A DNA stretch of 64,000 nucleotides, taken from contig JAEUSB010000017.1 in assembly GCA_016788865.1 (NCBI GenBank), positions 62,001 through 126,000 of the forward strand, read 5' to 3'. Under the pieces are notes generated by a model that did not search any database, was not told where the DNA came from, and saw only the letters and a list, made by a program, of their open reading frames with translations. Positions 1 to 64,000 of this stretch are shown one piece after another. How positions within the stretch are numbered: position 1 is the stretch's first letter; every line of letters begins with the position of its first letter. The position numbers and the translations under genes are program-made. The stretch is from Leptospirales bacterium (GTDB lineage: Bacteria > Spirochaetota > Leptospiria > Leptospirales > Leptonemataceae).

Positions 1-372
1 ATCTCAGGTAAAGCCCTCCAGCCCGCGCGGGCCTCCATGCCCTCCGCGGCACCTGTGCATCCTTGCACAATGAGCGCGGTCCGCGCGTATTCACCAGTCA
101 AGCCGAGGGAGAAGCCGCGCGTCTGGGTTCCGTGAAAGCGCGATTCCGGTCCGACATGTGGAGCTGGATGCGCAGCGTCCGAGGCTCGGAACACCGTGCC
201 GAGGATCGGGCCGGAGCGCGGTTTCGCGGATCGGTAACTCGCGCGGATGCCTCCCGAGGCGCCAGGAATTCCTATCTGAATACTTCTATGTCTGAATTTT
301 TTCAGATATTTGTAATGCCGAATAACGGAGGTGTGTCTTGGCTGTAGGTAAGCACTCAAGGAGGTGGGATTT
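1..372. other. Leading region without a supported gene
   Basis: I see no convincing coding sequence here. The one long open frame on the plus strand (TTG at 63 to 347) would give an Arg/Ser/Ala-rich peptide with no hydrophobic core or motif, so I leave it out. The first 270 bases look more G+C-rich than what follows and could hold the tail of a gene lying before the window. At 275-306 the hexamer TCTGAA occurs twice (275-280 and 291-296), the second copy facing TTCAGA (301-306) across a TTTT loop. This could be an operator or weak hairpin ahead of the gene at 373. The sequence GGAGG at 359-363 is that gene's ribosome-binding site. Confidence 0.4.
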
Positions 373-657
373 ATGACTGAGATAACTGTCTTTGCTCTGG
401 CCCTACTGGCAGTGCCTGTATTTGCTCGCTTTGCAAAGGTGTCAAGTCCTGTTGTTCACATCTATCACTTGATAGGTTTGAGCGGCATGTTCATGCTGCT
501 GGGCGAGGCCACGAGAATAACAGCCGGGAAGATCGGATTGGTAGCTGCCATGCTGCCCGCGATTGATGTAGTAACGGCAATCCTAGCGTTCGCACTGATA
601 TTGTGCTCGACGCTGTGGGTTTCTTTCTATTACATTCGGCACCTGAAAGAGGTCTAG
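373..657 (+). CDS. Small hypothetical membrane protein
   Basis: Encodes about 94 residues and I do not recognise the family. The protein is almost wholly hydrophobic, with about three predicted membrane segments (roughly residues 4-20, 30-47 and 58-85) and a short charged tail ending in Arg-His-Leu-Lys-Glu. I chose the ATG at 373 over an in-frame GTG at 364 because an AAGGAGGTGG ribosome-binding site sits at ideal spacing before it and overlaps the GTG. A clear terminator follows at 675-704. The function is unknown; a small inner-membrane protein is all the sequence supports. Confidence 0.65.
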
Positions 658-674
658 AACCCCTCAAAGACCGC

Positions 675-704
675 GGCGGGGAGTCGGTTCCCCGCCTTTT
701 TCTT
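675..704 (+). terminator. Rho-independent terminator after the 373-657 gene
   Basis: A perfect 8-bp stem GGCGGGGA (675-682) / TCCCCGCC (689-696) with a six-base loop is followed by TTTTTCTT. The next gene's ribosome-binding site (GGAGG, 707-711) starts only a few bases after the T tract, so terminator and translation start are nested. Confidence 0.85.
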
Positions 705-716
705 ATGGAGGTTAAC

Positions 717-1175
717 ATGGATTATCTGATACCTGCCGTTGCTGGACTCGTTGCGACCATCTTTATGAGCGCATTCATGAGCGGTGTGACACGCTTTCGC
801 CTGGCAAACGCTGATATGATTCACGCAATAGGAAGTCTCTTCACCAAAGAGAAGGCGAACGCGACTGTGCCAGGATTGCTAGTTCATCTCTTCTCCGGAA
901 TGGGTTTCGCGTACCTGTATGCCGCAGCCATTAGCATTTTTCCAATCTCCTTACTGGCGTCGTTGTGCGTTGGAGCGATGATGGGAGGCTTTCATGGGAT
1001 TGCGGTTGCCTTTGTCCTTGTTGCGCTTGTGGCAGAGAATCATCCGCTCCAGGAGTTTCGGGATGCGGGAGGTCAGGTGTCCGTATCGCATTTCCTGGGT
1101 CACGTAATCTATGGCGCAATCCTCGGTTCAGTCATTGGATTTACGGGATTCGATTTGCTAGCTCGCCTGCGTTAG
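717..1175 (+). CDS. Hypothetical four-helix membrane protein
   Basis: Encodes 152 residues. About four membrane segments are visible (roughly residues 3-22, 48-70, 75-100 and 127-148), the first and last Gly/Ala-rich. A polar loop containing His-Pro-Leu-Gln and a Val-Ser-His motif lies before the last helix. The ATG at 717 is preceded by GGAGG with about five bases of spacing; longer in-frame starts would run through the upstream terminator. I do not recognise a named family. The spacing suggests a transcriptional unit partly separate from the small membrane gene before it. Confidence 0.65.
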   Translation: MDYLIPAVAGLVATIFMSAFMSGVTRFRLANADMIHAIGSLFTKEKANATVPGLLVHLFSGMGFAYLYAAAISIFPISLLASLCVGAMMGGFHGIAVAFVLVALVAENHPLQEFRDAGGQVSVSHFLGHVIYGAILGSVIGFTGFDLLARLR

Positions 1176-1191
1176 GCGATTTTTGACTCAG

Positions 1192-1219
1192 TCTAGACCG
1201 GCTGCAACGTCGGTCTAGA
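1192..1219. repeat. Perfect 9-bp inverted repeat
   Basis: TCTAGACCG (1192-1200) and CGGTCTAGA (1211-1219) form a perfect palindrome around a 10-base loop, just after the stop codon at 1175. There is no T tract on either side, so it is not a standard intrinsic terminator. It could be an operator for the gene starting at 1315 or an RNA stem protecting a 3' end. Confidence 0.5.
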
Positions 1220-1314
1220 TACAAGTGAGTAACTCTCCCAACCATTTCTAACAAAACTCTTTGCCGCGAAACAAATTGTGTTTCACCGGAATCGGGTACG
1301 TTTAAGTTGGATTC

Positions 1315-2127
1315 ATGAAGCGATTCGTTTGCGCCTTCACGCTTTCGCTCCTGTTGCCAATGGGAGCGTTTGAGTTAACCGCACAGACAACGCCAATGCG
1401 CCTGGCCTGGGACACGGTGACGGAGGCGCGGGGTTATGTCGTGCAGGTGCGAAGCAAAGCCGATGCCTCAAAACTTCAAGAATTCAAAGTTACCGAAAAC
1501 AAACTCGAAACGCCCCTGCCCGCGGGGCTATACGACGTTCGCGTGGCCGCCCTTAATAAGTTTGGGAAGCCTGCGGCTTTTACGGAATGGATTCCAGTGA
1601 AATTGGAGGTGAAGAGTGCTGCTCCAGTCAACCTGAGTCGCAAAGAACAACCAAAACCGGAAAGCAAGCCAGAGCCTGCTAGGCAGGAGCCAGCCCGAAT
1701 GGAAACAGGCAAGCTGCCGCTCTGGAATGCATTTGTGCCGGGAATGATACGCATTCGCCGGGGCAATTATGCGATTGGCGGTGCCTATATCGCGGGCCTT
1801 GCCGGGATCGGCTATCTGTTCTATACTCAGAAAGTTGCCGGTGATCGGATTGCGGAGGCACCGCTCAATGATCCGATCTTGCTCGCTCCCGTAATTCTTA
1901 CCACCCAGCCACTGTCAGGGTATTTATTGATCAATCAACGCGACTCGCAGAAGGCAGTTCATGCCAGGCATCAGAACAATCAGAAGGGACTGGCAGGCCT
2001 GGGTATGGCCCTCTATGCGTTCCAGTGCGTGGATGCAATCCTCTGGGCCGACACAGGCAAGAGCATCTCATTCAAACCAGGTTCTACAGGTTCCGGATCA
2101 TCGATAGCCTTTAGTGTGAGGTTTTGA
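1315..2127 (+). CDS. Exported fibronectin-III-like protein with C-terminal membrane domain
   Basis: Encodes 270 residues. A signal peptide (residues 1-23, ending near Leu-Thr-Ala-Gln) leads into a fibronectin type III-like beta domain at about residues 28-98, with the Leu-Ala-Trp-Asp start and Tyr-x-Val-x-Val strands usual for such domains. A Lys/Pro/Glu-rich linker (about 108-135) follows, then a region with two hydrophobic segments near 158-172 and 185-206. This architecture is common among uncharacterised spirochaete envelope proteins. It probably faces the periplasm and binds protein or peptidoglycan, but no catalytic motif is visible. The DUF1554 lipoprotein gene follows after four bases, so the two are likely co-transcribed. 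Confidence 0.7.
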   Translation: MKRFVCAFTLSLLLPMGAFELTAQTTPMRLAWDTVTEARGYVVQVRSKADASKLQEFKVTENKLETPLPAGLYDVRVAALNKFGKPAAFTEWIPVKLEVKSAAPVNLSRKEQPKPESKPEPARQEPARMETGKLPLWNAFVPGMIRIRRGNYAIGGAYIAGLAGIGYLFYTQKVAGDRIAEAPLNDPILLAPVILTTQPLSGYLLINQRDSQKAVHARHQNNQKGLAGLGMALYAFQCVDAILWADTGKSISFKPGSTGSGSSIAFSVRF

Positions 2128-2131
2128 CGTT

Positions 2132-2785
2132 ATGCGACCAATACCATTGTCTCTTCTTTCTGTCCTGCTACCGGGATTATTGTTCTGTTCCAAACCTTTC
2201 CCGGATGGTGAATTCCTAACATTGCTGCTGCTACAGAGCGCCCTGGCCTCTGACAACAACAGGTATATCTTTGTAACGCAGGGAACCCACAACGGCAACT
2301 TCGCAGCCGGATTTGCGAACGGTATTGCCGGCGCTGATTCCATGTGTGCCAGTGAGAAGGCGTCGAATTTTGGAGGCTTGCCCGGAGCATCGGGGGATTA
2401 CAAAGCGATTTTGGTGGATGGGGTGAACCGCAATGCCTCTAACACTGCAAATGCCGGCGATGGACAACTAGACTGGGTGCTCAAGCCAAACACCTCGTAC
2501 TATTTGCAAGATGGCAGTCTTATCATGACCACAAATGCTAGCGCAATTGTTGTCTTTGGAACACTTACTGCGGCGTTTTCACCTGATGCCGGTGTGCGAT
2601 GGTGGACCGGGTTTAGTGCCACTGCATGGGTCTCGTCGGTCGCACCTTGCACGGATTGGAGCGCATCCGGAGCAACTAACGTTCGAACAGGGATGAGTCA
2701 GGCCACTAATTACGCCTCACTTTCCGCGGACAATACCATTCAGTGTAATAGTGTAACTACGCGCCTCCTCTGCGTACGGCGCTGA
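2132..2785 (+). CDS. DUF1554 family lipoprotein
   Basis: Encodes 217 residues. The N-terminal hydrophobic segment ends in Leu-Leu-Phe-Cys with Cys19 as probable lipidation site, matching the loose lipobox of spirochaetes. The body has the DUF1554 pattern: Tyr-Ile-Phe-Val-Thr near residue 46, an Ala-Asp-x-x-Cys segment near 71, a Tyr-Lys-Ala-Ile-Leu-Val-Asp motif near 90, Trp-Thr-Gly-Phe near 158 and a final Leu-Leu-Cys-Val. The family has a C-type-lectin-like pattern of paired Cys and Trp and is known chiefly from Leptospira surface lipoproteins. A surface or periplasmic location is inferred; the ligand is unknown. It is one of the best taxonomic pointers in the window. Confidence 0.85.
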   Translation: MRPIPLSLLSVLLPGLLFCSKPFPDGEFLTLLLLQSALASDNNRYIFVTQGTHNGNFAAGFANGIAGADSMCASEKASNFGGLPGASGDYKAILVDGVNRNASNTANAGDGQLDWVLKPNTSYYLQDGSLIMTTNASAIVVFGTLTAAFSPDAGVRWWTGFSATAWVSSVAPCTDWSASGATNVRTGMSQATNYASLSADNTIQCNSVTTRLLCVRR

Positions 2786-2870
2786 CGCCGCATTTAGGCT
2801 TGCCCGCCCAAGCCCCGCTTGCATACAAGCTCAAGCCCGCCGGGCCAATTCCTTTGTTAAAGAGAGCGAC

Positions 2871-3248
2871 ATGAGCCAGTTCCTAGAGTACGCAAAAACC
2901 AGACTCGTTGTAGATAAGTCACTGATCTTAGTCTATGTAACAGTCTATTTTTCTTTTGGAATGATCATGAACCAGTTTGGTGCTGCCGTAGAAATCGCCA
3001 GATTCACATACTGGTGGCAGGTCATTACATGCTACATTTTGTACATGGTACCGATTTCGCTTTTATTGCGGGATCTGCCGTTCCATGGTCAGTATGCGTA
3101 CGGTTTGATTGCCATGGGAGTACTTGAGTTCCTGGGTTACGCGCTGCATACATCTTACGCGTATCCCAACAATCTGCTCGATAAGTTCTTCGATGTGCGA
3201 AATTTCAGCCTCGGAATGGCTCTCTTCTTCGCACTTTACTTCCATTAG
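2871..3248 (+). CDS. Hypothetical membrane protein
   Basis: Encodes 125 residues and I recognise no family. About four hydrophobic segments are seen (near 18-36, 45-64, 72-92 and 108-124), rich in Tyr and Phe. Residues such as Arg66-Asp67-Leu-Pro and Tyr-Pro-Asn-Asn lie in loops. The ATG at 2871 follows an AAGAGAG sequence at suitable distance. It is flanked upstream by the DUF1554 lipoprotein gene and downstream by a possible bidirectional terminator shared with the convergent response regulator. Confidence 0.6.
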   Translation: MSQFLEYAKTRLVVDKSLILVYVTVYFSFGMIMNQFGAAVEIARFTYWWQVITCYILYMVPISLLLRDLPFHGQYAYGLIAMGVLEFLGYALHTSYAYPNNLLDKFFDVRNFSLGMALFFALYFH

Positions 3249-3327
3249 GAAATCTGGTCGTCGGTAAGTTGCACGAATTGCTTCCATCAAGAAAGCTAAC
3301 GTCTGAATCTGAAGGCTGATTGAAATC

Positions 3328-3356
3328 CGGGCTCAGGTTTCTACAAGCCCGGTTTT
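3328..3356. terminator. Possible bidirectional terminator between convergent genes
   Basis: CCGGGCT (3328-3334) pairs with AGCCCGG (3346-3352). On the plus strand the stem is followed by TTTT, so it could end the 2871-3248 transcript. On the minus strand it covers the last codons of the response regulator and is followed only by ATTTC, a weak tract. Confidence 0.45.
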
Positions 3357-3983
3357 AATCGCATACTTCACTAGATCTGCGACTTTGTGAACGTCCAGCT
3401 TCTTCATAATATTGGCCCGATGAACTTTCACTGTCTTGGCAGAAATCCAGAGACTCTGTCCAATCTTCTCGTTGGATTTTCCTTCCGCGATGAGCTTCAA
3501 TATCTCGCGCTCACGATTTGAGAGTAGCTTGAACGGATCCATTGTTTTGCTCTGGCGCTTTCCTTCCAGGCCCGTCATGAGTTGCGTTGTTATGCGCGGG
3601 CTAAGATAGGTTTCACCCTTGCGAATAACTTCTACGGCCTTGAGTAAATCACTTCCGGCATCCTCTTTCAAGACGTAGGCATGAATCCCTTGCTTGAGAA
3701 GTTCATCCACGTATTCCGGGTTGTCATGTCTTGAAAGGATCAAGATCTTCATATCAGGATGAAACTTGCGCAAACGTCTTGAGATCTCAACGCCGGACAT
3801 GGAAGGTAGAGAAATATCCAGGACCGCTAGATCTGGCTTAAGGCTTTCAATTTGCTCCATGGCCGTTTGACCATCTCCGGATTCACCAACCACTTCGCAG
3901 TTTGGTGCCTGGGACAGGATCATGCGGACCCCTTCCCGGAGAATTGCGTGATCATCGGCGAGGTAGATTCTAAGCGGCTTCAT
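3333..3983 (-). CDS. NarL/FixJ-family response regulator
   Basis: Encodes 216 residues: an N-terminal receiver domain (about 4-120) and a C-terminal LuxR-type helix-turn-helix (about 150-212). The acidic pair Asp10-Asp11, phospho-acceptor Asp56 and the conserved Lys in Val-Leu-Lys-Glu-Asp are all present. The HTH shows Leu-Ser-Asn-Arg-Glu-Arg-Glu-Ile-Leu and Ser-x-Lys-Thr-Val-Lys-Val-His-Arg, typical of NarL-like DNA-binding proteins. Its start overlaps the stop of the sensor kinase by four bases (ATGA), so it is the cognate transcriptional output of that kinase. Target genes are unknown. Confidence 0.95.
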   Translation of the reverse strand: MKPLRIYLADDHAILREGVRMILSQAPNCEVVGESGDGQTAMEQIESLKPDLAVLDISLPSMSGVEISRRLRKFHPDMKILILSRHDNPEYVDELLKQGIHAYVLKEDAGSDLLKAVEVIRKGETYLSPRITTQLMTGLEGKRQSKTMDPFKLLSNREREILKLIAEGKSNEKIGQSLWISAKTVKVHRANIMKKLDVHKVADLVKYAIKTGLVET

Positions 3984-5365
3984 TTGCGTGCAGTATCCTG
4001 GGGCTTTGCTGGAAGTTCAATCCTGAAATGCGATCCTTTGCCGGGTTTCGACTCAATCTTGACGCTGCCGCCGAGGTCCTCCGATCTCCGTCTGATATTC
4101 TCAAGACCAAACCCACGGGATTCCTGCGCCTGGCCGGGTGAGAATCCTGCTCCGTTGTCCTTGATAGACAGGGTGATCGATTTTTCCCCGTGTCCCAGCT
4201 CAAGTGACACCCGGGTGGCTCTTGAATGTTTGAGAATGTTGGCAAAGACTTCTTGTACTATCCGGAAGAGGTTGATCTCTGTTTCAGAGTTGAACTGAAG
4301 ATGCGTATCGAGCCCCAGCTTAACCCGCATTCCCCGAACTTCCAGTACGTTTCGCGCATACCACCGAATCGTGGAGGCCAGACCCAGATCCCGTAGGGTG
4401 CTCGGATATAGATTTGTATAGATATCTCTGAGGTCCTGACTGGCCCTGTCGATCAAATCCAGGCCGGCTTCAAAACGATCGTCAAACTGAGCCGGGTCTT
4501 TCTGGAATGCTACCAGATTGATCTTGGCAGCAAGAATGGTCTGGCCCACACCATCATGCAATTCGGAAGCGATCTTTTGACGCTCGGATTCCTGGGTGTG
4601 AATCAACTGCGAGTGGAGCCGCGCCACTTTGCGTTCAAGCCGCCGGGTCTCTGTAAGTTCTCTAAGAATGATCCCGCAACTTTCACCGAAGCGGAAGATT
4701 GAATAACCAAATATGCGATTACCGCTTTTGAATTCGCGACCGCTGACATCCTCAGCTGACGATTTCTTGATATTCTCGCGAAGCAGTCGCTTCTCAAGCG
4801 GAGAGAGTTTCAACAAAGTGGCCGGATCTTTTCCCAGGGCCTGTTCTCGCCGGAGTTTAAACGTGCTGAGCAGCGAATCGTTCACGAACTGAATTTTCCC
4901 CCGGGCATCGAGGGTGAGTAGCGGAGAGAGACTTGCGACGAGACGATTGGTGTAGTTGTAGATATTCAGGAACTCACGCTGAGCCTCCTTTTGCGCCGTA
5001 GCATTGATCACTACAGCCTGGACACCGGCGATCCGCCGTTTGTCATCCCGAAATGGTGTTAAGTAGTACTGAATAAATACACTGTAGCTGCCGGATGTCT
5101 TCAGATCACACTCAGAGATAACCGGTTCCGCACGGTTCATGCAGTATCTGAAGTGTTCTGCAATTCCTGCTTTCTTGAGCCTTTGATTTGTTAGTACATT
5201 CAGTTTGGAAGCTGTTCTGCCGGGAGCAAGCAAGCTCTTTAGCATTGCGTTGATTGCAGTTACGTTGCCATTGCGGTCAGTAACAAGGAACCCAAGTGGC
5301 GCCCGCTCAAAGAGAGATCTGTATCGTTCTTCCGGAAGGCCTCGCATGCGGGAAGTTGGCCGCAT
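3980..5365 (-). CDS. PAS-domain sensor histidine kinase, NarX/DegS type
   Basis: Encodes 461 residues. Two PAS-like sensory domains (about 12-125 and 140-238) precede a HisKA_3 dimerisation segment with the Glu-Leu-His-Asp-Gly-Val-Gly motif (phospho-acceptor His270) and a C-terminal ATPase domain with Asp-Asn-Gly-Ala-Gly-Phe and Gly-Phe-Gly-Leu boxes. No membrane segment is seen, so it is cytoplasmic and probably senses a soluble ligand or redox state through PAS. It passes phosphate to the NarL-type regulator encoded immediately downstream (4-base overlap). The LruC lipoprotein gene lies 31 bases upstream on the same strand with no terminator between, suggesting one transcript. Confidence 0.94.
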   Translation of the reverse strand: MRPTSRMRGLPEERYRSLFERAPLGFLVTDRNGNVTAINAMLKSLLAPGRTASKLNVLTNQRLKKAGIAEHFRYCMNRAEPVISECDLKTSGSYSVFIQYYLTPFRDDKRRIAGVQAVVINATAQKEAQREFLNIYNYTNRLVASLSPLLTLDARGKIQFVNDSLLSTFKLRREQALGKDPATLLKLSPLEKRLLRENIKKSSAEDVSGREFKSGNRIFGYSIFRFGESCGIILRELTETRRLERKVARLHSQLIHTQESERQKIASELHDGVGQTILAAKINLVAFQKDPAQFDDRFEAGLDLIDRASQDLRDIYTNLYPSTLRDLGLASTIRWYARNVLEVRGMRVKLGLDTHLQFNSETEINLFRIVQEVFANILKHSRATRVSLELGHGEKSITLSIKDNGAGFSPGQAQESRGFGLENIRRRSEDLGGSVKIESKPGKGSHFRIELPAKPQDTARK

Positions 5366-5396
5366 GCGTGCCCCGTTTGCAAGGCAAATTCAGTGG

Positions 5397-6659
5397 CTAC
5401 CTCTGGAAGACTTTGTCGGCTAACGGACTGAGGTACCAATCTACGCTTGCCGTTCCGGCCGACTCGTACCAGGTCTTGAAGGCAGGATACGCTATGTGAG
5501 TATTCTGTGTTTCCAAAGGCCAGAGCCAGGTGCCCGGAACAAGGATGGCCCAGGGGAAGCCTGCTGGATCAAGATAGAGGTCCTTTCCGTTGGCGTCAAA
5601 GTAGCGGCCAGCAAAATGGATCTTGTGACCGGTATTGATGACATTCAAATGAAGATCAAACGGCATGGTTCCAAGCGAGTCAGCAGCCACCGGCGTAGCC
5701 AGGCTCACTTCGAATTCAGCGCGCTTGCCTGGTTTGTAAGTCTGTCCCTTCTTAGAATTGTCAGCCTGAATTGTGGTTCCGCTATTGGGCATGATCTCTA
5801 CATGTTCGAACACTGGCACAACCGAAGTCGATTCGGCTTCGACGGTCGTATTATCGAAACCGAAACGTTTCATAGCCAGCGTGGCGTTGCTCACCCCGGG
5901 CAGGGTCAGTTGAAGCGTGTGTCTGTACCCAGCACCGCGCGCAATGTGGCGGACGTAACCCCTGATATTCTTGATCTTCCCTGCTGCGTTCAGATCTTCT
6001 TCATAGCGAAGCTCTACAACATAGTCGTTGAAATCGGCATCACCCTGTTTTGGAAACAGATCCTCGTACGCCACGGTGTAGTATCCATCCGTTGGTAGTC
6101 TCACGATGGCTGACCGCGTTGCATCGTTTGGATATGCATCGTTTTCATCAGCGATTCCGTCCCGATCGGAGTCTACTATAGTAATGGGTGCAATTTGTGC
6201 GGTGATCAAGAGATAGCGGCGGATCTCTTCTACGTTTGAAATGTCAACCAACCATGTATAGAGCTGGCCACCTATCGTTACGCGCAGTGTAACCTGGTTG
6301 ACGGTTTGATTTACGGTGAAAGAACCCTGGACATTCCCCTCAGGGGAAACTACTGCCTGGAAAATCACGTCCCCGGTTGCACTCCCGGAGGTTTCGAGAA
6401 TCTGAACCAATGAACCGCTGGCCGGGGCGACGGGGTCCCGGACCGTAATATAGATTCCAATATTGCGGGTGGTATCGAATATGAAGGACGGGTCGCCGGT
6501 AACATCTGAAATATTGACTTCCACCGGGATCTCACCTTGCACGGTGCTCCCCCCTCCGTTAGCCATAGCCAGAAGAGCCACAAGAGCCGGATCCTCTTTG
6601 TTTGCGCATGCAGCGGTCATGATCAAAAGGGCCAATAACGCTGGTATTAAAGTCTTCAT
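5397..6659 (-). CDS. LruC-domain lipoprotein
   Basis: Encodes 420 residues from the ATG at 6659, which has a GGGGTGAG ribosome-binding site; a longer frame back to 6710 lacks one. The N-terminus is a lipoprotein signal with Thr-Ala-Ala-Cys (Cys18). An Ig-like region (about 45-145) follows, then a thrombospondin-3-type calcium motif Asp-Ser-Asp-Arg-Asp-Gly near 165, then the LruC domain with the signature Asp-Leu-Phe-Pro-Lys-x-Gly-Asp-x-Asp-Phe-Asn-Asp-Tyr. LruC was first described in Leptospira as a uveitis-associated antigen, and LruC domains also occur in other aquatic bacteria. The protein probably sits in the outer membrane or periplasm. Its place at the head of a two-component operon suggests it could be the sensed or regulated envelope component. 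Confidence 0.85.
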   Translation of the reverse strand: MKTLIPALLALLIMTAACANKEDPALVALLAMANGGGSTVQGEIPVEVNISDVTGDPSFIFDTTRNIGIYITVRDPVAPASGSLVQILETSGSATGDVIFQAVVSPEGNVQGSFTVNQTVNQVTLRVTIGGQLYTWLVDISNVEEIRRYLLITAQIAPITIVDSDRDGIADENDAYPNDATRSAIVRLPTDGYYTVAYEDLFPKQGDADFNDYVVELRYEEDLNAAGKIKNIRGYVRHIARGAGYRHTLQLTLPGVSNATLAMKRFGFDNTTVEAESTSVVPVFEHVEIMPNSGTTIQADNSKKGQTYKPGKRAEFEVSLATPVAADSLGTMPFDLHLNVINTGHKIHFAGRYFDANGKDLYLDPAGFPWAILVPGTWLWPLETQNTHIAYPAFKTWYESAGTASVDWYLSPLADKVFQR

Positions 6660-6802
6660 GTGTCTCACCCCGACAGGGAGCAGTAGACCGTACTTTTCTG
6701 GCCTGTGCAATATGGTGAAGGGTATAGATTAGGGGTTTTCACTGACTAGATGTAGCGAGCTTTTTGTATTGATCGTCACCACATATATGTCTCCTTTGTC
6801 GC

Positions 6803-7642
6803 ATGCAAAAACGTCACATTGCAATTGCGCCGATTCTTATCGCGATAGGTTTGATTGCCTTTAAATTCTTCACAGCCGAGAAGGCCGTTAACCCCGAAAC
6901 CGGCAAAGAGGTCCGCGTTTCTTTAAGTAAGCAAGAAGAGGCTGCGCTCGGTTTACAGGGCTATAGAGAAGTACTGGCCAAATCCCAGGTTGTTGAATCC
7001 GGTCCTGAGTATGAACAGGTGGTTCGTGTAGCGCGTAGACTTGCGGCTGCAACAGGCGAGGGCGGGCGCGACTTTAAATGGGAAGTCAGCGTGGTCAAAA
7101 GCAATGAGTTGAACGCATTCTGTTTGCCCGGGGGAAAGATTGTCGTGTATACAGGAATCTTACCAGCCACTCGTACAGACGCAGGACTTGCGGCAGTAAT
7201 GGGTCATGAGATGGCGCATGCGACGGCGCGTCATGGTGCGCAGAGATTGTTCCAGGACGATATCATGCAAACTGCCATGAATGGCGCGCAGCAATCTATA
7301 GCGGAACTGGATCCAGAGCAACAAAAGACAATCATGGGAATGATTGGGGCTGGCGCAAAATTTGGTGTTGTACTTCCGTTCAGCCGCGATCACGAAACTG
7401 AAGCAGACGAAATGGGAATTCTCTACATGGCCAGGGCCGGGTACGATCCTCGCGAGAGCATCGCATTCTGGCAAAGAATGGAAAAGCTCGGTGGACAACA
7501 GCCTCCAGAAATCATGTCAACGCATCCGTCGCACGGTTCGCGCATTCAACGCCTGAAAGAGTTTATGCCAAAAGCTATGAAAGAGTATGAAAAATCTGAT
7601 AAGGCGACGGCGTCCGATCCTGCGACTGGCGAAGATCAATGA
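6803..7642 (+). CDS. M48 family zinc metalloprotease, membrane anchored
   Basis: Encodes 279 residues. An N-terminal hydrophobic segment (about 5-23) would anchor or export it. The active site is His135-Glu-Met-Ala-His139 with the third zinc ligand Glu200 in the Glu-Ala-Asp-Glu-Met-Gly motif, as in BepA/LoiP-type Oma1-like proteases. Members of this group carry out quality control of outer-membrane proteins in the periplasm; that role is inferred. The conserved Met-Ser-Thr-His-Pro near residue 238 is also present. The stop overlaps the start of the DinB-like gene by four bases, indicating translational coupling. Confidence 0.93.
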   Translation: MQKRHIAIAPILIAIGLIAFKFFTAEKAVNPETGKEVRVSLSKQEEAALGLQGYREVLAKSQVVESGPEYEQVVRVARRLAAATGEGGRDFKWEVSVVKSNELNAFCLPGGKIVVYTGILPATRTDAGLAAVMGHEMAHATARHGAQRLFQDDIMQTAMNGAQQSIAELDPEQQKTIMGMIGAGAKFGVVLPFSRDHETEADEMGILYMARAGYDPRESIAFWQRMEKLGGQQPPEIMSTHPSHGSRIQRLKEFMPKAMKEYEKSDKATASDPATGEDQ

Positions 7643-8133
7643 GCATTGCTTCGACGCTTGTTGAACAGCACAGGTACGCACGTAGTCGTTTACTGGGAAC
7701 GTTAGCCGATATAGAAAAATCAGAAAAGGCCACCGAAGCGCTGGGTTGGATGATGCCCTTTGGCAAAGGAAGAGCGCACATCGCATGGCAGATGATGCAT
7801 TGTGCTGCAACGCTGGATCGCTACCTCAACGTCCGCGTCCTGGGGAAAGAGCCAGCGTTTCCAGATCTCGTGGCGAAGTTTGCCGGTGGGAGCGAGAGTT
7901 CAGCTGAGCGCGTTCCCACGTTTGCGGAGATTCGCGAGGCTCTGGACCAGACTGCAGAGCCATATTTCAAATACTTTGAAACGCTTTCAGATGAGAAGTT
8001 GAATCAGAAGGCTAACGAAGCGGCGGATCGGACTCAGCTTCAGGTCATGCTCCTTTTGAACTGGCACGAGTCGCACCATCAAGGACAATGTCATCTGATC
8101 TGGAACTCGTTCAAAGCCAGGGAACAGACGTGA
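7639..8133 (+). CDS. DinB-like four-helix metalloprotein
   Basis: Encodes 164 residues with the four-helix DinB/YfiT pattern. Candidate metal ligands are His48 in the Ala-His-Ile-Ala-Trp-Gln segment and the His pair in the C-terminal Trp-His-Glu-Ser-His-His-Gln-Gly-Gln motif. Members bind nickel or zinc and some transfer low-molecular-weight thiols; the substrate cannot be told from sequence. It is translationally coupled on both sides (ATGA overlap with the M48 protease gene, GTGA overlap with the SDR gene), so these three genes form one unit. Confidence 0.85.
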   Translation: MSIASTLVEQHRYARSRLLGTLADIEKSEKATEALGWMMPFGKGRAHIAWQMMHCAATLDRYLNVRVLGKEPAFPDLVAKFAGGSESSAERVPTFAEIREALDQTAEPYFKYFETLSDEKLNQKANEAADRTQLQVMLLLNWHESHHQGQCHLIWNSFKAREQT

Positions 8134-8978
8134 GTTTGACATTTCTGGTTACCGGCGGCAACGCCGGAATTGGTAAGGCCACAGTGGAAGGTCTGGCCAA
8201 AATTGGAGCGCGCGTAATCGTTGGAGGGCGATCAGAGGAAAAGACAAAGGCAGTTATTGCAGAAATCTCTGCCAGGTACAAGAATGCTGAACTGCATTTC
8301 TTCAAGCTTGATCTTGCTGATCTCAAGTCGGTCAAGAACTCTGTGGAAGGCCTGCTCGCATCGGGTCTTTTTTCGTCCAGGCCGCTTGATGTTTTAATCA
8401 ATAACGCCGGACTGGCAGGCGCGTCAGGACTGACGGCAGACGGCTTTGAACTTACGATTGGAACCAATCACCTTGGCCCCTACTACCTGACCAAGCTTCT
8501 TCTGCCTGAAATTAGCCGGGCAAAGCAGGGTAGAATTGTAAATGTCGCCAGCGGCGCGCATCTGCGTGTCACAAAGATCGACTGGGATCTCTTAAGAGAA
8601 TCTGCGGCCAATACGGCAGCGGCACTGAATCGATACGGCATTTCAAAACTCATGAACGTTCTGCATGCAAAGGAACTGGCACGGCAATTGGCGGGAACAT
8701 CGACTACGACCTACTCACTCCACCCGGGAGTAGTGGCATCAGAAATCTGGCGCGAGGTTCCAATCATCATTCGTTGGCCTCTTAAACTATTCATGGTTTC
8801 AAATGAAGAAGGGGCAAAGACCTCGCTCTACTGCGCGACCGATCCGGGGCTAAGCAATGCTTCGGGGCGCTATTACGATAACATGCGCGAAACAGCATGC
8901 AATCCGCTTGCTGAAGACCAGGACCTTGCGCGGCGTTTGTTTGAATGGAGCGACGAGGCAATTTCAAAGAGTGTTTAG
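8130..8978 (+). CDS. Short-chain dehydrogenase/reductase
   Basis: Encodes 282 residues of a classical SDR. The cofactor motif Thr-Gly-Gly-Asn-Ala-Gly-Ile-Gly lies at residues 8-15, Asn-Asn-Ala-Gly at 91-94, and the catalytic Ser141, Tyr169 and Lys173. Arg34 after the second strand (Gly-Gly-Arg-Ser) suggests NADP preference. It most resembles the retinol-dehydrogenase/WW-oxidoreductase-like branch, but the substrate is unknown. I take the GTG at 8130, which overlaps the DinB stop (GTGA) and has an AGGGA site. An ATG at 8088 would overlap the previous gene by 46 bases and add residues absent from the fold. Confidence 0.92.
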   Translation: MSLTFLVTGGNAGIGKATVEGLAKIGARVIVGGRSEEKTKAVIAEISARYKNAELHFFKLDLADLKSVKNSVEGLLASGLFSSRPLDVLINNAGLAGASGLTADGFELTIGTNHLGPYYLTKLLLPEISRAKQGRIVNVASGAHLRVTKIDWDLLRESAANTAAALNRYGISKLMNVLHAKELARQLAGTSTTTYSLHPGVVASEIWREVPIIIRWPLKLFMVSNEEGAKTSLYCATDPGLSNASGRYYDNMRETACNPLAEDQDLARRLFEWSDEAISKSV

Positions 8979-9048
8979 GGCTGTGCGTTCCCCGGCCAGT
9001 GCAAACGCAAACGATTGACGAATCGCGCATACGTGCCCCACTAGCGCA

Positions 9049-10338
9049 ATGCGCAAGTTGATCATAATTCTCTCATTTTTGTTGGCTGTTCCCGTTCTGG
9101 CGCAGCAACGCCATCCTCGTAAACCAGTCGGTGTTGTCAGTCCAACGCCTGCAAAAAGATCCGATCTCCCACCTGCCACCGTTAAAATCCAGGGCCTGCG
9201 TGCTGTCATGCTCGGTGGAAACGTCGACGGCCCGAACGGCAATGATACCGTTAGCTATCGCGATTATTTGAAGCGCGTAGCAAAGGTACTGGAGGATCGC
9301 GGTGTAACCGTTCAGGAGATCTATTCGCCGACATCGGCAGAGAATATCCGTAGCGCCGTGAAAGGCGCACATTTCATTTTCTATGCAGGACATGGAATTG
9401 GATCAAGCGATCCGCCATCTTATATTGGCAAGGTTTCGCCAGCAGGCATGCTTGTTGTGGACAAGGTCTGGAGCGACGAAGACGACGTTAAGAAATGGGA
9501 GCCTGCGCCGGGCGCAATCGTATTTTACCTGGGAGCTTGTTTTACGGCAGGAAATTCTGGCGATGATATAGGTAAGATCCAGGACGCTGAGGCTAAGCGA
9601 CGTGTAAGCGCATACTCTGCTCCTTTCTTTCGAAATAAGTTTGGCGGTTACTATGCAGCCTGGTCGGATTACCAGGCCCAGTCCGTAATGGGTCAGTTGT
9701 TCGCTGGCAAGACGCTGGGTGAGGCCTACGCCCTTTCTGGTGGTGAGAAGGATGTTTTCAAATCAGCGCATCCGCTTGTTGCGGGGAATGATCTCTGGTA
9801 TCATCGCTCAAATCGCGGCGGAGGCTACGCATTCGATTTTTCATTTGTTGGTAAGCCTTCCAGTACGCTGGTTTCGCTGTTCAAATCAAGTAATACAACC
9901 GACACAAACCCTACCACGATTCCCGAAGATCAGATTCAACCTACCAATCCCAACCAGACTGAGCCTGAAACTGAACCGAACAAACCTCAGATTTCTGCCG
10001 AGCAGGCCAGGGAATTTGGAATGCTGATGATCGCCGCGATTTACGATGGCAACGACGGAGAGGCGCTGCAGCACCTGAAGGCAGGCGCAGACACAAGCGT
10101 TCGGCATAGCGGTTGGACTCCCCTGATGCTCGCAACCTATTACGACAGACCTGCGATCGTCCAGGCTTTGATCAAGGCAAAAGCTGACCTGAATGCCAAT
10201 CTCGATGGCTGGACAGCCCTTGCTCTTGCGAATGCGTACAACAAAACTGCGATTGCCCAGCTGCTGCAAAAAGCCGGAGCTCGAACCGATCGGGCCCTTC
10301 CGGGTAATAAGCCTGGCCTCCCTTCGCGGCCAAAGTGA
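9049..10338 (+). CDS. Exported caspase-fold-like protein with C-terminal ankyrin repeats
   Basis: Encodes 429 residues. A signal peptide (1-19, cleaving after Val-Leu-Ala) leads to a domain at about 48-270 with the clan CD cysteine-peptidase pattern: His115 in Phe-Tyr-Ala-Gly-His-Gly and Cys164 in Tyr-Leu-Gly-Ala-Cys. These are the His-Gly and Ala-Cys pairs that end two central strands in caspases, gingipains and CHAT proteases. A Thr/Pro/Asn/Glu-rich linker (about 283-315) follows, then two to three ankyrin repeats (about 320-415) with Gly-Trp-Thr-Pro-Leu and Gly-Trp-Thr-Ala-Leu turns. Peptidase activity is inferred from the dyad; an inactive binding protein is possible. It stands alone between the SDR gene and nuoF. 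Confidence 0.75.
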   Translation: MRKLIIILSFLLAVPVLAQQRHPRKPVGVVSPTPAKRSDLPPATVKIQGLRAVMLGGNVDGPNGNDTVSYRDYLKRVAKVLEDRGVTVQEIYSPTSAENIRSAVKGAHFIFYAGHGIGSSDPPSYIGKVSPAGMLVVDKVWSDEDDVKKWEPAPGAIVFYLGACFTAGNSGDDIGKIQDAEAKRRVSAYSAPFFRNKFGGYYAAWSDYQAQSVMGQLFAGKTLGEAYALSGGEKDVFKSAHPLVAGNDLWYHRSNRGGGYAFDFSFVGKPSSTLVSLFKSSNTTDTNPTTIPEDQIQPTNPNQTEPETEPNKPQISAEQAREFGMLMIAAIYDGNDGEALQHLKAGADTSVRHSGWTPLMLATYYDRPAIVQALIKAKADLNANLDGWTALALANAYNKTAIAQLLQKAGARTDRALPGNKPGLPSRPK

Positions 10339-10433
10339 GACGGTGGCATGGGGAAACTTCTCCGTATTTCTGCTTGCCTGGTCTTGCGCGGCGATTTGTT
10401 CTGATTTCAGTCCACCTGGGCCCTGGGGATTAA

Positions 10434-11693
10434 ATGGCAACGTTCGAACCTGTCTTAACCAAGCATATCTATGAAGCTGGTTCAGACACAATGGATCACT
10501 ATCTGGCGCGCGGCGGTTACGAAACGGCGCGGAATTGGGTCGGACAGGATCCCGCTGAAGTCGCAAAGGTAATAACGGAGTCCGGTCTGCGAGGGCGCGG
10601 CGGGGCCGGATTTCCAACGGGCAAGAAATGGAGTCTCCTCGCACGAGGAACCGGCAAACCGATTTATCTGGCAATCAACGGCGATGAGTCGGAGCCAGGA
10701 ACATTTAAAGATCGCTATTTAATAGAGAAAGACCCGCATCAGATCATTGAGGGAATGATTCTCGCAGCTTACGCAATTGGCTCACACCATGCGTTCTTAT
10801 ACCTTAGAGGTGAGTTCATAAAAGGTTATGAGGCAGCGCGAAAGGCGGTGCAAGACGCGAACAAGAAGGGTTTCCTCGGGAGCAATATCTTTGGAAAAGG
10901 ATATGATCTAAAGATCACTCTCGTCCGCGGAGCCGGCGCGTACATCTGTGGCGAAGAGACCGGGATGCTTACTTCTATAGAAGGCAATCGCGGTTATCCC
11001 AAAGTAAAACCACCATTCCCTGCTGTTGCAGGATTGTTTGGATGTCCTACAATCATTAACAATGTTGAGACGATATGCGACGTTGGTCAGATTCTAAAGC
11101 ACGGTGCCGCCTGGCACAGGCAATGGGGCACGGAGCAAAGTCCAGGATTCAAACTATTTTGCCTTTCCGGACACGTGAATAAGCCAGGATTGTATGAACT
11201 TCCATTGGGCACGCCGCTTTCAGAAATTATTGAGGTGCATGGTGGCGGTGTGCTTCCCGGAAAAAAAATTAAGGCCGTAATCCCGGGTGGATCGAGTACG
11301 CCGCTCCTTACAGGAGACCGGGTCATGCAGGCCAGGATGGACTACGAAAGCATTGCTGCACTCGGATCGTTTCTAGGCTCTGGTGCCATTACTGTCCTCG
11401 GCGATGAGGTTGACATGGTTAAGTCCATCTTCAACTTGATGCGCTTCTATCACCACGAATCGTGCGGGCAGTGTACTCCGTGCCGGGAAGGAACCGGCTG
11501 GCTTGAGAAATTGGTTCACAAGGTTTATGGCGGCCATGCAACCAGAGCGGATCTCGATCTAATCAACGACGTGTGCAACAACATGAGGGGAAGAACCATT
11601 TGCGCGCTCGCGGATGCTGCCGTTATGCCCATGGTGAGCTATTTGAAAGAGTTCCGCTCGGAGTTTGAAGCGCGCGTTCACGTCGCCACCTGA
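10434..11693 (+). CDS. nuoF: NADH-quinone oxidoreductase subunit F
   Basis: Encodes 419 residues, full length for NuoF. This peripheral-arm subunit binds NADH and FMN and passes electrons to a [4Fe-4S] cluster (N3). The Gly-Arg-Gly-Gly-Ala-Gly-Phe motif is at residues 54-60. The N3 ligands are Cys344, Cys347, Cys350 (Ser-Cys-Gly-Gln-Cys-Thr-Pro-Cys) and Cys390. The ATG is preceded by GGGGA. A strong terminator follows, and its usual partners are missing locally: no nuoE upstream, and nuoG lies about 4.6 kb downstream. It must assemble with subunits encoded elsewhere. Confidence 0.97.
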   Translation: MATFEPVLTKHIYEAGSDTMDHYLARGGYETARNWVGQDPAEVAKVITESGLRGRGGAGFPTGKKWSLLARGTGKPIYLAINGDESEPGTFKDRYLIEKDPHQIIEGMILAAYAIGSHHAFLYLRGEFIKGYEAARKAVQDANKKGFLGSNIFGKGYDLKITLVRGAGAYICGEETGMLTSIEGNRGYPKVKPPFPAVAGLFGCPTIINNVETICDVGQILKHGAAWHRQWGTEQSPGFKLFCLSGHVNKPGLYELPLGTPLSEIIEVHGGGVLPGKKIKAVIPGGSSTPLLTGDRVMQARMDYESIAALGSFLGSGAITVLGDEVDMVKSIFNLMRFYHHESCGQCTPCREGTGWLEKLVHKVYGGHATRADLDLINDVCNNMRGRTICALADAAVMPMVSYLKEFRSEFEARVHVAT

Positions 11694-11700
11694 TCGATCT

Positions 11701-11736
11701 ACCCGGACGAAGTTCCGTGAAGTTCATCCGGGTTTT
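11701..11736 (+). terminator. Terminator after nuoF
   Basis: ACCCGGA (11701-11707) pairs with TCCGGGT (11727-11733). Inner GAA/TTC and TTC/GAA pairs extend the stem, and TTTT follows. It cuts nuoF transcription off from the rest of the nuo genes and lies just beyond the convergent DUF2231 gene. Confidence 0.8.
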
Positions 11737-11740
11737 GAAA

Positions 11741-12256
11741 TCAATCGTCGTCTGTTTCCGCCCCTTTGGCGGTGTCCGCCGCTTGAGTGTCGCTAGGTTG
11801 CACTACGGCACTCGAAACCGAAACTTCCGTATGGCGAATCGCGCCACCCCTTTGCGCCGCAACTCCGATCAGACAGACTGAAACAACCAGGGCTATCAGA
11901 AGTCCGTGTCGTGCCAGGACCGAGACGCGCTCCATTCGGTCAATCCACAGGCCAACAACCAAAACAATCGCCAGGAAGCCTGCAAACAGTACGGAAACAA
12001 GGGCCGCATATGCTGCCGCTTCATGGGACTCAATCGCGGACTCAGACGTTCCTATTTTCTCCAGGATATGCTCGGCGCCTTCTCCGGTTGCGAATGCTCC
12101 GATTGCCGTTAAAGTGACAAGCAACGTGGCAATTGCCGCAACGCTGAACGATTCCCGGGAACGCACAAAATACGCACGGACCAGTAACCCCAATGCCGCA
12201 ACGCTGCCAACAACTGGAAAATGCACCAGTATCAGATGTAAATGAGCTAGATTCAT
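11741..12256 (-). CDS. DUF2231-like membrane protein
   Basis: Encodes 171 residues from the ATG at 12256, which has a GAGGT site eight bases upstream; longer starts lack one. Four membrane segments are visible (about 6-24, 37-58, 80-105 and 117-136). The first begins with the His-Leu-His-Leu-Ile-Leu-Val-His-Phe-Pro motif typical of DUF2231, whose His residues have been proposed to bind haem. The tail is Ser/Thr/Asp-rich and ends in an acidic run. It is divergent from a membrane-anchored LuxR-type regulator, which may control it. A role in respiration or metal/haem handling is possible but unproven. Confidence 0.75.
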   Translation of the reverse strand: MNLAHLHLILVHFPVVGSVAALGLLVRAYFVRSRESFSVAAIATLLVTLTAIGAFATGEGAEHILEKIGTSESAIESHEAAAYAALVSVLFAGFLAIVLVVGLWIDRMERVSVLARHGLLIALVVSVCLIGVAAQRGGAIRHTEVSVSSAVVQPSDTQAADTAKGAETDDD

Positions 12257-12342
12257 GATATACCTCACAGAAAGATTTCTGTCTCCATGATACACTATTG
12301 GCATAGCTCATGCCATAGGGCATATGTCCCGCGGAGGCGCTT

Positions 12343-12846
12343 TTGAGACGAGGTTTACGAATCACTTTCGCTGTGATCCTGCTTGTGATTGCATCGCTGG
12401 GGTGCGTCGATTTAGCCCTGGACTGGGGAAAAACCGGCATGGTCCATGCTTCGATTGAAGCAATAGCGATTCTGCTCTGTCTGTTGCTGTTGGTCCTGGG
12501 TTGGATGCATGTAGAGAGAACAGTGAAAGTTTCAGAAGACGATCGGCTGCGAACGGAACAGGCCTTTCAGGATTTTAAAGCCCGCAACAAGGATACCCTA
12601 CGACAATTTCACGAAGCTATGTGCGAACAATTTGCCCGTTGGGGCTTTACTGAATCTGAAAGCAGGGTCGCGGAAGGCCTGATTCGTGGGTACTCTCTGC
12701 GCGAAATTGCCGCGCGCGCGGGTCGGAGCGTGAAAACGGTTCGAAACCAGAGCACAGCAATTTACGCCAGGGCCGGTATGACGGGACGTGCGGATCTAGC
12801 CGCATTTTTCCTTTCAGACTTAATGCAAGATGATTCTGAGGATTGA
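12343..12846 (+). CDS. Membrane-anchored LuxR-type transcriptional regulator
   Basis: Encodes 167 residues. Two membrane segments (about 5-25 and 34-55) and a coiled, charged stretch (about 60-95) lead to a C-terminal LuxR helix-turn-helix (about 100-158) with the Phe-Thr-Glu-Ser-Glu-Ser-Arg-Val-Ala start and Ser-x-Lys-Thr-Val-Arg-Asn core. There is no receiver domain, so signal input must come through the membrane part or a partner. I take the TTG at 12343, which has a well-placed GGAGG; no ATG fits. It is divergent from the DUF2231 gene, so that gene is a likely target. Confidence 0.82.
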   Translation: MRRGLRITFAVILLVIASLGCVDLALDWGKTGMVHASIEAIAILLCLLLLVLGWMHVERTVKVSEDDRLRTEQAFQDFKARNKDTLRQFHEAMCEQFARWGFTESESRVAEGLIRGYSLREIAARAGRSVKTVRNQSTAIYARAGMTGRADLAAFFLSDLMQDDSED

Positions 12847-12857
12847 ACCTTGGATCG

Positions 12858-13637
12858 CTAGACATCACAAATGAGCAGGCTTTCCTCATCCGCACCCAGC
12901 GAGGCAAGCACGCGACTGTATTTGAGATCCAGTACGCAGCTGCATCCTGCGAACTTGATTCCACGCTCCGTGCCGGTTCGATTGGCAATGATTGCAATGC
13001 ATGGTTGGCCGCGCAAAGGATATAGCCGGAGCTTCCAGTATGCCAGAAGTTCTTCCTTCAAATTGTCCGTTTCGTGCGCAATCCAGTTCATCGAGAGAAG
13101 TAAGACTCCCGGGCGGGCTTTTCGCATTGCAGTTGCGAATTCAAAATCCTCAAACGGTGTTTGAAAGCGATACGGATTGAGATCCATGCAGATTCCTGAT
13201 CCGACCTTGCCAACCCCGGTGAGCTCATAGGTTTCAAAGGCAGACCCCTCGTCTGCCCAGGCCTCATCGGTTTCGTAAAGAAAGTGTTTTCGGTAGACGT
13301 GCTCAATTTTTCCCTCAGGCGAAACAACAACCTGACTGTTAAATGCTCGCTGTCCTGCTCTTTCCGGAAAACCACAGGCTACGTTAGCTCCGAGTTTGCG
13401 CGCCGACTCCTGCACAAACTCAATGGTTGGACTTGCCGGGTCCAGAGGATCTTCGAGGAAAGGTTCGATTTCGCCTCTGCTCTTAAAGACATATCCGGAA
13501 AAAAACATTTCAGGCATGACCAGCAGATCTAGATTCGCAAGCGAGTCTGCTTGATCATGTAGGATGGTCCGGGCTTTCTCAATGTTCCGGTGAACTTCCC
13601 CCAGAATCGAATTCATTTGTAAAGCGGCGACTTTCAC
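12858..13637 (-). CDS. Carbon-nitrogen hydrolase (nitrilase superfamily)
   Basis: Encodes 259 residues, a full single-domain member. The catalytic triad is visible as Glu43 (Met-Pro-Glu-Met-Phe-Phe), Lys117 (Tyr-Arg-Lys-His-Phe) and Cys150 (Gly-Ile-Cys-Met-Asp). Such enzymes hydrolyse amides or carbamoyl groups in the cytosol. The long Asp-Leu-Asn-Pro-Tyr-Arg-Phe segment after the Cys resembles eukaryotic N-terminal amidase (Nta1)-like members, but the substrate cannot be assigned. The start lies one base after the stop of the ECF sigma-factor gene, so it is probably part of the same minus-strand operon. Confidence 0.88.
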   Translation of the reverse strand: MKVAALQMNSILGEVHRNIEKARTILHDQADSLANLDLLVMPEMFFSGYVFKSRGEIEPFLEDPLDPASPTIEFVQESARKLGANVACGFPERAGQRAFNSQVVVSPEGKIEHVYRKHFLYETDEAWADEGSAFETYELTGVGKVGSGICMDLNPYRFQTPFEDFEFATAMRKARPGVLLLSMNWIAHETDNLKEELLAYWKLRLYPLRGQPCIAIIANRTGTERGIKFAGCSCVLDLKYSRVLASLGADEESLLICDV

Positions 13638-13638
13638 A

Positions 13639-14475
13639 TTAGTTCTGAAAGATGGGGCCGGAGATTAGAAGGGATTGAATGCGTCGCAGGATTGTCGGTG
13701 GGGCGGGGAAGGTTGGACTGGCCTTGTAGATGGCGGCAAGACGCTCGGTCTGGGAAATCTTTTCTGAAAATTGTTCTTCACGCAATGCAAACTGCCCTTC
13801 CATTTTTAGCGATGTAATGAGTTTCACGTAAGGTTCGATCGATCCATTGTTCATGCACGGTTTGACACGAAACTTGCAATGGCAAGCGGCAGACTTATTC
13901 ATGAGCCCGCAACGCTGCCCAAGAAACTCCTCCATCCTTTCCCTGGCACGCGAAAGCCGCTTCCTGTAGGCTTCGCGTGAAATCCCTAGAATGCTAGCCG
14001 CGTCCTCGCTCGTTGTTTCAAAAACGACCCCAAGTGTGAAGGCGATTCGCGCGTCACGATCGAGGCACATCAGCATGGCATGTGTGCACGCTACCTTGAC
14101 TTGTCCTGCGAGCTCTGCGGACTGGAACTCAACCGTAAAATCAGGTTGGACGCTTGCTAGCTCGCGGCCAACAGATTCAAACGAAACCTCGCGCCGCTCC
14201 ATGCGGGTTCTTTTGATATTGATCAAATGATTTGCAGCAATCCGGTAAACCCAGGTAGAAAATGCACTCTCGCCTCGAAATGTGCTCAAGTGAGTGATAG
14301 CCCGAATGAGTATCTCCTGGGTTGCATCCTCTGCGTCTTCCGGATGCCAGAGAAAGCGCAGGGCCAGGTGGTAAACCTGGTCCTGACACTTTCTCACCAA
14401 CGATTCAATTGCCGCGGCTTCACCCTTAAGGGCCAGCGCAATCAGATTGGAATCATCCGATTGCGTTTTGCTCAT
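13639..14475 (-). CDS. ECF-type RNA polymerase sigma factor with Cys-containing C-terminal extension
   Basis: Encodes 278 residues. The sigma-70 region 2 (about 22-90, with Asp-Ala-Glu-Asp-Ala-Thr-Gln-Glu) and region 4 (about 125-185, Ser-Arg-Glu-Ala-Tyr-Arg-Lys-Arg-Leu) are clear. A C-terminal extension of about 85 residues starts with Cys-Gly-Leu-Met-Asn, then Cys-His-Cys and a further Cys (about 195-215). This signature recurs in a sub-group of ECF factors and could bind metal or sense redox. There is no anti-sigma gene beside it. The DUF1304 gene overlaps its start by four bases and the nitrilase-family gene follows at once. Confidence 0.88.
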   Translation of the reverse strand: MSKTQSDDSNLIALALKGEAAAIESLVRKCQDQVYHLALRFLWHPEDAEDATQEILIRAITHLSTFRGESAFSTWVYRIAANHLINIKRTRMERREVSFESVGRELASVQPDFTVEFQSAELAGQVKVACTHAMLMCLDRDARIAFTLGVVFETTSEDAASILGISREAYRKRLSRARERMEEFLGQRCGLMNKSAACHCKFRVKPCMNNGSIEPYVKLITSLKMEGQFALREEQFSEKISQTERLAAIYKASPTFPAPPTILRRIQSLLISGPIFQN

Positions 14476-14846
14476 GATGCGGACCTGGAAAGGCGGGTAA
14501 ACAGCAGAGCGAGCGCGGCCGGTGTGGCTTGCGTGAATAGAATCGAAAGCTTGGCAGTAGCAGCTCCAAAGCCACCGGCTATCACAATCATTGTGAGAAT
14601 GGCAGTACGCAGAACCAGTTTGGCATTCTCGTTTTTCGTGATGAACGACCAGACCAGACCACCGGCAAGGAGGCCGTTGTATAGACCTTGATTCATTGCA
14701 AGTACAGCTGAGTTGGCCGCAATTTCCGGTGTCATACCGAATGTTTTCAGACCAAAATCACTTTGCCAGAGGAACATCTCAATGTACATGAATCCGAAAT
14801 GCAGGAAGGCCACGAGGCCTGTTAAGATTGTCGCAGCAGTTTTCAT
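14472..14846 (-). CDS. DUF1304 family membrane protein
   Basis: Encodes 124 residues with four membrane helices (about 4-24, 48-66, 76-95 and 99-117). The N-terminal helix ends in Met-Tyr-Ile-Glu-Met-Phe-Leu-Trp, the family hallmark (His/Glu-containing first helix). An Asn-Gln-Gly-x-Tyr-Asn motif marks the second helix, also typical. The ATG at 14846 has a GGGAGA site; an upstream TTG overlaps that site and is less likely. The function of the family is unknown. It is the first gene of a probable DUF1304-sigma-nitrilase operon and may be sensor or target of the sigma factor. Confidence 0.85.
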   Translation of the reverse strand: MKTAATILTGLVAFLHFGFMYIEMFLWQSDFGLKTFGMTPEIAANSAVLAMNQGLYNGLLAGGLVWSFITKNENAKLVLRTAILTMIVIAGGFGAATAKLSILFTQATPAALALLFTRLSRSAS

Positions 14847-14965
14847 AGTATCTCCCAAATGTTTCCTGTTTGGACAAGCGCTGGCGGCAAGCTGTGACAG
14901 GTTTCGTAAAAAAAATCAACCCGAAATATCCATGACGACTGATCCAACCTGGCCAAATCCGGTGC

Positions 14966-15376
14966 ATGCGAGCCCTCAAGATCAATTTCTACATTGTGGA
15001 CATCGGATTCATAGTCTACTGGATTATAACTTACTTTCATTTGATTCCAGCCGAGTTGCTTTTTCCGGACTACGAGAACAGGCTCCTCGTCATCTGGAAT
15101 TGGTCTTTTCTGCCTTTGGACGCACTAATTACCATTTCAGGAATTACAGCCCTGGCTCTGGAGCGAAACGGCAATCTCCTCTGGAAGAACTTTGCTCTTA
15201 TGAGTCTCTGTTTTACAATGGCCTCGGGTTTGATGGCAATAGCGTTCTGGTCATTCCAGGGTTGGTTCGATATTTCCTGGTGGTTGCCCAACCTGTACTT
15301 GATGCTTTACCCTCTTGCATTCTTGAAGAGATTCTTGAAACCTGAGTCCCCTGCTGCCGGGACTACGGTTGTTTAG
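14966..15376 (+). CDS. YvaD-like (DUF5360) membrane protein
   Basis: Encodes 136 residues with four membrane helices (about 7-27, 44-62, 73-92 and 102-121). The pattern Ile-Asp/Gly-Phe-Ile-Val-Tyr-Trp, a central Trp-Asn-Trp-Ser-Phe-Leu-Pro-Leu-Asp and Trp-Trp-Leu-Pro-Asn-Leu matches the YvaD family as I recall it from Bacillus. The function is unknown. It is divergent from the DUF1304 gene and is followed after nine bases by a Nudix hydrolase gene, likely on one transcript. Confidence 0.7.
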   Translation: MRALKINFYIVDIGFIVYWIITYFHLIPAELLFPDYENRLLVIWNWSFLPLDALITISGITALALERNGNLLWKNFALMSLCFTMASGLMAIAFWSFQGWFDISWWLPNLYLMLYPLAFLKRFLKPESPAAGTTVV

Positions 15377-15385
15377 TAGAAGGAT

Positions 15386-15832
15386 ATGACGCAGGATTTA
15401 GACGCAGGCCGTCCACCGGTGCACGTGGCTCTGGCAATTCTCGAGCGCGATGGAAAGTATCTGTTTCAGTTGCGTGACAACATTCCGGGTATTGTGGCGC
15501 CAGGCCAGTGGGCTCTATTTGGCGGACATCTAGAACAGGGGGAAAAGCCGGAAGCCGGGCTGCGACGAGAGTTGGTCGAGGAGCTCGAATTTGCCGTGGG
15601 GAATGTGCGTTTCTTCGGCGAGTTTGAGTATGACAACGTTATGCGGCATATTTTCGTTTCAAACCTGCACGTACCTGTTTCTGAATTGGTGTTGAATGAG
15701 GGTCAGGATATGAAATTGCTCACGCGTGCGGAGATATTGTCCGGAGAAGCTTTCAGTCAGATCACAGGTGTCGACCACGCGATTGCGCCGCACATTTGCA
15801 ATATCTTCCGCGAGTTTCTTGCGGCCGTTTAG
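15386..15832 (+). CDS. Nudix hydrolase
   Basis: Encodes 148 residues. The Nudix box begins at Gly47 with Glu53 and continues to Arg61-Glu62-Leu-Val-Glu65-Glu66, the metal-binding core for hydrolysis of nucleoside-diphosphate derivatives. The usual Gly near the end of the box is Glu68, a small departure. The beta-rich frame around it (Val-His-Val-Ala-Leu-Ala-Ile-Leu; Trp-Ala-Leu-Phe-Gly-Gly) is standard. The substrate is unknown. Its last four bases overlap the 3' end of the convergent gene at 15829. Confidence 0.9.
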   Translation: MTQDLDAGRPPVHVALAILERDGKYLFQLRDNIPGIVAPGQWALFGGHLEQGEKPEAGLRRELVEELEFAVGNVRFFGEFEYDNVMRHIFVSNLHVPVSELVLNEGQDMKLLTRAEILSGEAFSQITGVDHAIAPHICNIFREFLAAV

Positions 15833-16236
15833 CGAGCCGGATTAACTTTTACGCAGCGAACATAGTTTGCGTAACCTTTTGGGTCAATCTGAGTCTTTCC
15901 AAACTTTGTGAGCACGGTATAAGCGACGGACGGATCTTCGTCGTCAGTTGAGGTCCAGTACCATCCCTGCGGTTGCCAGGTTTTCATCAGCTTTGCATCA
16001 AAAGCCATGATCAAATCGTATGTACTGGGCAAAGTCATTTTCTTCTGGGCGCAATGGGCCAGGGCTGCCCGCCAGCCCATGCGTCCTTCAAAGTCGCCAA
16101 AATCCGGTAGAATCTTTGGTCCGGCAGGCAACGGAGCAGTCTCCCTTGGCATTTCGACCTCGGGTGCCGGGGTTTGCGCCGTTATTGAAACAGCCGCAAC
16201 AATAAGAAGCATGCCAACCCAGCAGGCGCGAATCAT
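15829..16236 (-). CDS. Exported Lcl/DUF1566-like domain protein
   Basis: Encodes 135 residues. A signal peptide (1-20, cleaving near Ile-Thr-Ala-Gln) and a Pro/Glu linker precede a compact domain with Gly-Trp-Arg-Ala-Ala-Leu-Ala-His-Cys, Leu-Pro-Ser-Thr-Tyr-Asp-Leu, Trp-Tyr-Trp-Thr-Ser-Thr and Tyr-Val-Arg-Cys-Val-Lys. This is the C-type-lectin-like Lcl/DUF1566 pattern, with the two Cys likely disulfide-bonded. Such domains are common in Leptospirales exported proteins. The ligand is unknown. Confidence 0.72.
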   Translation of the reverse strand: MIRACWVGMLLIVAAVSITAQTPAPEVEMPRETAPLPAGPKILPDFGDFEGRMGWRAALAHCAQKKMTLPSTYDLIMAFDAKLMKTWQPQGWYWTSTDDEDPSVAYTVLTKFGKTQIDPKGYANYVRCVKVNPAR

Positions 16237-16325
16237 GCGAATTGAATACCAGTACAGGAATCCGGGTCAAGCCGGAAAATAATCTTGCAAGGCTGGGTAC
16301 AGGCCCAACTGCTGTGATAGCCGCC

Positions 16326-17762
16326 ATGTCTGAGACAAAGACAGTGAAGATCAAAATCAACCAGGTTGAATGCGAAGTTCCCGCGGGAGTTTCGGTGATT
16401 CAAGCCTGCCACCAGAATGGTGTGGAAGTGCCCCATTACTGCTATCACCAAGACCTCTCTGTTGCCGGAAACTGCCGGATGTGCCTGGTCAAAGTTAACA
16501 CAGCCCCGCGGCCAGTGATTGCCTGCGCCACTCCTGTCTCAGAGAACATGGAGGTTGATACAATTTCCGATGATGTTGTGAATGCTCGGAAATCTATCAT
16601 GGAATTCTTGCTGATTAATCATCCATTGGACTGCCCCGAGTGCGATCAAGCCGGTGAGTGCAGGCTGCAAGACTATAGTTACGAGTACGGTCGCGATCAC
16701 GGCAGATTTCGCGAAGACAAGAATATTCGCACCAAGTCTACTCTGGGCACTCATGTTAAATACTGGGGCTCACGTTGCATAGTCTGTACGCGTTGCGTTC
16801 GCTTCACGGATGAAGTCAGTGGTACCGGTGAACTAACCGTTGCAATGCGCGGAGACAGAAGTGAAATTACGGTGTTTCCCGGTAAGACACTTGAGAATCC
16901 GTTGTCTCTAAACACGGTAGACGTCTGTCCCGTGGGTGCGCTCGTTTCTGCAGACTTCCTGTATTCTTCCCGTGTCTGGAACATGCATTCCAACCCATCG
17001 ATCTGTCCTGATTGTTCACTGGGTTGCAATTCGCGCGTGGATGCGGATCGCAAGAACAAGATCAAGCGAATTGTACCTCGCCGCAACAATGACGTGAACA
17101 AAGAATGGATGTGTGATCCAGGTCGTCTCAGTTTTCCCTACGTCTATGAAAATCGAGTGAATCTTCCTCTTCGCGGCACCCAGGAAATTCCCTGGGCAGA
17201 TGCTCTTCGTCACGCCTCAGAGGCGCTCGCGGAGAAAGACGTTGCATTCCTTGTGAGTCTGTGGACTTCGCTCGAATCCATGGAGAAAATCAAGGCGCTC
17301 GCGGCTACTAAGAACGCCCGCGTGTTTGGTTTTGGCAATGAAACAGTGCCGGATCAGAAGTTTCCGGGCTTCACAATCTACGGTGACAAGAATCCAAATC
17401 GGGCAGGTTATCTCCAGACGTTTGGCGGGCTGATCGAAGCGGGAGCGCAGGACTTCATCGGCAAGACCGTCTTCGTCTTCGCAAACATTCCAGGATTTGC
17501 TCCCAACCCCGTCCTCAACTCAGCTCTAGCGAGCGCAAAGCGCCTGATTGTCATTGACTTTGCGCGGAGCGCGCTCGCTACAAATCCTAAAACAGAATTG
17601 GTACTTTCTGGTTTGACGCATTTTGAAAAATCCGGTTCCTTTGTGAACAACAAAGGAATTCGTCAAGGGTTCTCAGCTGCAATCGAGCCAGTCGCGTTTG
17701 GTCGGGGAGAAAGTGAAATTCTGGATTCTTTGAGCAAAGCTGCTCCATCGGTACGGGTTTAG
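16326..17762 (+). CDS. nuoG: NADH-quinone oxidoreductase subunit G
   Basis: Encodes 478 residues from the ATG at 16326, where homology begins; an upstream frame to 16242 adds 28 residues of unlikely character. The iron-sulfur wire of complex I is intact: [2Fe-2S] ligands Cys39, Cys50, Cys53, Cys67; N5 ligands His99, Cys103, Cys106, Cys112; N4 ligands Cys151, Cys154, Cys157, Cys201. A further set, Cys227, Cys230, Cys234 and Cys263, matches the off-path N7 cluster found only in some bacteria. The molybdopterin-like C-terminal domain is much shorter than in E. coli (about 908 residues in total there). It heads the nuoGHIJKLMN operon. Confidence 0.96.
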   Translation: MSETKTVKIKINQVECEVPAGVSVIQACHQNGVEVPHYCYHQDLSVAGNCRMCLVKVNTAPRPVIACATPVSENMEVDTISDDVVNARKSIMEFLLINHPLDCPECDQAGECRLQDYSYEYGRDHGRFREDKNIRTKSTLGTHVKYWGSRCIVCTRCVRFTDEVSGTGELTVAMRGDRSEITVFPGKTLENPLSLNTVDVCPVGALVSADFLYSSRVWNMHSNPSICPDCSLGCNSRVDADRKNKIKRIVPRRNNDVNKEWMCDPGRLSFPYVYENRVNLPLRGTQEIPWADALRHASEALAEKDVAFLVSLWTSLESMEKIKALAATKNARVFGFGNETVPDQKFPGFTIYGDKNPNRAGYLQTFGGLIEAGAQDFIGKTVFVFANIPGFAPNPVLNSALASAKRLIVIDFARSALATNPKTELVLSGLTHFEKSGSFVNNKGIRQGFSAAIEPVAFGRGESEILDSLSKAAPSVRV

Positions 17763-17789
17763 CCTGCATGAGAGAGCGCGAATAGTCAT

Positions 17790-18818
17790 ATGGAAGATCT
17801 GATAATTGTTTCGATCAAATGCGTTGCGGCTATTGCACTGGTACTGGGTGCAGTACCGCACATGATATGGATGGAGCGGAAGGTAAGCGCTGATTTTCAA
17901 CTGCGCATTGGCCCAAACCGAATGGGGCCTGCGGGCCTGTTTCAATTGCCCATTGACGCTGTGAAGCTCTTCTTCAAAGAAGCGTTCGCACCTCGCGGTG
18001 TGGATACCTTCATGTACCTGGTTGCACCGGTGGCCGCCTTCATTCCGGGTCTTTTGACCTTTGCTGTTATTCCCGTGGGGGAAGTTACCCTGGCCGAGGG
18101 AAGTTTCAGGCTTGCCGTTGCGGATCTGGAACTGGGCATCATAACAATTCTGGCAATCTCTTCGCTAACGTCATACGGCATTGCCTATGCCGGTTGGTCC
18201 TCCGGGAATCAGTTTTCTCTCCTTGGCGGTGTCAGATCATGCGCGCAATTGATCAGCTATGAAATTGTCCTCGGGCTGTCTGTGCTGTCCGTTATCATGA
18301 TGATGGGGACACTGAATTTAACTGAAATTGTACATGCGCAGAACCAACTCAAGTTTGGATGGCTGCCGGCATGGAACATCGTCCTTTTGCCGCTGACATT
18401 CATTCTATTCCTGATCGCAGCGTTTGCTGAAACCAATCGCGCTCCTTTTGATTTGCCAGAGGCGGAGCAGGAGCTTGTGGGCGGCTATCACACAGAATAT
18501 ACCGGGCTTCGCTACGCCTGGTTCATGTTTGGTGAGTACGCCGGTATGTTTACCATGTCATCGCTGATTACAATTCTATTTCTTGGTGGATGGACTTTGC
18601 CTGGACTAACATTGCCAAATGGAATCATTGGCGGCCTGCTCTCATTCGGGATCTTCATTGTCAAAGTAGTGGCCATGATTTTCTTTTTCATGTGGGTTCG
18701 CTGGACTTTGCCCCGTCTCCGGTGGGACCAATTGATGCGTTTCGGTTGGAAACGCCTTATTCCCCTGGGCCTTCTGAATCTACTTATTACCGCTGCGCTC
18801 GTTATGCTCTGGATATGA
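17790..18818 (+). CDS. nuoH: NADH-quinone oxidoreductase subunit H
   Basis: Encodes 342 residues, the usual NuoH length, with about eight membrane helices. This subunit forms the quinone-access tunnel where the hydrophilic arm meets the membrane. Family motifs seen are Glu-Arg-Lys near residue 30, Arg-Ile-Gly-Pro-Asn-Arg near 39-44, and Ala-Glu-Thr-Asn-Arg-Ala-Pro-Phe-Asp-Leu-Pro-Glu-Ala-Glu in the conserved acidic loop. The gene starts 27 bases after nuoG. Confidence 0.97.
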   Translation: MEDLIIVSIKCVAAIALVLGAVPHMIWMERKVSADFQLRIGPNRMGPAGLFQLPIDAVKLFFKEAFAPRGVDTFMYLVAPVAAFIPGLLTFAVIPVGEVTLAEGSFRLAVADLELGIITILAISSLTSYGIAYAGWSSGNQFSLLGGVRSCAQLISYEIVLGLSVLSVIMMMGTLNLTEIVHAQNQLKFGWLPAWNIVLLPLTFILFLIAAFAETNRAPFDLPEAEQELVGGYHTEYTGLRYAWFMFGEYAGMFTMSSLITILFLGGWTLPGLTLPNGIIGGLLSFGIFIVKVVAMIFFFMWVRWTLPRLRWDQLMRFGWKRLIPLGLLNLLITAALVMLWI

Positions 18819-18828
18819 TGGAACAAAA

Positions 18829-19347
18829 ATGAAATCGGCACCCTACGCTACTACACTTGGCTCGATCAAGGCACTGATTCAGGGGCTTTACGTTTCAATG
18901 GGCCAATTCCTGAGGAAACCCGTAACAATTCAATATCCAGAAGTTCAGGGGCCAATCGATCCCCGTTTTCGTGGGGAGCACGCACTGACCAAAGACGAGC
19001 ACGGGCACATGAAATGTGTAGCCTGTTACATGTGCGCAACCGCATGTCCCGCTGAATGTATTCACATTGAAGCCCAGCCAGCTCCGGAAGGAAAAGGATG
19101 GGAAGGTCGCGACAAAATTCCACGTAGCTTCGACATCGATATGTTGCGGTGCATCTACTGCGGCTTCTGCGTGGAAGCTTGCCCAAAAGATGCAATCATG
19201 ATGACCAACAAGATTCCTGTTGTGCACGATAATAGAAAGGATTTCATCTACGGAATCGACAAGCTGCTCGGTCATTATGACGAGTTTGGTCGTGAGTTGC
19301 ACAAGCAACAACTGCGCGAGCGCGAGGCCATTCATGAGCGGCACTGA
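18829..19347 (+). CDS. nuoI: NADH-quinone oxidoreductase subunit I
   Basis: Encodes 172 residues. This ferredoxin-like subunit holds clusters N6a and N6b that carry electrons to N2. Two Cys motifs are complete: Cys-Val-Ala-Cys-Tyr-Met-Cys-Ala-Thr-Ala-Cys-Pro (near 64-75) and Cys-Ile-Tyr-Cys-Gly-Phe-Cys-Val-Glu-Ala-Cys-Pro (near 107-118). The Met start at 18829 is 10 bases after nuoH, and the end overlaps the preferred nuoJ start. Confidence 0.97.
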   Translation: MKSAPYATTLGSIKALIQGLYVSMGQFLRKPVTIQYPEVQGPIDPRFRGEHALTKDEHGHMKCVACYMCATACPAECIHIEAQPAPEGKGWEGRDKIPRSFDIDMLRCIYCGFCVEACPKDAIMMTNKIPVVHDNRKDFIYGIDKLLGHYDEFGRELHKQQLREREAIHERH

Positions 19348-19876
19348 TATGGCGTTCCTTGTGACAGCATTCCTGCTGGTCTCCAGTTCGGTATTTGTCG
19401 TAGTAGTACGCAACCCGGTTCGCGCAACTTTCTTGTTGATCATGTCCTTTTTACCCACCACGGCCATCTACTTCTTCCTGCATGCGCCCTTCGTTGGAAT
19501 TCTGCAGATTCTGGTCTACGCGGGGGCGATTCTGATTTTGTTTACGTTTGTCGTAATGATGGTGAACCCTTCTCCCGGTGACGGTGATTCAGATGGAAGA
19601 AAGACCGGGCGTAGTAAGCTGATTGCCTTGCTTGTTGTGCTGCTGCTAGGGGGCGTGATGCTTCCCGTATTCTTGACGACGAGTTTTGTGGGGGATCTCG
19701 ATGTGCGGCGGGATTTTGGTGGCCTCAAATCCATCGGCCAGATGCTTTTCGCCGATCCACGGAACAATCCGTATATCCTTTCATTTGAACTCCTTTCATT
19801 CCTGGTCCTGGCCGGGATAGTCGCAGCGGTGAGCCTGGCGCGCGTTAGAAATCCCGAGAAAAAGAAACTGAATTGA
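19334..19876 (+). CDS. nuoJ: NADH-quinone oxidoreductase subunit J
   Basis: Encodes 180 residues with five membrane helices. The family signature Leu-Val-Tyr-Ala-Gly-Ala-Ile-Leu-Ile-Leu-Phe, containing the pi-bulge helix of the E-channel region, lies near residues 60-70. I favour the ATG at 19334, which overlaps nuoI by 14 bases and has GAGG seven bases before it. An ATG at 19349 just after the nuoI stop would shorten the protein by five residues. The C-terminal half is charged in the loop (Asp-Gly-Asp-Ser-Asp-Gly-Arg-Lys). Confidence 0.94.
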   Translation: MSGTDMAFLVTAFLLVSSSVFVVVVRNPVRATFLLIMSFLPTTAIYFFLHAPFVGILQILVYAGAILILFTFVVMMVNPSPGDGDSDGRKTGRSKLIALLVVLLLGGVMLPVFLTTSFVGDLDVRRDFGGLKSIGQMLFADPRNNPYILSFELLSFLVLAGIVAAVSLARVRNPEKKKLN

Positions 19877-19907
19877 CCCATTCAGTGAAGCTTTAAAATA
19901 ATTCAGA

Positions 19908-20240
19908 ATGGCGGTTTTCTCGCTTCAATCCTGCCTCATCCTCTCCGCCATTCTGATCTTGATTGGCTGCTACGGACTCATCATGCGGCGCAGCTTGCTC
20001 TTGATATTTCTGTCCGTAGAGATTGTCTTGAATGGGGCACACATTGCCATTGTTGCTTTCAATTACTTCCGTTGGTCTGGCGTCGAGGCCGGCCATTACC
20101 TGTACATGATATCTATTGGAATTGCAGCAGTCGAGGCTGCGGTCGGTCTATCTATGATTATCGTGATCTTCAAGAACTACGGGACAATCCTCGCTGATAG
20201 TTTCACCAGTCTTCGTGCGAGCGATAAGGAAAAATCGTGA
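19908..20240 (+). CDS. nuoK: NADH-quinone oxidoreductase subunit K
   Basis: Encodes 110 residues with three membrane helices, as expected of NuoK. The conserved membrane Glu residues used in proton transfer are visible in Leu-Ser-Val-Glu-Ile-Val-Leu-Asn (helix 2) and Val-Glu-Ala-Ala-Val-Gly-Leu (helix 3). Its stop overlaps the GTG start of nuoL by four bases. Confidence 0.95.
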   Translation: MAVFSLQSCLILSAILILIGCYGLIMRRSLLLIFLSVEIVLNGAHIAIVAFNYFRWSGVEAGHYLYMISIGIAAVEAAVGLSMIIVIFKNYGTILADSFTSLRASDKEKS

Positions 20241-22138
20241 ACTGGGGTTTGCTGCTTATCCCTGTACTCCCGGCTATCGGGGCCGCTCTGATTGCTCTTG
20301 GCGGGAGGCGCCTGGGTCTTCTGGGTTCGTCTCTAATTGCAATTCTTGCCACTGCCATATCGCTTGCCCTGGCCGTGATGATCGGATTTCAGGGTGTAAT
20401 TGCGGGTAACGTTCAAACCGCCGGTCACGTGGAGTCGGCAGTCTTTCAGAATTTCAGTTTTATCTCGTTTGGAAATGATTGGCAAGCGGCTGCAGGTTTT
20501 CGTATGGACCTGCTTTCGGGCATGATGACGTTATTGGTAACGTTATTCGGCTTTTTGATCCTTTTGTTTTCCTATGATTACATGAAAGAGGACCCGGATC
20601 CTGTTCGCTACTTTGCCAGCATTTCCCTTTTCATTTCCGCGATGTTGATACTGGTCCTTTCGGAGAACCTTGTGCTTCTCTTTCTTGGCTGGGAAGGTGT
20701 TGGTCTTTGCAGTTATCTCTTGATTGGCCACTACTGGCGAGAGTCCGGTGTGCCTCTGGCCGCCTACCGAGCTTTCTTTGTGAATCGAGTTGGAGATCTC
20801 TTCTTCATTCTGGGTGTCTTCTTTCTCCTTCGCACCCTCGGGACTGTTTCGTTTGCAGAGATGGCGGAGAAGTTTTCAACAATGTCGGGGGCAATGCTAC
20901 CGGAAACAAAGTCTGATTTGACGTTGGCGTCCTTCTTCTTGCTCGGTGGGGCATTTGGAAAATCCGCCCAGGTGCCTTTGCATGTGTGGTTGCCCGATGC
21001 CATGGCCGGTCCCACTCCCGTGAGCGCACTGATTCATGCTGCTACAATGGTCACGGCTGGCGTATTCCTGGTTGCTCGACTTGACTGGCTGTACACGGCC
21101 ATTCCGGCTGCCCGCGGTTTGCTTTTATGCGCGGGTCTTCTTACCCTTATAGTCGGTGCAGTCCTGGCCTGCTTTCAAAACGATATCAAGAAAGTTCTTG
21201 CGTACTCGACGCTCTCACATCTGGGTCTGATGTTTACAGCATTGGCGGCTGGAGCTTCCTCGGCTGCGCTGTTTCATCTGTTTGGTCACGCTTCGTTCAA
21301 AGCGATTTCATTCCTGGCAGCCGGAAGTATCATTCTCGCTTCGCATCATGAGCAGGATCTAAGAAACCTTCGTGGAAGCCTCAAGCATTTGCCAGTGACC
21401 AGAATTGCACTCTGGATCGGGGCTATCGGTGGTGCGGGTCTCCTTCCGTATGCCTCGGCCGGTTTCTTTTCTAAGGAGGCTGTGCTTCATTCGGTTTCGC
21501 ACGGTTCATTCATGCTCGGCAGTGTCGCCATTTCAGGTTCAATAATCCATTGGATTGTCTTTGCAGTGGAGTTAGTCGGTGTGGTGTACCTATTTCGCAT
21601 GCTGGCCCTGCTTGAGACCGGTAAGTCAGAGCATTCGTATCATGAAAAAGGCATTTTGCTCCGATTGGTTTTGATTTTCCTTTGTCTTGTAGCCATTGCT
21701 TTTGGGGTCTTCTCAGCACCTGGAGTGCCTGGGGTTCAAGGGTTACTTTTCGCAAAGGTTTCACATCTCGAATTGACTGAGGTGTTGATCGCATCCGGGA
21801 GCGCTCTCATTGTGGCGATCGCTGTCTTTGTGCTGTATGGAAAGGATTCAGTGGAGCAGGCAACGGAGCGCGCCGCGGCCGCTGGACCCCTTGCAAAGCT
21901 GTTCTATTTCGATGCAATCTACAATGCGCTTCTGTTGAAGCCCCTAAATTTCATCGGGATGAAAACGAGCGCGTGGTTAGAGAATCCAGTTTTCGCAGGA
22001 ATCATACGCACAGGTGGTCGCTTTGGAGACCGCCTTGGTGCGCGCTTTTCGAGAATACAGACGGGTCTAATCAACGATTATGCAATAGGCATCCTGGTCT
22101 CGGGTGCAATTTTGATTTTGTTCGCACTGATGGCATGA
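20237..22138 (+). CDS. nuoL: NADH-quinone oxidoreductase subunit L
   Basis: Encodes 633 residues, a large antiporter-like proton-pumping subunit with about 16 helices and the long C-terminal amphipathic helix. Visible motifs are Leu-Phe-Leu-Gly-Trp-Glu-Gly-Val-Gly-Leu-Cys-Ser-Tyr-Leu-Leu-Ile (helix 5, with the key Glu) and Leu-His-Val-Trp-Leu-Pro-Asp-Ala-Met-Ala-Gly-Pro-Thr-Pro-Val-Ser-Ala-Leu (helix 7 region). The start is GTG, with AAGGA upstream and GTGA overlap with nuoK. Confidence 0.97.
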   Translation: MNWGLLLIPVLPAIGAALIALGGRRLGLLGSSLIAILATAISLALAVMIGFQGVIAGNVQTAGHVESAVFQNFSFISFGNDWQAAAGFRMDLLSGMMTLLVTLFGFLILLFSYDYMKEDPDPVRYFASISLFISAMLILVLSENLVLLFLGWEGVGLCSYLLIGHYWRESGVPLAAYRAFFVNRVGDLFFILGVFFLLRTLGTVSFAEMAEKFSTMSGAMLPETKSDLTLASFFLLGGAFGKSAQVPLHVWLPDAMAGPTPVSALIHAATMVTAGVFLVARLDWLYTAIPAARGLLLCAGLLTLIVGAVLACFQNDIKKVLAYSTLSHLGLMFTALAAGASSAALFHLFGHASFKAISFLAAGSIILASHHEQDLRNLRGSLKHLPVTRIALWIGAIGGAGLLPYASAGFFSKEAVLHSVSHGSFMLGSVAISGSIIHWIVFAVELVGVVYLFRMLALLETGKSEHSYHEKGILLRLVLIFLCLVAIAFGVFSAPGVPGVQGLLFAKVSHLELTEVLIASGSALIVAIAVFVLYGKDSVEQATERAAAAGPLAKLFYFDAIYNALLLKPLNFIGMKTSAWLENPVFAGIIRTGGRFGDRLGARFSRIQTGLINDYAIGILVSGAILILFALMA

Positions 22139-22139
22139 C

Positions 22140-23621
22140 ATGGAACTAGTTTTTATCCTCGCCTATCCGATTCTCGCTGCGGTGCTTGTGGCGATACGCC
22201 CCAATCCCAGGTTGTTCGCAGCTTCACTTATTGTGTTTGGCCTTGGAGTCACTGCTTCCGCTTTGCATGCACTTGTGGGTGCAGTGGGGTCTGCCGCAGG
22301 ACTCCCCGGATCGTCGGAAGTCTCAACGCGCCTTTCCGGCCATTTGAATCTTCCTGCGCTTTCTGTTTGGGGAGATTTTGCCGTTGCCCCCGCATTCTAT
22401 CTGACGGCGCTGAACGCGCCCATGATCCTGCTTCTTGGCCTGGCGATTTTGTTTGTTTCCCTGCTCCTGCATTCACACCATTCCAATCAACCTGGCTACA
22501 TGGTATCCGCCTGGGTTTTTATCCTCGGGCTTTCTGGAACCTTTGTTTCGGATTCGCTGGTTCTGTTCTATGTATTCTTCGAACTCTCATTGATAGGAAT
22601 ATATTTCTGGATCGGGCTATTTGGTCAGAGTGATGCCAATGGGAAGAAACCAGCACTGACTCGATTTTTTCTTTTTACTCTGGTAGGAAGTCTTGCAATG
22701 CTCATCTCGATTGCAGCTCTTTCTTCGGGTGGTAAAGACGTTCGCTGGAGCGATCTGGCCGGGGTAATTGGGCAGTTCTCAGCAACTGCACGCTCCTGGA
22801 TATTCCTTGGATTCTTACTGGCTTTCGCGATCAAGCTACCGTTATTCGGCCTTCATGGATGGCTCCGGGATACTTACAGTATTGCTCCACCGGTTGCACG
22901 GGCTCTGTTATCCGGCGTAATGTCCAAGCTCGGGGCGTTTGGTCTCTTGCTCCTGGCCGTGAATTTTGGATCAGAGTTCAGATCGCATGCCAACTTCCTG
23001 ACCTTCCTTTTTACCGCCGGCGTTTTGTATGGGGCGCTTGTTAGCCTGGCACAGAAACGATTTCTGGACGTTATCATCTTCGCTTCGCTGTCACATTTGA
23101 ACTTGATTGGTCTGGGTTTGGCGACAACCGTAGGGCAGGGTAGTGATTCAAGCGTTGTGGCTGCTTGCAGTTTGCAGATGCTCAACCATGGGCTGATCAT
23201 GGCTGCAATTCTGGTCTTTGATGCTCGTTTGAAAAGTCCGGATGAGTCACGGACTGGCCTTCGCGAAAAATCGCGTCTGTTAGCCGCATTTCTGTTGGTG
23301 TCGTTGTTTGCCGCGGTGAGCCTGCCCGGATTGAGCAGTTTTCCGGCAGAACTAATCATTCTCTACTCAACTTTCCGCTGGTCTTTTGTTGCCGTGTTTG
23401 TTGCGGCTCTGGGCCTTTTGATTTCTGCTGGCGCGGTCATTCGCAGCTACCACAGAATTTTTCTAGGTCAGCATTCCGGTTACACGGAGGCAACAGCGGA
23501 ACTCACGCCGCTCGAGACTCTGCCCCCCCTGGTTTTTGCATTGGTCTGGATTGTCCTTGGACTTGCTCCACAACTAATTCTTAGTCCCATAGTACGTGCA
23601 CTTGGTCAGGTGAGTCCATGA
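22140..23621 (+). CDS. nuoM: NADH-quinone oxidoreductase subunit M
   Basis: Encodes 493 residues of the second antiporter-like subunit. The conserved Phe-Phe-Glu-Leu-Ser-Leu-Ile (key Glu of helix 5), Lys-Leu-Pro-Leu-Phe-Gly-Leu-His-Gly-Trp-Leu (Lys and His of helix 7) and Met-Leu-Asn-His-Gly-Leu motifs are present. The His-Gly-Trp-Leu-Arg-Asp-Thr sequence departs from the usual His-x-Trp-Leu-Pro-Asp-Ala at the helix break, a small difference from typical NuoM. It starts two bases after nuoL and overlaps nuoN by four bases. Confidence 0.95.
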   Translation: MELVFILAYPILAAVLVAIRPNPRLFAASLIVFGLGVTASALHALVGAVGSAAGLPGSSEVSTRLSGHLNLPALSVWGDFAVAPAFYLTALNAPMILLLGLAILFVSLLLHSHHSNQPGYMVSAWVFILGLSGTFVSDSLVLFYVFFELSLIGIYFWIGLFGQSDANGKKPALTRFFLFTLVGSLAMLISIAALSSGGKDVRWSDLAGVIGQFSATARSWIFLGFLLAFAIKLPLFGLHGWLRDTYSIAPPVARALLSGVMSKLGAFGLLLLAVNFGSEFRSHANFLTFLFTAGVLYGALVSLAQKRFLDVIIFASLSHLNLIGLGLATTVGQGSDSSVVAACSLQMLNHGLIMAAILVFDARLKSPDESRTGLREKSRLLAAFLLVSLFAAVSLPGLSSFPAELIILYSTFRWSFVAVFVAALGLLISAGAVIRSYHRIFLGQHSGYTEATAELTPLETLPPLVFALVWIVLGLAPQLILSPIVRALGQVSP

Positions 23622-25036
23622 ACGAGTATTTGATTTCGCAGCTACCCCTGATTACCGCCATTTTCGCGGTACTGATTGTGGCTCCCTCCAATGCTTCGTG
23701 GCGGAACGTCGTCACTCTTGTTCTCTCTGTTGCGGGCGTGATTGGGACTCTGGTGCTCGTATTCTTTCTTCCGGCTGGAGGTAAGTTTTTTGGTGGGGCC
23801 ATTGCGATTACCGTGGCTGGAAAGGTTCTTGCAGTTGCGACCTTGTTCCTGGTTGCTCTTGCACTAATCCTCACTGAGGGATACCTTTCCAAGATTCATG
23901 TGCCAATTCCGGAATGGCGCCTGACGGTATTGTTTATTGCTCAGGGTGGCGTGACCCTGTGTCTTGCAGACGATCTGGCTACGCTGTTCGTTGCTTTTGA
24001 GCTGTTATCAATTCCATCCTACGCGCTCGTAGGGTTTTCGCGCGGTGACGGCCGTTCTAACGAGGCGGGAATCAAGTATCTTGTGCTTGGTATCCTGGGC
24101 AGCGCCTTCTTGCTTCTAGGGATCGCTTTTCTTTACGGGGCTTCCGGGCAAATCGCACTCTCCGGTATCCGAGAGGATCTGGCCGCAGGTCTCGTGGCCT
24201 CCGTGAGAGACTCAGGCATCCGCGCGGAAATGGACTTTTATCGGATTGCCCTTGGCGCTATTCTTATAGCATTCTTCTTTAAAACGGCCGTTGCACCATT
24301 TCATGCGTGGCTACTCGACGTGTACGAAGGAGCCAGCTATGCTGCAATAAGTGTAGTAGGCGTGGTTGCCAAAGTTGCAGTCTTTGCGGCACTGTATCGG
24401 GTTCTTCACACCGCTTTTGAGCCCTTACGAGACACCTGGTCTTCCTTGCTGGCCATTGCCGCAGTAGTGTCCTTTGTCATGGGCGGCCTGCAGGGCGTAA
24501 GGCAAACCGGTATCAAGCGCATCCTGGCCTGCTCATCGGTACTCAACGCCGGATTCATTCTCCTGGCTATGACCGGTGAGTCAGCGCAATTTACATTCTA
24601 TCTCATTGCTTACTCTCTTGCAACGTTAGGCGCTATTGCGCTGCTGATTAATTTTGGAACCAGATCGGCTGATGTGGATTCTGTCGATGATCTGGGCGGG
24701 CTTGGGCAGTCGCATCCTGTGGCTGCGCTGAGTCTTACAGTTTTGCTGATGAGTTCTGCCGGTGTCCCTCTAACCGCCGGCTTCGTGGGCAAGTTCGGTG
24801 TTTTGTATTCGGTCTTTCAAATTCCCGAGAGTCTGGCCCTGGTAGCCGCCATCATAGGGGTGTTTGCCTCTGTCCCCGCGTTCTATTTCTATTTCCGGCT
24901 AGTTAGAGCCATGTGGTTTGAAACTGGCACAACGATTGTCCGCGAGCCACGGTTAAACTACAAAGTTGTAGGTCTGTTCCTGGCTATTCTGCTTGTTGCC
25001 ACAGGAATTGTTCCGAGTTTGCTTACCTGGCAATAG
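23618..25036 (+). CDS. nuoN: NADH-quinone oxidoreductase subunit N
   Basis: Encodes 472 residues of the third antiporter-like subunit. Motifs include Val-Ala-Phe-Glu-Leu-Leu-Ser-Ile-Pro-Ser-Tyr-Ala-Leu-Val (helix 5 with the key Glu), Ala-Pro-Phe-His-Ala-Trp-Leu-Leu-Asp-Val-Tyr-Glu-Gly-Ala and Gly-Val-Pro-Leu-Thr-Ala-Gly-Phe-Val-Gly-Lys-Phe, all diagnostic for NuoN. It ends the nuoGHIJKLMN run; 81 bases separate it from sufB. Confidence 0.96.
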   Translation: MNEYLISQLPLITAIFAVLIVAPSNASWRNVVTLVLSVAGVIGTLVLVFFLPAGGKFFGGAIAITVAGKVLAVATLFLVALALILTEGYLSKIHVPIPEWRLTVLFIAQGGVTLCLADDLATLFVAFELLSIPSYALVGFSRGDGRSNEAGIKYLVLGILGSAFLLLGIAFLYGASGQIALSGIREDLAAGLVASVRDSGIRAEMDFYRIALGAILIAFFFKTAVAPFHAWLLDVYEGASYAAISVVGVVAKVAVFAALYRVLHTAFEPLRDTWSSLLAIAAVVSFVMGGLQGVRQTGIKRILACSSVLNAGFILLAMTGESAQFTFYLIAYSLATLGAIALLINFGTRSADVDSVDDLGGLGQSHPVAALSLTVLLMSSAGVPLTAGFVGKFGVLYSVFQIPESLALVAAIIGVFASVPAFYFYFRLVRAMWFETGTTIVREPRLNYKVVGLFLAILLVATGIVPSLLTWQ

Positions 25037-25117
25037 GCCTCAAAGCTTCCTACCTGCCAGGCTACCACTAAAAAAAGACTTTGTTTCGGGCCTTTCTCCC
25101 GATTTACTGTCCATACG

Positions 25118-26524
25118 ATGGGAACAGAAGCGACTTACTATGAACCCGATCAATTTCCCCCGGGAATTACCCGCAGGGTCGTGGAATCCATCTCCCATAT
25201 CAAGAACGAGCCGGGTTGGGTAACAGAATTCAGACTGAAAGCCCTTGAAGTGTATGAAAGCAAACCTATGCCCACCTGGGGCTTCATTCCGCAGTTCAAA
25301 ATCGACATAGACTCTTACGTACATTATGTCGGATCGCGCCAGAAAAAGAAAAAATCTTGGGATGAAGTAGATCCTGAAGTATTACGTAGCTTTGAGCGCC
25401 TGGGAATTCCGGAACACGAAAGAAGATACCTGGCTGGTCTTGAGGCTATGAACGATTCAGAAACCGTCTATGCCAATGTTAAGAAAGAATTGGCGGATCT
25501 CGGGATTCTCTTCTGTGACATCGACACCGCAATTCGCGAGTACCCGGACATTGTTAAGAAATATTTAGGATCTGTTGTGACGGCAGAGGACAACAAGTTC
25601 TCTGCCTTGAATAGCGCCGTGTTTAGCGGCGGGTCGTTTGCTTATTGTCCGCGCGGAGTCAAAACCCCCATGCCATTGCAAGCCTACTTCAAGGTTACTG
25701 CGGCATCGTCTGGCCAATATGAAAGGACACTTCTGATAGCCGACGAAGATTCGGAGATTGTCTATTCTGAAGGTTGCAGTTCCGTTCAGGACTCAGGAAC
25801 TAACTTTCACACGGCAGTTGTAGAGCTTGTGGCTCACGATCGCGCCAGGATTCACTATACAACAATCCAGAACTGGAAAAAGAACATGTACAATTGGACC
25901 GTGAAACGTGGCCTGTGTCACGAAGCGGCCCACATTACCTGGACAGACGTGAATATTGGTGCTCAGACCATCAAGTACCCCGGGATTATCCTCAAGGGCG
26001 ACCGTTCAACAGGCGACGTGCTGTCGCTGGCGTTCGCGGGCGGTGGACAGATCCAGGATACGGGCGCGCGAATCATTCACGTAGGCAAGGATACTCGCTC
26101 CAACGTTCTGGCGAAGGGAATTTCTCTGGATGGAGGAATCAATTCTTATCGCGGGCTGGTCAAATTTGACAAAGGGGCCACCGGGGCAGTGAGCCACGTC
26201 AAGTGCGATGGTCTCATGATGGACAACCGTTCTGAATCCCACGCATATCCGTACAATGATGTCAGTGGCGAGCATGGGCAACTGAATTATGAAGCGACAG
26301 TTTCACGCATCAATGATGATCAATTGTTCTATCTTCAGAGCCGTGGACTCTCCGAGGACGAGGCCAAGCTCTTGATTGTAAGTGGATTCTGTGAGGGCGT
26401 CGTCAGGGATCTCAATATCGAGTATTCGGTTGAAATGACGCGATTGATCCGCATGATTCTAGAAGATGGTCGGGCTATTTCTGCTCCGGAAGAAACCAGG
26501 CCCGTCACAATGAATCCGTCTTAG
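25118..26524 (+). CDS. sufB: Fe-S cluster assembly protein SufB
   Basis: Encodes 468 residues, normal for SufB. It forms the SufBC2D scaffold on which Fe-S clusters are built from SufS-derived sulfur. The N-terminal Trp-Gly-Phe-Ile-Pro segment, the beta-helix core with Ser-Tyr-Arg-Gly-Leu-Val, and the C-terminal Cys-Asp-Gly-Leu-Met, Ser-Glu-Ser-His-Ala-Tyr-Pro and Glu-Ala-Thr-Val-Ser motifs are all in place. The Met start at 25118 opens a run of closely packed genes (sufB, sufC, sufD, Rieske, sufS, HAD). I see no certain regulator site in the 81-base leader. Confidence 0.97.
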
Positions 26525-26533
26525 AGGTTATTA

Positions 26534-27277
26534 ATGGCTCTGCTAGAAATTCGCAATCTCCACGTCAGTGTGGAGGACAAAGAAATCTTGAAGGGTGTGA
26601 ATCTCATCCTACCCGCCGGTGAGATTCATGCTATCATGGGACCAAACGGTTCCGGAAAAAGCACGTTATCCTACACCCTTATGGGCCACCCACGTTATCG
26701 CGTAACGTCTGGAGATATTCTGCTAAACGGGGAATCGATCGTAAACGACAGGCCGGATGAGCGTGCACGGAAGGGTGTTTTCCTTTGTTTTCAGTATCCT
26801 ACATCCATACCTGGAGTCACATTGCCAAACTATCTGCGGACTGTCCTAAAGAATGTCCGCGGCCAGGAAGTGGTAATCAAGGAATTCAGAAAAGAGCTTA
26901 AAGACACCATGAGCAAGCTCGCTATGAATGAAGAGTTCCTTAAGCGCTACGTGAATGATGGCTTTTCCGGTGGCGAGAAGAAAAGAAATGAGATACTTCA
27001 GATGGCTCTAATGAAGCCACGCCTTTCAATTCTCGACGAAGTGGATTCGGGCCTGGACATTGATGCTCTCAGAATCATTGCTGAGAATTTGCAGGATATG
27101 CGTGCTTCAGATCGTTCCATGCTACTTATTACGCACTACCAGAGAATCTTGAACTATCTGACGCTTGATCGGGTGCACGTATTTGCCCAGGGTAGAATTC
27201 TAGTTTCCGGTGGACGTGAGCTCGCTGAGAAGCTCGAGAAAGAGGGGTATGAAGGCGTACTCGGCGCCAAAACCTGA
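26534..27277 (+). CDS. sufC: Fe-S cluster assembly ATPase SufC
   Basis: Encodes 247 residues of the ABC-type ATPase that drives the SufBCD scaffold. Walker A is Gly-Pro-Asn-Gly-Ser-Gly-Lys-Ser (near 36-43); the signature motif is [10 protein letters not shown], the SufC-specific form; Walker B ends in [11 protein letters not shown]. The conserved His of the H-loop follows in Leu-Ile-Thr-His-Tyr. The start is nine bases after sufB, with GAGGT upstream. Confidence 0.97.
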
Positions 27278-27278
27278 G

Positions 27279-28379
27279 ATGACCCTGGCACCAACCGAAC
27301 CAATCCAACTACAGACGCTTTCGTTGCCGTCCAGAGATAGTGAATCCTGGAGAAAAGTAGCGTTGGCTGGACTTGATGTGGCCCGTTATGCGGCGACCCA
27401 ATCGAGTTCAATCAAAATTCTGGAGAACTCGGAAGCAGAAATTGAAGAATTTCAAGGCCCGTTACCTTCGAATCAAGCAAAAATCATAACAACAACCCCG
27501 GAGGATTTGTTTGAATCGCTCTGTGCCACAAGTTCCGGGCGCTCCCTGCATATTTCCACTAAGAAGAAATGCATGGTCCGGATTCGTCACACCCGTGGCG
27601 AAGGATCGCTGATTCACAATGTTCTGGCGGAGGCTTCGGAAGGTGCTGAGCTTACGCTCATTGAAGAGTTTGACGGGGCGGAGTCGAGCGACCTCACGTT
27701 CTGGAATAGTCTGACTACCCTGATCTGCCGACCTGGCTCCATTGTTCGGTATCTGTCTATCAGGCGATATGTTGGGAACGAATGGAATTTCCATCGCCTC
27801 CGGACCAACCAGTATCGGGATTCAAACGTTCATGCGTCGCTTGTTCACAATGGCGGTCATATTGGAAAGACATTTGTACATGCCTCCATCCTGGCGCCGG
27901 GTGCAAGTTTCAGGGGCGTTGGAATTACAACGCTCGCCGGACGCGAGTTCCTGGATGTTGAAATGGTGGCCGAACACCGCGCGAGCGATACAACGAGTTC
28001 ACTGCATTACAAGACGGTCTTAAAGAATCGCGCGCACAGCGTATTCAATGGAAACCTTGCTATCCCGCCTGGAACGGCTCGTGTACAGTCACATCAGATC
28101 AACAACAACATACTTCTGGACAAATCGGCCAGGGCAGAATCGCAACCCAGACTAGTGATTCAGGCGGACGATGTTTCAGCAGAACACGGTGCGACCGTGG
28201 GTGAGATTGACCCGGACGCTCTCTTTATGCTAATGTCGCGCGGCATTCCGGAGGCAGAATCCCGTCAGTTGCTTATGACGGGATTTCTAACTCAAATTGC
28301 AGAAGAGTTGCCGCTTTCAGAGGAAGAGAAAGGCCAGATTATTGGAGATTCCCTCCGGAGGCTATATGAGCTTCCATAA
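27279..28379 (+). CDS. sufD: Fe-S cluster assembly protein SufD
   Basis: Encodes 366 residues from the ATG at 27279, one base after the sufC stop. Alternative starts at 27249 or 27210 would overlap sufC; the one at 27249 has a purine-rich GAGG before it, so the start is uncertain. The C-terminal beta-helix and the Ser-Ala-Glu-His-Gly-Ala-Thr-Val-Gly-Glu-Ile-Asp-Pro motif with Phe-Met-Leu-Met-Ser-Arg-Gly-Ile-Pro-Glu-Ala-Glu-Ser are SufD hallmarks. The protein is shorter at the N-terminus than many SufD proteins. Confidence 0.92.
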   Translation: MTLAPTEPIQLQTLSLPSRDSESWRKVALAGLDVARYAATQSSSIKILENSEAEIEEFQGPLPSNQAKIITTTPEDLFESLCATSSGRSLHISTKKKCMVRIRHTRGEGSLIHNVLAEASEGAELTLIEEFDGAESSDLTFWNSLTTLICRPGSIVRYLSIRRYVGNEWNFHRLRTNQYRDSNVHASLVHNGGHIGKTFVHASILAPGASFRGVGITTLAGREFLDVEMVAEHRASDTTSSLHYKTVLKNRAHSVFNGNLAIPPGTARVQSHQINNNILLDKSARAESQPRLVIQADDVSAEHGATVGEIDPDALFMLMSRGIPEAESRQLLMTGFLTQIAEELPLSEEEKGQIIGDSLRRLYELP

Positions 28380-28674
28380 GGTTGCGCTCGTCGCAGATGT
28401 GAAAGAGAACGAAATTCTGGCCGTTGCCACGCGGATTGGCTCCATTGCACTAACGCGAATCGGGAGTGAGATTCTCGCATTTCAGAACGCTTGTTCGCAC
28501 GACGACAATCCGCTCGACGATGGAATTCTCGATGGCAATCAGGTTGTTTGCCCCCGGCATGGTGCGCGTTTTGACATTCGTACCGGTGCGGTTCTCAAAA
28601 TGCCGGCGACGGCAGACATCGAAGTCTACCCGGTGAAAATTTCCGGAGATGACGTAATGGTGGATTTTGGCTGA
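28366..28674 (+). CDS. Rieske-type [2Fe-2S] ferredoxin of the suf operon
   Basis: Encodes 102 residues. The Rieske ligands are Cys43-x-His45 and Cys62-x-x-His65 (Cys-Ser-His and Cys-Pro-Arg-His-Gly), in the single-domain, soluble form seen in dioxygenase ferredoxins. The ATG at 28366 has GGAGG and overlaps sufD by 14 bases; longer starts read far back into sufD. A Rieske ferredoxin inside a suf operon is known from Actinobacteria, where it probably donates electrons during cluster assembly. That role here is inferred from position. The next gene, sufS, starts on the last base of its stop. Confidence 0.9.
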   Translation: MSFHKVALVADVKENEILAVATRIGSIALTRIGSEILAFQNACSHDDNPLDDGILDGNQVVCPRHGARFDIRTGAVLKMPATADIEVYPVKISGDDVMVDFG

Positions 28675-29906
28675 TGGCTTTCGATTATCAAAACATCAAA
28701 AAGGACTTTCCGCTGCTTCAGACGAAGATGAACGGCAAGCCACTGGTATTTCTCGATAGCGCAGCCTCTTCTCAGAAACCCCGCCGCGTCATTGATGCGT
28801 TTGAAGACTACTATCGCTGCAGAAACGCCAACATTCATCGCGGTGCCTATCGTTTGTCCTACGAGGCAACCGACTTGTATGATACCACGCGCACAAAGAT
28901 GGCAAGCTTCCTCAATGCGCCCGAATCTGAATCAATCATATTTACACGCAACACCACAGAAAGTCTCAACATAATTGCATATAGTTGGGCTATGAACAAT
29001 CTGAAGGCTGGAGACGAAATACTCACATCTGAACTAGAACATCATTCTAATCTGGTTCCATGGATGATGGTGGCCAGACGAACCGGGGCTGTTTTGAAAC
29101 ATCTCCCGTTAACAGCAGATGGAAAGTATGACTATGCTCGACTGGATTCTGTCCTAACGTCGAAAACGAAACTTGTAACGCTCGCACACATGTCCAATGC
29201 GCTTGGCACGATTCACGATATTCAAACTCTCTCTGAAAGGGCCCATGCAGTTGGCGCATTGTTTTCCGTCGACGGAGCACAGGGCGCCTGTCACCTGCCT
29301 GTGGACGTGCAGAAGATCAACTGTGACTTCTATTCCCTGAGCGCCCATAAGATGCTTGGGCCAACGGGAGTGGGTGTCCTGTACGGCAGGCGCAGTCTGT
29401 TGGAGGGCATGGAGCCGTTTCTTGGCGGTGGGGACATGATCCTCACTGTGCAGAAGGATTCATTCAAGCCAGCTGAGCTTCCAATGAAGTTTGAAGCGGG
29501 CACGCCAAACATTGCAGGTGTTGTGGCCTTTGCCATCGCAATCGAGTACCTGAAATCGATTGGTCTTGAAAACATTCACCAGCATGAGCAGCAAGTTGTG
29601 AAGTACGCGATTGATGAGATGGGAAGGATCCCCGGAATAACGCTATTCGGGACAAATGATATGAATGCGCGGGGCGGTGTCGTCTCTTTCAACGTTGATG
29701 GAGTTCACCCGCACGATGTGGGGAGTATTCTCGATGAAGAAGGGATTGCAGTTCGCGCCGGTCATCATTGCTGCGAGCCTTTCATGCGCAGTCACGACAT
29801 CAGCGGCACAGTCAGGGCCAGCTTTTATCTCGATAATGGGCCAGAGGACGTAGACGCGCTGGTGTCAGGCCTGAAACGCGTTAAACAGATTTTTCACAAA
29901 TCATGA
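28674..29906 (+). CDS. sufS: Cysteine desulfurase SufS
   Basis: Encodes 410 residues of a group II cysteine desulfurase, which removes sulfur from cysteine with PLP and passes it to the Suf scaffold. The PLP Lys is Lys226 in Ser-Ala-His-Lys-Met-Leu-Gly-Pro. The persulfide Cys is at 366 in Arg-Ala-Gly-His-His-Cys-Cys, and a second Cys367 beside it is a departure from the usual single Cys. Other signatures (Asn-Ile-His-Arg-Gly, Glu-His-His-Ser-Asn) are present. No SufE or SufU sulfur acceptor is encoded next to it. Confidence 0.96.
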   Translation: MAFDYQNIKKDFPLLQTKMNGKPLVFLDSAASSQKPRRVIDAFEDYYRCRNANIHRGAYRLSYEATDLYDTTRTKMASFLNAPESESIIFTRNTTESLNIIAYSWAMNNLKAGDEILTSELEHHSNLVPWMMVARRTGAVLKHLPLTADGKYDYARLDSVLTSKTKLVTLAHMSNALGTIHDIQTLSERAHAVGALFSVDGAQGACHLPVDVQKINCDFYSLSAHKMLGPTGVGVLYGRRSLLEGMEPFLGGGDMILTVQKDSFKPAELPMKFEAGTPNIAGVVAFAIAIEYLKSIGLENIHQHEQQVVKYAIDEMGRIPGITLFGTNDMNARGGVVSFNVDGVHPHDVGSILDEEGIAVRAGHHCCEPFMRSHDISGTVRASFYLDNGPEDVDALVSGLKRVKQIFHKS

Positions 29907-30511
29907 TTCGCGCTGTTTTCTTCGACCTGGGGAAAGTCCTCGTCGATTTTAACCTGGATATCTGTGTTCAGAAGCTGGCCCGCACCAGCGGACGTGAGGT
30001 TGAGGAAATTAAATCTTTGCTGTTTACGCCGCGAATGCACGAATTCGAGCGCGGACGCTTGACTGGACAGGAGTTTCTCGGTGAGATCCACGCGGCCATA
30101 AAGTATCCGGATACACTTGAATCGATGATTCACGCATTCAATGATATCTTTTCAATAATGCCTGATAACGTGGCGCTTCTCGAAAGGATTAGCCAGAAGT
30201 TTCCCGTGGGCCTTGTTTCCAATACCAACCATTTGCATGCCGAGTTTGTGGAATCTAGATACTCGTTTCCGTCGCTTTTCACAAAGCGAATCTATTCGCA
30301 GGAAACAGGGTATAGAAAGCCCGAACCCGAAATATTCCAAGTCGCCTGTGAAGCATTGGGCACGGAGCCGGGTGAGAGTCTCTTCATTGACGATTTGCTC
30401 AGTAACATTCAGGGTGCGCGCAACCTTGGCTTCCACACAATTCACCTGGAGACGGGAAGATATCTGGCCGCTGAGCTCCGTCGTTTCCCCGAGTTAGCCC
30501 CGTTCGTTTGA
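29903..30511 (+). CDS. HAD-superfamily phosphatase
   Basis: Encodes 202 residues with a helical cap after motif I (HAD type IA). The nucleophile Asp8 sits in Phe-Phe-Asp-Leu-Gly-Lys-Val-Leu-Val; the usual second Asp is Gly10, as in the glucose-1-phosphatase-like (YihX) branch. Motif II is Val-Ser-Asn-Thr-Asn, motif III Lys in Tyr-Arg-Lys-Pro-Glu, and motif IV Phe-Ile-Asp-Asp. Sugar-phosphate substrates are a guess from the family. Its ATG overlaps the sufS stop by four bases, so it is translated with the suf operon. Confidence 0.9.
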   Translation: MIRAVFFDLGKVLVDFNLDICVQKLARTSGREVEEIKSLLFTPRMHEFERGRLTGQEFLGEIHAAIKYPDTLESMIHAFNDIFSIMPDNVALLERISQKFPVGLVSNTNHLHAEFVESRYSFPSLFTKRIYSQETGYRKPEPEIFQVACEALGTEPGESLFIDDLLSNIQGARNLGFHTIHLETGRYLAAELRRFPELAPFV

Positions 30512-30550
30512 AGTACTTGCAATCCTCTTGATGGTGGCTGTTTCTAGCCT

Positions 30551-31435
30551 GTGCGGTGGTTTCTGCGGTTTGCTCTCCTGCTCGTTATATTGGGAATTGG
30601 AACGGCGTATTACTTTGCTCATTCCCTCATGAATACAGGGACTTATGCGTGTTCCGTGGAGCATTTTGCATACTGTGGTAACCCGGATACTGTTGGCTTA
30701 CCATTCCAGGATATCGAATTCAAAACCGCTGACAATTTCTTGATCAAAGGTTGGTTTATACCCGGCAATCAAGGTGCGCCGTTCGTGTTGCTGGTGCACG
30801 GGCGAGGCGCGGATCGACACGAAGGCTTGCGTTTTGGACCGCCTTTGCATGCGGCTGGTTTGAATCTGCTATACATTGACCTCAGAAACTGTGGACAGAG
30901 TCAGAAATCTTTCAGCTCAATGAGCTACTTTGAGCGACGTGATGTTCTTGCTGCAGTGGACTTCCTCGCTGTCCAGAAAGGGGCAAAGTCAATTGGTGTT
31001 TTTGGTTTCTCGATGGGTGCCGCCACATCTATCTACGCCATGTCTGTAGATCAACGTATCCGTGCCGGAATCTTCGAAGGAGGATTCTCTGACCTTCGGT
31101 CTATTCTTGCGGACACAGCCCGTAACGACTATTATATCCCTGAATATCCGCTCGTTCCGATAGTTGAATGGTTCTTCGAGAAGCGGGGGAATCTAAAGGT
31201 GGCTGATATTGCACCTGTAGAACGAATTGCATCTATTGCTCCGAGGCCAGTTTTCATTATCCACGGCACAGCCGATCGCAGAGTGCCCCCGGATCACGGC
31301 GCTAGACTGTACGCGGCCGCGGCAGACCCCAAATGGTTCTGGTCCGTGCCCGGAGGCAGACATACCAGAGCCTGGCAGGCAGATCAAGCCCGGGCGGAAG
31401 GTCTGGTAACAGAATTCTTCCTCAAGTATCTCTGA
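30551..31435 (+). CDS. Membrane-anchored alpha/beta hydrolase
   Basis: Encodes 294 residues. One N-terminal hydrophobic helix (about 3-24) suggests anchoring, with the catalytic domain outside the inner membrane. The catalytic set is Ser in Gly-Phe-Ser-Met-Gly (near 155), Asp in His-Gly-Thr-Ala-Asp-Arg-Arg (near 242) and His in Gly-Gly-Arg-His-Thr-Arg (near 276). The oxyanion His-Gly-Arg-Gly is at about 92. It is close to the BAAT/FrsA-like and Bem46 groups of hydrolases; the substrate is unknown. The start is a GTG at 30551 with no strong ribosome-binding site. Confidence 0.85.
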   Translation: MRWFLRFALLLVILGIGTAYYFAHSLMNTGTYACSVEHFAYCGNPDTVGLPFQDIEFKTADNFLIKGWFIPGNQGAPFVLLVHGRGADRHEGLRFGPPLHAAGLNLLYIDLRNCGQSQKSFSSMSYFERRDVLAAVDFLAVQKGAKSIGVFGFSMGAATSIYAMSVDQRIRAGIFEGGFSDLRSILADTARNDYYIPEYPLVPIVEWFFEKRGNLKVADIAPVERIASIAPRPVFIIHGTADRRVPPDHGARLYAAAADPKWFWSVPGGRHTRAWQADQARAEGLVTEFFLKYL

Positions 31436-31446
31436 AAAATTATGAC

Positions 31447-32751
31447 TCAGGGCACTAGATAGTGAGGACCGGAGTAAGGCTGAAATACGTCAAAGGGAAA
31501 TGCTGGCGTAAGGAATACGAAGCGAAGCCAAACAATGGCGCTTAACGTTAAAATTGCAAATCCGAATATCGCAAGACTACGGTCCCAATTCTGTGAGCCA
31601 GATGTGTGGGAGGTTTCAATTCCACGCGCCAGGATGATTGCCGGGATGAGGGCCGTAAACATCCTGCCCACGTTCTCAAAGATTCCCCAGAAGTATTGAA
31701 AATCAGCAATCAGCACAGACAGGATGACGAGTAGTGCTCCGGCACGGAACGGTACTCCGGGCTCACGTAAGCGGGTCAAAATTCCGCGAAAATTGACGGG
31801 TAACTGGAGACGAGCGATAGCAGCCCAGATCCCCAACGGAAGAATGATAATGAGAAACAGTTTGGCCGCATGTCTTGCAAGCTCTCCCACCGAGGCATCG
31901 GTCCGGATCATTTCGATCGTCTGAGCCAGAACACCTCGAATGCCGGATAACGGTGATAGAAAGATGCTCAGAATGCTTGCCGGGACCATTCCATGAGCTC
32001 TGAACAAATAGAATTGCCAGGCGGCCATTGGGACCAATGCACCCAAAAGGAGAGCCGCAAGTCGAACGTCTCGGCGCAAGACCGCCCAGAGTCCCAATGG
32101 GAAGAGTAGGAAGAGCGATGACTCCTTGGTCAGGACGGCCAGTGAAAAGAAGAATAGCGAAAGAAACGTTCCTGGTCGGGTTCTCTTCTGAAAGAAAAAC
32201 CAACCCAGTAGGAATAGGGAAACCATTACACTGTCGCTAACCAGGAAGAGCATGGATTGAAGAAGAAATGGAGAGAATGCAAACAGGGTTATCAAAGGGC
32301 GCCGTTCCGCCGGCAATAGCAGGAAGAGGCAGTAGATGGCTGCACTTGTGGCTCCGAGCTGAACCAGGATCATGCCGATTGCGACGCCGGAGTTTCCAAA
32401 GACAGAGAACGGTGCAGTAAGAACGGGGTAGCCCACACGGGGAGCGCGATACGCATTGCTAAATCCGTTAGGCCATGTTCGCGGTTCGAACAAAGTGCGA
32501 GCGTAGTAGTAGAATATCTGCCCATCGTATCCGTTTCCGCCAAACTTCTCATTTCCAAGGAGGCGCACGGCGCCCTCGGGCGTAAATCTGGTGTTTTGCT
32601 CAACATAACGGTGACCAAATCGGATGAGTGATGTGTAGTTCCAATCGTACCGAGCCATGATCGCAAGCGCCGGGACGGTCACAAAGATCCAGAAGGCCAG
32701 GAGGTAGAACAACGGCCCTCGGTTTTGAAAAACTTTCTGAATCAGGGTCAC
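31447..32751 (-). CDS. GT-C type polytopic glycosyltransferase-like protein
   Basis: Encodes 434 residues with about ten to eleven membrane helices. The first periplasmic loop carries Gly-Asn-Gly-Tyr-Asp-Gly-Gln-Ile-Phe-Tyr-Tyr, close to the Tyr-Asp-Gly-Gln-Phe-Tyr motif of bacterial GT-C transferases that use polyprenyl-phosphate-linked sugars, as PMT-like enzymes do. It starts at GTG 32751 with AGGA upstream. It is third in a minus-strand set after an alpha/beta hydrolase and a GT2 glycosyltransferase, so a role in lipid-linked sugar transfer to an envelope polymer is plausible. Confidence 0.75.
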   Translation of the reverse strand: MTLIQKVFQNRGPLFYLLAFWIFVTVPALAIMARYDWNYTSLIRFGHRYVEQNTRFTPEGAVRLLGNEKFGGNGYDGQIFYYYARTLFEPRTWPNGFSNAYRAPRVGYPVLTAPFSVFGNSGVAIGMILVQLGATSAAIYCLFLLLPAERRPLITLFAFSPFLLQSMLFLVSDSVMVSLFLLGWFFFQKRTRPGTFLSLFFFSLAVLTKESSLFLLFPLGLWAVLRRDVRLAALLLGALVPMAAWQFYLFRAHGMVPASILSIFLSPLSGIRGVLAQTIEMIRTDASVGELARHAAKLFLIIILPLGIWAAIARLQLPVNFRGILTRLREPGVPFRAGALLVILSVLIADFQYFWGIFENVGRMFTALIPAIILARGIETSHTSGSQNWDRSLAIFGFAILTLSAIVWLRFVFLTPAFPFDVFQPYSGPHYLVP

Positions 32752-32800
32752 ATTCTGGTCCTAACGAATTTACACTGGCCGCCGCATGTGAGACTGAGAC

Positions 32801-33544
32801 TCATGCGGATCCCTGGATTGCCGGCGAAGAACGCTGTCCTTTGGTTGAGACAAGGTACAGGCCAAATTTCATGGCTTGTTTCAGTACTTTGCTATTGAAA
32901 GACGAATTGGAGAAAACATAAGTGATCGGGATTTCGCCGGCTTTCATACCCTCCCGGACACACATTGCGAGGGCTTCCATGTGAAAATCAAATGCCCTGG
33001 ACTTTAGATTTGCGCCAGCAATCAGCACTGCGGCTCGCCTGGAATAGCGTCTGAATCCGCTGGTACAATCCGTTAGGCCTGGTCCCAGACTAAAATACGA
33101 TGGAGTCAGAGCATAGTTTACCACGAGGGCAGCAAGCCTTGAAATGATCTTTCTGTACCAGGGGACATTCTGAACCTTTGCCCGCATCCCGATCACAACG
33201 TCGAGCGAAGGGTCAGCGCTCAGAAAAGTTGGCACCGCGTCCGGATCGTGTGACATTCCGGCATCCATTGTAATGAACGTTTCATAGCCTTTTGAAACGC
33301 CGTATTTGAATCCATCCTGTAATCCCTGAGGGATATGCGTGGACTTTTCGTGCGTGACGACGTTCAGATTGAAGGGATGCTTCTTATCTGCGCATTCTTG
33401 TTGGATGGTTCGTAGAATTTCTGGAGTGCGATCCCTGCTTCCGTCGTTTGTGACGGAAACATCTGAATGCTTCAATGTCCGCGTCACCACCTCGTAGATG
33501 GTCTGTTCTTCATTGTATGCTGGAATAATTACGAGCGATTTCAT
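32801..33544 (-). CDS. Family 2 glycosyltransferase (dolichyl-phosphate mannosyltransferase-like)
   Basis: Encodes 247 residues of GT-A fold with the DPM1-like layout: Ile-Ile-Pro-Ala-Tyr-Asn-Glu-Glu at 6-13, a metal-binding segment Met-Asp-Ala-Gly-Met-Ser-His-Asp-Pro, and Thr-Ser-Gly-Phe-Arg. Two usual acidic residues are changed: the Asp-Asp-Gly-Ser motif is Asn-Asp-Gly-Ser, and the Asp-Ala-Asp motif is Asp-Ala-Gly, so activity or metal use may differ. No C-terminal membrane helices are seen. It would make or transfer polyprenyl-phosphate sugar for the GT-C protein encoded downstream. It overlaps the upstream hydrolase gene by four bases. Confidence 0.82.
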   Translation of the reverse strand: MKSLVIIPAYNEEQTIYEVVTRTLKHSDVSVTNDGSRDRTPEILRTIQQECADKKHPFNLNVVTHEKSTHIPQGLQDGFKYGVSKGYETFITMDAGMSHDPDAVPTFLSADPSLDVVIGMRAKVQNVPWYRKIISRLAALVVNYALTPSYFSLGPGLTDCTSGFRRYSRRAAVLIAGANLKSRAFDFHMEALAMCVREGMKAGEIPITYVFSNSSFNSKVLKQAMKFGLYLVSTKGQRSSPAIQGSA

Positions 33545-34563
33545 TTTGCTCCCGCGGAACCTGTCGCGTTCTGGACGTCCTCAATAAACCGCAAAGTTTC
33601 TTTTTCGATCAGTGCTTTGTCCGTATCAACCCACTTGCTCATGAGAATATGATCCCCGCGCTCTACGGCCACGCTCCGGTTCAACGGGTTTGGCTTTGCA
33701 AATTTTCCGAGTTGTTGAAAACCATCGAGCATGGCGGGAACACTCGCAGCAGTGTCCTGGTGCTTTTCATCCTTATAATAATAGAGCATCAGGACAGGAC
33801 TGGTAATACGGCCAAATGTGGCTGGCTTCGAGACGGCTCGTTTTAGTTGAGCCAGACCTTTAACGGCCTGAAAATACTGCACATCGTACCAATAGTTTTG
33901 ATAACCGTCAATTCTCGAATCATTCGGATCGCCTGGCTTCTTGCGTACATCCCGGATTTTACCCCCTCCGATCGCTTCCACGAGAACCATACCTCCGGGA
34001 TAGCCTGCGACATTCGCATCCTTGCGATAGAACTCAAAGAAAGGTGAAGCGAGGATAAGCGCATGAACCTGATCCGGATGCGCGGCGGCCAGGTGGCTGG
34101 CCAGAAGTGCGCCCATGCTGGTTCCCACCACGATGATCCGTTTGCCCAGTTGCGGCATCATGCGAAGAGCTTCTTCCGATGTATCCAGGTAGTCCGAGAA
34201 TTTAGCATTAGCGTGATCTTCTTTGTTCGTCCCGTGACCCGGCAACCGGACATAATATGTGTTTGCCTTCAGACGGGCCGCAATTGGATCGATGACTGCT
34301 TCGCCTTCCGCGCGCGAGGCTCCAAAGCCGTGTATGTAAAGAATTGCAAGTTCCGTTTGCCCCGGAGCAAAGCGCACCAGTCGCTCATCACATCCTGGCC
34401 GCGTGCCGGCGTCCGAGCTCTGCTTGAGCTTCATGGCGAGAAATTCATCAAAGTTAGCCGGAAGAGGATTGGCGGCATAGGTGTAATCGGGTGCGGGCAG
34501 TATCAGGAAGCCCAGACCAATAAAGGTAACAAGTGTTGTAACTAAAATGACCTTTCTGCGCAT
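33541..34563 (-). CDS. Exported alpha/beta hydrolase (carboxylesterase-like)
   Basis: Encodes 340 residues. A signal or anchor segment (about 5-23) precedes the hydrolase domain. The nucleophile Ser lies in Gly-Thr-Ser-Met-Gly (near 149), the oxyanion loop is His-Gly-Phe-Gly-Ala-Ser, and the C-terminal His is in Arg-Gly-Asp-His-Ile. The candidate Asp is in the Tyr-Lys-Asp-Glu-Lys region. It is similar in outline to monoacylglycerol lipase or carboxylesterase Est30-type enzymes. It begins the three-gene unit with the two glycosyltransferases; action on an acylated envelope glycolipid is one guess. Confidence 0.85.
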   Translation of the reverse strand: MRRKVILVTTLVTFIGLGFLILPAPDYTYAANPLPANFDEFLAMKLKQSSDAGTRPGCDERLVRFAPGQTELAILYIHGFGASRAEGEAVIDPIAARLKANTYYVRLPGHGTNKEDHANAKFSDYLDTSEEALRMMPQLGKRIIVVGTSMGALLASHLAAAHPDQVHALILASPFFEFYRKDANVAGYPGGMVLVEAIGGGKIRDVRKKPGDPNDSRIDGYQNYWYDVQYFQAVKGLAQLKRAVSKPATFGRITSPVLMLYYYKDEKHQDTAASVPAMLDGFQQLGKFAKPNPLNRSVAVERGDHILMSKWVDTDKALIEKETLRFIEDVQNATGSAGAK

Positions 34564-34654
34564 CTTTCAGGGGTTTGCCATCTCTGATCGCTGGCAATCG
34601 AAAAAGGGGGGGGAATCTCTTTTTGCCCACTCGCACGACCGAAAATGAAGGGAC

Positions 34655-36976
34655 ATGTACGCGCACACGCTCCTTGCAGCGCTCTTAAAGCAGGACGGAT
34701 TCCGATTCCTGCTCCATCCGGACCTGGTTCAGGATTTTCCCGAAGGCAGGCCCCTGCAGTCGCTCGAACTTGAGCGGCTTCATATTCATAAAGACACCCA
34801 GGGTGTGATCCTGGCCCGCAAGCGCGACACTCGGTTCTACCTCGATCCAGTAACCGGTTCCTTTCAGCTTAACCTTACACCTACAGCTGCGCTGAGCGGC
34901 ACTGTTCAAACCGGCAAATTCGGTCCGCCTTCCTTTCTCGTCAGGCTGCTGAAGGGCGATAGCGTCTATGGCTTTGGAGCGGCCACAGGCTCGTTGAACA
35001 AACTTGGAGCCAGGTTCTCCCTCAAGACAATCGATACAAACTTCTATTCAATTCCAGGCGGATCTTATTCTGCCTTTCCGTTCTTCATGATTCGCCGCGG
35101 GAGCGAATGCATGGGTGTTTTCTTGAATTGCACTTTGCCGGCAGAAGTGGAAGTGGATATTGAAGGATCAAGTCGCGCCGAGGGTCCCGAAGTCAGATTT
35201 GATATTCAAACTCCCGTACCGGTTCCAATCGATGTGTTTGTGACAAGCGGTTCCGCTGCCCGTGTGCTCCACACCTACGCCCGGATCACCGGGATGCCAT
35301 TCTTACCACCAATCTGGTCACTGGGTTATCATCAATCGCGCTGGAGTTATCGTTCCCAGAAACGTGTTCTTGAAATAGCAGAGCGATTTCGAGCGGAGGA
35401 CGTTCCTTGTGACGCCATTCACCTGGACATTCACCATATGGAGGCGTACAAAGTCTTCACGTGGAACAAGAAGAACTTCTCTGATCCCAAGGGTATGCAC
35501 GAGTCTCTGGATCGGCTTGGTATGCGCACTGTCGCAATCGTAGATCCGGGCGTTGCAGTTGAAGAAGAATACGATACATACGAAAGCGGCCGCAATGAAG
35601 ATGCCTTCTGTCGCGATGGAATGGGGAATTATTTCAAAGGAAAAGTCTGGCCAGGCGTAACGGTATTTCCTGATTTCACGCTTGAGAACGTGCGAAAGTG
35701 GTGGGCGCATCAGCATGCAGCGCTATTCCGCATGGGGGTATCCGGAATCTGGAACGACATGAACGAACCTTCATGGCGTCTTGGGAAAAAAGTGGATCCA
35801 TTTGCCGAGGATGTAAAATTTAAGAATAACACGCAGCAAGAAGTTCGAAATCTCTACGCCAACCTGGAAGCTGAATCCACGCACCTCGCCTTTACAAAAT
35901 TCAAACCGGACGAGCGCCCATTTATTCTTACGCGTTCCGCGTTTTGCGGGATTCAAAAATTTGCCGGCATGTGGACCGGCGACAACCATTCGTCCTGGGC
36001 TCAGCTTCGTGAAAACTTGAACATGGTTCTCAACCTGGGGCTAACCGGAGTTCCTTTCTGTGGCGCAGATGTCGGCGGATTTGGGAGCGGAACGGGCCTG
36101 CGGGCAATCTTTAAGTGGCGTAAAGATCCTGAATTATTTGCGCGTTGGATGGAAATGGGATCGCTCATGCCCTTCTTTCGCGCGCACACGGTTCTGTACT
36201 CTACAGACCAGGAGCCCTGGAGCTTTGGTGAGGAAACCCTGGGTATCTGCCGTAAGCACATCAAACGCAGATATCGCTTGCTTCACTATCTCTATAATCT
36301 ATTCCACGAGGCTGCAGCAACCGGAGCACCTATCGTGCGTCCGCTGTTTTACGAGTTCCCGGATCTAGTTGAAAGCGGGTCTGAGGAAATGTTCATGTTG
36401 GGTCCTTCCATCCTGGCAGCCCCGGTTCTAACAAGGGGAGCCAAAGACAGGACTGTTACTCTTCCTGAATGTGGTGAAATGTGGTACGATTTTGAAACCG
36501 GTGAAACGTTTGCGTCCGGTCAGTACAGGATTCCAACGCGGCCCGGTACCTTTCCGGTTTTTGTTCGCGGCGGTTCTGCCCTGCCGATTGCAATCCCAGG
36601 CCGCAACGCAGAAGACACGGCAAAGAATCCAATCACAATCGAGATATTCCCTGGCGCGCATATTTCTGGCAGCTTTGTTCTGGACACCGGTAATGGGTTG
36701 GACGGACGTCAGGCGAGAATCACAATCGATGGAAAGCGCGATCGTACGGGCACACTGCAGCTTTCGATTTCAGTGCGCGAGGATGGCTTTACTCCTTTTC
36801 AGCGCACCGTTCGCCTGCGCTTGCCCAAGGGATATCGAACCGGCAGCGCTGGCAAAGGCAAGAGGCTCGAGGCCGAATCGTTTGACATGGTCGTTGAAGA
36901 TAGATTGGGCACAATGATGCAATTTGAAATCCCATTGGAAGATCAAAAGCTGGAATTTGAGTACAGAACGCCCTGA
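34655..36976 (+). CDS. Glycoside hydrolase family 31 alpha-glucosidase
   Basis: Encodes 773 residues with the GH31 order: N-terminal beta-sandwich (about 1-210), (beta/alpha)8 catalytic domain (about 215-560) and C-terminal beta domains. The nucleophile is Asp368 in Gly-Ile-Trp-Asn-Asp-Met-Asn-Glu-Pro and the acid/base is Asp443 in Trp-Thr-Gly-Asp-Asn-His-Ser-Ser-Trp. There is no signal peptide, so it is probably cytoplasmic and acts on alpha-glucosides such as maltose or glycogen fragments. No sugar transporter is adjacent. An ATG at 34655 fits, with only a weak ribosome-binding site. Confidence 0.94.
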   Translation: MYAHTLLAALLKQDGFRFLLHPDLVQDFPEGRPLQSLELERLHIHKDTQGVILARKRDTRFYLDPVTGSFQLNLTPTAALSGTVQTGKFGPPSFLVRLLKGDSVYGFGAATGSLNKLGARFSLKTIDTNFYSIPGGSYSAFPFFMIRRGSECMGVFLNCTLPAEVEVDIEGSSRAEGPEVRFDIQTPVPVPIDVFVTSGSAARVLHTYARITGMPFLPPIWSLGYHQSRWSYRSQKRVLEIAERFRAEDVPCDAIHLDIHHMEAYKVFTWNKKNFSDPKGMHESLDRLGMRTVAIVDPGVAVEEEYDTYESGRNEDAFCRDGMGNYFKGKVWPGVTVFPDFTLENVRKWWAHQHAALFRMGVSGIWNDMNEPSWRLGKKVDPFAEDVKFKNNTQQEVRNLYANLEAESTHLAFTKFKPDERPFILTRSAFCGIQKFAGMWTGDNHSSWAQLRENLNMVLNLGLTGVPFCGADVGGFGSGTGLRAIFKWRKDPELFARWMEMGSLMPFFRAHTVLYSTDQEPWSFGEETLGICRKHIKRRYRLLHYLYNLFHEAAATGAPIVRPLFYEFPDLVESGSEEMFMLGPSILAAPVLTRGAKDRTVTLPECGEMWYDFETGETFASGQYRIPTRPGTFPVFVRGGSALPIAIPGRNAEDTAKNPITIEIFPGAHISGSFVLDTGNGLDGRQARITIDGKRDRTGTLQLSISVREDGFTPFQRTVRLRLPKGYRTGSAGKGKRLEAESFDMVVEDRLGTMMQFEIPLEDQKLEFEYRTP

Positions 36977-37019
36977 GAGAAACGCTCGTCCAAAAAAATA
37001 CTGCCTTTTAGTTTGACCC

Positions 37020-37715
37020 GTGGCCGAAGAAACAGCACAGCAGATTACCTTTAAGGAGCGTTTGCTGTTGGTTTTGTTGCCGTGGCTGGTTACGGTTATC
37101 CAACGCTTTGTCGGCATCACCTCTCGAAGAAAGGACCTTGGTCGCGAAAACTTTGAGAATCTGAGATCTGCGGGTAAATCCTGGATCTTTGCAATCTGGC
37201 ATACAAACGTTCTCTATTCACCCTACCTGCTGCGAAACTTGAACACAGCGGTCTTGATCTCCGCTTCCAGGGACGGAACATATATTGATCGCGTTGTGCG
37301 AAAGTTTGGAAACACCAGCATACGGGGAAGCACTTCGCGCGGTGGCGGGAAGGCCTTCAAGGAATTGATCTTGCACCTCAGAAAGGGGCTTTCAGCTGCA
37401 ATCACTCCAGATGGACCACGCGGACCCGCGTTCATTGTCCAGCCGGGTCTGATTGGGTCAGCCCAGATTTCGCAGGTCCCAATTATCCCATTTCATTACG
37501 AATGCACACGGCAAAAGGTTGCAAAGAAATCCTGGGACCAGCATCGAGTTCCCCTTCCGTTTACCACATTTGTTTGCTCGTTTGGACCACCCATCCACAT
37601 ACCACGCAATCTCTCGGAAGCTGAGTTCGAAGATCAACGCCTCCTGGTCCAAAATGCCATGCTGGCCAATCGCCAACGTTGCCTGGACGAGGCAGAGATT
37701 CTGCGTAAGAAGTAG
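37020..37715 (+). CDS. DUF374-type lysophospholipid acyltransferase-like protein
   Basis: Encodes 231 residues. The DUF374 pattern is clear: Trp-His-Thr-Asn near 59 in place of the His-x4-Asp box, Ser-Ala-Ser-Arg-Asp-Gly-x-Tyr-Ile, Arg-Gly-Ser-Thr-Ser-Arg-Gly-Gly-Gly, and Thr-Pro-Asp-Gly-Pro-Arg-Gly-Pro. These lie on the LPLAT fold used by LpxL-type acyltransferases, so transfer of acyl groups to a lipid A or glycolipid precursor at the inner membrane is likely. The GTG start at 37020 lacks a good ribosome-binding site. Confidence 0.88.
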
Positions 37716-37808
37716 TACGCAGTCAGGGCGCAAAATTTCGAAAAAATGTTGAGTACCCTGTCGCTCGGGCATGTCTGAACTATTGGGCATGGCCCATTGA
37801 GGTAATGA

Positions 37809-38126
37809 ATGAAACTGAGACTTCTGTTCCTACTGGTCGGCATCACCTTTTCGACAACATTATTCGCGGGCAGACAGGATGTGAACGTGGTCAACTTGAC
37901 CAGAAAATCCATTCACCACATCTACATTTCCGCAGCAAAGGTGGACGATTGGGAGGAGGATATTCTGGGCAGCGACGTGCTTGATCCCGGTGAAACGGTT
38001 AAGGTTACATTTGAAAATGAGCACAAAGCGTGCGTCTGGGATTTTAAGGCAGTCGATACAGACGGAAAAGAGTATCTCTTGATGAATGTAAATCTCTGCC
38101 AGACCGGCACCATCAACATCAAGTAA
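37809..38126 (+). CDS. Small exported protein
   Basis: Encodes 105 residues. A signal peptide (1-20, cleaving at Leu-Phe-Ala) leads into an all-beta domain of about 85 residues with Ile-His-His-Ile-Tyr-Ile-Ser, Asp-Asp-Trp-Glu-Glu-Asp-Ile-Leu-Gly-Ser-Asp-Val-Leu and Gly-Glu-Thr-Val-Lys-Val-Thr motifs and two Cys (near 76 and 98) that could pair. I know this pattern from widespread small periplasmic proteins of unknown function. A perfect hairpin lies just after the stop. Confidence 0.72.
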   Translation: MKLRLLFLLVGITFSTTLFAGRQDVNVVNLTRKSIHHIYISAAKVDDWEEDILGSDVLDPGETVKVTFENEHKACVWDFKAVDTDGKEYLLMNVNLCQTGTINIK

Positions 38127-38133
38127 TTACGGA

Positions 38134-38155
38134 GCCAATGGAGGAATCCATTGGC
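38134..38155. repeat. Perfect 9-bp hairpin between convergent genes
   Basis: GCCAATGGA (38134-38142), loop GGAA, TCCATTGGC (38147-38155). It sits between the stop at 38126 and the convergent flavoprotein gene ending at 38214. No T run follows on either strand, so it may act as an RNA end-stabiliser or a rho-dependent end rather than as a standard terminator. Confidence 0.55.
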
Positions 38156-38213
38156 ATGGTCTTCGCGGTGCGCTCCGAATTCTGGCTGCTTGCGGAATCA
38201 GTGAGCGATTTCT

Positions 38214-39344
38214 CTATTGAAAGAATGCAGAGAGTAAATCGCGCAGGCGAAGCCGCCCCATGTTAAACGAGAGGAGCGCCTGAAACAAACGAGTGCGCCG
38301 GGAAAGCAACAAAACGATCCAACGCGCCAGCCAGAATCTTTCGGACAGAAAAAGTAAAGCCCGCGTGGAAATCTTGTAGTTAAACGTTATCCGGCGATAA
38401 TCGGCTGAATATCGGGCAAGGGCTGCCCGGGGAACAGGTTCTTTGGCCTGGTGCAGTACCGGCACAAGGCAGCGGAGAGCAAATGCCTGCTCAACAGCCA
38501 GACTGATCCCTTCTCCGGTGATGGCGTCAACGTAACCGGCTGCATCTCCAATCAAGACGCAACCGTCCGTAATAACATCGCTAGTCCGTTGTTCAAGGGG
38601 ACCAACAGCGCGAATACTGGATGTTGTGTCCCCCCGAAGAAGGCTTTCTGGCAAATAGTCGCGAAGCGAATCGTACGAGTCGTCTCCCCCTGCGGGGCTA
38701 ATCTTCTTACTATTCCAGAGGATTGCCTGGCCGGCCTCATTCCTGGCGACTGGCGTTATGTAGGCTTCGCAATTTTCGCCCAGGATTACCTGAACGTAGT
38801 CGGAAACATGATCTGTTCGAAAATGTTGCCTGATTCCCCAACGATGATGGGTGCGTCCCGCGAGTTGCAAGCCCGCAAGCCGGCGAATGCGGGAGTGAAG
38901 GCCATCTGCAGCGATGAGCAAGTTGGTGCGAATGTCTGCCGTTCGAAGTCGAACCTCTCCTGTAAATGGAAACGCAGGTAGCCAGTCCTCCCGATAAAAC
39001 GTGACGCCCAGGTCGGATGCCACTTCGCACAATGCTTTGATAAGTACGGGACGTCGCAATCCCAGCCCGGGCCCTTCTAAGAAATCTGCAACGGCTTGCG
39101 TGTTTCCGGCAGTATAGGAGATTCCTTTGATCGGATAGCCCAGCTTACCTATTCTCTCGGTTACACCGAGTTCGGCAAGTAACGCAAGCCCGGAGGGCAT
39201 GATTCCCTCGCCACAGGCTTTATCCAGCGGATCGGAGTGCTTTTCGATTAACGCAACCTCAAGCCCTTCGCGTCTCAGTACGATCGCCGCAGAGAGTCCT
39301 GCGGGACCGCCGCCAACTACAACTGCGTGGAAGAATCGATGCAT
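38214..39344 (-). CDS. FAD-dependent oxidoreductase of the type III PKS cluster
   Basis: Encodes 376 residues of the geranylgeranyl-reductase/PHBH-like flavoprotein fold. The FAD motif Gly-Gly-Gly-Pro-Ala-Gly-Leu-Ser is at 11-18, followed by Ala-Cys-Gly-Glu-Gly-Ile-Met-Pro near 43-50. A second FAD motif Gly-Asp-Ala-Ala-Gly-Tyr-Val-Asp-Ala-Ile-Thr-Gly-Glu-Gly is near 270. In phenolic-lipid operons such as Streptomyces srsABC, a flavoprotein hydroxylates the aromatic ring to a quinol or quinone; a parallel role here is inference. It could instead reduce a chain double bond. It is last in the five-gene unit, five bases after the ligase gene. Confidence 0.85.
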   Translation of the reverse strand: MHRFFHAVVVGGGPAGLSAAIVLRREGLEVALIEKHSDPLDKACGEGIMPSGLALLAELGVTERIGKLGYPIKGISYTAGNTQAVADFLEGPGLGLRRPVLIKALCEVASDLGVTFYREDWLPAFPFTGEVRLRTADIRTNLLIAADGLHSRIRRLAGLQLAGRTHHRWGIRQHFRTDHVSDYVQVILGENCEAYITPVARNEAGQAILWNSKKISPAGGDDSYDSLRDYLPESLLRGDTTSSIRAVGPLEQRTSDVITDGCVLIGDAAGYVDAITGEGISLAVEQAFALRCLVPVLHQAKEPVPRAALARYSADYRRITFNYKISTRALLFLSERFWLARWIVLLLSRRTRLFQALLSFNMGRLRLRDLLSAFFQ

Positions 39345-39349
39345 GCTGG

Positions 39350-40984
39350 CTAGCTCGAGGCGATTGGCTTAAGCTCACCGGCCAGGAACATCCTGCGTGC
39401 TTCTGCTCGCTTGACTTTGCCGCTTGTGGTTCTGGGAATTGCACCACTTTCCAGGATCAGGACTGTTTCAGCAATGATCCCGGTCTTTGCCGCAACAGCC
39501 TCCCTGACAAGCATGGCCAGTTCCGGAGGTTTCTGCGCATCTGCCTTATCACGTTCAACCACGATTACAACGCCCTCTGTCTCCCTGGAAGTTTCATTGG
39601 CAAATGCCGCAGTCCTTTCGTGTCTGAGACCGGCGACACCCTCCGTTGCAAACTCAATGTAAGATGGGTCGTGGTTTCGTCCGTTAATGATGATCAAGTC
39701 TTTACTACGGCCGTACAGATATAGACTTCCGCGAAAGAAAAATCCAATGTCGCCCGTGTTCAACCACTCTGGTGCCGGGGGATCATCGAAATATCCACGC
39801 ATGATCGAATCTCCGCGAAGAAATATCTCTCCCAGTAAGTTTTCGCCCCGGGTTTTGCCGGATGGATCGCGTATCTCGATTGTGAATCCCGGAAGTGCTG
39901 ACCCGACCGTAACGATCTCCGTACCCTCTGGCTTTTCTACAGCATGGCCCCGGCCCAATTGGTCCGTATCAAAGGACGTTGACTGCGGTGCGACACCGGG
40001 ATCGGAGAAGGCAACGGCCAGTGTTGCCTCTGCAAGGCCATAGACAGGAGTAAAGGTTGTGAAGTTGAATGAAGCCTTTTGGAAGCGCGCGTGAAAGTCC
40101 TTCAGGGTTCTGAGATGAACGGTCTCTGCGCCTACGAGTGCGATCTGCCAATTGGAAAGATCCAGCGTCGTAAGTTCGTCGTCGGTAACTCGTTCCGTGC
40201 ACAGCTTCAATGCAAAATTTGGACAGGGACTGATGGTTGATTTGGTTTCGCTCAGGGCACGCAACCAGAGTCCGGGCCGGAGGACGAAATCCTCCGGTCT
40301 CAGAAACGTCCCATTGCCCTTTCCCACTACTGCTGTAAACAATCCACCGATTAGCCCCATATCATGGTGCATTGGTAACCAGGAAAGACCGCTATGATTT
40401 GCCAGATCGCCCGGGAAGCGAGATAGAATGGCATTCGTATTTGCCAGGAGATTGCCGTGGGTGAGCAGAATCGGTTTTGGATCGACCGTTGTTCCGCTTG
40501 AAAACTGAATCAATGCGGGTGTGCTATGAGTGGCCTCGTGGATGTAAGTTTCAGGACTTTTGATCTCTGAGACCCCGACGAACGTGGTGCCAACGCTCGC
40601 AGAAACTTTTTGTAAGCTACCGAGGATTGCGTCTTCTGCAATGACCAGTTCCGCACGCGCTCGTGTAAGCATGCGAGCGGTGGTGGCGCTATAATCGGAG
40701 CCCCGGCCCAGCCTGGGAGGCGCAAGACAAAATGGAATACCTCCGGCAAGCAAGACACCGAATAACGTTTGAACAAAAGAATAGGAGGTGGAAAATATCA
40801 GGCCAACCGTATCCTGCGGTGAAATACCGCGCTCGCGGATCGCAGCCGCCGCATGCGAAGCATCAACGAGTAACTGGCTATAAGGATAAACAGTAAGTTG
40901 TCCCTGACGATCGAAAAACTGGATGCCGCGGTCTGTCTCCGCCGCAAGCCGGAGCGCTTCCACCAGGCTTGATGCCGGATTCAA
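39350..40984 (-). CDS. Fatty-acyl-AMP ligase (FAAL-like)
   Basis: Encodes 544 residues of the adenylate-forming family. Motifs include Gln-Phe-Ser-Ser-Gly-Thr-Thr (P-loop-like), Trp-Leu-Pro-Met-His-His-Asp-Met-Gly-Leu-Ile-Gly-Gly, Tyr-Gly-Leu-Ala-Glu-Ala-Thr-Leu, Asn-Thr-Gly-Asp-Ile-Gly and Gly-Arg-Ser-Lys-Asp-Leu-Ile-Ile-Ile-Asn-Gly-Arg-Asn. The last ones, and His-His-Asp-Met-Gly-Leu, are typical of FAALs, which load fatty acids onto carrier proteins rather than CoA. The C-terminal catalytic Lys lies in Thr-Thr-Ser-Gly-Lys-Val-Lys-Arg. Its start overlaps the acyl carrier protein stop by four bases, so that carrier is its natural partner. Confidence 0.9.
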   Translation of the reverse strand: MNPASSLVEALRLAAETDRGIQFFDRQGQLTVYPYSQLLVDASHAAAAIRERGISPQDTVGLIFSTSYSFVQTLFGVLLAGGIPFCLAPPRLGRGSDYSATTARMLTRARAELVIAEDAILGSLQKVSASVGTTFVGVSEIKSPETYIHEATHSTPALIQFSSGTTVDPKPILLTHGNLLANTNAILSRFPGDLANHSGLSWLPMHHDMGLIGGLFTAVVGKGNGTFLRPEDFVLRPGLWLRALSETKSTISPCPNFALKLCTERVTDDELTTLDLSNWQIALVGAETVHLRTLKDFHARFQKASFNFTTFTPVYGLAEATLAVAFSDPGVAPQSTSFDTDQLGRGHAVEKPEGTEIVTVGSALPGFTIEIRDPSGKTRGENLLGEIFLRGDSIMRGYFDDPPAPEWLNTGDIGFFFRGSLYLYGRSKDLIIINGRNHDPSYIEFATEGVAGLRHERTAAFANETSRETEGVVIVVERDKADAQKPPELAMLVREAVAAKTGIIAETVLILESGAIPRTTSGKVKRAEARRMFLAGELKPIASS

Positions 40985-41238
40985 TTGCCCTTCTCTTTCA
41001 GCCGAATTGAAATCAGTTGGACAACGTCGGCGACTGTTCGTGGAGGTCTGTCGGGTTCATCTCCGAGGTTCATTCGATAGTGATTCTCGATTTCGAGCGC
41101 CATCGTCAACATTCCAACGGAATCCAATCGCAGATCTTCCGCCAGTCTGTCGCTCAATTGAACCTTCTTCTCAACCCTGCAATTCTCGCTGAGGACTTTG
41201 CGCACAAGTTCAAGAATATCTTCGTTGGACTCAGCCAT
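40981..41238 (-). CDS. Acyl carrier protein
   Basis: Encodes 85 residues. The phosphopantetheine attachment Ser40 is in Leu-Arg-Leu-Asp-Ser-Val-Gly-Met-Leu, equivalent to the Asp-Ser-Leu motif, between predicted helices I and II. The sequence is acidic as usual for ACPs. It overlaps the methyltransferase gene before it by eight bases and the ligase gene after it by four. The likely role is to carry the fatty-acyl starter from the AMP ligase to the type III polyketide synthase. No phosphopantetheinyl transferase is seen in the window. Confidence 0.9.
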   Translation of the reverse strand: MAESNEDILELVRKVLSENCRVEKKVQLSDRLAEDLRLDSVGMLTMALEIENHYRMNLGDEPDRPPRTVADVVQLISIRLKEKGN

Positions 41239-41740
41239 ACACAGCCTTTTCCTCGGCCTTGATTCTGAAGTAAAGGAAGCATGCGTTCAGAATGCTGAAC
41301 ACAATTGACGTCGCGAACGCCCCGTGTAGCAGGGGCACGCCAATGATCTCCAGGCAAACGCCCAGGTAATTGGGGTGCCTGATGTATCTGTAAAGCCCAC
41401 CGCGAACAGGAGCTACAGGCCAGACGATGATACGCACACTCCACCTTTCTTTCAGGGTAGTAATTGCATGGTAGCGCAACGCCTGCCCTGTAACCAGTAG
41501 AAAAATCCCGACAGTAAAAGAGTACCAGCTGAAAGTCGTCCACAGATAGACCTCAGCGACCATGGAAATAAACCACAGTGTGTGGATTGATGTCATCCAG
41601 GGAACCTGACCGGGGGCAACTTCACGCGCACCCTGGCGCAATGCGTTTGCGGTATTCTTCTTACTTAATCTGAGCTCAAGGACGCGCTGTAATGCCAGCA
41701 AACCGACCACGATAAAGAATACGATCTTCGAGACGTCCAT
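41231..41740 (-). CDS. Isoprenylcysteine carboxyl methyltransferase-like membrane methyltransferase
   Basis: Encodes 169 residues with about four to five membrane helices. The C-terminal Tyr-Arg-Tyr-Ile-Arg-His-Pro-Asn-Tyr-Leu-Gly-Val and a following Glu in Arg-Ile-Lys-Ala-Glu-Glu match the ICMT/PEMT SAM-binding core. Homologues next to type III PKS genes (Streptomyces SrsB, Bacillus BpsB) O-methylate alkylresorcinols or alkylpyrones; the same role is inferred here. The gene starts two bases after the PKS stop. Confidence 0.88.
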   Translation of the reverse strand: MDVSKIVFFIVVGLLALQRVLELRLSKKNTANALRQGAREVAPGQVPWMTSIHTLWFISMVAEVYLWTTFSWYSFTVGIFLLVTGQALRYHAITTLKERWSVRIIVWPVAPVRGGLYRYIRHPNYLGVCLEIIGVPLLHGAFATSIVFSILNACFLYFRIKAEEKAVYG

Positions 41741-41742
41741 TA

Positions 41743-42828
41743 TTACCAGCGGATTAGAATCAATTCGGACGCAAATGCCGGTCCCATTGCAATCAGCAGA
41801 CCTAAACTGCCTGGCGGCGGATGGGTTGCCAGCGTCTCCTTCAAAATAAAAAGCACCGAAGCCGAGGAAAGGTTACCGTATTTCAGGAGACTTTCATTCG
41901 AAAGGCGAAGCGTTCCAGGCTTTAGCCCCAATCCTTCTTCCATTCCTGTTATCACTTTCGGCCCACCAGGGTGCGCGATCCAAACGGAAATGTCGTCCAG
42001 CGTCAGTCCTTCCTCCTTGAGGAAGTCGACCACGCCCGGCTTCAAGTGTTCCCGCGCAAATTCCGGAACACCCGGATCCAGTACAACCTTAAAGCCGGTT
42101 TCGCCAATATCCCAGCCCATCACATGCTCGGTGTTTGGAAAGAAGACGCTCCGATTCGCCAGAATCTGGGGGCCTGGCAACGTTTCTCGCCGTAGGTTCT
42201 CTTCCCCGAGCAACAAGACGGCAGCGGCACCATCGCCAAAAAGACCGCTGGAGACAATGTTTGCGATCGAAAGGTCTTCCCGCTGCAATGTTAGCGAGCA
42301 GAGCTCCACGGAAACAAACAGTACCGAATCCTTAGGATGGCCGCGCAAGTAATCAGCTGCCCTGGAAATCCCTGCGGCCCCACCCATGCAGCCCAGTCCA
42401 AAAATCGGTGTCCGCTTCAGCGAGGGGGCGAACGGTATCCGGTTCATTAGTCTTGCATCAAGCGAAGGGACGGCCAGCCCCGTTACACTTGTGCTGATCA
42501 TTGCAGAAATCTGCTCCGCCGGAAAATCGTTTCTCTTAAGCAGGTCGCGGATAAGACGCTCAGATATCTCAAGGGCCGCAGAGATGTATGCGTCGTTTGA
42601 CTGGCTGAAATTCTTGAGCTTCTGGTATGACTCGATCGGGAGCGCCAGGTGCCGGCTACCCACCATCACGTTTCGATGAAATTGTTCAATGCGATCAACG
42701 TTGAAATACTTTTCTGCCCAGAGGTTTCGGAACTCGGAAATGAGCTGGTCCTGAGTATACTCATACGGCGGAAGAGCTGTCTGCGTTGCGGCAATCGTAC
42801 TGACGTTCTTATAAACGTTAGCCGACAT
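41743..42828 (-). CDS. Type III polyketide synthase
   Basis: Encodes 361 residues of the chalcone-synthase-like homodimeric fold, normal length. The catalytic triad is Cys147 (Gly-Leu-Gly-Cys-Met-Gly-Gly-Ala), His287 (Trp-Ile-Ala-His-Pro-Gly-Gly) and Asn319 (Tyr-Gly-Asn-Leu-Ser-Ser-Ala-Ser). Such bacterial enzymes extend a fatty-acyl starter with malonyl-CoA and cyclise it to alkylresorcinols or alkylpyrones. It is the first gene of a tightly packed unit with methyltransferase, ACP, acyl-AMP ligase and flavoprotein. The start ATG at 42828 has only a weak GGAAA site; the msrA gene lies 51 bases upstream and may share the promoter. Confidence 0.95.
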   Translation of the reverse strand: MSANVYKNVSTIAATQTALPPYEYTQDQLISEFRNLWAEKYFNVDRIEQFHRNVMVGSRHLALPIESYQKLKNFSQSNDAYISAALEISERLIRDLLKRNDFPAEQISAMISTSVTGLAVPSLDARLMNRIPFAPSLKRTPIFGLGCMGGAAGISRAADYLRGHPKDSVLFVSVELCSLTLQREDLSIANIVSSGLFGDGAAAVLLLGEENLRRETLPGPQILANRSVFFPNTEHVMGWDIGETGFKVVLDPGVPEFAREHLKPGVVDFLKEEGLTLDDISVWIAHPGGPKVITGMEEGLGLKPGTLRLSNESLLKYGNLSSASVLFILKETLATHPPPGSLGLLIAMGPAFASELILIRW

Positions 42829-42879
42829 TCAGATTGTTTTCCACATGAGTGTTGGTGCTTGTTCTTCCCGGAGGTTGCA

Positions 42880-43392
42880 TTATTCTTTCATCTGCAGTTT
42901 CCGCAGCTTTGGGCGGATAACAACCTGACAATAACCCGCTGTGCGATTGTCGTTATAGTAATTCTGATGGTAGTCTTCTGCCGGATAGTATTTGGTCAAT
43001 GGCACAATTTCTGTAACGATGGGATCTGAAAGCTCAGTCTGAGCTTTTTCGCGAGACTTTATGGCCGTTGCTTTCTGTTTGTCATCGTGAAAGAAGATTG
43101 CGGAGCGATATTGCGTGCCCGTGTCTGCTCCCTGGCGATTCAAGGTTGTTGGATCATGGCATGCCCAGAATGTTTCAAGCAGAGTCTCAAATGAGACAAC
43201 AGCCGGATCGAACTCGATTTGAACGACCTCTGCGTGACCTGTGGTCCCTGCACAAACGTCCCGGTAGGTAGGATTTTCTGTTCTGCCACCGGTGTAACCG
43301 GATTCTACCCGACTTACTCCGGGTATACGCTGGAAGACTGCTTCAAGACACCAGAAACATCCGCCACCAAGTGTAGCCTTTTCACTTGCCAT
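42880..43392 (-). CDS. msrA: Peptide methionine-S-sulfoxide reductase MsrA
   Basis: Encodes 170 residues, the usual length. The catalytic motif is Gly-Gly-Gly-Cys-Phe-Trp-Cys with Cys12 as the nucleophile; the second Cys15 is common. Tyr-Thr-Gly-Gly, Gly-His-Ala-Glu-Val and His-Gln-Asn-Tyr-Tyr motifs are present. It repairs methionine S-sulfoxide in the cytoplasm using thioredoxin. It points in the same direction as the polyketide synthase operon 51 bases downstream. Confidence 0.96.
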   Translation of the reverse strand: MASEKATLGGGCFWCLEAVFQRIPGVSRVESGYTGGRTENPTYRDVCAGTTGHAEVVQIEFDPAVVSFETLLETFWACHDPTTLNRQGADTGTQYRSAIFFHDDKQKATAIKSREKAQTELSDPIVTEIVPLTKYYPAEDYHQNYYNDNRTAGYCQVVIRPKLRKLQMKE

Positions 43393-43580
43393 ATAGGAAA
43401 GATAGCATCGTGCGCGAGAAAGTCAATCCGAAAGGGGAGAAGTATGCAGCCGAGGAATGAACGGTGTTTAGAGGGAATGGACGCCTTGTCGTCTAACTGT
43501 GCGTGAGACACGATCGCATTTGAGTATTTTGGATGGACTTGACTTGATGACGATTGATGTGAGTAAGGGCCGGGGAACGA

Positions 43581-44285
43581 TCAAAATCCCATTTTCTTGA
43601 TTTCGCGAATGAGTTCATGAATCTGCTGAAGACGATTCAAGCAGCGGCCCGTTAGAGAAGGGTGACGATTCATTCCGTCGCGAAAAAGCACCTGGACCTG
43701 CGTAAGTCCAAAAACGTAGTCCCGCGCCCATTGGCGTCGCGCGCGCTTCTTCTGTGCATCGAACTTCTGTACAACTTCGCGGAGGGCTGCTTCTGCCCGT
43801 TCATACACCTCGCGGGCTTTGCCGTTTGTAATACCGTCCGTGCGATTTTGCCACTTTACTTCACGGATGGGAACGTCTCTACCGTAGATCTCGGTCTCTT
43901 CCCCTTCTTCAAGGACGCTGCGATGCAGTGCGTCCCAGAAGTTTTCAACCGATCCAGCCAGGTCCACATTGTCAAAAACCGATTCAAAGATCCGGCGTCC
44001 TGCCTCGCGACCTGCTCTGTAGGTTGTGGCCTGCTCATGATATCGAACGTTAAAGCCTGGAGGACGCGGTGGTTCTGGTCGCGAGGATCGAATGGGCACT
44101 TCCTCGCGCGGTGGGCCTGAATAGCCTTTCTGAATCCCTTTGTACGCTTCGATTAGCTTGCGTGCGCGCTCGCCATCGCCGGGAACACGGTCCGGATGAC
44201 ATTGCTTGATTCTGGCGCGGAAGGCGTTCTTGACCTGCTCGGCGCTTGATCCGGGGGCTACGCCGAGTAAACTATAGTATTCCAT
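43581..44285 (-). CDS. DnaJ-domain protein
   Basis: Encodes 234 residues. A J-domain occupies residues 1-62 with the His30-Pro31-Asp32 tripeptide that stimulates DnaK. The rest (about 65-234) is a charged, mostly helical region without zinc-finger or DnaJ C-terminal substrate domains, so it is a type III J-protein. It ends a minus-strand run with two small membrane proteins, four bases from the previous gene. It may bring DnaK to an envelope complex. Confidence 0.88.
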   Translation of the reverse strand: MEYYSLLGVAPGSSAEQVKNAFRARIKQCHPDRVPGDGERARKLIEAYKGIQKGYSGPPREEVPIRSSRPEPPRPPGFNVRYHEQATTYRAGREAGRRIFESVFDNVDLAGSVENFWDALHRSVLEEGEETEIYGRDVPIREVKWQNRTDGITNGKAREVYERAEAALREVVQKFDAQKKRARRQWARDYVFGLTQVQVLFRDGMNRHPSLTGRCLNRLQQIHELIREIKKMGF

Positions 44286-44288
44286 ACG

Positions 44289-44690
44289 TCAGTCCTGGAT
44301 CCGGAGCTCTCCATCTTTCCTTTCAACTTCGACGGATTCTGCGAAATTCGAAAGAGCCCTCATGATCAGAAAGATAGCACCCGTGGCAGATACCATGAAC
44401 ATTAAAACGAGTGCCAGGAGCTGGCTTCCCGTAAGGAGCTTCAGTCCGACGTACAAGCTGCTCAGCATAAAGATGAAACTTGCGGCGCAGAATACGATTC
44501 CTGCAGCGAGGAAAACCAGCCCGCTCAGGAAGAGGCCGGACCTTCGACTCCACTCCGATCGGAGGCGGCTTAGAAAATCGGAGAGCAGACCTGACCACCA
44601 GCCTGAAGCTTTCTGAGGCTGCTGCTCCGCCTTTCTCTGGACGGGTTTGCGATGGCGCAAACGCCCGAGCGCCGGATAGGGACGCGACAT
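44289..44690 (-). CDS. Phage-holin-like (DUF1469-type) membrane protein
   Basis: Encodes 133 residues. A basic N-terminal third (about 1-35) precedes two long hydrophobic hairpin helices (about 52-78 and 84-108), and a charged C-terminal tail ends in Glu-Val-Glu-Arg-Lys-Asp-Gly-Glu. This shape fits the DUF1469/YqjE "holin superfamily III" group, which commonly occurs next to DUF883 proteins, as it does here (four bases away). It is not part of a prophage as far as the window shows. Confidence 0.7.
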   Translation of the reverse strand: MSRPYPALGRLRHRKPVQRKAEQQPQKASGWWSGLLSDFLSRLRSEWSRRSGLFLSGLVFLAAGIVFCAASFIFMLSSLYVGLKLLTGSQLLALVLMFMVSATGAIFLIMRALSNFAESVEVERKDGELRIQD

Positions 44691-44694
44691 CGAG

Positions 44695-44961
44695 TTAGTC
44701 GCGGCCGCGTTTTGTTATTCTGCCGAAAAGGAAGCCAAGCCCAATTCCCGATAGGATTGCGATAACTGCTGCGCGCTGTGGATTTTCTTTGATGTACAGG
44801 CCAACGGAATCTAGAAGCTCGCGTGCACCTTCCTGGTACGCAGCCGTGCTCTCATTGAGACGATTCAGCCCTTCCTTTGCCTTTCCGGCAATCTGGCCCG
44901 CCTGTTCCCTCAATTGATCCAACCTTGCGGATCCCTTTTCTGATTTTTCTTCGCCATTCAT
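44695..44961 (-). CDS. DUF883/YqjD-like small membrane protein
   Basis: Encodes 88 residues. A long amphipathic helix (about 12-60) with Ala/Glu/Lys heptad-like spacing leads to one C-terminal membrane helix (about 64-80, Ala-Val-Ile-Ala-Ile-Leu-Ser-Gly-Ile-Gly-Leu-Gly-Phe-Leu-Phe-Gly) and a basic end. This is the YqjD/ElaB pattern; those proteins bind ribosomes at the membrane in stationary-phase E. coli. The function here is inferred only. It precedes the holin-like gene. Confidence 0.78.
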   Translation of the reverse strand: MNGEEKSEKGSARLDQLREQAGQIAGKAKEGLNRLNESTAAYQEGARELLDSVGLYIKENPQRAAVIAILSGIGLGFLFGRITKRGRD

Positions 44962-45038
44962 ATCATGCTCCTCGCAACGCGAATCCGGGTTCGCTCCGGT
45001 CCAGAATGCGCGGTTTTACAAGGCTGTAAAGCACAGAT

Positions 45039-45968
45039 TCAAGCGACAACAGGAATGGACGAAGGCACTACTTTGAAGTGAAATTCATGCGTGCGTAGAT
45101 GATCCATATTGCGGATTTCACCGTCGATTTCCTGCGAAACCGTGCGTTCTGGAATCGCGATGATTTCTGTTGCCTGGAACTCCTGCACACCGGTCATGCT
45201 TGCTACCTGGCCGCTGTAAATCTTGTGCGATTCAGTGATCAGTTTTATCTTTGGGACATTGGAAACAAGGACGAGGTCAAGCAGTCCGTCCTCAATACTG
45301 GATTTGGGCGCCCAGCGCATTCCCCCTCCATTGAACTCCGCATTGCACACAAAGAAGTTCACCAGGCCTGTCTGAATTTCCTTTGTGGATCCGTCCGCAC
45401 CCTTGAGTATGAACTTGCAGGCCGGCGGTGAATACTTAAATAGCGTGGTGAGCGAGTGGTAGAAGTAAGCCGGCATGCCCGCTTGAAAGGAGGACGCTTT
45501 CATTTGCCTATTCACATCTCCTCCCAGACCGATGGACGTAATGTTAATGAAATAATGTGGTTCCAGTCCCCGCTCCAGGGTCGTCAACCCGCAGTCGACC
45601 ATGCGAAACTTGTTTTCCGCAAGTGCCGCGGTATACTCCGGATTCATTTTCAGCAGGGTTTTATAGAAATCCCCACCGGTTCCAAGGTTAATCACGCCAA
45701 GTGGAACATCCGTCCGAATGGGCTTCTGATCATGAAAGTAACCGTTCACACCCTCGTTGATCGAGCCGTCTCCGCCTGCCATGAGGATCTGATCGTACTG
45801 GTGGTGCTGAAGGGCAGCCTGGACGCGTGCGGTCGCATCCCGAGGCGCCGTAGTCTGATAAATGTCAAATGCACCCAGAAGCTTGTTGAGTTCCGGTTTG
45901 AGGCGATTAAATGCTTTCAGTGAGGCCCCATTCTTACTCTGTGGATTCAAAATGACGAGTCTACGCAT
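45039..45968 (-). CDS. Diacylglycerol kinase family lipid kinase
   Basis: Encodes 309 residues of the DagK/YegS fold. The N-terminal Ile-Leu-Asn-Pro-Gln-Ser-Lys-Asn-Gly and nucleotide-binding Gly-Gly-Asp-Gly-Ser-Ile-Asn-Glu-Gly-Val-Asn-Gly (near 66-77) are clear. A Gly-Leu-Gly-Gly-Asp motif and a C-terminal Asp-Gly-Leu-Leu-Asp-Leu-Val follow. These enzymes phosphorylate diacylglycerol or related lipids at the inner membrane; the exact lipid is unknown. It lies 77 bases upstream of the DUF883-like gene on the same strand. Confidence 0.93.
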   Translation of the reverse strand: MRRLVILNPQSKNGASLKAFNRLKPELNKLLGAFDIYQTTAPRDATARVQAALQHHQYDQILMAGGDGSINEGVNGYFHDQKPIRTDVPLGVINLGTGGDFYKTLLKMNPEYTAALAENKFRMVDCGLTTLERGLEPHYFINITSIGLGGDVNRQMKASSFQAGMPAYFYHSLTTLFKYSPPACKFILKGADGSTKEIQTGLVNFFVCNAEFNGGGMRWAPKSSIEDGLLDLVLVSNVPKIKLITESHKIYSGQVASMTGVQEFQATEIIAIPERTVSQEIDGEIRNMDHLRTHEFHFKVVPSSIPVVA

Positions 45969-46090
45969 TCTTCCAGTAGGACAGGGGAGCTTGAAAAAAG
46001 TCCAGCAAATTAGGGCGCGGTGCGGCTTTTTCGGACTTTACACCCCACGTTAGCCGCGCATTTCTTACGGGCGTGCGTGGCAAAATCCAT

Positions 46091-47356
46091 ATGCGAAACA
46101 TAGCAATTTTAAGCGAAAATCCGGACATGAATCGCCGCATAGCCACAGCGTGTCTCAAGTTTGAGGATGAATTTTACCCGGTCTTTTTCTCAGATGAGAA
46201 ATCGTTCGTTCAATACCTGAACTATGAACTGCCTGAAATTGATATTATAGACTTCTCACTTCAACAGACGGAAGCCGGCCGTGCTTTTACAGAGATAAAA
46301 GATGACCCATGGCTGCACTTTGGTGGCAGCATCATCATTTACGAACGGCAGAAAGAAGAAGAGCTAATGGACAAGCTGCGTGGCATCAACGTGATTGCGC
46401 AGATTCAGAAGAATAAGATTGAGGCTTACCTTCCGAGAGCTCTAAATGTACTCAGTCAACACCGCAGCATTCTGTTTCAACGTGACATCCACGCACTTCT
46501 ACAATCCAATATTTCAGGCGAGTTTGAGATCGACACGGATCCCTTTGATGTTACCATCTACGCCAATCTGATCGCAAACTTCCTCTACAATTCAAACTTG
46601 ATCAACATGGATCAAAAATACAATTGCAGCACGGCTCTCATGGAACTACTGTACAATGCAATTGAGCACGGGAATTGCAAGATCGGTTACGAGGAGAAGA
46701 AAGCGTGGCTCGAAGGTGGCAGCGATATCATGGATTTGATTCGCAGCAAAGCAAGTGCGCCGGAAGTATTAGGCAAGAAAGTCTTTTTGAACTACAGAAT
46801 CACTCCGGATCGTTCTTATTTCACTATTCGCGATCAAGGGGAAGGCTTTGACTGGAAGAAGCATAGCAAGCTCGATTTGCAGCCAGAGGATTTGCATGGC
46901 CGCGGAATTCTGATTGCCCGCAACTATTTGCAAGACGTGAGCTATAATGAAAGTGGAAATGCTGTCTCGTTTGAGATTGAACACTTACATGAAAGCAACG
47001 TCATACCACGCGTATTTACGGACCAGGAAGAAGTTGTATTTAACAAGGGTGATGTTGTGTTCCGCCAGGGGGAAACCTCAAGCCACCTTTACTATATCAT
47101 TTCGGGACAGTTTGATATCATAGCCAACGGCAGGAAAGTTTCAACTCTTAATCCGGCAGATATCTTCCTGGGTGAAATGTCTTTTCTATTAAACAATCAC
47201 AGATCCGCTACGGTTGTATCCGTGGAACGCGGCGAGCTGGTCAAGATTTCCAAAGAAGCATTCATCAATGCAATTAAGGAGCATCCACACTACGGGATAT
47301 TCCTGGCTCGTCTCCTGGCACAACGGTTGGACCAGGTCCACGAAATAACTCCGTAG
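46091..47356 (+). CDS. Receiver-like / HATPase / cyclic-nucleotide-binding fusion protein
   Basis: Encodes 421 residues. Residues 1-125 have a receiver-like pattern with Asp54 in Ile-Ile-Asp-Phe-Ser but lack the acidic pair. Residues 170-300 are a GHKL ATPase with Glu-Leu-Leu-Tyr-Asn-Ala-Ile-Glu-His-Gly-Asn, Asp-Gln-Gly-Glu-Gly-Phe and Gly-Arg-Gly-Ile-Leu-Ile, as in RsbW-type anti-sigma kinases. Residues 310-415 are a cNMP-binding domain with Glu-Met-Ser-Phe-Leu. No His phospho-acceptor domain is seen. It could gate a partner-switching pathway by cAMP or cGMP. I chose the ATG at 46091 over a GTG at 46073. Confidence 0.85.
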   Translation: MRNIAILSENPDMNRRIATACLKFEDEFYPVFFSDEKSFVQYLNYELPEIDIIDFSLQQTEAGRAFTEIKDDPWLHFGGSIIIYERQKEEELMDKLRGINVIAQIQKNKIEAYLPRALNVLSQHRSILFQRDIHALLQSNISGEFEIDTDPFDVTIYANLIANFLYNSNLINMDQKYNCSTALMELLYNAIEHGNCKIGYEEKKAWLEGGSDIMDLIRSKASAPEVLGKKVFLNYRITPDRSYFTIRDQGEGFDWKKHSKLDLQPEDLHGRGILIARNYLQDVSYNESGNAVSFEIEHLHESNVIPRVFTDQEEVVFNKGDVVFRQGETSSHLYYIISGQFDIIANGRKVSTLNPADIFLGEMSFLLNNHRSATVVSVERGELVKISKEAFINAIKEHPHYGIFLARLLAQRLDQVHEITP

Positions 47357-47391
47357 CTTAGCTGCAATCGTGAGCATCATCCTGGATGAGC

Positions 47392-47829
47392 TTATTCTCC
47401 GGTCTGTGGCTTCTTCTGAACGGCCCGGAAAACCAGTTTGTCATAGCCCAGGAAATTGATTACGATGGCGATTGCCAGCGGGACCAGCGTGGCAACAACC
47501 CAATGGTAGCCAGCTTCTGATAGGAAATGAAACCCAATCTGGCGCAATATGATAGTAAGACCTGTCAGCAGGTGAAAATGCCAGAGTCGTTTCAGGTAAT
47601 GTCCCTGCCGTTCCTTCCAGGTGAAGAAGGAATGGGCGTGGAAGCTGAATAAGATTGAGATTTCAGTGGATAGGAAGTGCGAGATGTTGCTTTCGAGATC
47701 CGTGGCATTGAGTTTCACCCATTCCATGAGCACGTACATGGCGCCCATGTTGACGGCGAACGTAGCGGAGCCCGCAATTCCGTATCGGAACAGCTTGGTG
47801 TCCAGTAGCTGCATCAATCGAGTCCACAT
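47392..47829 (-). CDS. GtrA-like membrane protein
   Basis: Encodes 145 residues with four membrane helices (about 13-33, 48-66, 82-100 and 110-132), the GtrA layout. GtrA-like proteins are proposed flippases for polyprenyl-phosphate-linked sugars in surface glycosylation. Key motifs are Arg-Tyr-Gly-Ile-Ala-Gly at the first helix and Thr-Glu-Ile-Ser-Ile-Leu-Phe-Ser-Phe at the second. No GT partner is adjacent; the upstream gene, 48 bases away on the same strand, is a peptidase. Confidence 0.85.
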   Translation of the reverse strand: MWTRLMQLLDTKLFRYGIAGSATFAVNMGAMYVLMEWVKLNATDLESNISHFLSTEISILFSFHAHSFFTWKERQGHYLKRLWHFHLLTGLTIILRQIGFHFLSEAGYHWVVATLVPLAIAIVINFLGYDKLVFRAVQKKPQTGE

Positions 47830-47877
47830 GTCGGGGTAGTTTCCTGAGATTGCCCGATTGCGGCAACGAAAATAGCC

Positions 47878-48609
47878 TCAGCCAAAACGGAGTAGAATTC
47901 CGTTCCCGTGGGTCTTGAGCCACTTTCTGGCTGCCCGGAAGTCCGGCATGGCCCTCTCCACCACGGCCCAGAATCGTTTGGAGTGGTTTTGCTCGATGAG
48001 GTGCGCCAGTTCATGGACAACCAGGTAGTCGACTACGGATTGCGGGGATGCCAGGATCTTCCAGTTCAAACTGAGCGAACCCTTGCTTGAGCAGCTCCCC
48101 CACCGGCTGCGCATGCGGCGGACCGTGAATCGAGTTGGTTTTTTGCCGATCAACGGCGCATAACGTTCGATCGCAGTCTGGAAAATTGTTATGGCCTCCT
48201 TTCTGTACCATTTTTCGACAGTCTCGTAGGCTCCGCCTTTCCGGCTTTCCGGCAAGGCCAGGCTTCCGTCCGATTGTGTGGGGCGTCTCAGGCCTTTCTT
48301 GAAAGTCAGCCTGAGCTCTTGGCCCAGGAAAGGAATGGATTCTCCTTCAGAGTACAGGAGCGGCTCAATTCGAGGTCTGCTTGCATTCTTCTTGAGGCGT
48401 TTCTGAATCCAGGAAGTAGATTGCCTGAGGAAAGACTGAATTGAATACTCCGGCATGCGCATGGGAGCTCTGATTTCCATACGATTGTCAGGATAGACGA
48501 TGATGCTGATCCGACGCCGACCTTTCTTGCGCACCAGCTCAGCTGAATAGTTGTCGCCAGCTACATTTAACGTATACGTCTTGAGGGATGACCGTTCTAG
48601 CTCCGGCAC
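47878..48609 (-). CDS. YgjP-like (DUF45) zinc metallopeptidase
   Basis: Encodes 243 residues. The zinc site is Val-Val-His199-Glu200-Leu-Ala-His203 followed by Asn-His209-Ser-Lys-Arg-Phe-Trp, the signature of the M48-like DUF45 family. Arg-Met-Arg-Ser-Arg-Trp-Gly-Ser-Cys upstream is the matching family motif. There is no signal peptide, so it is cytoplasmic. The substrate is unknown. The gene is divergent from the DUF4159 gene, with 28 bases between the starts. Confidence 0.92.
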   Translation of the reverse strand: MPELERSSLKTYTLNVAGDNYSAELVRKKGRRRISIIVYPDNRMEIRAPMRMPEYSIQSFLRQSTSWIQKRLKKNASRPRIEPLLYSEGESIPFLGQELRLTFKKGLRRPTQSDGSLALPESRKGGAYETVEKWYRKEAITIFQTAIERYAPLIGKKPTRFTVRRMRSRWGSCSSKGSLSLNWKILASPQSVVDYLVVHELAHLIEQNHSKRFWAVVERAMPDFRAARKWLKTHGNGILLRFG

Positions 48610-48637
48610 AACGCAATACCGCAGAGCTTTCTGTTTT

Positions 48638-49375
48638 ATGCATCCATTTTATCTATTGGTAATACTCGGATTCCTGTTTCTGATTCTGGTTTCCATCCTG
48701 GCGCTCCTTCACGGCCGATCGATTCCCAATGGATCCCAGGCCCAGGCTGAAGGTGTATCCAGGGTTTCAACTCGCCGGCCTGGCTCGATTCAGCTGCGAA
48801 CCCTCATCTATGACGAGGGGGACTGGGATGCAAATCGTGGCTCACTGGAAAATCTGGCTATTTTCGCCCGCATGCACCTGGCGTTAGCCATAGACATTCT
48901 GCCGCCCATACGCGGCCGAGACTTGCGTGAGCAGGATTCCTTGTTTCTCTACGCGACAGGCCATCGCGGTTTCAATCTGCAAGGTCCAGATCTTGAGCAG
49001 TGGATCTTATATATCGAGCGGGGTGGATTTTGTTTGATCGAAGACAACAATGGCATGGACATCGCGTTTCGTGCATTCGTGAACCGAAATTTTCCAGGCG
49101 CGCAAATGAGACCAATGTCCCGCGACCCGCAGATGTTTGCAAAACCATTCGCGCTGGATCAATATCCCAAGGTGATGGAGCACGATGGCCAGCCAGCACA
49201 GCTACTTCGCGTGGTAGATTCGCTGAATCTATTTTATAGTTTTAGTTCAGACCTTGGCGATGGATGGGAGAGTCCACGGAGCCACCGGATACCGCAGTCG
49301 CGTAGAATTCCAGCCCTCCGAATGGGTTGCAATTTGATTCAGTTTGCGGCGAATTTGGCCGGTCCCGCGACTTAA
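48638..49375 (+). CDS. DUF4159-like membrane-anchored protein
   Basis: Encodes 245 residues from the ATG at 48638; the upstream frame overlaps the divergent gene. An N-terminal membrane helix (about 4-24) is followed by a globular region with Leu-Ile-Tyr-Asp-Glu-Gly-Asp-Trp-Asp near 62-70, Leu-Phe-Leu-Tyr-Ala-Thr-Gly-His near 108-115 and Ile-Glu-Arg-Gly-Gly-Phe near 128-134. This matches DUF4159, a domain of the class I glutamine-amidotransferase-like fold often found in gliding or envelope gene sets. The function is unknown. A strong terminator follows. Confidence 0.75.
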   Translation: MHPFYLLVILGFLFLILVSILALLHGRSIPNGSQAQAEGVSRVSTRRPGSIQLRTLIYDEGDWDANRGSLENLAIFARMHLALAIDILPPIRGRDLREQDSLFLYATGHRGFNLQGPDLEQWILYIERGGFCLIEDNNGMDIAFRAFVNRNFPGAQMRPMSRDPQMFAKPFALDQYPKVMEHDGQPAQLLRVVDSLNLFYSFSSDLGDGWESPRSHRIPQSRRIPALRMGCNLIQFAANLAGPAT

Positions 49376-49380
49376 GGGAA

Positions 49381-49423
49381 TGCCGCCCTCGGCCTGGAAA
49401 CGCCGAGCCGAGGAGGCATTTTT
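49381..49423 (+). terminator. Rho-independent terminator after the DUF4159 gene
   Basis: TGCC (49381-49384) and CCTCGGC (49387-49393) pair with GCCGAGG (49407-49413) and GGCA (49415-49418), followed by TTTTT. It lies between the stop at 49375 and the convergent Pmp3-like gene. Confidence 0.8.
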
Positions 49424-49459
49424 GGTTTCAGCGCGCAAGGCGCTGGCGGCGAGACCGAA

Positions 49460-49618
49460 TTACTTCTTAACGATTACCCAGACTGCGTGAATGATCCCTG
49501 GAACGTATCCAAAGAGTGTCAGCAGAATATTCAGCCAGAAATGCATTCCAATGCCTTCCTGTAAGAATACACCGAGTGGTGGAAGGAGGATTGCGATTAA
49601 GATTCTAACTACGTCCAT
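49460..49618 (-). CDS. Pmp3/YqaE-family small membrane protein
   Basis: Encodes only 52 residues, shorter than most gene-calling limits. Translation gives an N-terminal Leu-Pro-Pro-Leu-Gly-Val-Phe-Leu-Gln near 12-20, then Trp-Leu-Asn-Ile-Leu-Leu-Thr-Leu-Phe-Gly-Tyr-Val-Pro-Gly-Ile-Ile-His-Ala near 28-45 and a Lys-Lys end. This is the full signature of the two-helix Pmp3/YqaE family, linked in yeast and plants to membrane potential and salt tolerance. The ATG at 49618 has a good AAGGAG site eight bases upstream. It follows the 50034-49630 gene on the same strand by 11 bases. Confidence 0.92.
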   Translation of the reverse strand: MDVVRILIAILLPPLGVFLQEGIGMHFWLNILLTLFGYVPGIIHAVWVIVKK

Positions 49619-49629
49619 TTGTTTGCTCC

Positions 49630-50034
49630 TTAATTTACTTCAAAAGTTGTTTCTGTAGTACTTGTGTTTCCTGATTGGTCGTGTGCGTTGATTGTGATCT
49701 TCCAGGTACCTACGAATTTGTCATCATGTTCCTTGGGAGTCATCCAAAAATAAACATAATCCCAATCGTCCTGTGTTTCAATATCGACGTTGATGGGTTT
49801 GTTTCGGCGAGTATTGTCCTGAAGCTCAAACCGGGCATTGATCTTGTAGATCCCCCGGGGTTTGATGGTTGAGAAAACATGCACCTTGTCCGAGGACTTG
49901 AACTTCTTCTTACAACCGGAAGGCTTCCCCTTCTCGGCATCGACTCGCAGGCAGGTTTTGGGGGCCGAGAGAACGTCAGCCATCAAGACTCCGGGGACAA
50001 AAAACAAGGTAAGTGTAACGAGCAACGCTTTCAT
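49630..50034 (-). CDS. Exported protein of unknown function
   Basis: Encodes 134 residues. A signal peptide (1-19, cleaving after Leu-Met-Ala) leads to a beta-rich domain with two Cys (about 28 and 41) and a Lys-rich loop Cys-Lys-Lys-Lys-Phe-Lys. Later strands contain Trp-Asp-Tyr-Val-Tyr-Phe-Trp and Gly-Thr-Trp-Lys-Ile-Thr-Ile-Asn, an Ig-like pattern. I know no named family. A GGGAGGTCC ribosome-binding site precedes the ATG. It is likely co-transcribed with the Pmp3-like gene. Confidence 0.7.
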   Translation of the reverse strand: MKALLVTLTLFFVPGVLMADVLSAPKTCLRVDAEKGKPSGCKKKFKSSDKVHVFSTIKPRGIYKINARFELQDNTRRNKPINVDIETQDDWDYVYFWMTPKEHDDKFVGTWKITINAHDQSGNTSTTETTFEVN

Positions 50035-50093
50035 GAAAGGACCTCCCTGATAGTTCTTAGGTGTACTTGCTTTCTAATTGTTCAACAAAAAAG

Positions 50094-50765
50094 CTAGAAT
50101 CGCATTACCGGTACATCTACGACGATGGCCTGAGTGGGACATACATGAACGCATTGCCCGCAGCCGGTGCAATTCTTTGCAAAGGCAGGCAGGCCGTCCT
50201 TCCCGAGTGAGATGACTTTGTCCTCCGGACACTCGCGCACGCAAATCTTACAGAGCGATGAGCGGCTCACTTTGACTCCTGCAGGTTGCCGGCTGGCGTG
50301 ATTGCGGCAAAGGTCTGGCTTGAGCCGCGCCATTCCAAACTTTGGTTTTGCCTTCTTCCTGAGCTTTCGCAGCGCCCCGGTCTCACAGGCTTCAATGCAG
50401 GGCGTATCCGGGCAAACTCGGCATGCATTCAGGTTTGGATCGAGCAATGGACCGCTCCGCGGCCCCATCTGGAATAGCACGCCGTAGGGACAGGCAACGA
50501 TGCAATCGGCGCAGCGGGTGCATGCCTTCTCGAATTTCTTTGCTTCTTTCAAGGCACCCGGCGGTCGGGCTAATCCACGTGGGCGTTCTGCCGGGGTAGC
50601 CGGTTGCTGCGCGGTGGGCGCGGCAGGGGGCACCTGTAGAGCTTTTGGATCGAGCAAGTTCGAAAAGGCCTGGAGGCGATTGTCTACCATGGCCCCCATG
50701 GGAGTTTTCATAACCTCCCGCGCAAGATCCTTGACCCCTTTTTGAAAGAAGCTCTTCCGATTCAA
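50094..50765 (-). CDS. 4Fe-4S polyferredoxin-like protein (MauM/NapG-type)
   Basis: Encodes 223 residues with four Cys-rich Fe-S motifs: Cys-Thr-Arg-Cys-Ala-Asp-Cys-Ile-Val-Ala-Cys-Pro, Cys-Arg-Val-Cys-Pro-Asp-Thr-Pro-Cys-Ile-Glu-Ala-Cys, a Cys-x-x-Cys-x3-Cys-Pro set near 177-184 and Cys-Thr-Gly-Cys-Gly-Gln-Cys-Val-His-Val-Cys-Pro. The Arg-Gly-Leu-Ala-Arg-Pro-Pro-Gly-Ala segment before the first cluster is usual for NapG/MauM/NapF relatives. No signal sequence is obvious, so it is cytoplasmic. The electron partners are unknown; no nitrate reductase gene is near. Confidence 0.88.
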   Translation of the reverse strand: MNRKSFFQKGVKDLAREVMKTPMGAMVDNRLQAFSNLLDPKALQVPPAAPTAQQPATPAERPRGLARPPGALKEAKKFEKACTRCADCIVACPYGVLFQMGPRSGPLLDPNLNACRVCPDTPCIEACETGALRKLRKKAKPKFGMARLKPDLCRNHASRQPAGVKVSRSSLCKICVRECPEDKVISLGKDGLPAFAKNCTGCGQCVHVCPTQAIVVDVPVMRF

Positions 50766-50777
50766 GGCCGGTTCACA

Positions 50778-51152
50778 TCAAAGAGGCTTTTCTTCACTTG
50801 CGTCTTCTTCCGGAACTGTGCCCTGAGGCGTAAGCTTGTCAATGATGCCGGGCAAGATATCGCCCAGAAATTTAGATGCGTTTTCCGGTGAAACTCCGGC
50901 CTTCTGGGCAAGAGATTGGACCTTCTCGCTACCGAGGAATTGCTTGATTTGGTCAGGTGAGATCAACTTGTTCTCGCCTTTGCCAACCCAGGACTCTGCA
51001 AGCTCGCCGAGACCCTTTGTCTTCAGATCAGAAACGACTCCACCCACACCCTTGTTCTTGAGAATATCCACTACACCAGAGATTAGGTCGGGATTTCCCG
51101 ACTTTCCGCCAACTTCATTGGCCGCTGAAACGATTTTGTCTAATAAACCCAT
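50778..51152 (-). CDS. YidB-like (DUF937) protein
   Basis: Encodes 124 residues. The N-terminal Met-Gly-Leu-Leu-Asp-Lys, Gly-Leu-Gly-Glu-Leu-Ala-Glu-Ser-Trp-Val-Gly-Lys-Gly-Glu-Asn and Ile-Ser-Pro-Asp-Gln-Ile-Lys motifs fit the DUF937/YidB family, with an acidic tail. The function is unknown. It precedes the ferredoxin-like gene on the same strand by 12 bases. Confidence 0.85.
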   Translation of the reverse strand: MGLLDKIVSAANEVGGKSGNPDLISGVVDILKNKGVGGVVSDLKTKGLGELAESWVGKGENKLISPDQIKQFLGSEKVQSLAQKAGVSPENASKFLGDILPGIIDKLTPQGTVPEEDASEEKPL

Positions 51153-51242
51153 ACGATTGTATTACTCCCCGAGGGGCTGCGGGCAACCATTTTCGCATAA
51201 AAAGATGGGTCATTGATTCTCAATTTTTTCCGAAATTACAGT

Positions 51243-52220
51243 ATGCCGGAAGTATTGGAGAGACCTGTCCCGAGGCAGCGCCGGAAGCGCGGCCATCTTG
51301 AAGCGATGCCGGAAGGCCGTCCCAGGCTTTTCGCGGAGCGTCCCGGGCAGGTAAGGCTCATTCCTTGCAATGCCTGTGGCGGCATGCAGTTTACCCGACT
51401 CTTTGAAAAGGAATCGTCTCTGCGTGAAACATTCCAGGTAGTGCGATGCAAATGCGGGCTGGTCCAGGTCAACCCGCAGCCGGACTTGAAGGCCGTCATG
51501 CCTTACTACGCCGAGTCCTATTTCAAAAAGCGCACGGATCGAGGGTATGATAACTACTTTTCTGAGGCTCTTCGTGACGAAATTCGGCGGGTCTTTACGC
51601 TGAACCTCATGGACCTGAAATTTTTCGAATATGAGGCGAAGGCCCTCGAGTCCGGGAACAATCGTTCCCTCGACGTTGGTTGCGCAGCGGGATATTTCGT
51701 GGAGTACATGCGGGAACGGTCCTGGCGAGCGCAAGGCATTGAGCTTTCGCGGGCAGCCGGAACAGTGGCCAGGAAACGCGGATTGGACGTAACGATAGGC
51801 GATTTTCTTACAAGTGCTGAGATGATTCCCTCCACTTACGACGTGGTCTCGTTCTGGGCCTCAATTGAGCATATGCACGATCCCGCACGGGTGCTACGGC
51901 GTGCCCATGAAATCTTGCGTCCAGGTGGTCGCATGTTGCTTTCCACCTGTCGCTATGGCATTCTTGCAAGAATCCGTGGAAAGGCCTGGCGGTATATGAA
52001 CGTGCCTGAACATTTGTATTTCTTTACTCTGCGCGGGCTGGCAAAGATGGCCCGTAAGGTCGGATTTCGAGTGGTCAAGACGGTCACCTACGGGTCCGGG
52101 ATGACAACGAAGAAGGACGCCGGCAGGGTCTATGAGACTATAAAGCGCTACGCCGATCCTACCGTTAAGTTCTTGAATCAAGGGGACATGATGGCGCTCC
52201 ACCTTGAAAAAATGAGTTGA
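51243..52220 (+). CDS. Class I SAM-dependent methyltransferase with N-terminal zinc-ribbon-like motif
   Basis: Encodes 325 residues from the ATG at 51243; an in-frame TTG at 51213 is also possible and neither has a strong ribosome-binding site. A Cys-Asn-Ala-Cys-Gly-Gly and Cys-Lys-Cys-Gly pair (near 40-72) resembles a zinc ribbon, followed by a Rossmann methyltransferase with Leu-Asp-Val-Gly-Cys-Ala-Ala-Gly-Tyr-Phe near 141-150. The later Ser-Phe-Trp-Ala-Ser-Ile-Glu-His and Leu-Arg-Pro-Gly-Gly motifs belong to the small-molecule (Methyltransf_23-like) type. The substrate is unknown, perhaps a sugar or lipid. It heads a plus-strand set. Confidence 0.85.
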   Translation: MPEVLERPVPRQRRKRGHLEAMPEGRPRLFAERPGQVRLIPCNACGGMQFTRLFEKESSLRETFQVVRCKCGLVQVNPQPDLKAVMPYYAESYFKKRTDRGYDNYFSEALRDEIRRVFTLNLMDLKFFEYEAKALESGNNRSLDVGCAAGYFVEYMRERSWRAQGIELSRAAGTVARKRGLDVTIGDFLTSAEMIPSTYDVVSFWASIEHMHDPARVLRRAHEILRPGGRMLLSTCRYGILARIRGKAWRYMNVPEHLYFFTLRGLAKMARKVGFRVVKTVTYGSGMTTKKDAGRVYETIKRYADPTVKFLNQGDMMALHLEKMS

Positions 52221-52253
52221 TTTTCTTTTGAGAGCTTCGCTGGATACCTAGCC

Positions 52254-53033
52254 TTGAAGATTCCGCTAGAAGACCTACGTAGAGAGATTCCAAAATCAGT
52301 AGAGAAGAGCAAGATTCTCAGTCTGGTCACGTACGCTTTGTCGGACTACGGCGAAGAGGTTTTGAAAATACTAGTTGGTTCTATACTAACTCGCTTCAAT
52401 CGCAGTGATCTGTTCGATATCGTATACACGGCGGCCAAGGAACTGGTTGTAAACGCGACAAAAGCCAATCTCAAGCGCGCGCTCTTTCAGAAGCTAAACC
52501 TCGACATTGCGGACCCGGATCAATATAAGACAGGGATGGACTATTTTCGCGGGGCCCTTACCGAAGAGAAACTGCGCGGTTACAAGCAGACTTTTAAAGA
52601 TTTCAATCTTCCAGTTGTCGCAACGTTATACTACTCGCCGGATGTAATTCACATCAAAGTGAAGAATAACTTCCCGCTCCTCCCGGTTGAAGAAACCCGG
52701 ATCCGTGAAAAATTCAGACAGGCAACCAGCTTCACCAGTCTGTTGGATTTCTTCATGGAGCATGGTGACGACACAGAAGGGGCTGGCCTCGGTCTGACTA
52801 TGGTGGGAATCTTACTCGATGAATCAGGCGTTGATCGCCATGCCTTTACGCTTTACTCCAGCCAGAAATATGGGGAAACAGTTGCCCGCCTTGAGATCCC
52901 ACTTTCGCCGGACTACGTTTCGCGGCGCAAAGTGTTTGAGGCAGAATTGCAAGAGAAGGGCATTCCTCCGGATGCGCTTAGATCGGACTTTGACTACAAC
53001 TACAAGCAGTTTACGCGAAATCGTGCTCGCTGA
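52254..53033 (+). CDS. HATPase-like protein with altered metal/ATP box
   Basis: Encodes 259 residues. A helical N-terminus (about 1-60) is followed by a GHKL-type ATPase fold with Ala-Lys-Glu-Leu-Val-Val-Asn-Ala-Thr-Lys-Ala (N-box) near 62-72 and Glu-Gly-Ala-Gly-Leu-Gly-Leu-Thr (G2 box). The G1 box, normally Asp-x-Gly-x-Gly, reads Lys-Asn-Asn-Phe-Pro-Leu here, so the key Asp is missing. There is no receiver or phospho-acceptor domain. It may be an anti-sigma-like or signalling ATPase, or an inactive binding protein. The start is TTG at 52254 without a clear ribosome-binding site, so the exact start is uncertain. Confidence 0.72.
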   Translation: MKIPLEDLRREIPKSVEKSKILSLVTYALSDYGEEVLKILVGSILTRFNRSDLFDIVYTAAKELVVNATKANLKRALFQKLNLDIADPDQYKTGMDYFRGALTEEKLRGYKQTFKDFNLPVVATLYYSPDVIHIKVKNNFPLLPVEETRIREKFRQATSFTSLLDFFMEHGDDTEGAGLGLTMVGILLDESGVDRHAFTLYSSQKYGETVARLEIPLSPDYVSRRKVFEAELQEKGIPPDALRSDFDYNYKQFTRNRAR

Positions 53034-53039
53034 GTTTCC

Positions 53040-54128
53040 GTGGCTTCGGGAACGGAAAGAAAAGTCTGGATCCAGCTCGGGGCCGGTTCACTTGATCGCT
53101 TAGAGATTCGTAAAGAAACTCTCCCGCCACCCCAACCTGGCCAGGCTCGGATTCGGATCCGCGCAATTGGACTGAACTTTGCGGATGTGTTTGCATGTCT
53201 CGGGCTATACTCGGCTACGCCACGAGGGGATTTTATTCCGGGGCTTGAGTTCTCGGGTGAGGTGGAAGCCCTCAGTGATACTCCGTCGAGGAAGAAGGCA
53301 GGCTTCAAGAAAGGGGATCGCGTAATGGGCCTGATTCGGTTTGGAGCATACGCAACTCACTTGAACGCGGACCTTCGATACCTGTACAAGATTCCTCGAG
53401 AATGGTCGTTTGAGCAAGGCGCGGCATTCCTTGCACAGGGCCTAACGGCCCAGTATGCGATAGCCCATCTGGGACATGTGCGCCGCGAGGAAACCGTTCT
53501 GGTTCAGTCCGCGGCCGGTGGCGTGGGGTTGCTCTCACTCTTCATTCTAAAGTGGATTGGGGCGCGAGCAATTGCAGTCGTTGGAAATCCTGAAAAGGCT
53601 TCCATGCTATCAGAAAGAATGAATCTTCCCTCCGGGGACATTATTGTTCGTCAGAAGGGATCCTTCGCGCAGCTCTTGCACGAGGCTGCCCCGGATGGCG
53701 TGGACGTAATCCTCGACGCAGTTTATGGAAAGTATTTCAAAGCTCAATACAATGCGCTTCGCGCGGGCGGACGCTATGTTCTATTTGGCGCGGCTGATTT
53801 GATGCCATCCGGGTCTTCCGTAAACTATGCTACTCTTGGCATTAAGTATTTGAGTCGCCCCCGAATTGACCCCCTTCAAATGATTTCTGAAAACAAAAGT
53901 CTGCTTGCCTTCAACCTGATATGGCTCTGGGATCGAATTGATTTCCTGCGCGATATGTTCGAAGATATGATGAAGTTGCCCTGGAAATCGCAACCACCGA
54001 TAGTTGGGCGGACTTTTTCCTTTGAGGAAGTACCCAGCGCAATGCGATTTTTTCAAAGTGGCAAGAGTGTGGGAAAAGTGGTAATCAAGCCGGCTTCCGA
54101 CACCGGTAGAGCGCACCGGGTCCCGTGA
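53040..54128 (+). CDS. Zinc-free medium-chain dehydrogenase/reductase (quinone oxidoreductase/VAT1-like)
   Basis: Encodes 362 residues of MDR fold. Gly-Leu-Asn-Phe-Ala-Asp-Val-Phe-Ala-Cys near 45 and Val-Gln-Ser-Ala-Ala-Gly-Gly-Val-Gly (near 156-164) mark the NADPH-binding site. There is no catalytic Cys/His zinc set, as in quinone oxidoreductases and VAT-1 proteins. It would use NADPH to reduce quinones or enones in the cytoplasm. The GTG start is six bases after the HATPase-like gene and the end overlaps the next gene by four bases (GTGA). Confidence 0.9.
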   Translation: MASGTERKVWIQLGAGSLDRLEIRKETLPPPQPGQARIRIRAIGLNFADVFACLGLYSATPRGDFIPGLEFSGEVEALSDTPSRKKAGFKKGDRVMGLIRFGAYATHLNADLRYLYKIPREWSFEQGAAFLAQGLTAQYAIAHLGHVRREETVLVQSAAGGVGLLSLFILKWIGARAIAVVGNPEKASMLSERMNLPSGDIIVRQKGSFAQLLHEAAPDGVDVILDAVYGKYFKAQYNALRAGGRYVLFGAADLMPSGSSVNYATLGIKYLSRPRIDPLQMISENKSLLAFNLIWLWDRIDFLRDMFEDMMKLPWKSQPPIVGRTFSFEEVPSAMRFFQSGKSVGKVVIKPASDTGRAHRVP

Positions 54129-55024
54129 AACCAGATTGCGATGTAATTATTGTAGGCGCCGGAATGGCCGGAATGACGGCCGCGCTCTGGGCTAACCGAC
54201 TGGGTCTATCATCTATTGTGCTTGAAGCTGCGGCGGAGCCGGGTGGGCAACTTGCGGGCATACAAGACAAACTGATTGATTTCCCGGGCTTTTCTGAAAA
54301 CGGTTCAGACCTGGCAAAGACGTTATACGATCAAGTCTTACGCGGTAATTCAAAGATCCAATTGGCAACGCCCGCTTTGAAGCTGGATCCGGCTGCCTGT
54401 GTGATTGAAAGCAACTCAGGAGCCGTGCGGGGACGGGCAATTGTAATTTCAACTGGATTGCGCCGCCGCAGGATTCCTCGGCTGGAGTCACTTTCAGAGT
54501 CATTCGTTTTCTACACATCACAGCCGCGAGAATCTTTTAGCGGAGACCGGCTGCTAATTCTCGGAGGTGGAGACGGAGCGGTCGAAAACGCATTGCTCCT
54601 TGCGCGGCAATGGCAGAAGATCTCATTGGTACACCGTAGCGCTTTGCGTGCCAGGCCCGCCCTGTTGGCGCAACTGTCGCAACATTCAAATGTTGAGACA
54701 ATCTTGAACTCTACCCTGGAGAACATAGTAGGCAATCGAGTTGAAATACAAACCCCTGCGGGCGCCCGAGATCTGGTTGTGGATCGAATCCTTGTGAAGA
54801 TTGGCTTTGAGGCGGACAGTTCGCTGATCGCTACACTGGGATATGACTCCGGTACGTTCGCCCGAGTGTCAGCTGAGCAGGAGCTGTTATACCCGGACGG
54901 CAAGGTTGTCCCACAGGTCTGGGTCGCAGGTGACGTTTGCACCAGGATGGATCCCTCGCTCGTAGTTGCGGCCGGTCAGGCCTGCATCGCACTTCGGTCC
55001 ATCGAGCGGCAATTGCGTCCATAG
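54125..55024 (+). CDS. Thioredoxin-reductase-like flavoprotein without redox CxxC
   Basis: Encodes 299 residues with the two-dinucleotide fold: FAD motif Gly-Ala-Gly-Met-Ala-Gly-Met near 11-17, Glu-Pro-Gly-Gly-Gln-Leu near 38-43, NADPH motif Gly-Gly-Gly-Asp-Gly-Ala-Val-Glu-Asn near 142-150 and a C-terminal Val-Ala-Gly-Asp-Val-Cys. The Cys-x-x-Cys disulfide of true thioredoxin reductases is absent, so it is more likely a ferredoxin- or flavodoxin-NADP reductase or another TrxR-like oxidoreductase. It is translationally coupled to the quinone-reductase-like gene (GTGA). Confidence 0.88.
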   Translation: MKPDCDVIIVGAGMAGMTAALWANRLGLSSIVLEAAAEPGGQLAGIQDKLIDFPGFSENGSDLAKTLYDQVLRGNSKIQLATPALKLDPAACVIESNSGAVRGRAIVISTGLRRRRIPRLESLSESFVFYTSQPRESFSGDRLLILGGGDGAVENALLLARQWQKISLVHRSALRARPALLAQLSQHSNVETILNSTLENIVGNRVEIQTPAGARDLVVDRILVKIGFEADSSLIATLGYDSGTFARVSAEQELLYPDGKVVPQVWVAGDVCTRMDPSLVVAAGQACIALRSIERQLRP

Positions 55025-55126
55025 GCGCACCGGGGGTGTTCGCGATATCGAGATTGGATTCCGGGTTTGGCTCACGAAATACACATTCGGAATTGACTCG
55101 TACTACCAGGAAATCAACCTCTGATC

Positions 55127-56380
55127 ATGTCTGAGGAACGCACCGGCGAAATTGATTTCGCGTCCGCACGGGAACAGATCGAGAAGGCAGCAGAAGGGAT
55201 AGGCGCCCAGGAACTTCCGCAACTCAGTTTCGAGAAAGGGGAGACTAGATTTGCGTTCAGCCCACGGGCCCTGGACAAGGCGCTTGTTTACGATGCGGTA
55301 GAAACAATCAAGACTTACATCGAGAACATTCGTGTTCACACGTTTGAATCGGGCTTCCTTGTGCTGCAGGGCATGGGCGATATGTTTTCACCACGGGCTA
55401 TCACAGGTGGAACCAAGTATAAGTTTCTGAACGTCGGGGGTACTCCCAGAATCGAAGTAACGTGTAGAGGGAATCTGATACAGGAAGAGATCCAGGTTTG
55501 CACTGCGCTATTCAAACTTTTTCATGCAGGTAATTCCGCTCAGGATCCTCTCTCCGTGTTAAGCGAGTTAGGGGCTCAAGTTCACAAGCCAGGTCCGGAA
55601 ACTTCTGAAGATCCCTGGAGCTGGATTGCGGGCTACGAGCAAACCAAAACGGAAGTTCAGGAAAGTGTCGTGATGCCTCTCAAGAACGCCGATATGTTTC
55701 GATCTGTGGCGAAACTTGCGCGTGGATCAGACCAGGGCGTAATGCCAAGGGCCATCCTGTTCGAAGGGCCCCCTGGAGTTGGAAAGACGACCATGGCCCG
55801 AATCATTGCCGCGGACACAGGAATCCCGCTTGTCTATGTCCCAATTGAAAATATTCTCAGCAAGTACTACGGGGAGTCTTCGCAGAACCTGTCTCGCATC
55901 TTTGATGCGGCAGCTCAGCTGAATCAAGTTATTCTTTTTCTGGATGAGATCGATTCACTGGCGGGAAGCCGTGAGGAAGGTTTGTTCGAGGCTACACGAC
56001 GTGTCCTGTCCGTTTTGCTTAGAAAGATTGATGGATTTGACACGCGCGACGGAGTTTTAACGTTAGGCGCTACAAATCGCTCCCAGGATCTGGATCATGC
56101 TCTCCTGTCTCGATTTGATCACACCATACGCTTTCCGCTTCCAGGTCGCGAAGAGATTCGCGCAATATTCAGGAACTACGCCAGGCATCTGAAGTCGGAG
56201 GAGCTAATCGACCTGGGTCTGGCATGCGAGGGAATGTCAGGCAGAAATATCCGTGATATTTGCGAGTATGCGGAGCGGCGGCATGCGAGGTTGCTTCTGG
56301 CCTCGGGTGCTCAGCCCTCACCTCCTCCGGTCTCTTTGTACATCGAAGTGGCAAGAACCCGTCAGTCCAACAGTCAATAG
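55127..56380 (+). CDS. AAA-family ATPase with unrecognised N-terminal domain
   Basis: Encodes 417 residues. A globular N-terminal domain (about 1-155) shows no motif that I know. The AAA module (about 165-400) has Walker A Gly-Pro-Pro-Gly-Val-Gly-Lys-Thr, a Tyr-Tyr-Gly-Glu-Ser pore-type segment, Walker B Leu-Phe-Leu-Asp-Glu-Ile-Asp-Ser, sensor 1 Ala-Thr-Asn-Arg and Leu-Leu-Ser-Arg-Phe-Asp near the arginine-finger position. This is the classic Vps4/FtsH-type AAA clade rather than ClpA or MoxR. Without a protease domain it would be an unfoldase or remodeller. It lies 102 bases after the flavoprotein gene and 13 bases before osmC. Confidence 0.88.
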   Translation: MSEERTGEIDFASAREQIEKAAEGIGAQELPQLSFEKGETRFAFSPRALDKALVYDAVETIKTYIENIRVHTFESGFLVLQGMGDMFSPRAITGGTKYKFLNVGGTPRIEVTCRGNLIQEEIQVCTALFKLFHAGNSAQDPLSVLSELGAQVHKPGPETSEDPWSWIAGYEQTKTEVQESVVMPLKNADMFRSVAKLARGSDQGVMPRAILFEGPPGVGKTTMARIIAADTGIPLVYVPIENILSKYYGESSQNLSRIFDAAAQLNQVILFLDEIDSLAGSREEGLFEATRRVLSVLLRKIDGFDTRDGVLTLGATNRSQDLDHALLSRFDHTIRFPLPGREEIRAIFRNYARHLKSEELIDLGLACEGMSGRNIRDICEYAERRHARLLLASGAQPSPPPVSLYIEVARTRQSNSQ

Positions 56381-56393
56381 AGAGGAAACGTAT

Positions 56394-56780
56394 ATGTCAG
56401 AAGTAAAAGTCCATCGAGGCGGCGGAAAGGTAAACCAGACTGTTGAGGTTGGCGTGCATCGCCTGGTCGCGGACGAGCCCGTCACAAATGGTGGCGAGGA
56501 TACCGGGCCCGCTCCTCATGATTTCCTTGCAATTGCACTCGGAACCTGCACAGCCATTACGCTACGAATGTACTCGCAACACAAACAGTGGCCACTTGAG
56601 GACGCAGAAGTTACTGTCACAGTCAGCAAGGAGTCAGACTCAACTCGCCTTAACCGAACCATTCGGTTTGTGGGTGATTTGGATGATGCCCAGAAGGCGC
56701 GTCTATTAGCCGTTGCGAATCAATGTCCTGTCCACAAGACTTTGTCCGGGAAGATTGAGATTGTTACAAATGCTCTGTAG
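56394..56780 (+). CDS. OsmC-family peroxidase-like protein
   Basis: Encodes 128 residues from the ATG at 56394, with an AGAGGA site; earlier starts would read into the AAA gene. OsmC/Ohr-like proteins reduce organic hydroperoxides through two Cys. Here the first Cys is in Gly-Thr-Cys-Thr-Ala-Ile-Thr (near 61) and the second in Asn-Gln-Cys-Pro-Val-His-Lys-Thr-Leu (near 111). It follows the AAA ATPase closely, so the two may be induced together by envelope or oxidative stress. Confidence 0.92.
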   Translation: MSEVKVHRGGGKVNQTVEVGVHRLVADEPVTNGGEDTGPAPHDFLAIALGTCTAITLRMYSQHKQWPLEDAEVTVTVSKESDSTRLNRTIRFVGDLDDAQKARLLAVANQCPVHKTLSGKIEIVTNAL

Positions 56781-56959
56781 CCACGGGGCATCGTGAACGA
56801 GCCAGTTCTATGATGCGAGTGACGCGCGGATCGTCTGCGTGTGCTTGAGCTTCTTCTGCGAGCGTAATGGCTCGGCGCGGTTCACCTAACGCCATCCTCT
56901 GAACCCAGCTTCCCCAATTTGAGAAATCTCGTATGGAGCTTTTCTGCAGTAAGAGTGGA

Positions 56960-57112
56960 CGGGAAACCCGGGGGTAAAAATCATGGCATTGCATCGACCA
57001 AATCCGGGTTCTCTTCCCCCAGAATACCCGGAACCCCTTCTGAATGGAAGGGGGCGATGCTTCGCATGAACACTCTTCCTGCCCCGGTTTCCCCCAACCG
57101 GGGCCTTTTTTT
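56960..57112 (+). ncRNA. Candidate small structured RNA
   Basis: Four hairpins line up: CGGG/CCCG (56960-56970), CCGGGT/ACCCGG (57004-57009 with 57026-57031), CCCCTTC/GAAGGGG (57034-57040 with 57047-57053) and the terminal GCCCCGGTT/AACCGGGGC stem with T tract. None looks like a tRNA or a known RNA family from the sequence alone. The nearest upstream gene ends 180 bases before, so this could be an sRNA, or simply the 3' untranslated end of the osmC transcript. I saw no clear promoter. Confidence 0.35.
57081..57112 (+). terminator. Strong rho-independent terminator
   Basis: GCCCCGGTT (57081-57089) pairs perfectly with AACCGGGGC (57096-57104) and is followed by TTTTTTT (57106-57112). It faces the end of the minus-strand HAD gene, which stops at 57115. 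Confidence 0.9.
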
Positions 57113-57114
57113 GT

Positions 57115-57765
57115 TCAAATTTGGCGGTTATGGGCGGGGGCATCGGGAAAGGCAGCCAGCCATTTCAAGAGCTCACTTGCATTCTTGAAAAGGTGCGGAT
57201 GCCATCCGGCTCTGCTCGGTTCGATCAGATTTTCCGCGCGATCATCAATGAAGAAGACCTGGTCCTCTCCGGTGATGTTCAACGCGCGCGCCACTCTGGC
57301 ATAATAGTCCGGAAACGGTTTTCTCACTCCGAGTTCGCTTGAAAAAAATCTGTGATGAAATAGGTCGCTGAGTTCCGGTCTGAGTCGTAGAACCTCTGTG
57401 AACCAGGGGCTGTAATTAGACACAAGTGCAAGCCGACCGCTTTTCTTCAGATTCGTCAGAGCCTCCGCCATCCCCGTCTTGAATGCAATGGGTCTGCTGT
57501 ATAGATGCTCTTTGATCCGAGCAGGATGAATTAGCCGGGAGCGGGTCTCTGGATGAAGTGTCTTTCTATAGAAGACATCAAAATATTCTTCCTCCGAAAT
57601 CTGTCCGCATTCCCACGATTCGAAAGCTCCCGGCTCTCTGTAACTCCGCCATTCATGGAAGGGGATTTCCTGGAGAAGAGCTTGAATAGTCCCATGATAG
57701 GGATCTTCAACCACTGTGTCCATAAGGTCGAACAGGTAGTACCGCACCAGGCAATGAAAGAACAC
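57115..57765 (-). CDS. HAD-superfamily hydrolase
   Basis: Encodes 216 residues of HAD type IA with a helical cap (about 25-105). Motif I is Leu-Phe-Asp-Leu-Met-Asp-Thr-Val, with Asp12 as the nucleophile and Met in place of the usual acid/base Asp two residues on. This Asp-x-Met-Asp-Thr form is found in a branch with plant homologues. Motif II is Val-Ser-Asn-Tyr-Ser, motif III Val-Arg-Lys-Pro, motif IV Phe-Ile-Asp-Asp-Arg. The substrate is unknown. It is divergent from waaA. Confidence 0.88.
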   Translation of the reverse strand: MFFHCLVRYYLFDLMDTVVEDPYHGTIQALLQEIPFHEWRSYREPGAFESWECGQISEEEYFDVFYRKTLHPETRSRLIHPARIKEHLYSRPIAFKTGMAEALTNLKKSGRLALVSNYSPWFTEVLRLRPELSDLFHHRFFSSELGVRKPFPDYYARVARALNITGEDQVFFIDDRAENLIEPSRAGWHPHLFKNASELLKWLAAFPDAPAHNRQI

Positions 57766-57826
57766 AGACGCGCAACGGTCACGAATAAATTGACCCGGCC
57801 GAACGGGTTAGGAAACTCAGCTGTCC

Positions 57827-59137
57827 ATGTTCTATTTCATTTATAACGCAATTCTTTCCATACTCTGGCCGGTCTATGTCCTTTGCTCGATTCTAATGCC
57901 GGGACTTCGTGAATTTCGCAGGAGTAGGATAACGTTAGACGACTTTCCGGCCTTGAACCCGCAGGGAGCACCTCTCCTCTGGCTGCATGCGGCTTCGGTA
58001 GGGGAAATGGATCAAGCGCTCGCTGTGGCTCGTGAGTTTCGCCCCCTTCACCCAAAAGTGAGAATAGCTCTCAGCGTGTTTAGCTTGAGCGTAAAGAAAC
58101 TTGAGCATTCGGATGTAGACGTAATGTTTCGATTGCCTGTAGATTTCTATTGGTCATGGGCCAAGCTTTTACGGGCCCTGAAGCCCGGAGCTTTTGTTAC
58201 TTTTACGTGGGATGTATTCCCAAACCTTTTGCTGCATCTCAAGAAGAACCAAACTCCTGCGTTTCTGTCATGCGCCGCGCTCGCAGCCGATTCAAGTCGA
58301 CTGAGGTTCCCACTGCGTCCTTTAATGAAGCCAGTTTACAGAAAACTTTCGGGTATCGGTGTCGTGGATCAAAATAATCTGGAAAGATTTCAAATCCTCG
58401 CAAGTGCGGAGGACCGGCAACAGGATCAGTCAAAAGCCAACCAACGCTCGCGCGATTGGCCACGTGTTATGGTTACCGGGGACAGCCGGTACGATGCCAT
58501 TTTTCACCGGATTGAAAACGCAAAGCTATCGGATGAGATTGAACGGAAGTTGAAATCATCCTCCAGAAACTGGATCCTCGCTTCTACCTATGCTGCCTGT
58601 GACGACGTAATCCTGCCTCACCTGAAGGCAATCCTTGATGAATTTCGGGACCTGAATGTCCTGGTCTTTCCACACTTTGTCGACGAAAAGAGAATCCAAT
58701 CCATTGAAGCCAAAATACGAGAACAGAGCCTGAGTTACACACGGTTCTCTGATTCAACCCCCGGCAGAATATGCATAGTAGATCAGCTGGGAGTCCTGGC
58801 GCTTGCCTACCGTTATGCGGCATTTGCCTACGTGGGCGGCGGATTTCACCACCGGATTCACAATACGGGTGAGCCTGCCGCCTTTGCTCTGCCCATCTTA
58901 ACCGGGCCCAGAATCGAAACCAGTCCGGTCGCCTTGCTTTTAGAGGAGAAGGGTGCTCTTTCTCGAATAGATTCACAAACAATTGTGGATCGTGTGCGGG
59001 TCTTGATGAAAGACGATGCGCAAAGAGTAGCCACGGGAAGACGCGGGCAGCAAGCCCTGCAAAATGAGCGCGGCAGCGCGAAGAAGTTTGTGGCGGCGTT
59101 CCTGAGCGCGGTTTTTGCCGAGCAACCCCGGCGGTAA
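57827..59137 (+). CDS. waaA: 3-deoxy-D-manno-octulosonic acid transferase
   Basis: Encodes 436 residues, normal for WaaA (KdtA), the GT30 enzyme that transfers Kdo from CMP-Kdo to lipid IVA at the inner membrane. The N-terminal anchor (about 5-22), Leu-His-Ala-Ala-Ser-Val-Gly-Glu-Met (catalytic Glu, near 52-60), Phe-Thr-Trp-Asp-Val-Phe-Pro-Asn-Leu, and Gly-Gly-Gly-Phe-His-His-Arg-Ile-His-Asn near the C-terminus are typical. Its presence shows an LPS with Kdo. The conserved Glu-Pro-Ala-Ala-Phe-Ala-Leu-Pro-Ile segment is also present. Confidence 0.93.
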   Translation: MFYFIYNAILSILWPVYVLCSILMPGLREFRRSRITLDDFPALNPQGAPLLWLHAASVGEMDQALAVAREFRPLHPKVRIALSVFSLSVKKLEHSDVDVMFRLPVDFYWSWAKLLRALKPGAFVTFTWDVFPNLLLHLKKNQTPAFLSCAALAADSSRLRFPLRPLMKPVYRKLSGIGVVDQNNLERFQILASAEDRQQDQSKANQRSRDWPRVMVTGDSRYDAIFHRIENAKLSDEIERKLKSSSRNWILASTYAACDDVILPHLKAILDEFRDLNVLVFPHFVDEKRIQSIEAKIREQSLSYTRFSDSTPGRICIVDQLGVLALAYRYAAFAYVGGGFHHRIHNTGEPAAFALPILTGPRIETSPVALLLEEKGALSRIDSQTIVDRVRVLMKDDAQRVATGRRGQQALQNERGSAKKFVAAFLSAVFAEQPRR

Positions 59138-60649
59138 TCAAGGGCGGACAATATCCGTAAGAATGATGGACCGGTCGTCTTCCCTCTGTGAATTTCCCTG
59201 AAAGTCCAGGACCGCTGCCTTGATTGATTCCATTGTTTCTTCGGTGCTGAGCGCCAGGTTCTGGCGAAATAGGGAGAGAAATCCCCGCTCTCCGAGCATT
59301 TGACCATCGCGTTCGGCTTCAGTAATTCCGTCAGTGTAGACAATCAATCTTGCAGCATCTCCGAGTGGGATCGTGGCTTCGCGAAAACTCACCCGACTAA
59401 AAATGCCGAGCATCTTACCTGTGCTTCGAATAAATCGAACCTGCGCCTTGTCCCCGTGGCGTTGAATCAAGAAGGCTTTTGGATGGCCGGCGTTACAGCA
59501 CTTGATAATGCGTTTCTTAAGATTGATATAAATGTAGATGGCCGTAACAAAGTTGTCTGAGAGCTTTCCGTATAAGGATTCATTCATCATGCGCATTGTT
59601 TTCTCGGGGCGCTCAGCATAGTGTTCGTTTTCTTCGAATGCCAGCTTGACGGTATTGAAGAACATGGCTGCGCCAATTCCGTGACCTGAAATGTCTGCGA
59701 GGAAGATGGAGTATTCGTGATCATCAATTTTGCGGACATTGTAGTAGTCTCCGCCAATACTCATTAGAGGATCATACCACAGCGCGAATCTTATGCGATC
59801 GTCTCCCGAGGGCAATGTCTTTTGAAGATTCTTGTCCTGGGTTTTACCCGCGATTCTTATTTCGGAATCAACGTTCTTCTTTTCTGCCAGGATTTGCTTA
59901 TTCAACGCATCCATTTCGTGAATCGCCTGCTTCAAGCGATCGGCAGTTTCGCGATGGAGTACTCGAATGAAATTGTCAGACAGCTCTTCAATAATCTCTT
60001 TGCTTACAAGGTATTCAAGCCGACTCTGTGTCGACAATCGTCTCAATAGCGTAAAAGTAATTTCACGGCGCAGTTCTAATTCCGCAGAGTAGATTTCATC
60101 AAAAGAAATTTCGTAGTCCGAAGAGAAGAGCATTCGGCGCACGATTGTTTCGACATCAGAGAATCCAAATGGCTTATCCTCGAGCAGCGAATAGAGACGA
60201 TTCTTGTAAATATCAAAGTAGTTCATTACCTTCTGCGCAGTCAGATTCCCGCGTGCATGGAGCGTCAGTATCCAGCGCCCAATCATGGAAGTTTTGCTGA
60301 AATCTTTGCCAACAGGATAGAAGACTCTGGCTTGCAATTCCTTTAGCTGGAAGATCACGTCGCGATGCGAGGCAACTATTCCGGGCATCATCTTCTCAAA
60401 TGTTGTCCGATGTTCCGACAGGAGTTTTTGAAGAAAGTAGATTAGGTCATCACGAAGAAACTCGTACAGGTTCTCACGGACAACTTTCTTGTCCAGGGAG
60501 GGTACGCCGGATGCCTTTTCTATGATCAGCTGAACCTTTGCCTGGAACAGGTCTACTTCGAATTTGAGTTCATCGGCCTTATCAACCGGAACGCCGGCAA
60601 TGGTCCGGGCTACTGAAGCCTGCATTTTTTCTATCTCGTTTTGTTCCAT
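59138..60649 (-). CDS. SpoIIE-type (PP2C) serine phosphatase with helical sensor domain
   Basis: Encodes 503 residues. The C-terminal phosphatase domain (about 280-500) shows Gly-Gly-Asp-Tyr-Tyr, Ala-Asp-Ile-Ser-Gly-His-Gly-Ile-Gly-Ala, Tyr-Thr-Asp-Gly-Ile-Thr-Glu and Arg-Glu-Asp-Asp-Arg-Ser, carrying the metal-binding Asp residues. The N-terminal 270 residues are helical and charged, with a short coiled-coil linker, and match no domain I know. It would dephosphorylate an anti-anti-sigma-like partner in a partner-switching pathway. The gene ends one base after the convergent waaA stop. Confidence 0.9.
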   Translation of the reverse strand: MEQNEIEKMQASVARTIAGVPVDKADELKFEVDLFQAKVQLIIEKASGVPSLDKKVVRENLYEFLRDDLIYFLQKLLSEHRTTFEKMMPGIVASHRDVIFQLKELQARVFYPVGKDFSKTSMIGRWILTLHARGNLTAQKVMNYFDIYKNRLYSLLEDKPFGFSDVETIVRRMLFSSDYEISFDEIYSAELELRREITFTLLRRLSTQSRLEYLVSKEIIEELSDNFIRVLHRETADRLKQAIHEMDALNKQILAEKKNVDSEIRIAGKTQDKNLQKTLPSGDDRIRFALWYDPLMSIGGDYYNVRKIDDHEYSIFLADISGHGIGAAMFFNTVKLAFEENEHYAERPEKTMRMMNESLYGKLSDNFVTAIYIYINLKKRIIKCCNAGHPKAFLIQRHGDKAQVRFIRSTGKMLGIFSRVSFREATIPLGDAARLIVYTDGITEAERDGQMLGERGFLSLFRQNLALSTEETMESIKAAVLDFQGNSQREDDRSIILTDIVRP

Positions 60650-60724
60650 GCAGAAAAGCCCTTATCTCAGACCAAAAACCAGTAAATGGTTTGATTGGAA
60701 AGTAAACTTACAAACCCTGGAGAG

Positions 60725-61552
60725 ATGATTCAGCTTACGGAAGCCGTCTTATTGGGAATAATCCAGGGGCTAACGGAATTTATCCCCGTTTCGAGTACGG
60801 CGCACTTACGAGTGATTCCGGCGCTGCTCGGCCTTCCTGATCCGGGCGCTGCCTATTCTGCTGTCATTCAGCTCGGTACGCTCATCTCTCTCTTGATATA
60901 CTTTCGCAGGGATCTCACCACATTTACCATCGCCAGCGTTCAGGGTCTGTTTTCAGGAAAACCCTTTGAGGAAGAGAATAGCCGCATGCTCTGGTTCCTT
61001 GCTGTCGGGACGGTCCCCGTCTGCATCTTTGGATTACTATTCTCCAAATACATCACCGGGGACTTGAGATCGCTCTACGTAATCGCAGCAAGCCTAATCG
61101 TCTTTGCAATCATTCTGTACGCGGTGGATCGGTATTCAAAAGGCACAAAGCAAATCGGGGATTTCAATTTGCGCGATGCCCTGCTCATCGGCCTGGCACA
61201 GAGTCTCGCCCTGATTCCCGGGGCTTCGCGTTCCGGAATGACATTGATGATGGGCCTTGGGCTAAAGTACACTCGCGAAAGTAGCATGCGCATTTCATTC
61301 CTCTTGAGCATACCTGCAATTGCCCTTTCCGGGTTCTACGAATTGTACAAGGAGAGGGAAGCCCTGGCCGCGACTGGTTTCCCTGGACTGCTGGTAGCCA
61401 CAGTCGTCTCAGCAATTGTTGGATATTTGAGCGTAGCATTCTTGTTGAAATTTTTGCGAACTCATTCGACGGCCCTATTCGCCGTCTATCGGATTGTGCT
61501 CGGTGTGATTCTCCTGGTTCTTCTCAAGATGGGATATCTGAGCGCACTCTAA
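60725..61552 (+). CDS. uppP: Undecaprenyl-diphosphatase UppP
   Basis: Encodes 275 residues with about eight membrane helices. The BacA/UppP motifs Glu-Phe-Ile-Pro-Val-Ser-Ser-Thr-Ala-His-Leu and Pro-Gly-Ala-Ser-Arg-Ser-Gly-Met-Thr are intact. It recycles the C55-PP lipid carrier for peptidoglycan and LPS synthesis and gives bacitracin resistance. I chose the ATG at 60725, where family homology begins, over a TTG at 60695. Confidence 0.95.
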   Translation: MIQLTEAVLLGIIQGLTEFIPVSSTAHLRVIPALLGLPDPGAAYSAVIQLGTLISLLIYFRRDLTTFTIASVQGLFSGKPFEEENSRMLWFLAVGTVPVCIFGLLFSKYITGDLRSLYVIAASLIVFAIILYAVDRYSKGTKQIGDFNLRDALLIGLAQSLALIPGASRSGMTLMMGLGLKYTRESSMRISFLLSIPAIALSGFYELYKEREALAATGFPGLLVATVVSAIVGYLSVAFLLKFLRTHSTALFAVYRIVLGVILLVLLKMGYLSAL

Positions 61553-61601
61553 GCGTCGCAGGCCAGAGTTCAATCATCGACATCGCTTTGGCTTGACCAG
61601 G

Positions 61602-61620
61602 GGGGCCTTACGGTCCCTTT
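61602..61620 (+). terminator. Weak terminator after uppP
   Basis: GGGGCC (61602-61607) pairs with GGTCCC (61612-61617) through one G-T pair across a TTAC loop, with TTT following. It lies 50 bases after the uppP stop and just before a GTG start at 61626. Confidence 0.45.
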
Positions 61621-61625
61621 AGACT

Positions 61626-62120
61626 GTGCTCTGGCGAAGCCTCTCTGTCATTTTTGTTTTCGCAAGTTTTCTGAGTTTTCACCCACTTGCTGCCAATGAG
61701 GAGCGCATTGTTGCCGTTCCGCGACCGCCGGATTTCCTGGAACTGCTCCTCAATTCAGACATTGTTGTGCGAGGTCGACTGATCCACTCGCAGGAGTTCA
61801 AGATCGGTTCCCTTTCCATGGCGCAACCCAGGTTTATTTGTCTGGAAATTTTCAAGGCATCTGCGTACTTTCCGCTCTCACTCGGAGAGCGTTTCACAGT
61901 GACACATCGCATTCGCCTGGATGAGCTTGGACCAGGGTTTCAGAAGCCCATAGACACTGGCGATTACATAGTTTTCCTTAATATTCGAAACGTAGAAACC
62001 GGAGGCAAAATCACGGGATACACAGCGGTTTTCCCGGATCCGCAGGTGTATGCTATCTGGAATGTTACCGACGATTTGATCACCAGAGCCCGAGCATTCC
62101 GCAACCAGAGTCAGCCGTGA
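61626..62120 (+). CDS. Exported protein of unknown function
   Basis: Encodes 164 residues. A signal peptide (1-23, cleaving at Leu-Ala-Ala) leads to a small beta domain with Asn-Ser-Asp-Ile-Val-Val-Arg-Gly-Arg-Leu and Asp-Tyr-Ile-Val-Phe-Leu-Asn strands, an OB-like pattern. There is a single Cys in Phe-Ile-Cys-Leu-Glu-Ile. It starts with GTG at 61626 and overlaps the next gene by four bases (GTGA), so the two exported proteins are translated together. I know no named family. Confidence 0.65.
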   Translation: MLWRSLSVIFVFASFLSFHPLAANEERIVAVPRPPDFLELLLNSDIVVRGRLIHSQEFKIGSLSMAQPRFICLEIFKASAYFPLSLGERFTVTHRIRLDELGPGFQKPIDTGDYIVFLNIRNVETGGKITGYTAVFPDPQVYAIWNVTDDLITRARAFRNQSQP

Positions 62121-63400
62121 ATCGATTTCTTAGTCTGGCAATCCTCGTTTGCCTGTTCCCTGCCGTCCTTCGCGCGGACATACTATTCCTGTCAGATCAA
62201 AAGTATGTTCGCGGCACCGTAATTTCTCAGACTCCTGATGAAATCATCTTCAAGGACGAAAGCGGCCTGGAAAAGAAATACAAAAAGAAGAACGTCCGTC
62301 GGCTAGTGTATCAGACCCTTGAAGAGCAAGAGGCTTCAGATCTGAGGCTTGAGAAGATGCGAACCCGTCAGGATCGAATCGATCAAGCGCAGCGCGAGAA
62401 ACGCGAACGTCTCGACCCCAGACCAGAGCCTGTTGTTTCTGATGCATTTATTCCGACCGAAGTCCCGGGAAACAAAAACGGCCTCCGCCTCCGAACCATT
62501 GTTTCGCAGATCACAGGGACCACAGATATAGAAGGCAGATTGCGCGATGAACGATTCTACACTGCAGGATTCTCTGGCGCAGTAGGACTGAATGCGCCCT
62601 GGAGCAACGCAAGCGCCTGGAGTCTTCCCGTGGAGATTGAGTATTCGATTGGTCAGCTAACCATGGAGCTTGGTTACGCTTACAGTTGGAGTCAGCCGCG
62701 AAGTTTTGGTTTTGAACTGGGTGCGGGTTCGCCAGGCGCGGTTGCTTTGGGTCGCGCCGATCTGGCTCAGATTCATTTCAAATCCTGGCGACCATCGATC
62801 CTGGCAAAGTACGATTTCAATCAGGGAGAATGGTATTCATTTGGGGTCATTGGTGGTGTTCGCCAAACAAGGCGTTCGGCGGAGTTCGAGTCAGACTATT
62901 TTCCAGTTAGAGTGCTGGATATACAGGGAGCTTATCTCGGGGGAATCGGCCATTCTTTGATGTACCGGATTCGCACTCAGAGCCGGGATCTTGTACTGGG
63001 CGGTGAGTTGGTGGCGAAGCCCGGCCCTCGATCTGAACTGCAATTCCGACTGGCGCTTCATTCCGGGCAGGGCCGCTGGCGCCAGGAGCGCACGTCCGTA
63101 GATCTGCTCGCGAATGGTATGGCGTCCGGGCTAGCTCGAAATGAAGACGCACTTTACCAAACTGCCGGTACAGAGCTTCGGATTGGCTATGCGTGGTTGG
63201 TGCGCGACAACCTGCGTCTCCTGGGCAGACTAACCATTGCAGGGGCTACGACCCGCACGGGCAGGAACCTGCCCACCCGACTCGACAGTTCTAACGATGC
63301 TCCCGCTCGGTATGCGGCGGATATCTGGCTTTCCGGCCCCGGCCGCACTCAGCCGAATCAATCGATCGGGCTGGAAATTGGCAGCGAATTTCTACTGTGA
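62117..63400 (+). CDS. Exported protein with probable beta-barrel C-terminal domain
   Basis: Encodes 427 residues. A signal peptide (1-20, cleaving near Leu-Arg-Ala) is followed by Gln-Lys-Tyr-Val-Arg-Gly-Thr-Val-Ile and Asp-Glu-Ile-Ile-Phe-Lys-Asp, a Sm/LSM-like small beta fold seen in several Leptospira proteins. A long charged coiled stretch (about 52-100, Glu/Arg/Gln-rich) and a C-terminal region (about 115-427) of alternating hydrophobic strands ending in Glu-Phe-Leu-Leu suggest an outer-membrane barrel. It is coupled (GTGA) to the exported protein gene before it. Confidence 0.65.
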   Translation: MNRFLSLAILVCLFPAVLRADILFLSDQKYVRGTVISQTPDEIIFKDESGLEKKYKKKNVRRLVYQTLEEQEASDLRLEKMRTRQDRIDQAQREKRERLDPRPEPVVSDAFIPTEVPGNKNGLRLRTIVSQITGTTDIEGRLRDERFYTAGFSGAVGLNAPWSNASAWSLPVEIEYSIGQLTMELGYAYSWSQPRSFGFELGAGSPGAVALGRADLAQIHFKSWRPSILAKYDFNQGEWYSFGVIGGVRQTRRSAEFESDYFPVRVLDIQGAYLGGIGHSLMYRIRTQSRDLVLGGELVAKPGPRSELQFRLALHSGQGRWRQERTSVDLLANGMASGLARNEDALYQTAGTELRIGYAWLVRDNLRLLGRLTIAGATTRTGRNLPTRLDSSNDAPARYAADIWLSGPGRTQPNQSIGLEIGSEFLL

Positions 63401-63562
63401 AATTGGGCCGCCCGTCATTGGCTCGGCCTGGTTCTTGCTTGGGCTTAGACTGGGGCCGGAGCTGGATATTTCCATGTTTTCTCATCGAAAACGGGCATTT
63501 TTCGGGATTGGCGTAAATCCCCTTTCAAGGAAAATTAGAAACATCCGATACATGAGTCAGGT

Positions 63563-64000
63563 ATGATGACAGCAAGAAAGACCTACGATGCGTACAAGGA
63601 CACTGAGATTCTCACGGCCAACCAGGGGAAGCTCATTGTAATGCTCTATGAGGGAGCCATCCGTTTCCTACGGCTTGCTGTGGCCAACATGAATCCCCGT
63701 AAGTACGACACGGTGAATCACAACATCATCCGCGCCCAGGACATTGTAACCGAGCTCATGCTTTCGTTGAACATGGCGGAAGGCGGCGAAATTGCCCAGA
63801 ATCTCTTCAATTTGTATGCGTACATGAAGAAGCGTTTGCTGGAAGGCAACATCAAGAAAGACAATGAGATACTCGAAGAAGTTATAACCCTGCTCGAGCA
63901 ACTGCGCGACGCATGGGACCAGGCGGCGCGGGAAACCAGTCCAGGACGTCAAAACACCGCGCCCAGAGACAAGGGTGCATCCTTCTCAATCACAGGTTGA
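63563..64000 (+). CDS. fliS: Flagellar export chaperone FliS
   Basis: Encodes 145 residues and runs exactly to the window's last base, which is the end of the TGA. FliS binds the C-terminus of flagellin in the cytoplasm to stop premature polymerisation. The N-terminal Tyr-Asp-Ala-Tyr, Gln-Gly-Lys-Leu-Ile-Val-Met-Leu-Tyr-Glu-Gly-Ala-Ile-Arg-Phe and Ile-Ile-Arg-Ala-Gln-Asp-Ile-Val-Thr-Glu-Leu motifs are standard. Two Met codons are adjacent (63563 and 63566) and either may be used. Periplasmic flagella are expected in a spirochaete, but the other flagellar genes are not in the window. Confidence 0.93.
   Translation: MMTARKTYDAYKDTEILTANQGKLIVMLYEGAIRFLRLAVANMNPRKYDTVNHNIIRAQDIVTELMLSLNMAEGGEIAQNLFNLYAYMKKRLLEGNIKKDNEILEEVITLLEQLRDAWDQAARETSPGRQNTAPRDKGASFSITG

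Follow-up and report, generated by a model that had tools for sequence, protein, structure and literature searches.

What might a spirochaete assemble with a type III polyketide synthase (PKS) whose gene lies next to those of a methyltransferase, a carrier protein, an acyl-AMP ligase and a flavoprotein, and how would the starter unit reach the synthase? The question is raised by a locus in a stretch of 64,000 nucleotides (hereafter, the window; positions 62,001 to 126,000 of contig JAEUSB010000017.1) from a Leptospirales bacterium, whose assembly (GCA_016788865.1) comprises 4.88 Mb in 109 contigs. Overall, we consider it probable that the five genes are an operon whose product is a long-chain phenolic lipid of the resorcinol type: a fatty starter would be loaded by a fatty acyl-AMP ligase (FAAL) onto an acyl carrier protein (ACP), and the ring product would be methylated and hydroxylated.

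Organization of the Locus

The five genes span positions 38214-42828 and every ORF lies on the minus strand, as the original prediction had proposed and as the ORF positions and the Pfam/NCBIfam identities bear out. They encode the type III PKS (41743-42828, 361 aa; assigned by Pfam Chal_sti_synt_N/C, phmmer, tree and structural model), an ICMT-like membrane methyltransferase (41231-41740, 169 aa; RHPNY motif and a Pfam ICMT match of 85 bits), the ACP (40981-41238, 85 aa; NCBIfam ACP models), the FAAL (39350-40984, 544 aa, with a TTG start; NCBIfam, phmmer and alignment) and an FAD-dependent oxidoreductase of the FAD_binding_3/geranylgeranyl-reductase-like group (38214-39344, 376 aa; Pfam and motifs). 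Two bases separate the PKS and methyltransferase genes, the latter overlaps the ACP gene by 8 bases, 4 bases are common to the ACP and FAAL genes, and 5 bases lie between the FAAL and FAD genes.

A gene for the peptide-methionine sulfoxide reductase MsrA (42880-43392, minus strand; Pfam PMSR, 228 bits) is located 51 bases upstream of the PKS gene and might be co-transcribed with the set, even though we do not consider it part of the pathway. MsrA also adjoins the PKS in a genus-mate (L025); where the contigs of the other family members reach that far, it was not found beside the PKS. No Rfam RNA was found within the window, and promoter-like matches in it were as frequent as expected from shuffled sequence, so that none was used. 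Elsewhere in the window, the AT skew, near zero over most of its length, is strongly negative (-0.29 to -0.33) at positions 20001-24000.

The Type III Polyketide Synthase

The comparison of the PKS with solved structures gave the same two relatives by sequence and by fold. Indeed, phmmer retrieved Mycobacterium tuberculosis Pks11 (308 bits) and the cyanobacterial resorcinol synthase CylI (256 bits), and a Foldseek search with the AlphaFold model (pLDDT 87.6) returned Pks11 as the best match (TM 0.92-0.93, 41% identity over the model) and CylI as the second-closest solved PKS (TM 0.91-0.93). In the maximum-likelihood (ML) tree, the window PKS, those of its family-mates, Pks11, CylI and the enzyme of a Streptomyces PKS-ICMT-FAD operon form a clade with a bootstrap of 100, outside which fall THNS, PKS18 and the enzymes of the PKS+ICMT (Bps-like) pairs. 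This clade matches Clade 2.22 (SrsA, PKS10, PKS11, CylI), the members of which are described as alkylresorcinol synthases (PMC8086630).

The catalytic triad is formed by Cys147 (42388-42390), His286 (41971-41973, in an HPGGP motif) and Asn319 (41872-41874), all of which align with the corresponding residues of Pks11, CylI, THNS and PKS18; of the triad proposed originally (Cys147/His287/Asn319), the cysteine and the asparagine stand, and the alignment moves the histidine by one position. A weak, overlapping Pfam match to ACP_syn_III_C might be taken to mean that the gene encodes a KAS III-like enzyme of ordinary fatty acid synthesis and that no type III PKS pathway exists at this locus. We regard this as extremely improbable: the Chal_sti_synt matches are stronger, the triad is accompanied by a GLGC motif, and a KAS III/FabH identity is ruled out by tree and fold. 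Clustering with KAS III enzymes, the outcome that the original prediction had set against itself, was not seen either in the ML tree (in which Escherichia coli FabH was the outgroup and HMG-CoA synthase was absent) or among the best PDB matches of Foldseek.

As for the type of ring, the PKS carries Trp239 (42112-42114), and the corresponding residue has been tied to resorcinol formation (PMC5916927); its presence would thus favour a resorcinol ring. The same tryptophan is found in Pks11 and in all PKS homologues of the loci retrieved, and since the title of the Pks11 structure gives alkylpyrones as products, Trp239 does not discriminate between the two ring types. The enzyme might instead lactonise a tri- or tetraketide to an alkyl-alpha-pyrone, to be O-methylated by the methyltransferase, as for Bacillus bpsAB and mycobacterial Pks11, with the flavoprotein oxidising the pyrone or its tail. 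That Pks11, the closest solved relative, was deposited as an alkylpyrone synthase and that PKS+ICMT pairs of the Bps kind occur in two family-mates (G187 and G205) would fit such a route. However, the Bps-like pairs occupy a different, supported branch of the ML tree, the flavoprotein is the partner found in resorcinol-type (srs) clusters, and Trp239 is in place; we therefore consider a pyrone unlikely and retain the resorcinol-type product as the preferred reading.

The Acyl-AMP Ligase and the Carrier Protein

FAALs are recognized by an insertion in their N-terminal domain, by a FAAL-specific helix and by CoA-excluding residues, which in EcFAAL are W224, M231 and F279 (PMC8460268). We judged these features by aligning the ligase with EcFAAL (3pbk) and E. 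coli FadD. The region of the FAAL insertion (residues 315-359, from the YGLAE to the VG motif) measures 45 residues, versus 50 in EcFAAL and 23 in FadD; the FAAL-specific helix (residues 229-237, RPEDFVLRP) is of full length, FadD being three residues shorter; and the bulky CoA-excluding residues are W202, M209 and F257, where FadD has A, F and a gap. The presumed catalytic lysine is Lys523. In agreement with this, the NCBIfam FAAL model PRK09192 scores 418 bits against 130 for the CoA-ligase model PRK06187, and phmmer aligns the protein with EcFAAL at 267 bits. The FAAL-like nature of the ligase, suggested from the outset, is thus supported, as is the presence of the insertion, the lack of which would have spoken against it, and a CoA-ligase identity is ruled out by alignment and profile scores. 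The enzyme is predicted to make acyl-AMP and acyl-ACP rather than acyl-CoA.

Judged from its sequence, the ACP is a divergent one: several NCBIfam ACP models match it, the best at 39.7 bits, and the Pfam PP-binding score (16.6 bits) is below the cut-off. Its phosphopantetheine serine, Ser40 (41119-41121), lies within LDSVG, and the LDS motif with this serine is invariant in all eight homologues aligned.

It might be argued that the PKS is fed directly by acyl-AMP, or by acyl-CoA, and that the ACP serves another step, for example by holding a tailoring intermediate. Many type III PKSs do accept CoA starters in vitro, and a three-gene Streptomyces cluster without ACP and FAAL implies that the core works without them there. 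This alternative appears improbable to us, given that the CoA-excluding features of the FAAL are complete, that 4 bases are shared by the ACP and FAAL genes and that each cluster of the five-gene type seen contains both. Delivery of the starter by the ACP is accordingly the route that we infer.

The Methyltransferase and the Flavoprotein

The HPNY motif of the methyltransferase is invariant in the alignment of 12 out of 12 homologues. The flavoprotein matches Pfam FAD_binding_3 at 89.5 bits and exhibits the motifs KACGEG and GDAAG...TGEG; no equivalog model matched it. TIGR02032 gives it 100 bits, under the cut-off of 158.8, and scores the flavoprotein of the Streptomyces PKS-ICMT-FAD operon (L072) at 274 bits. 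From its gene neighbourhood, the protein is presumed to be an aromatic hydroxylase in the role of SrsC. A halogenase identity is not favoured: the Pfam match is weak and the WxWxIP motif was not seen by eye.

Conservation and Distribution of the Gene Order

A PKS match is present in 9 of the 22 genomes of the family, and six of the 22, the window's own counted, harbor all five genes in the order PKS-ICMT-ACP-FAAL-FAD and on a single strand. In the five others sharing this order the PKS is 56-89% identical to that of the window, the highest value being that of a genus-mate. Among the remaining PKS-positive genomes, two (G187 and G205) have a divergent PKS+ICMT pair and one (G168) has the PKS alone; in the latter (L028, 7947-9401) the other four genes are missing and a hemerythrin-domain gene lies downstream.

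The five-gene order was also found in one genome of another phylum (G477, locus L065), the same phylum as that of a Deltaproteobacteria MAG whose contig (L045) shows four of the five before it ends. The expectation that the five genes would be found together in relatives is therefore borne out, and their maintenance in five other family genomes and in a second phylum excludes chance. The ML tree places the L065 PKS with actinobacterial enzymes and not with the spirochaete ones, which implies that the unit is either old or has been assembled or moved more than once. According to the simplest reading, an srs-type core has received the loading pair between methyltransferase and flavoprotein. One fixed five-gene unit of this composition recurs in at least two phyla. 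PKS relatives from plasmid records, at most 45% identical, served solely for the comparison with the three-gene Streptomyces cluster and for two PKS+ICMT cases.

Other arrangements of type III PKS genes were observed. The two type III PKS loci of one genome (G524; L066 and L067) differ in their partner, a flavoprotein at one and an ICMT-like methyltransferase at the other, as if the pathway were split over both. In a sister family of the same order, the Leptospira lipid A methyltransferase LmtA scores above the cut-off, whereas the family of the window gives only weak LmtA-like matches, a contrast that would fit a placement of the latter outside Leptospiraceae but within the order of Leptospira. 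All six type III PKS genes seen in the LmtA-bearing family (L033-L038) directly adjoin a GT4-type glycosyltransferase gene; the glycosyltransferases are 51-61% identical among loci and the PKSs belong to a different branch, a pairing which suggests a glycosylated polyketide lipid.

A Possible Pathway and Its Product

On the basis of the gene identities, the FAAL-type features, the clade and fold of the PKS and the conserved gene order, which are observed directly, the following scheme can be proposed. The FAAL would convert a free fatty acid to its acyl-AMP and transfer the acyl group to the phosphopantetheine arm of the ACP, a step for which the sequence features described above speak. The PKS would take the acyl starter, with the ACP as its likely donor, and extend it with malonyl (or methylmalonyl) units; ring closure would then give an alkylresorcinol or alkylresorcylic acid (or, in a broader wording, an alkylpyrone). 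The ICMT-like enzyme might methylate the ring product and the flavoprotein hydroxylate it, leading to a methylated alkyl-hydroquinone or quinone. The steps assigned to PKS, methyltransferase and flavoprotein are drawn by analogy with srsABC, the mycobacterial polyketide quinones and the cluster of Myxococcus xanthus; the srsABC pathway, from which the analogy for the later steps derives, is the one reportedly described by Funabashi et al. in 2008, a study cited in PMC5916927. The ring type, the order of tailoring, the final product and its role are inferred in the same manner.

The genome contains two genes of the MqnA/MqnD family (futalosine menaquinone route), and no menB was found in it above the cut-off. 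Any quinone made by the operon would thus be additional to menaquinone, that is, auxiliary; with the two MqnA/MqnD-family genes present, the idea that it is the sole quinone of the cell is not favoured. We can speculate, quite tentatively, that the operon yields a phenolic or quinone lipid of novel chemistry, built from carrier-fed starters, which would act in Leptospirales-type membranes as an auxiliary electron carrier or as an envelope component. If this were true, it would represent a lipid class not known in these spirochaetes.

The operon is a concrete, testable candidate for the origin of phenolic or quinone lipids within the lineage of the window, and would bring the type III PKS route fed by FAAL and ACP into the spirochaete order that includes Leptospira. 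It is apparently the first such cluster noted in Leptospirales-type spirochaetes, here in a freshwater relative of Leptospira. No paper on a spirochaete phenolic- or quinone-lipid pathway of this type was found among the open-access papers searched, which is in itself weak evidence of absence.

Comparison with Known Systems

The feeding of a type III PKS by a FAAL is known from M. xanthus, so the type of pathway is not new in principle. A title cited in PMC10896814 links a FAAL to a type III PKS in this organism, a FAAL/ACP pair of which transfers acyl groups (PMC8460268). The M. xanthus alkylresorcylic-acid (ftp) cluster (FtpA; Hayashi et al. 2011), compared here by its published description, likewise has a type III PKS, named as a stilbene synthase, with a methyltransferase, an AMP-dependent synthetase and a monooxygenase (PMC5006271). 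The window cluster belongs to a different phylum, and the ftp-type trait of FAAL and ACP encoded together with a type III PKS is shared by the window, its five family-mates and L065.

The match of PKS, methyltransferase and flavoprotein to the srsABC scheme, as originally proposed, is upheld for Streptomyces griseus through the literature and for its srsABC-type relative Streptomyces sp. NBC_01237 (L072) by direct comparison: PKS, ICMT-like and FAD genes follow the same order, all three are matched by profiles of the window cluster, and the PKS falls in the same clade. Unlike the window, this locus has no ACP and FAAL between methyltransferase and flavoprotein. The mycobacterial PKS10/PKS11 polyketide-quinone loci provide the closest solved PKS relative, Pks11; in M. 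smegmatis, the PKS has methyltransferase and oxidoreductase partners and polyketide quinones are made (PMC8730385). The M. smegmatis locus is a three-gene operon, as described, without FAAL and ACP, and the crystal work on Pks11 gives pyrones.

Among cyanobacteria, the cyl pathway has an AMP-binding CylA and a free ACP, CylB, resembling the pair of the window, in addition to the second-closest solved PKS, CylI; however, type I PKS modules intervene between the loading of the ACP and the action of the type III PKS, and the products are cyclic dimers. The hierridin (hid) cluster combines methyltransferase, oxidoreductase and type III PKS, and an acyl-ACP starter has been proposed for it, but its description includes no FAAL/ACP pair and places its PKS in another clade (PMC8086630). 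Lastly, the planctomycete alkylresorcinol operon, the heterologous expression of which yielded alkylresorcinols, shares with the window a type III PKS, a methyltransferase and an FAD oxidoreductase, and differs from it in having three genes, with the PKS last and, as described, no FAAL/ACP pair (PMC10896814).
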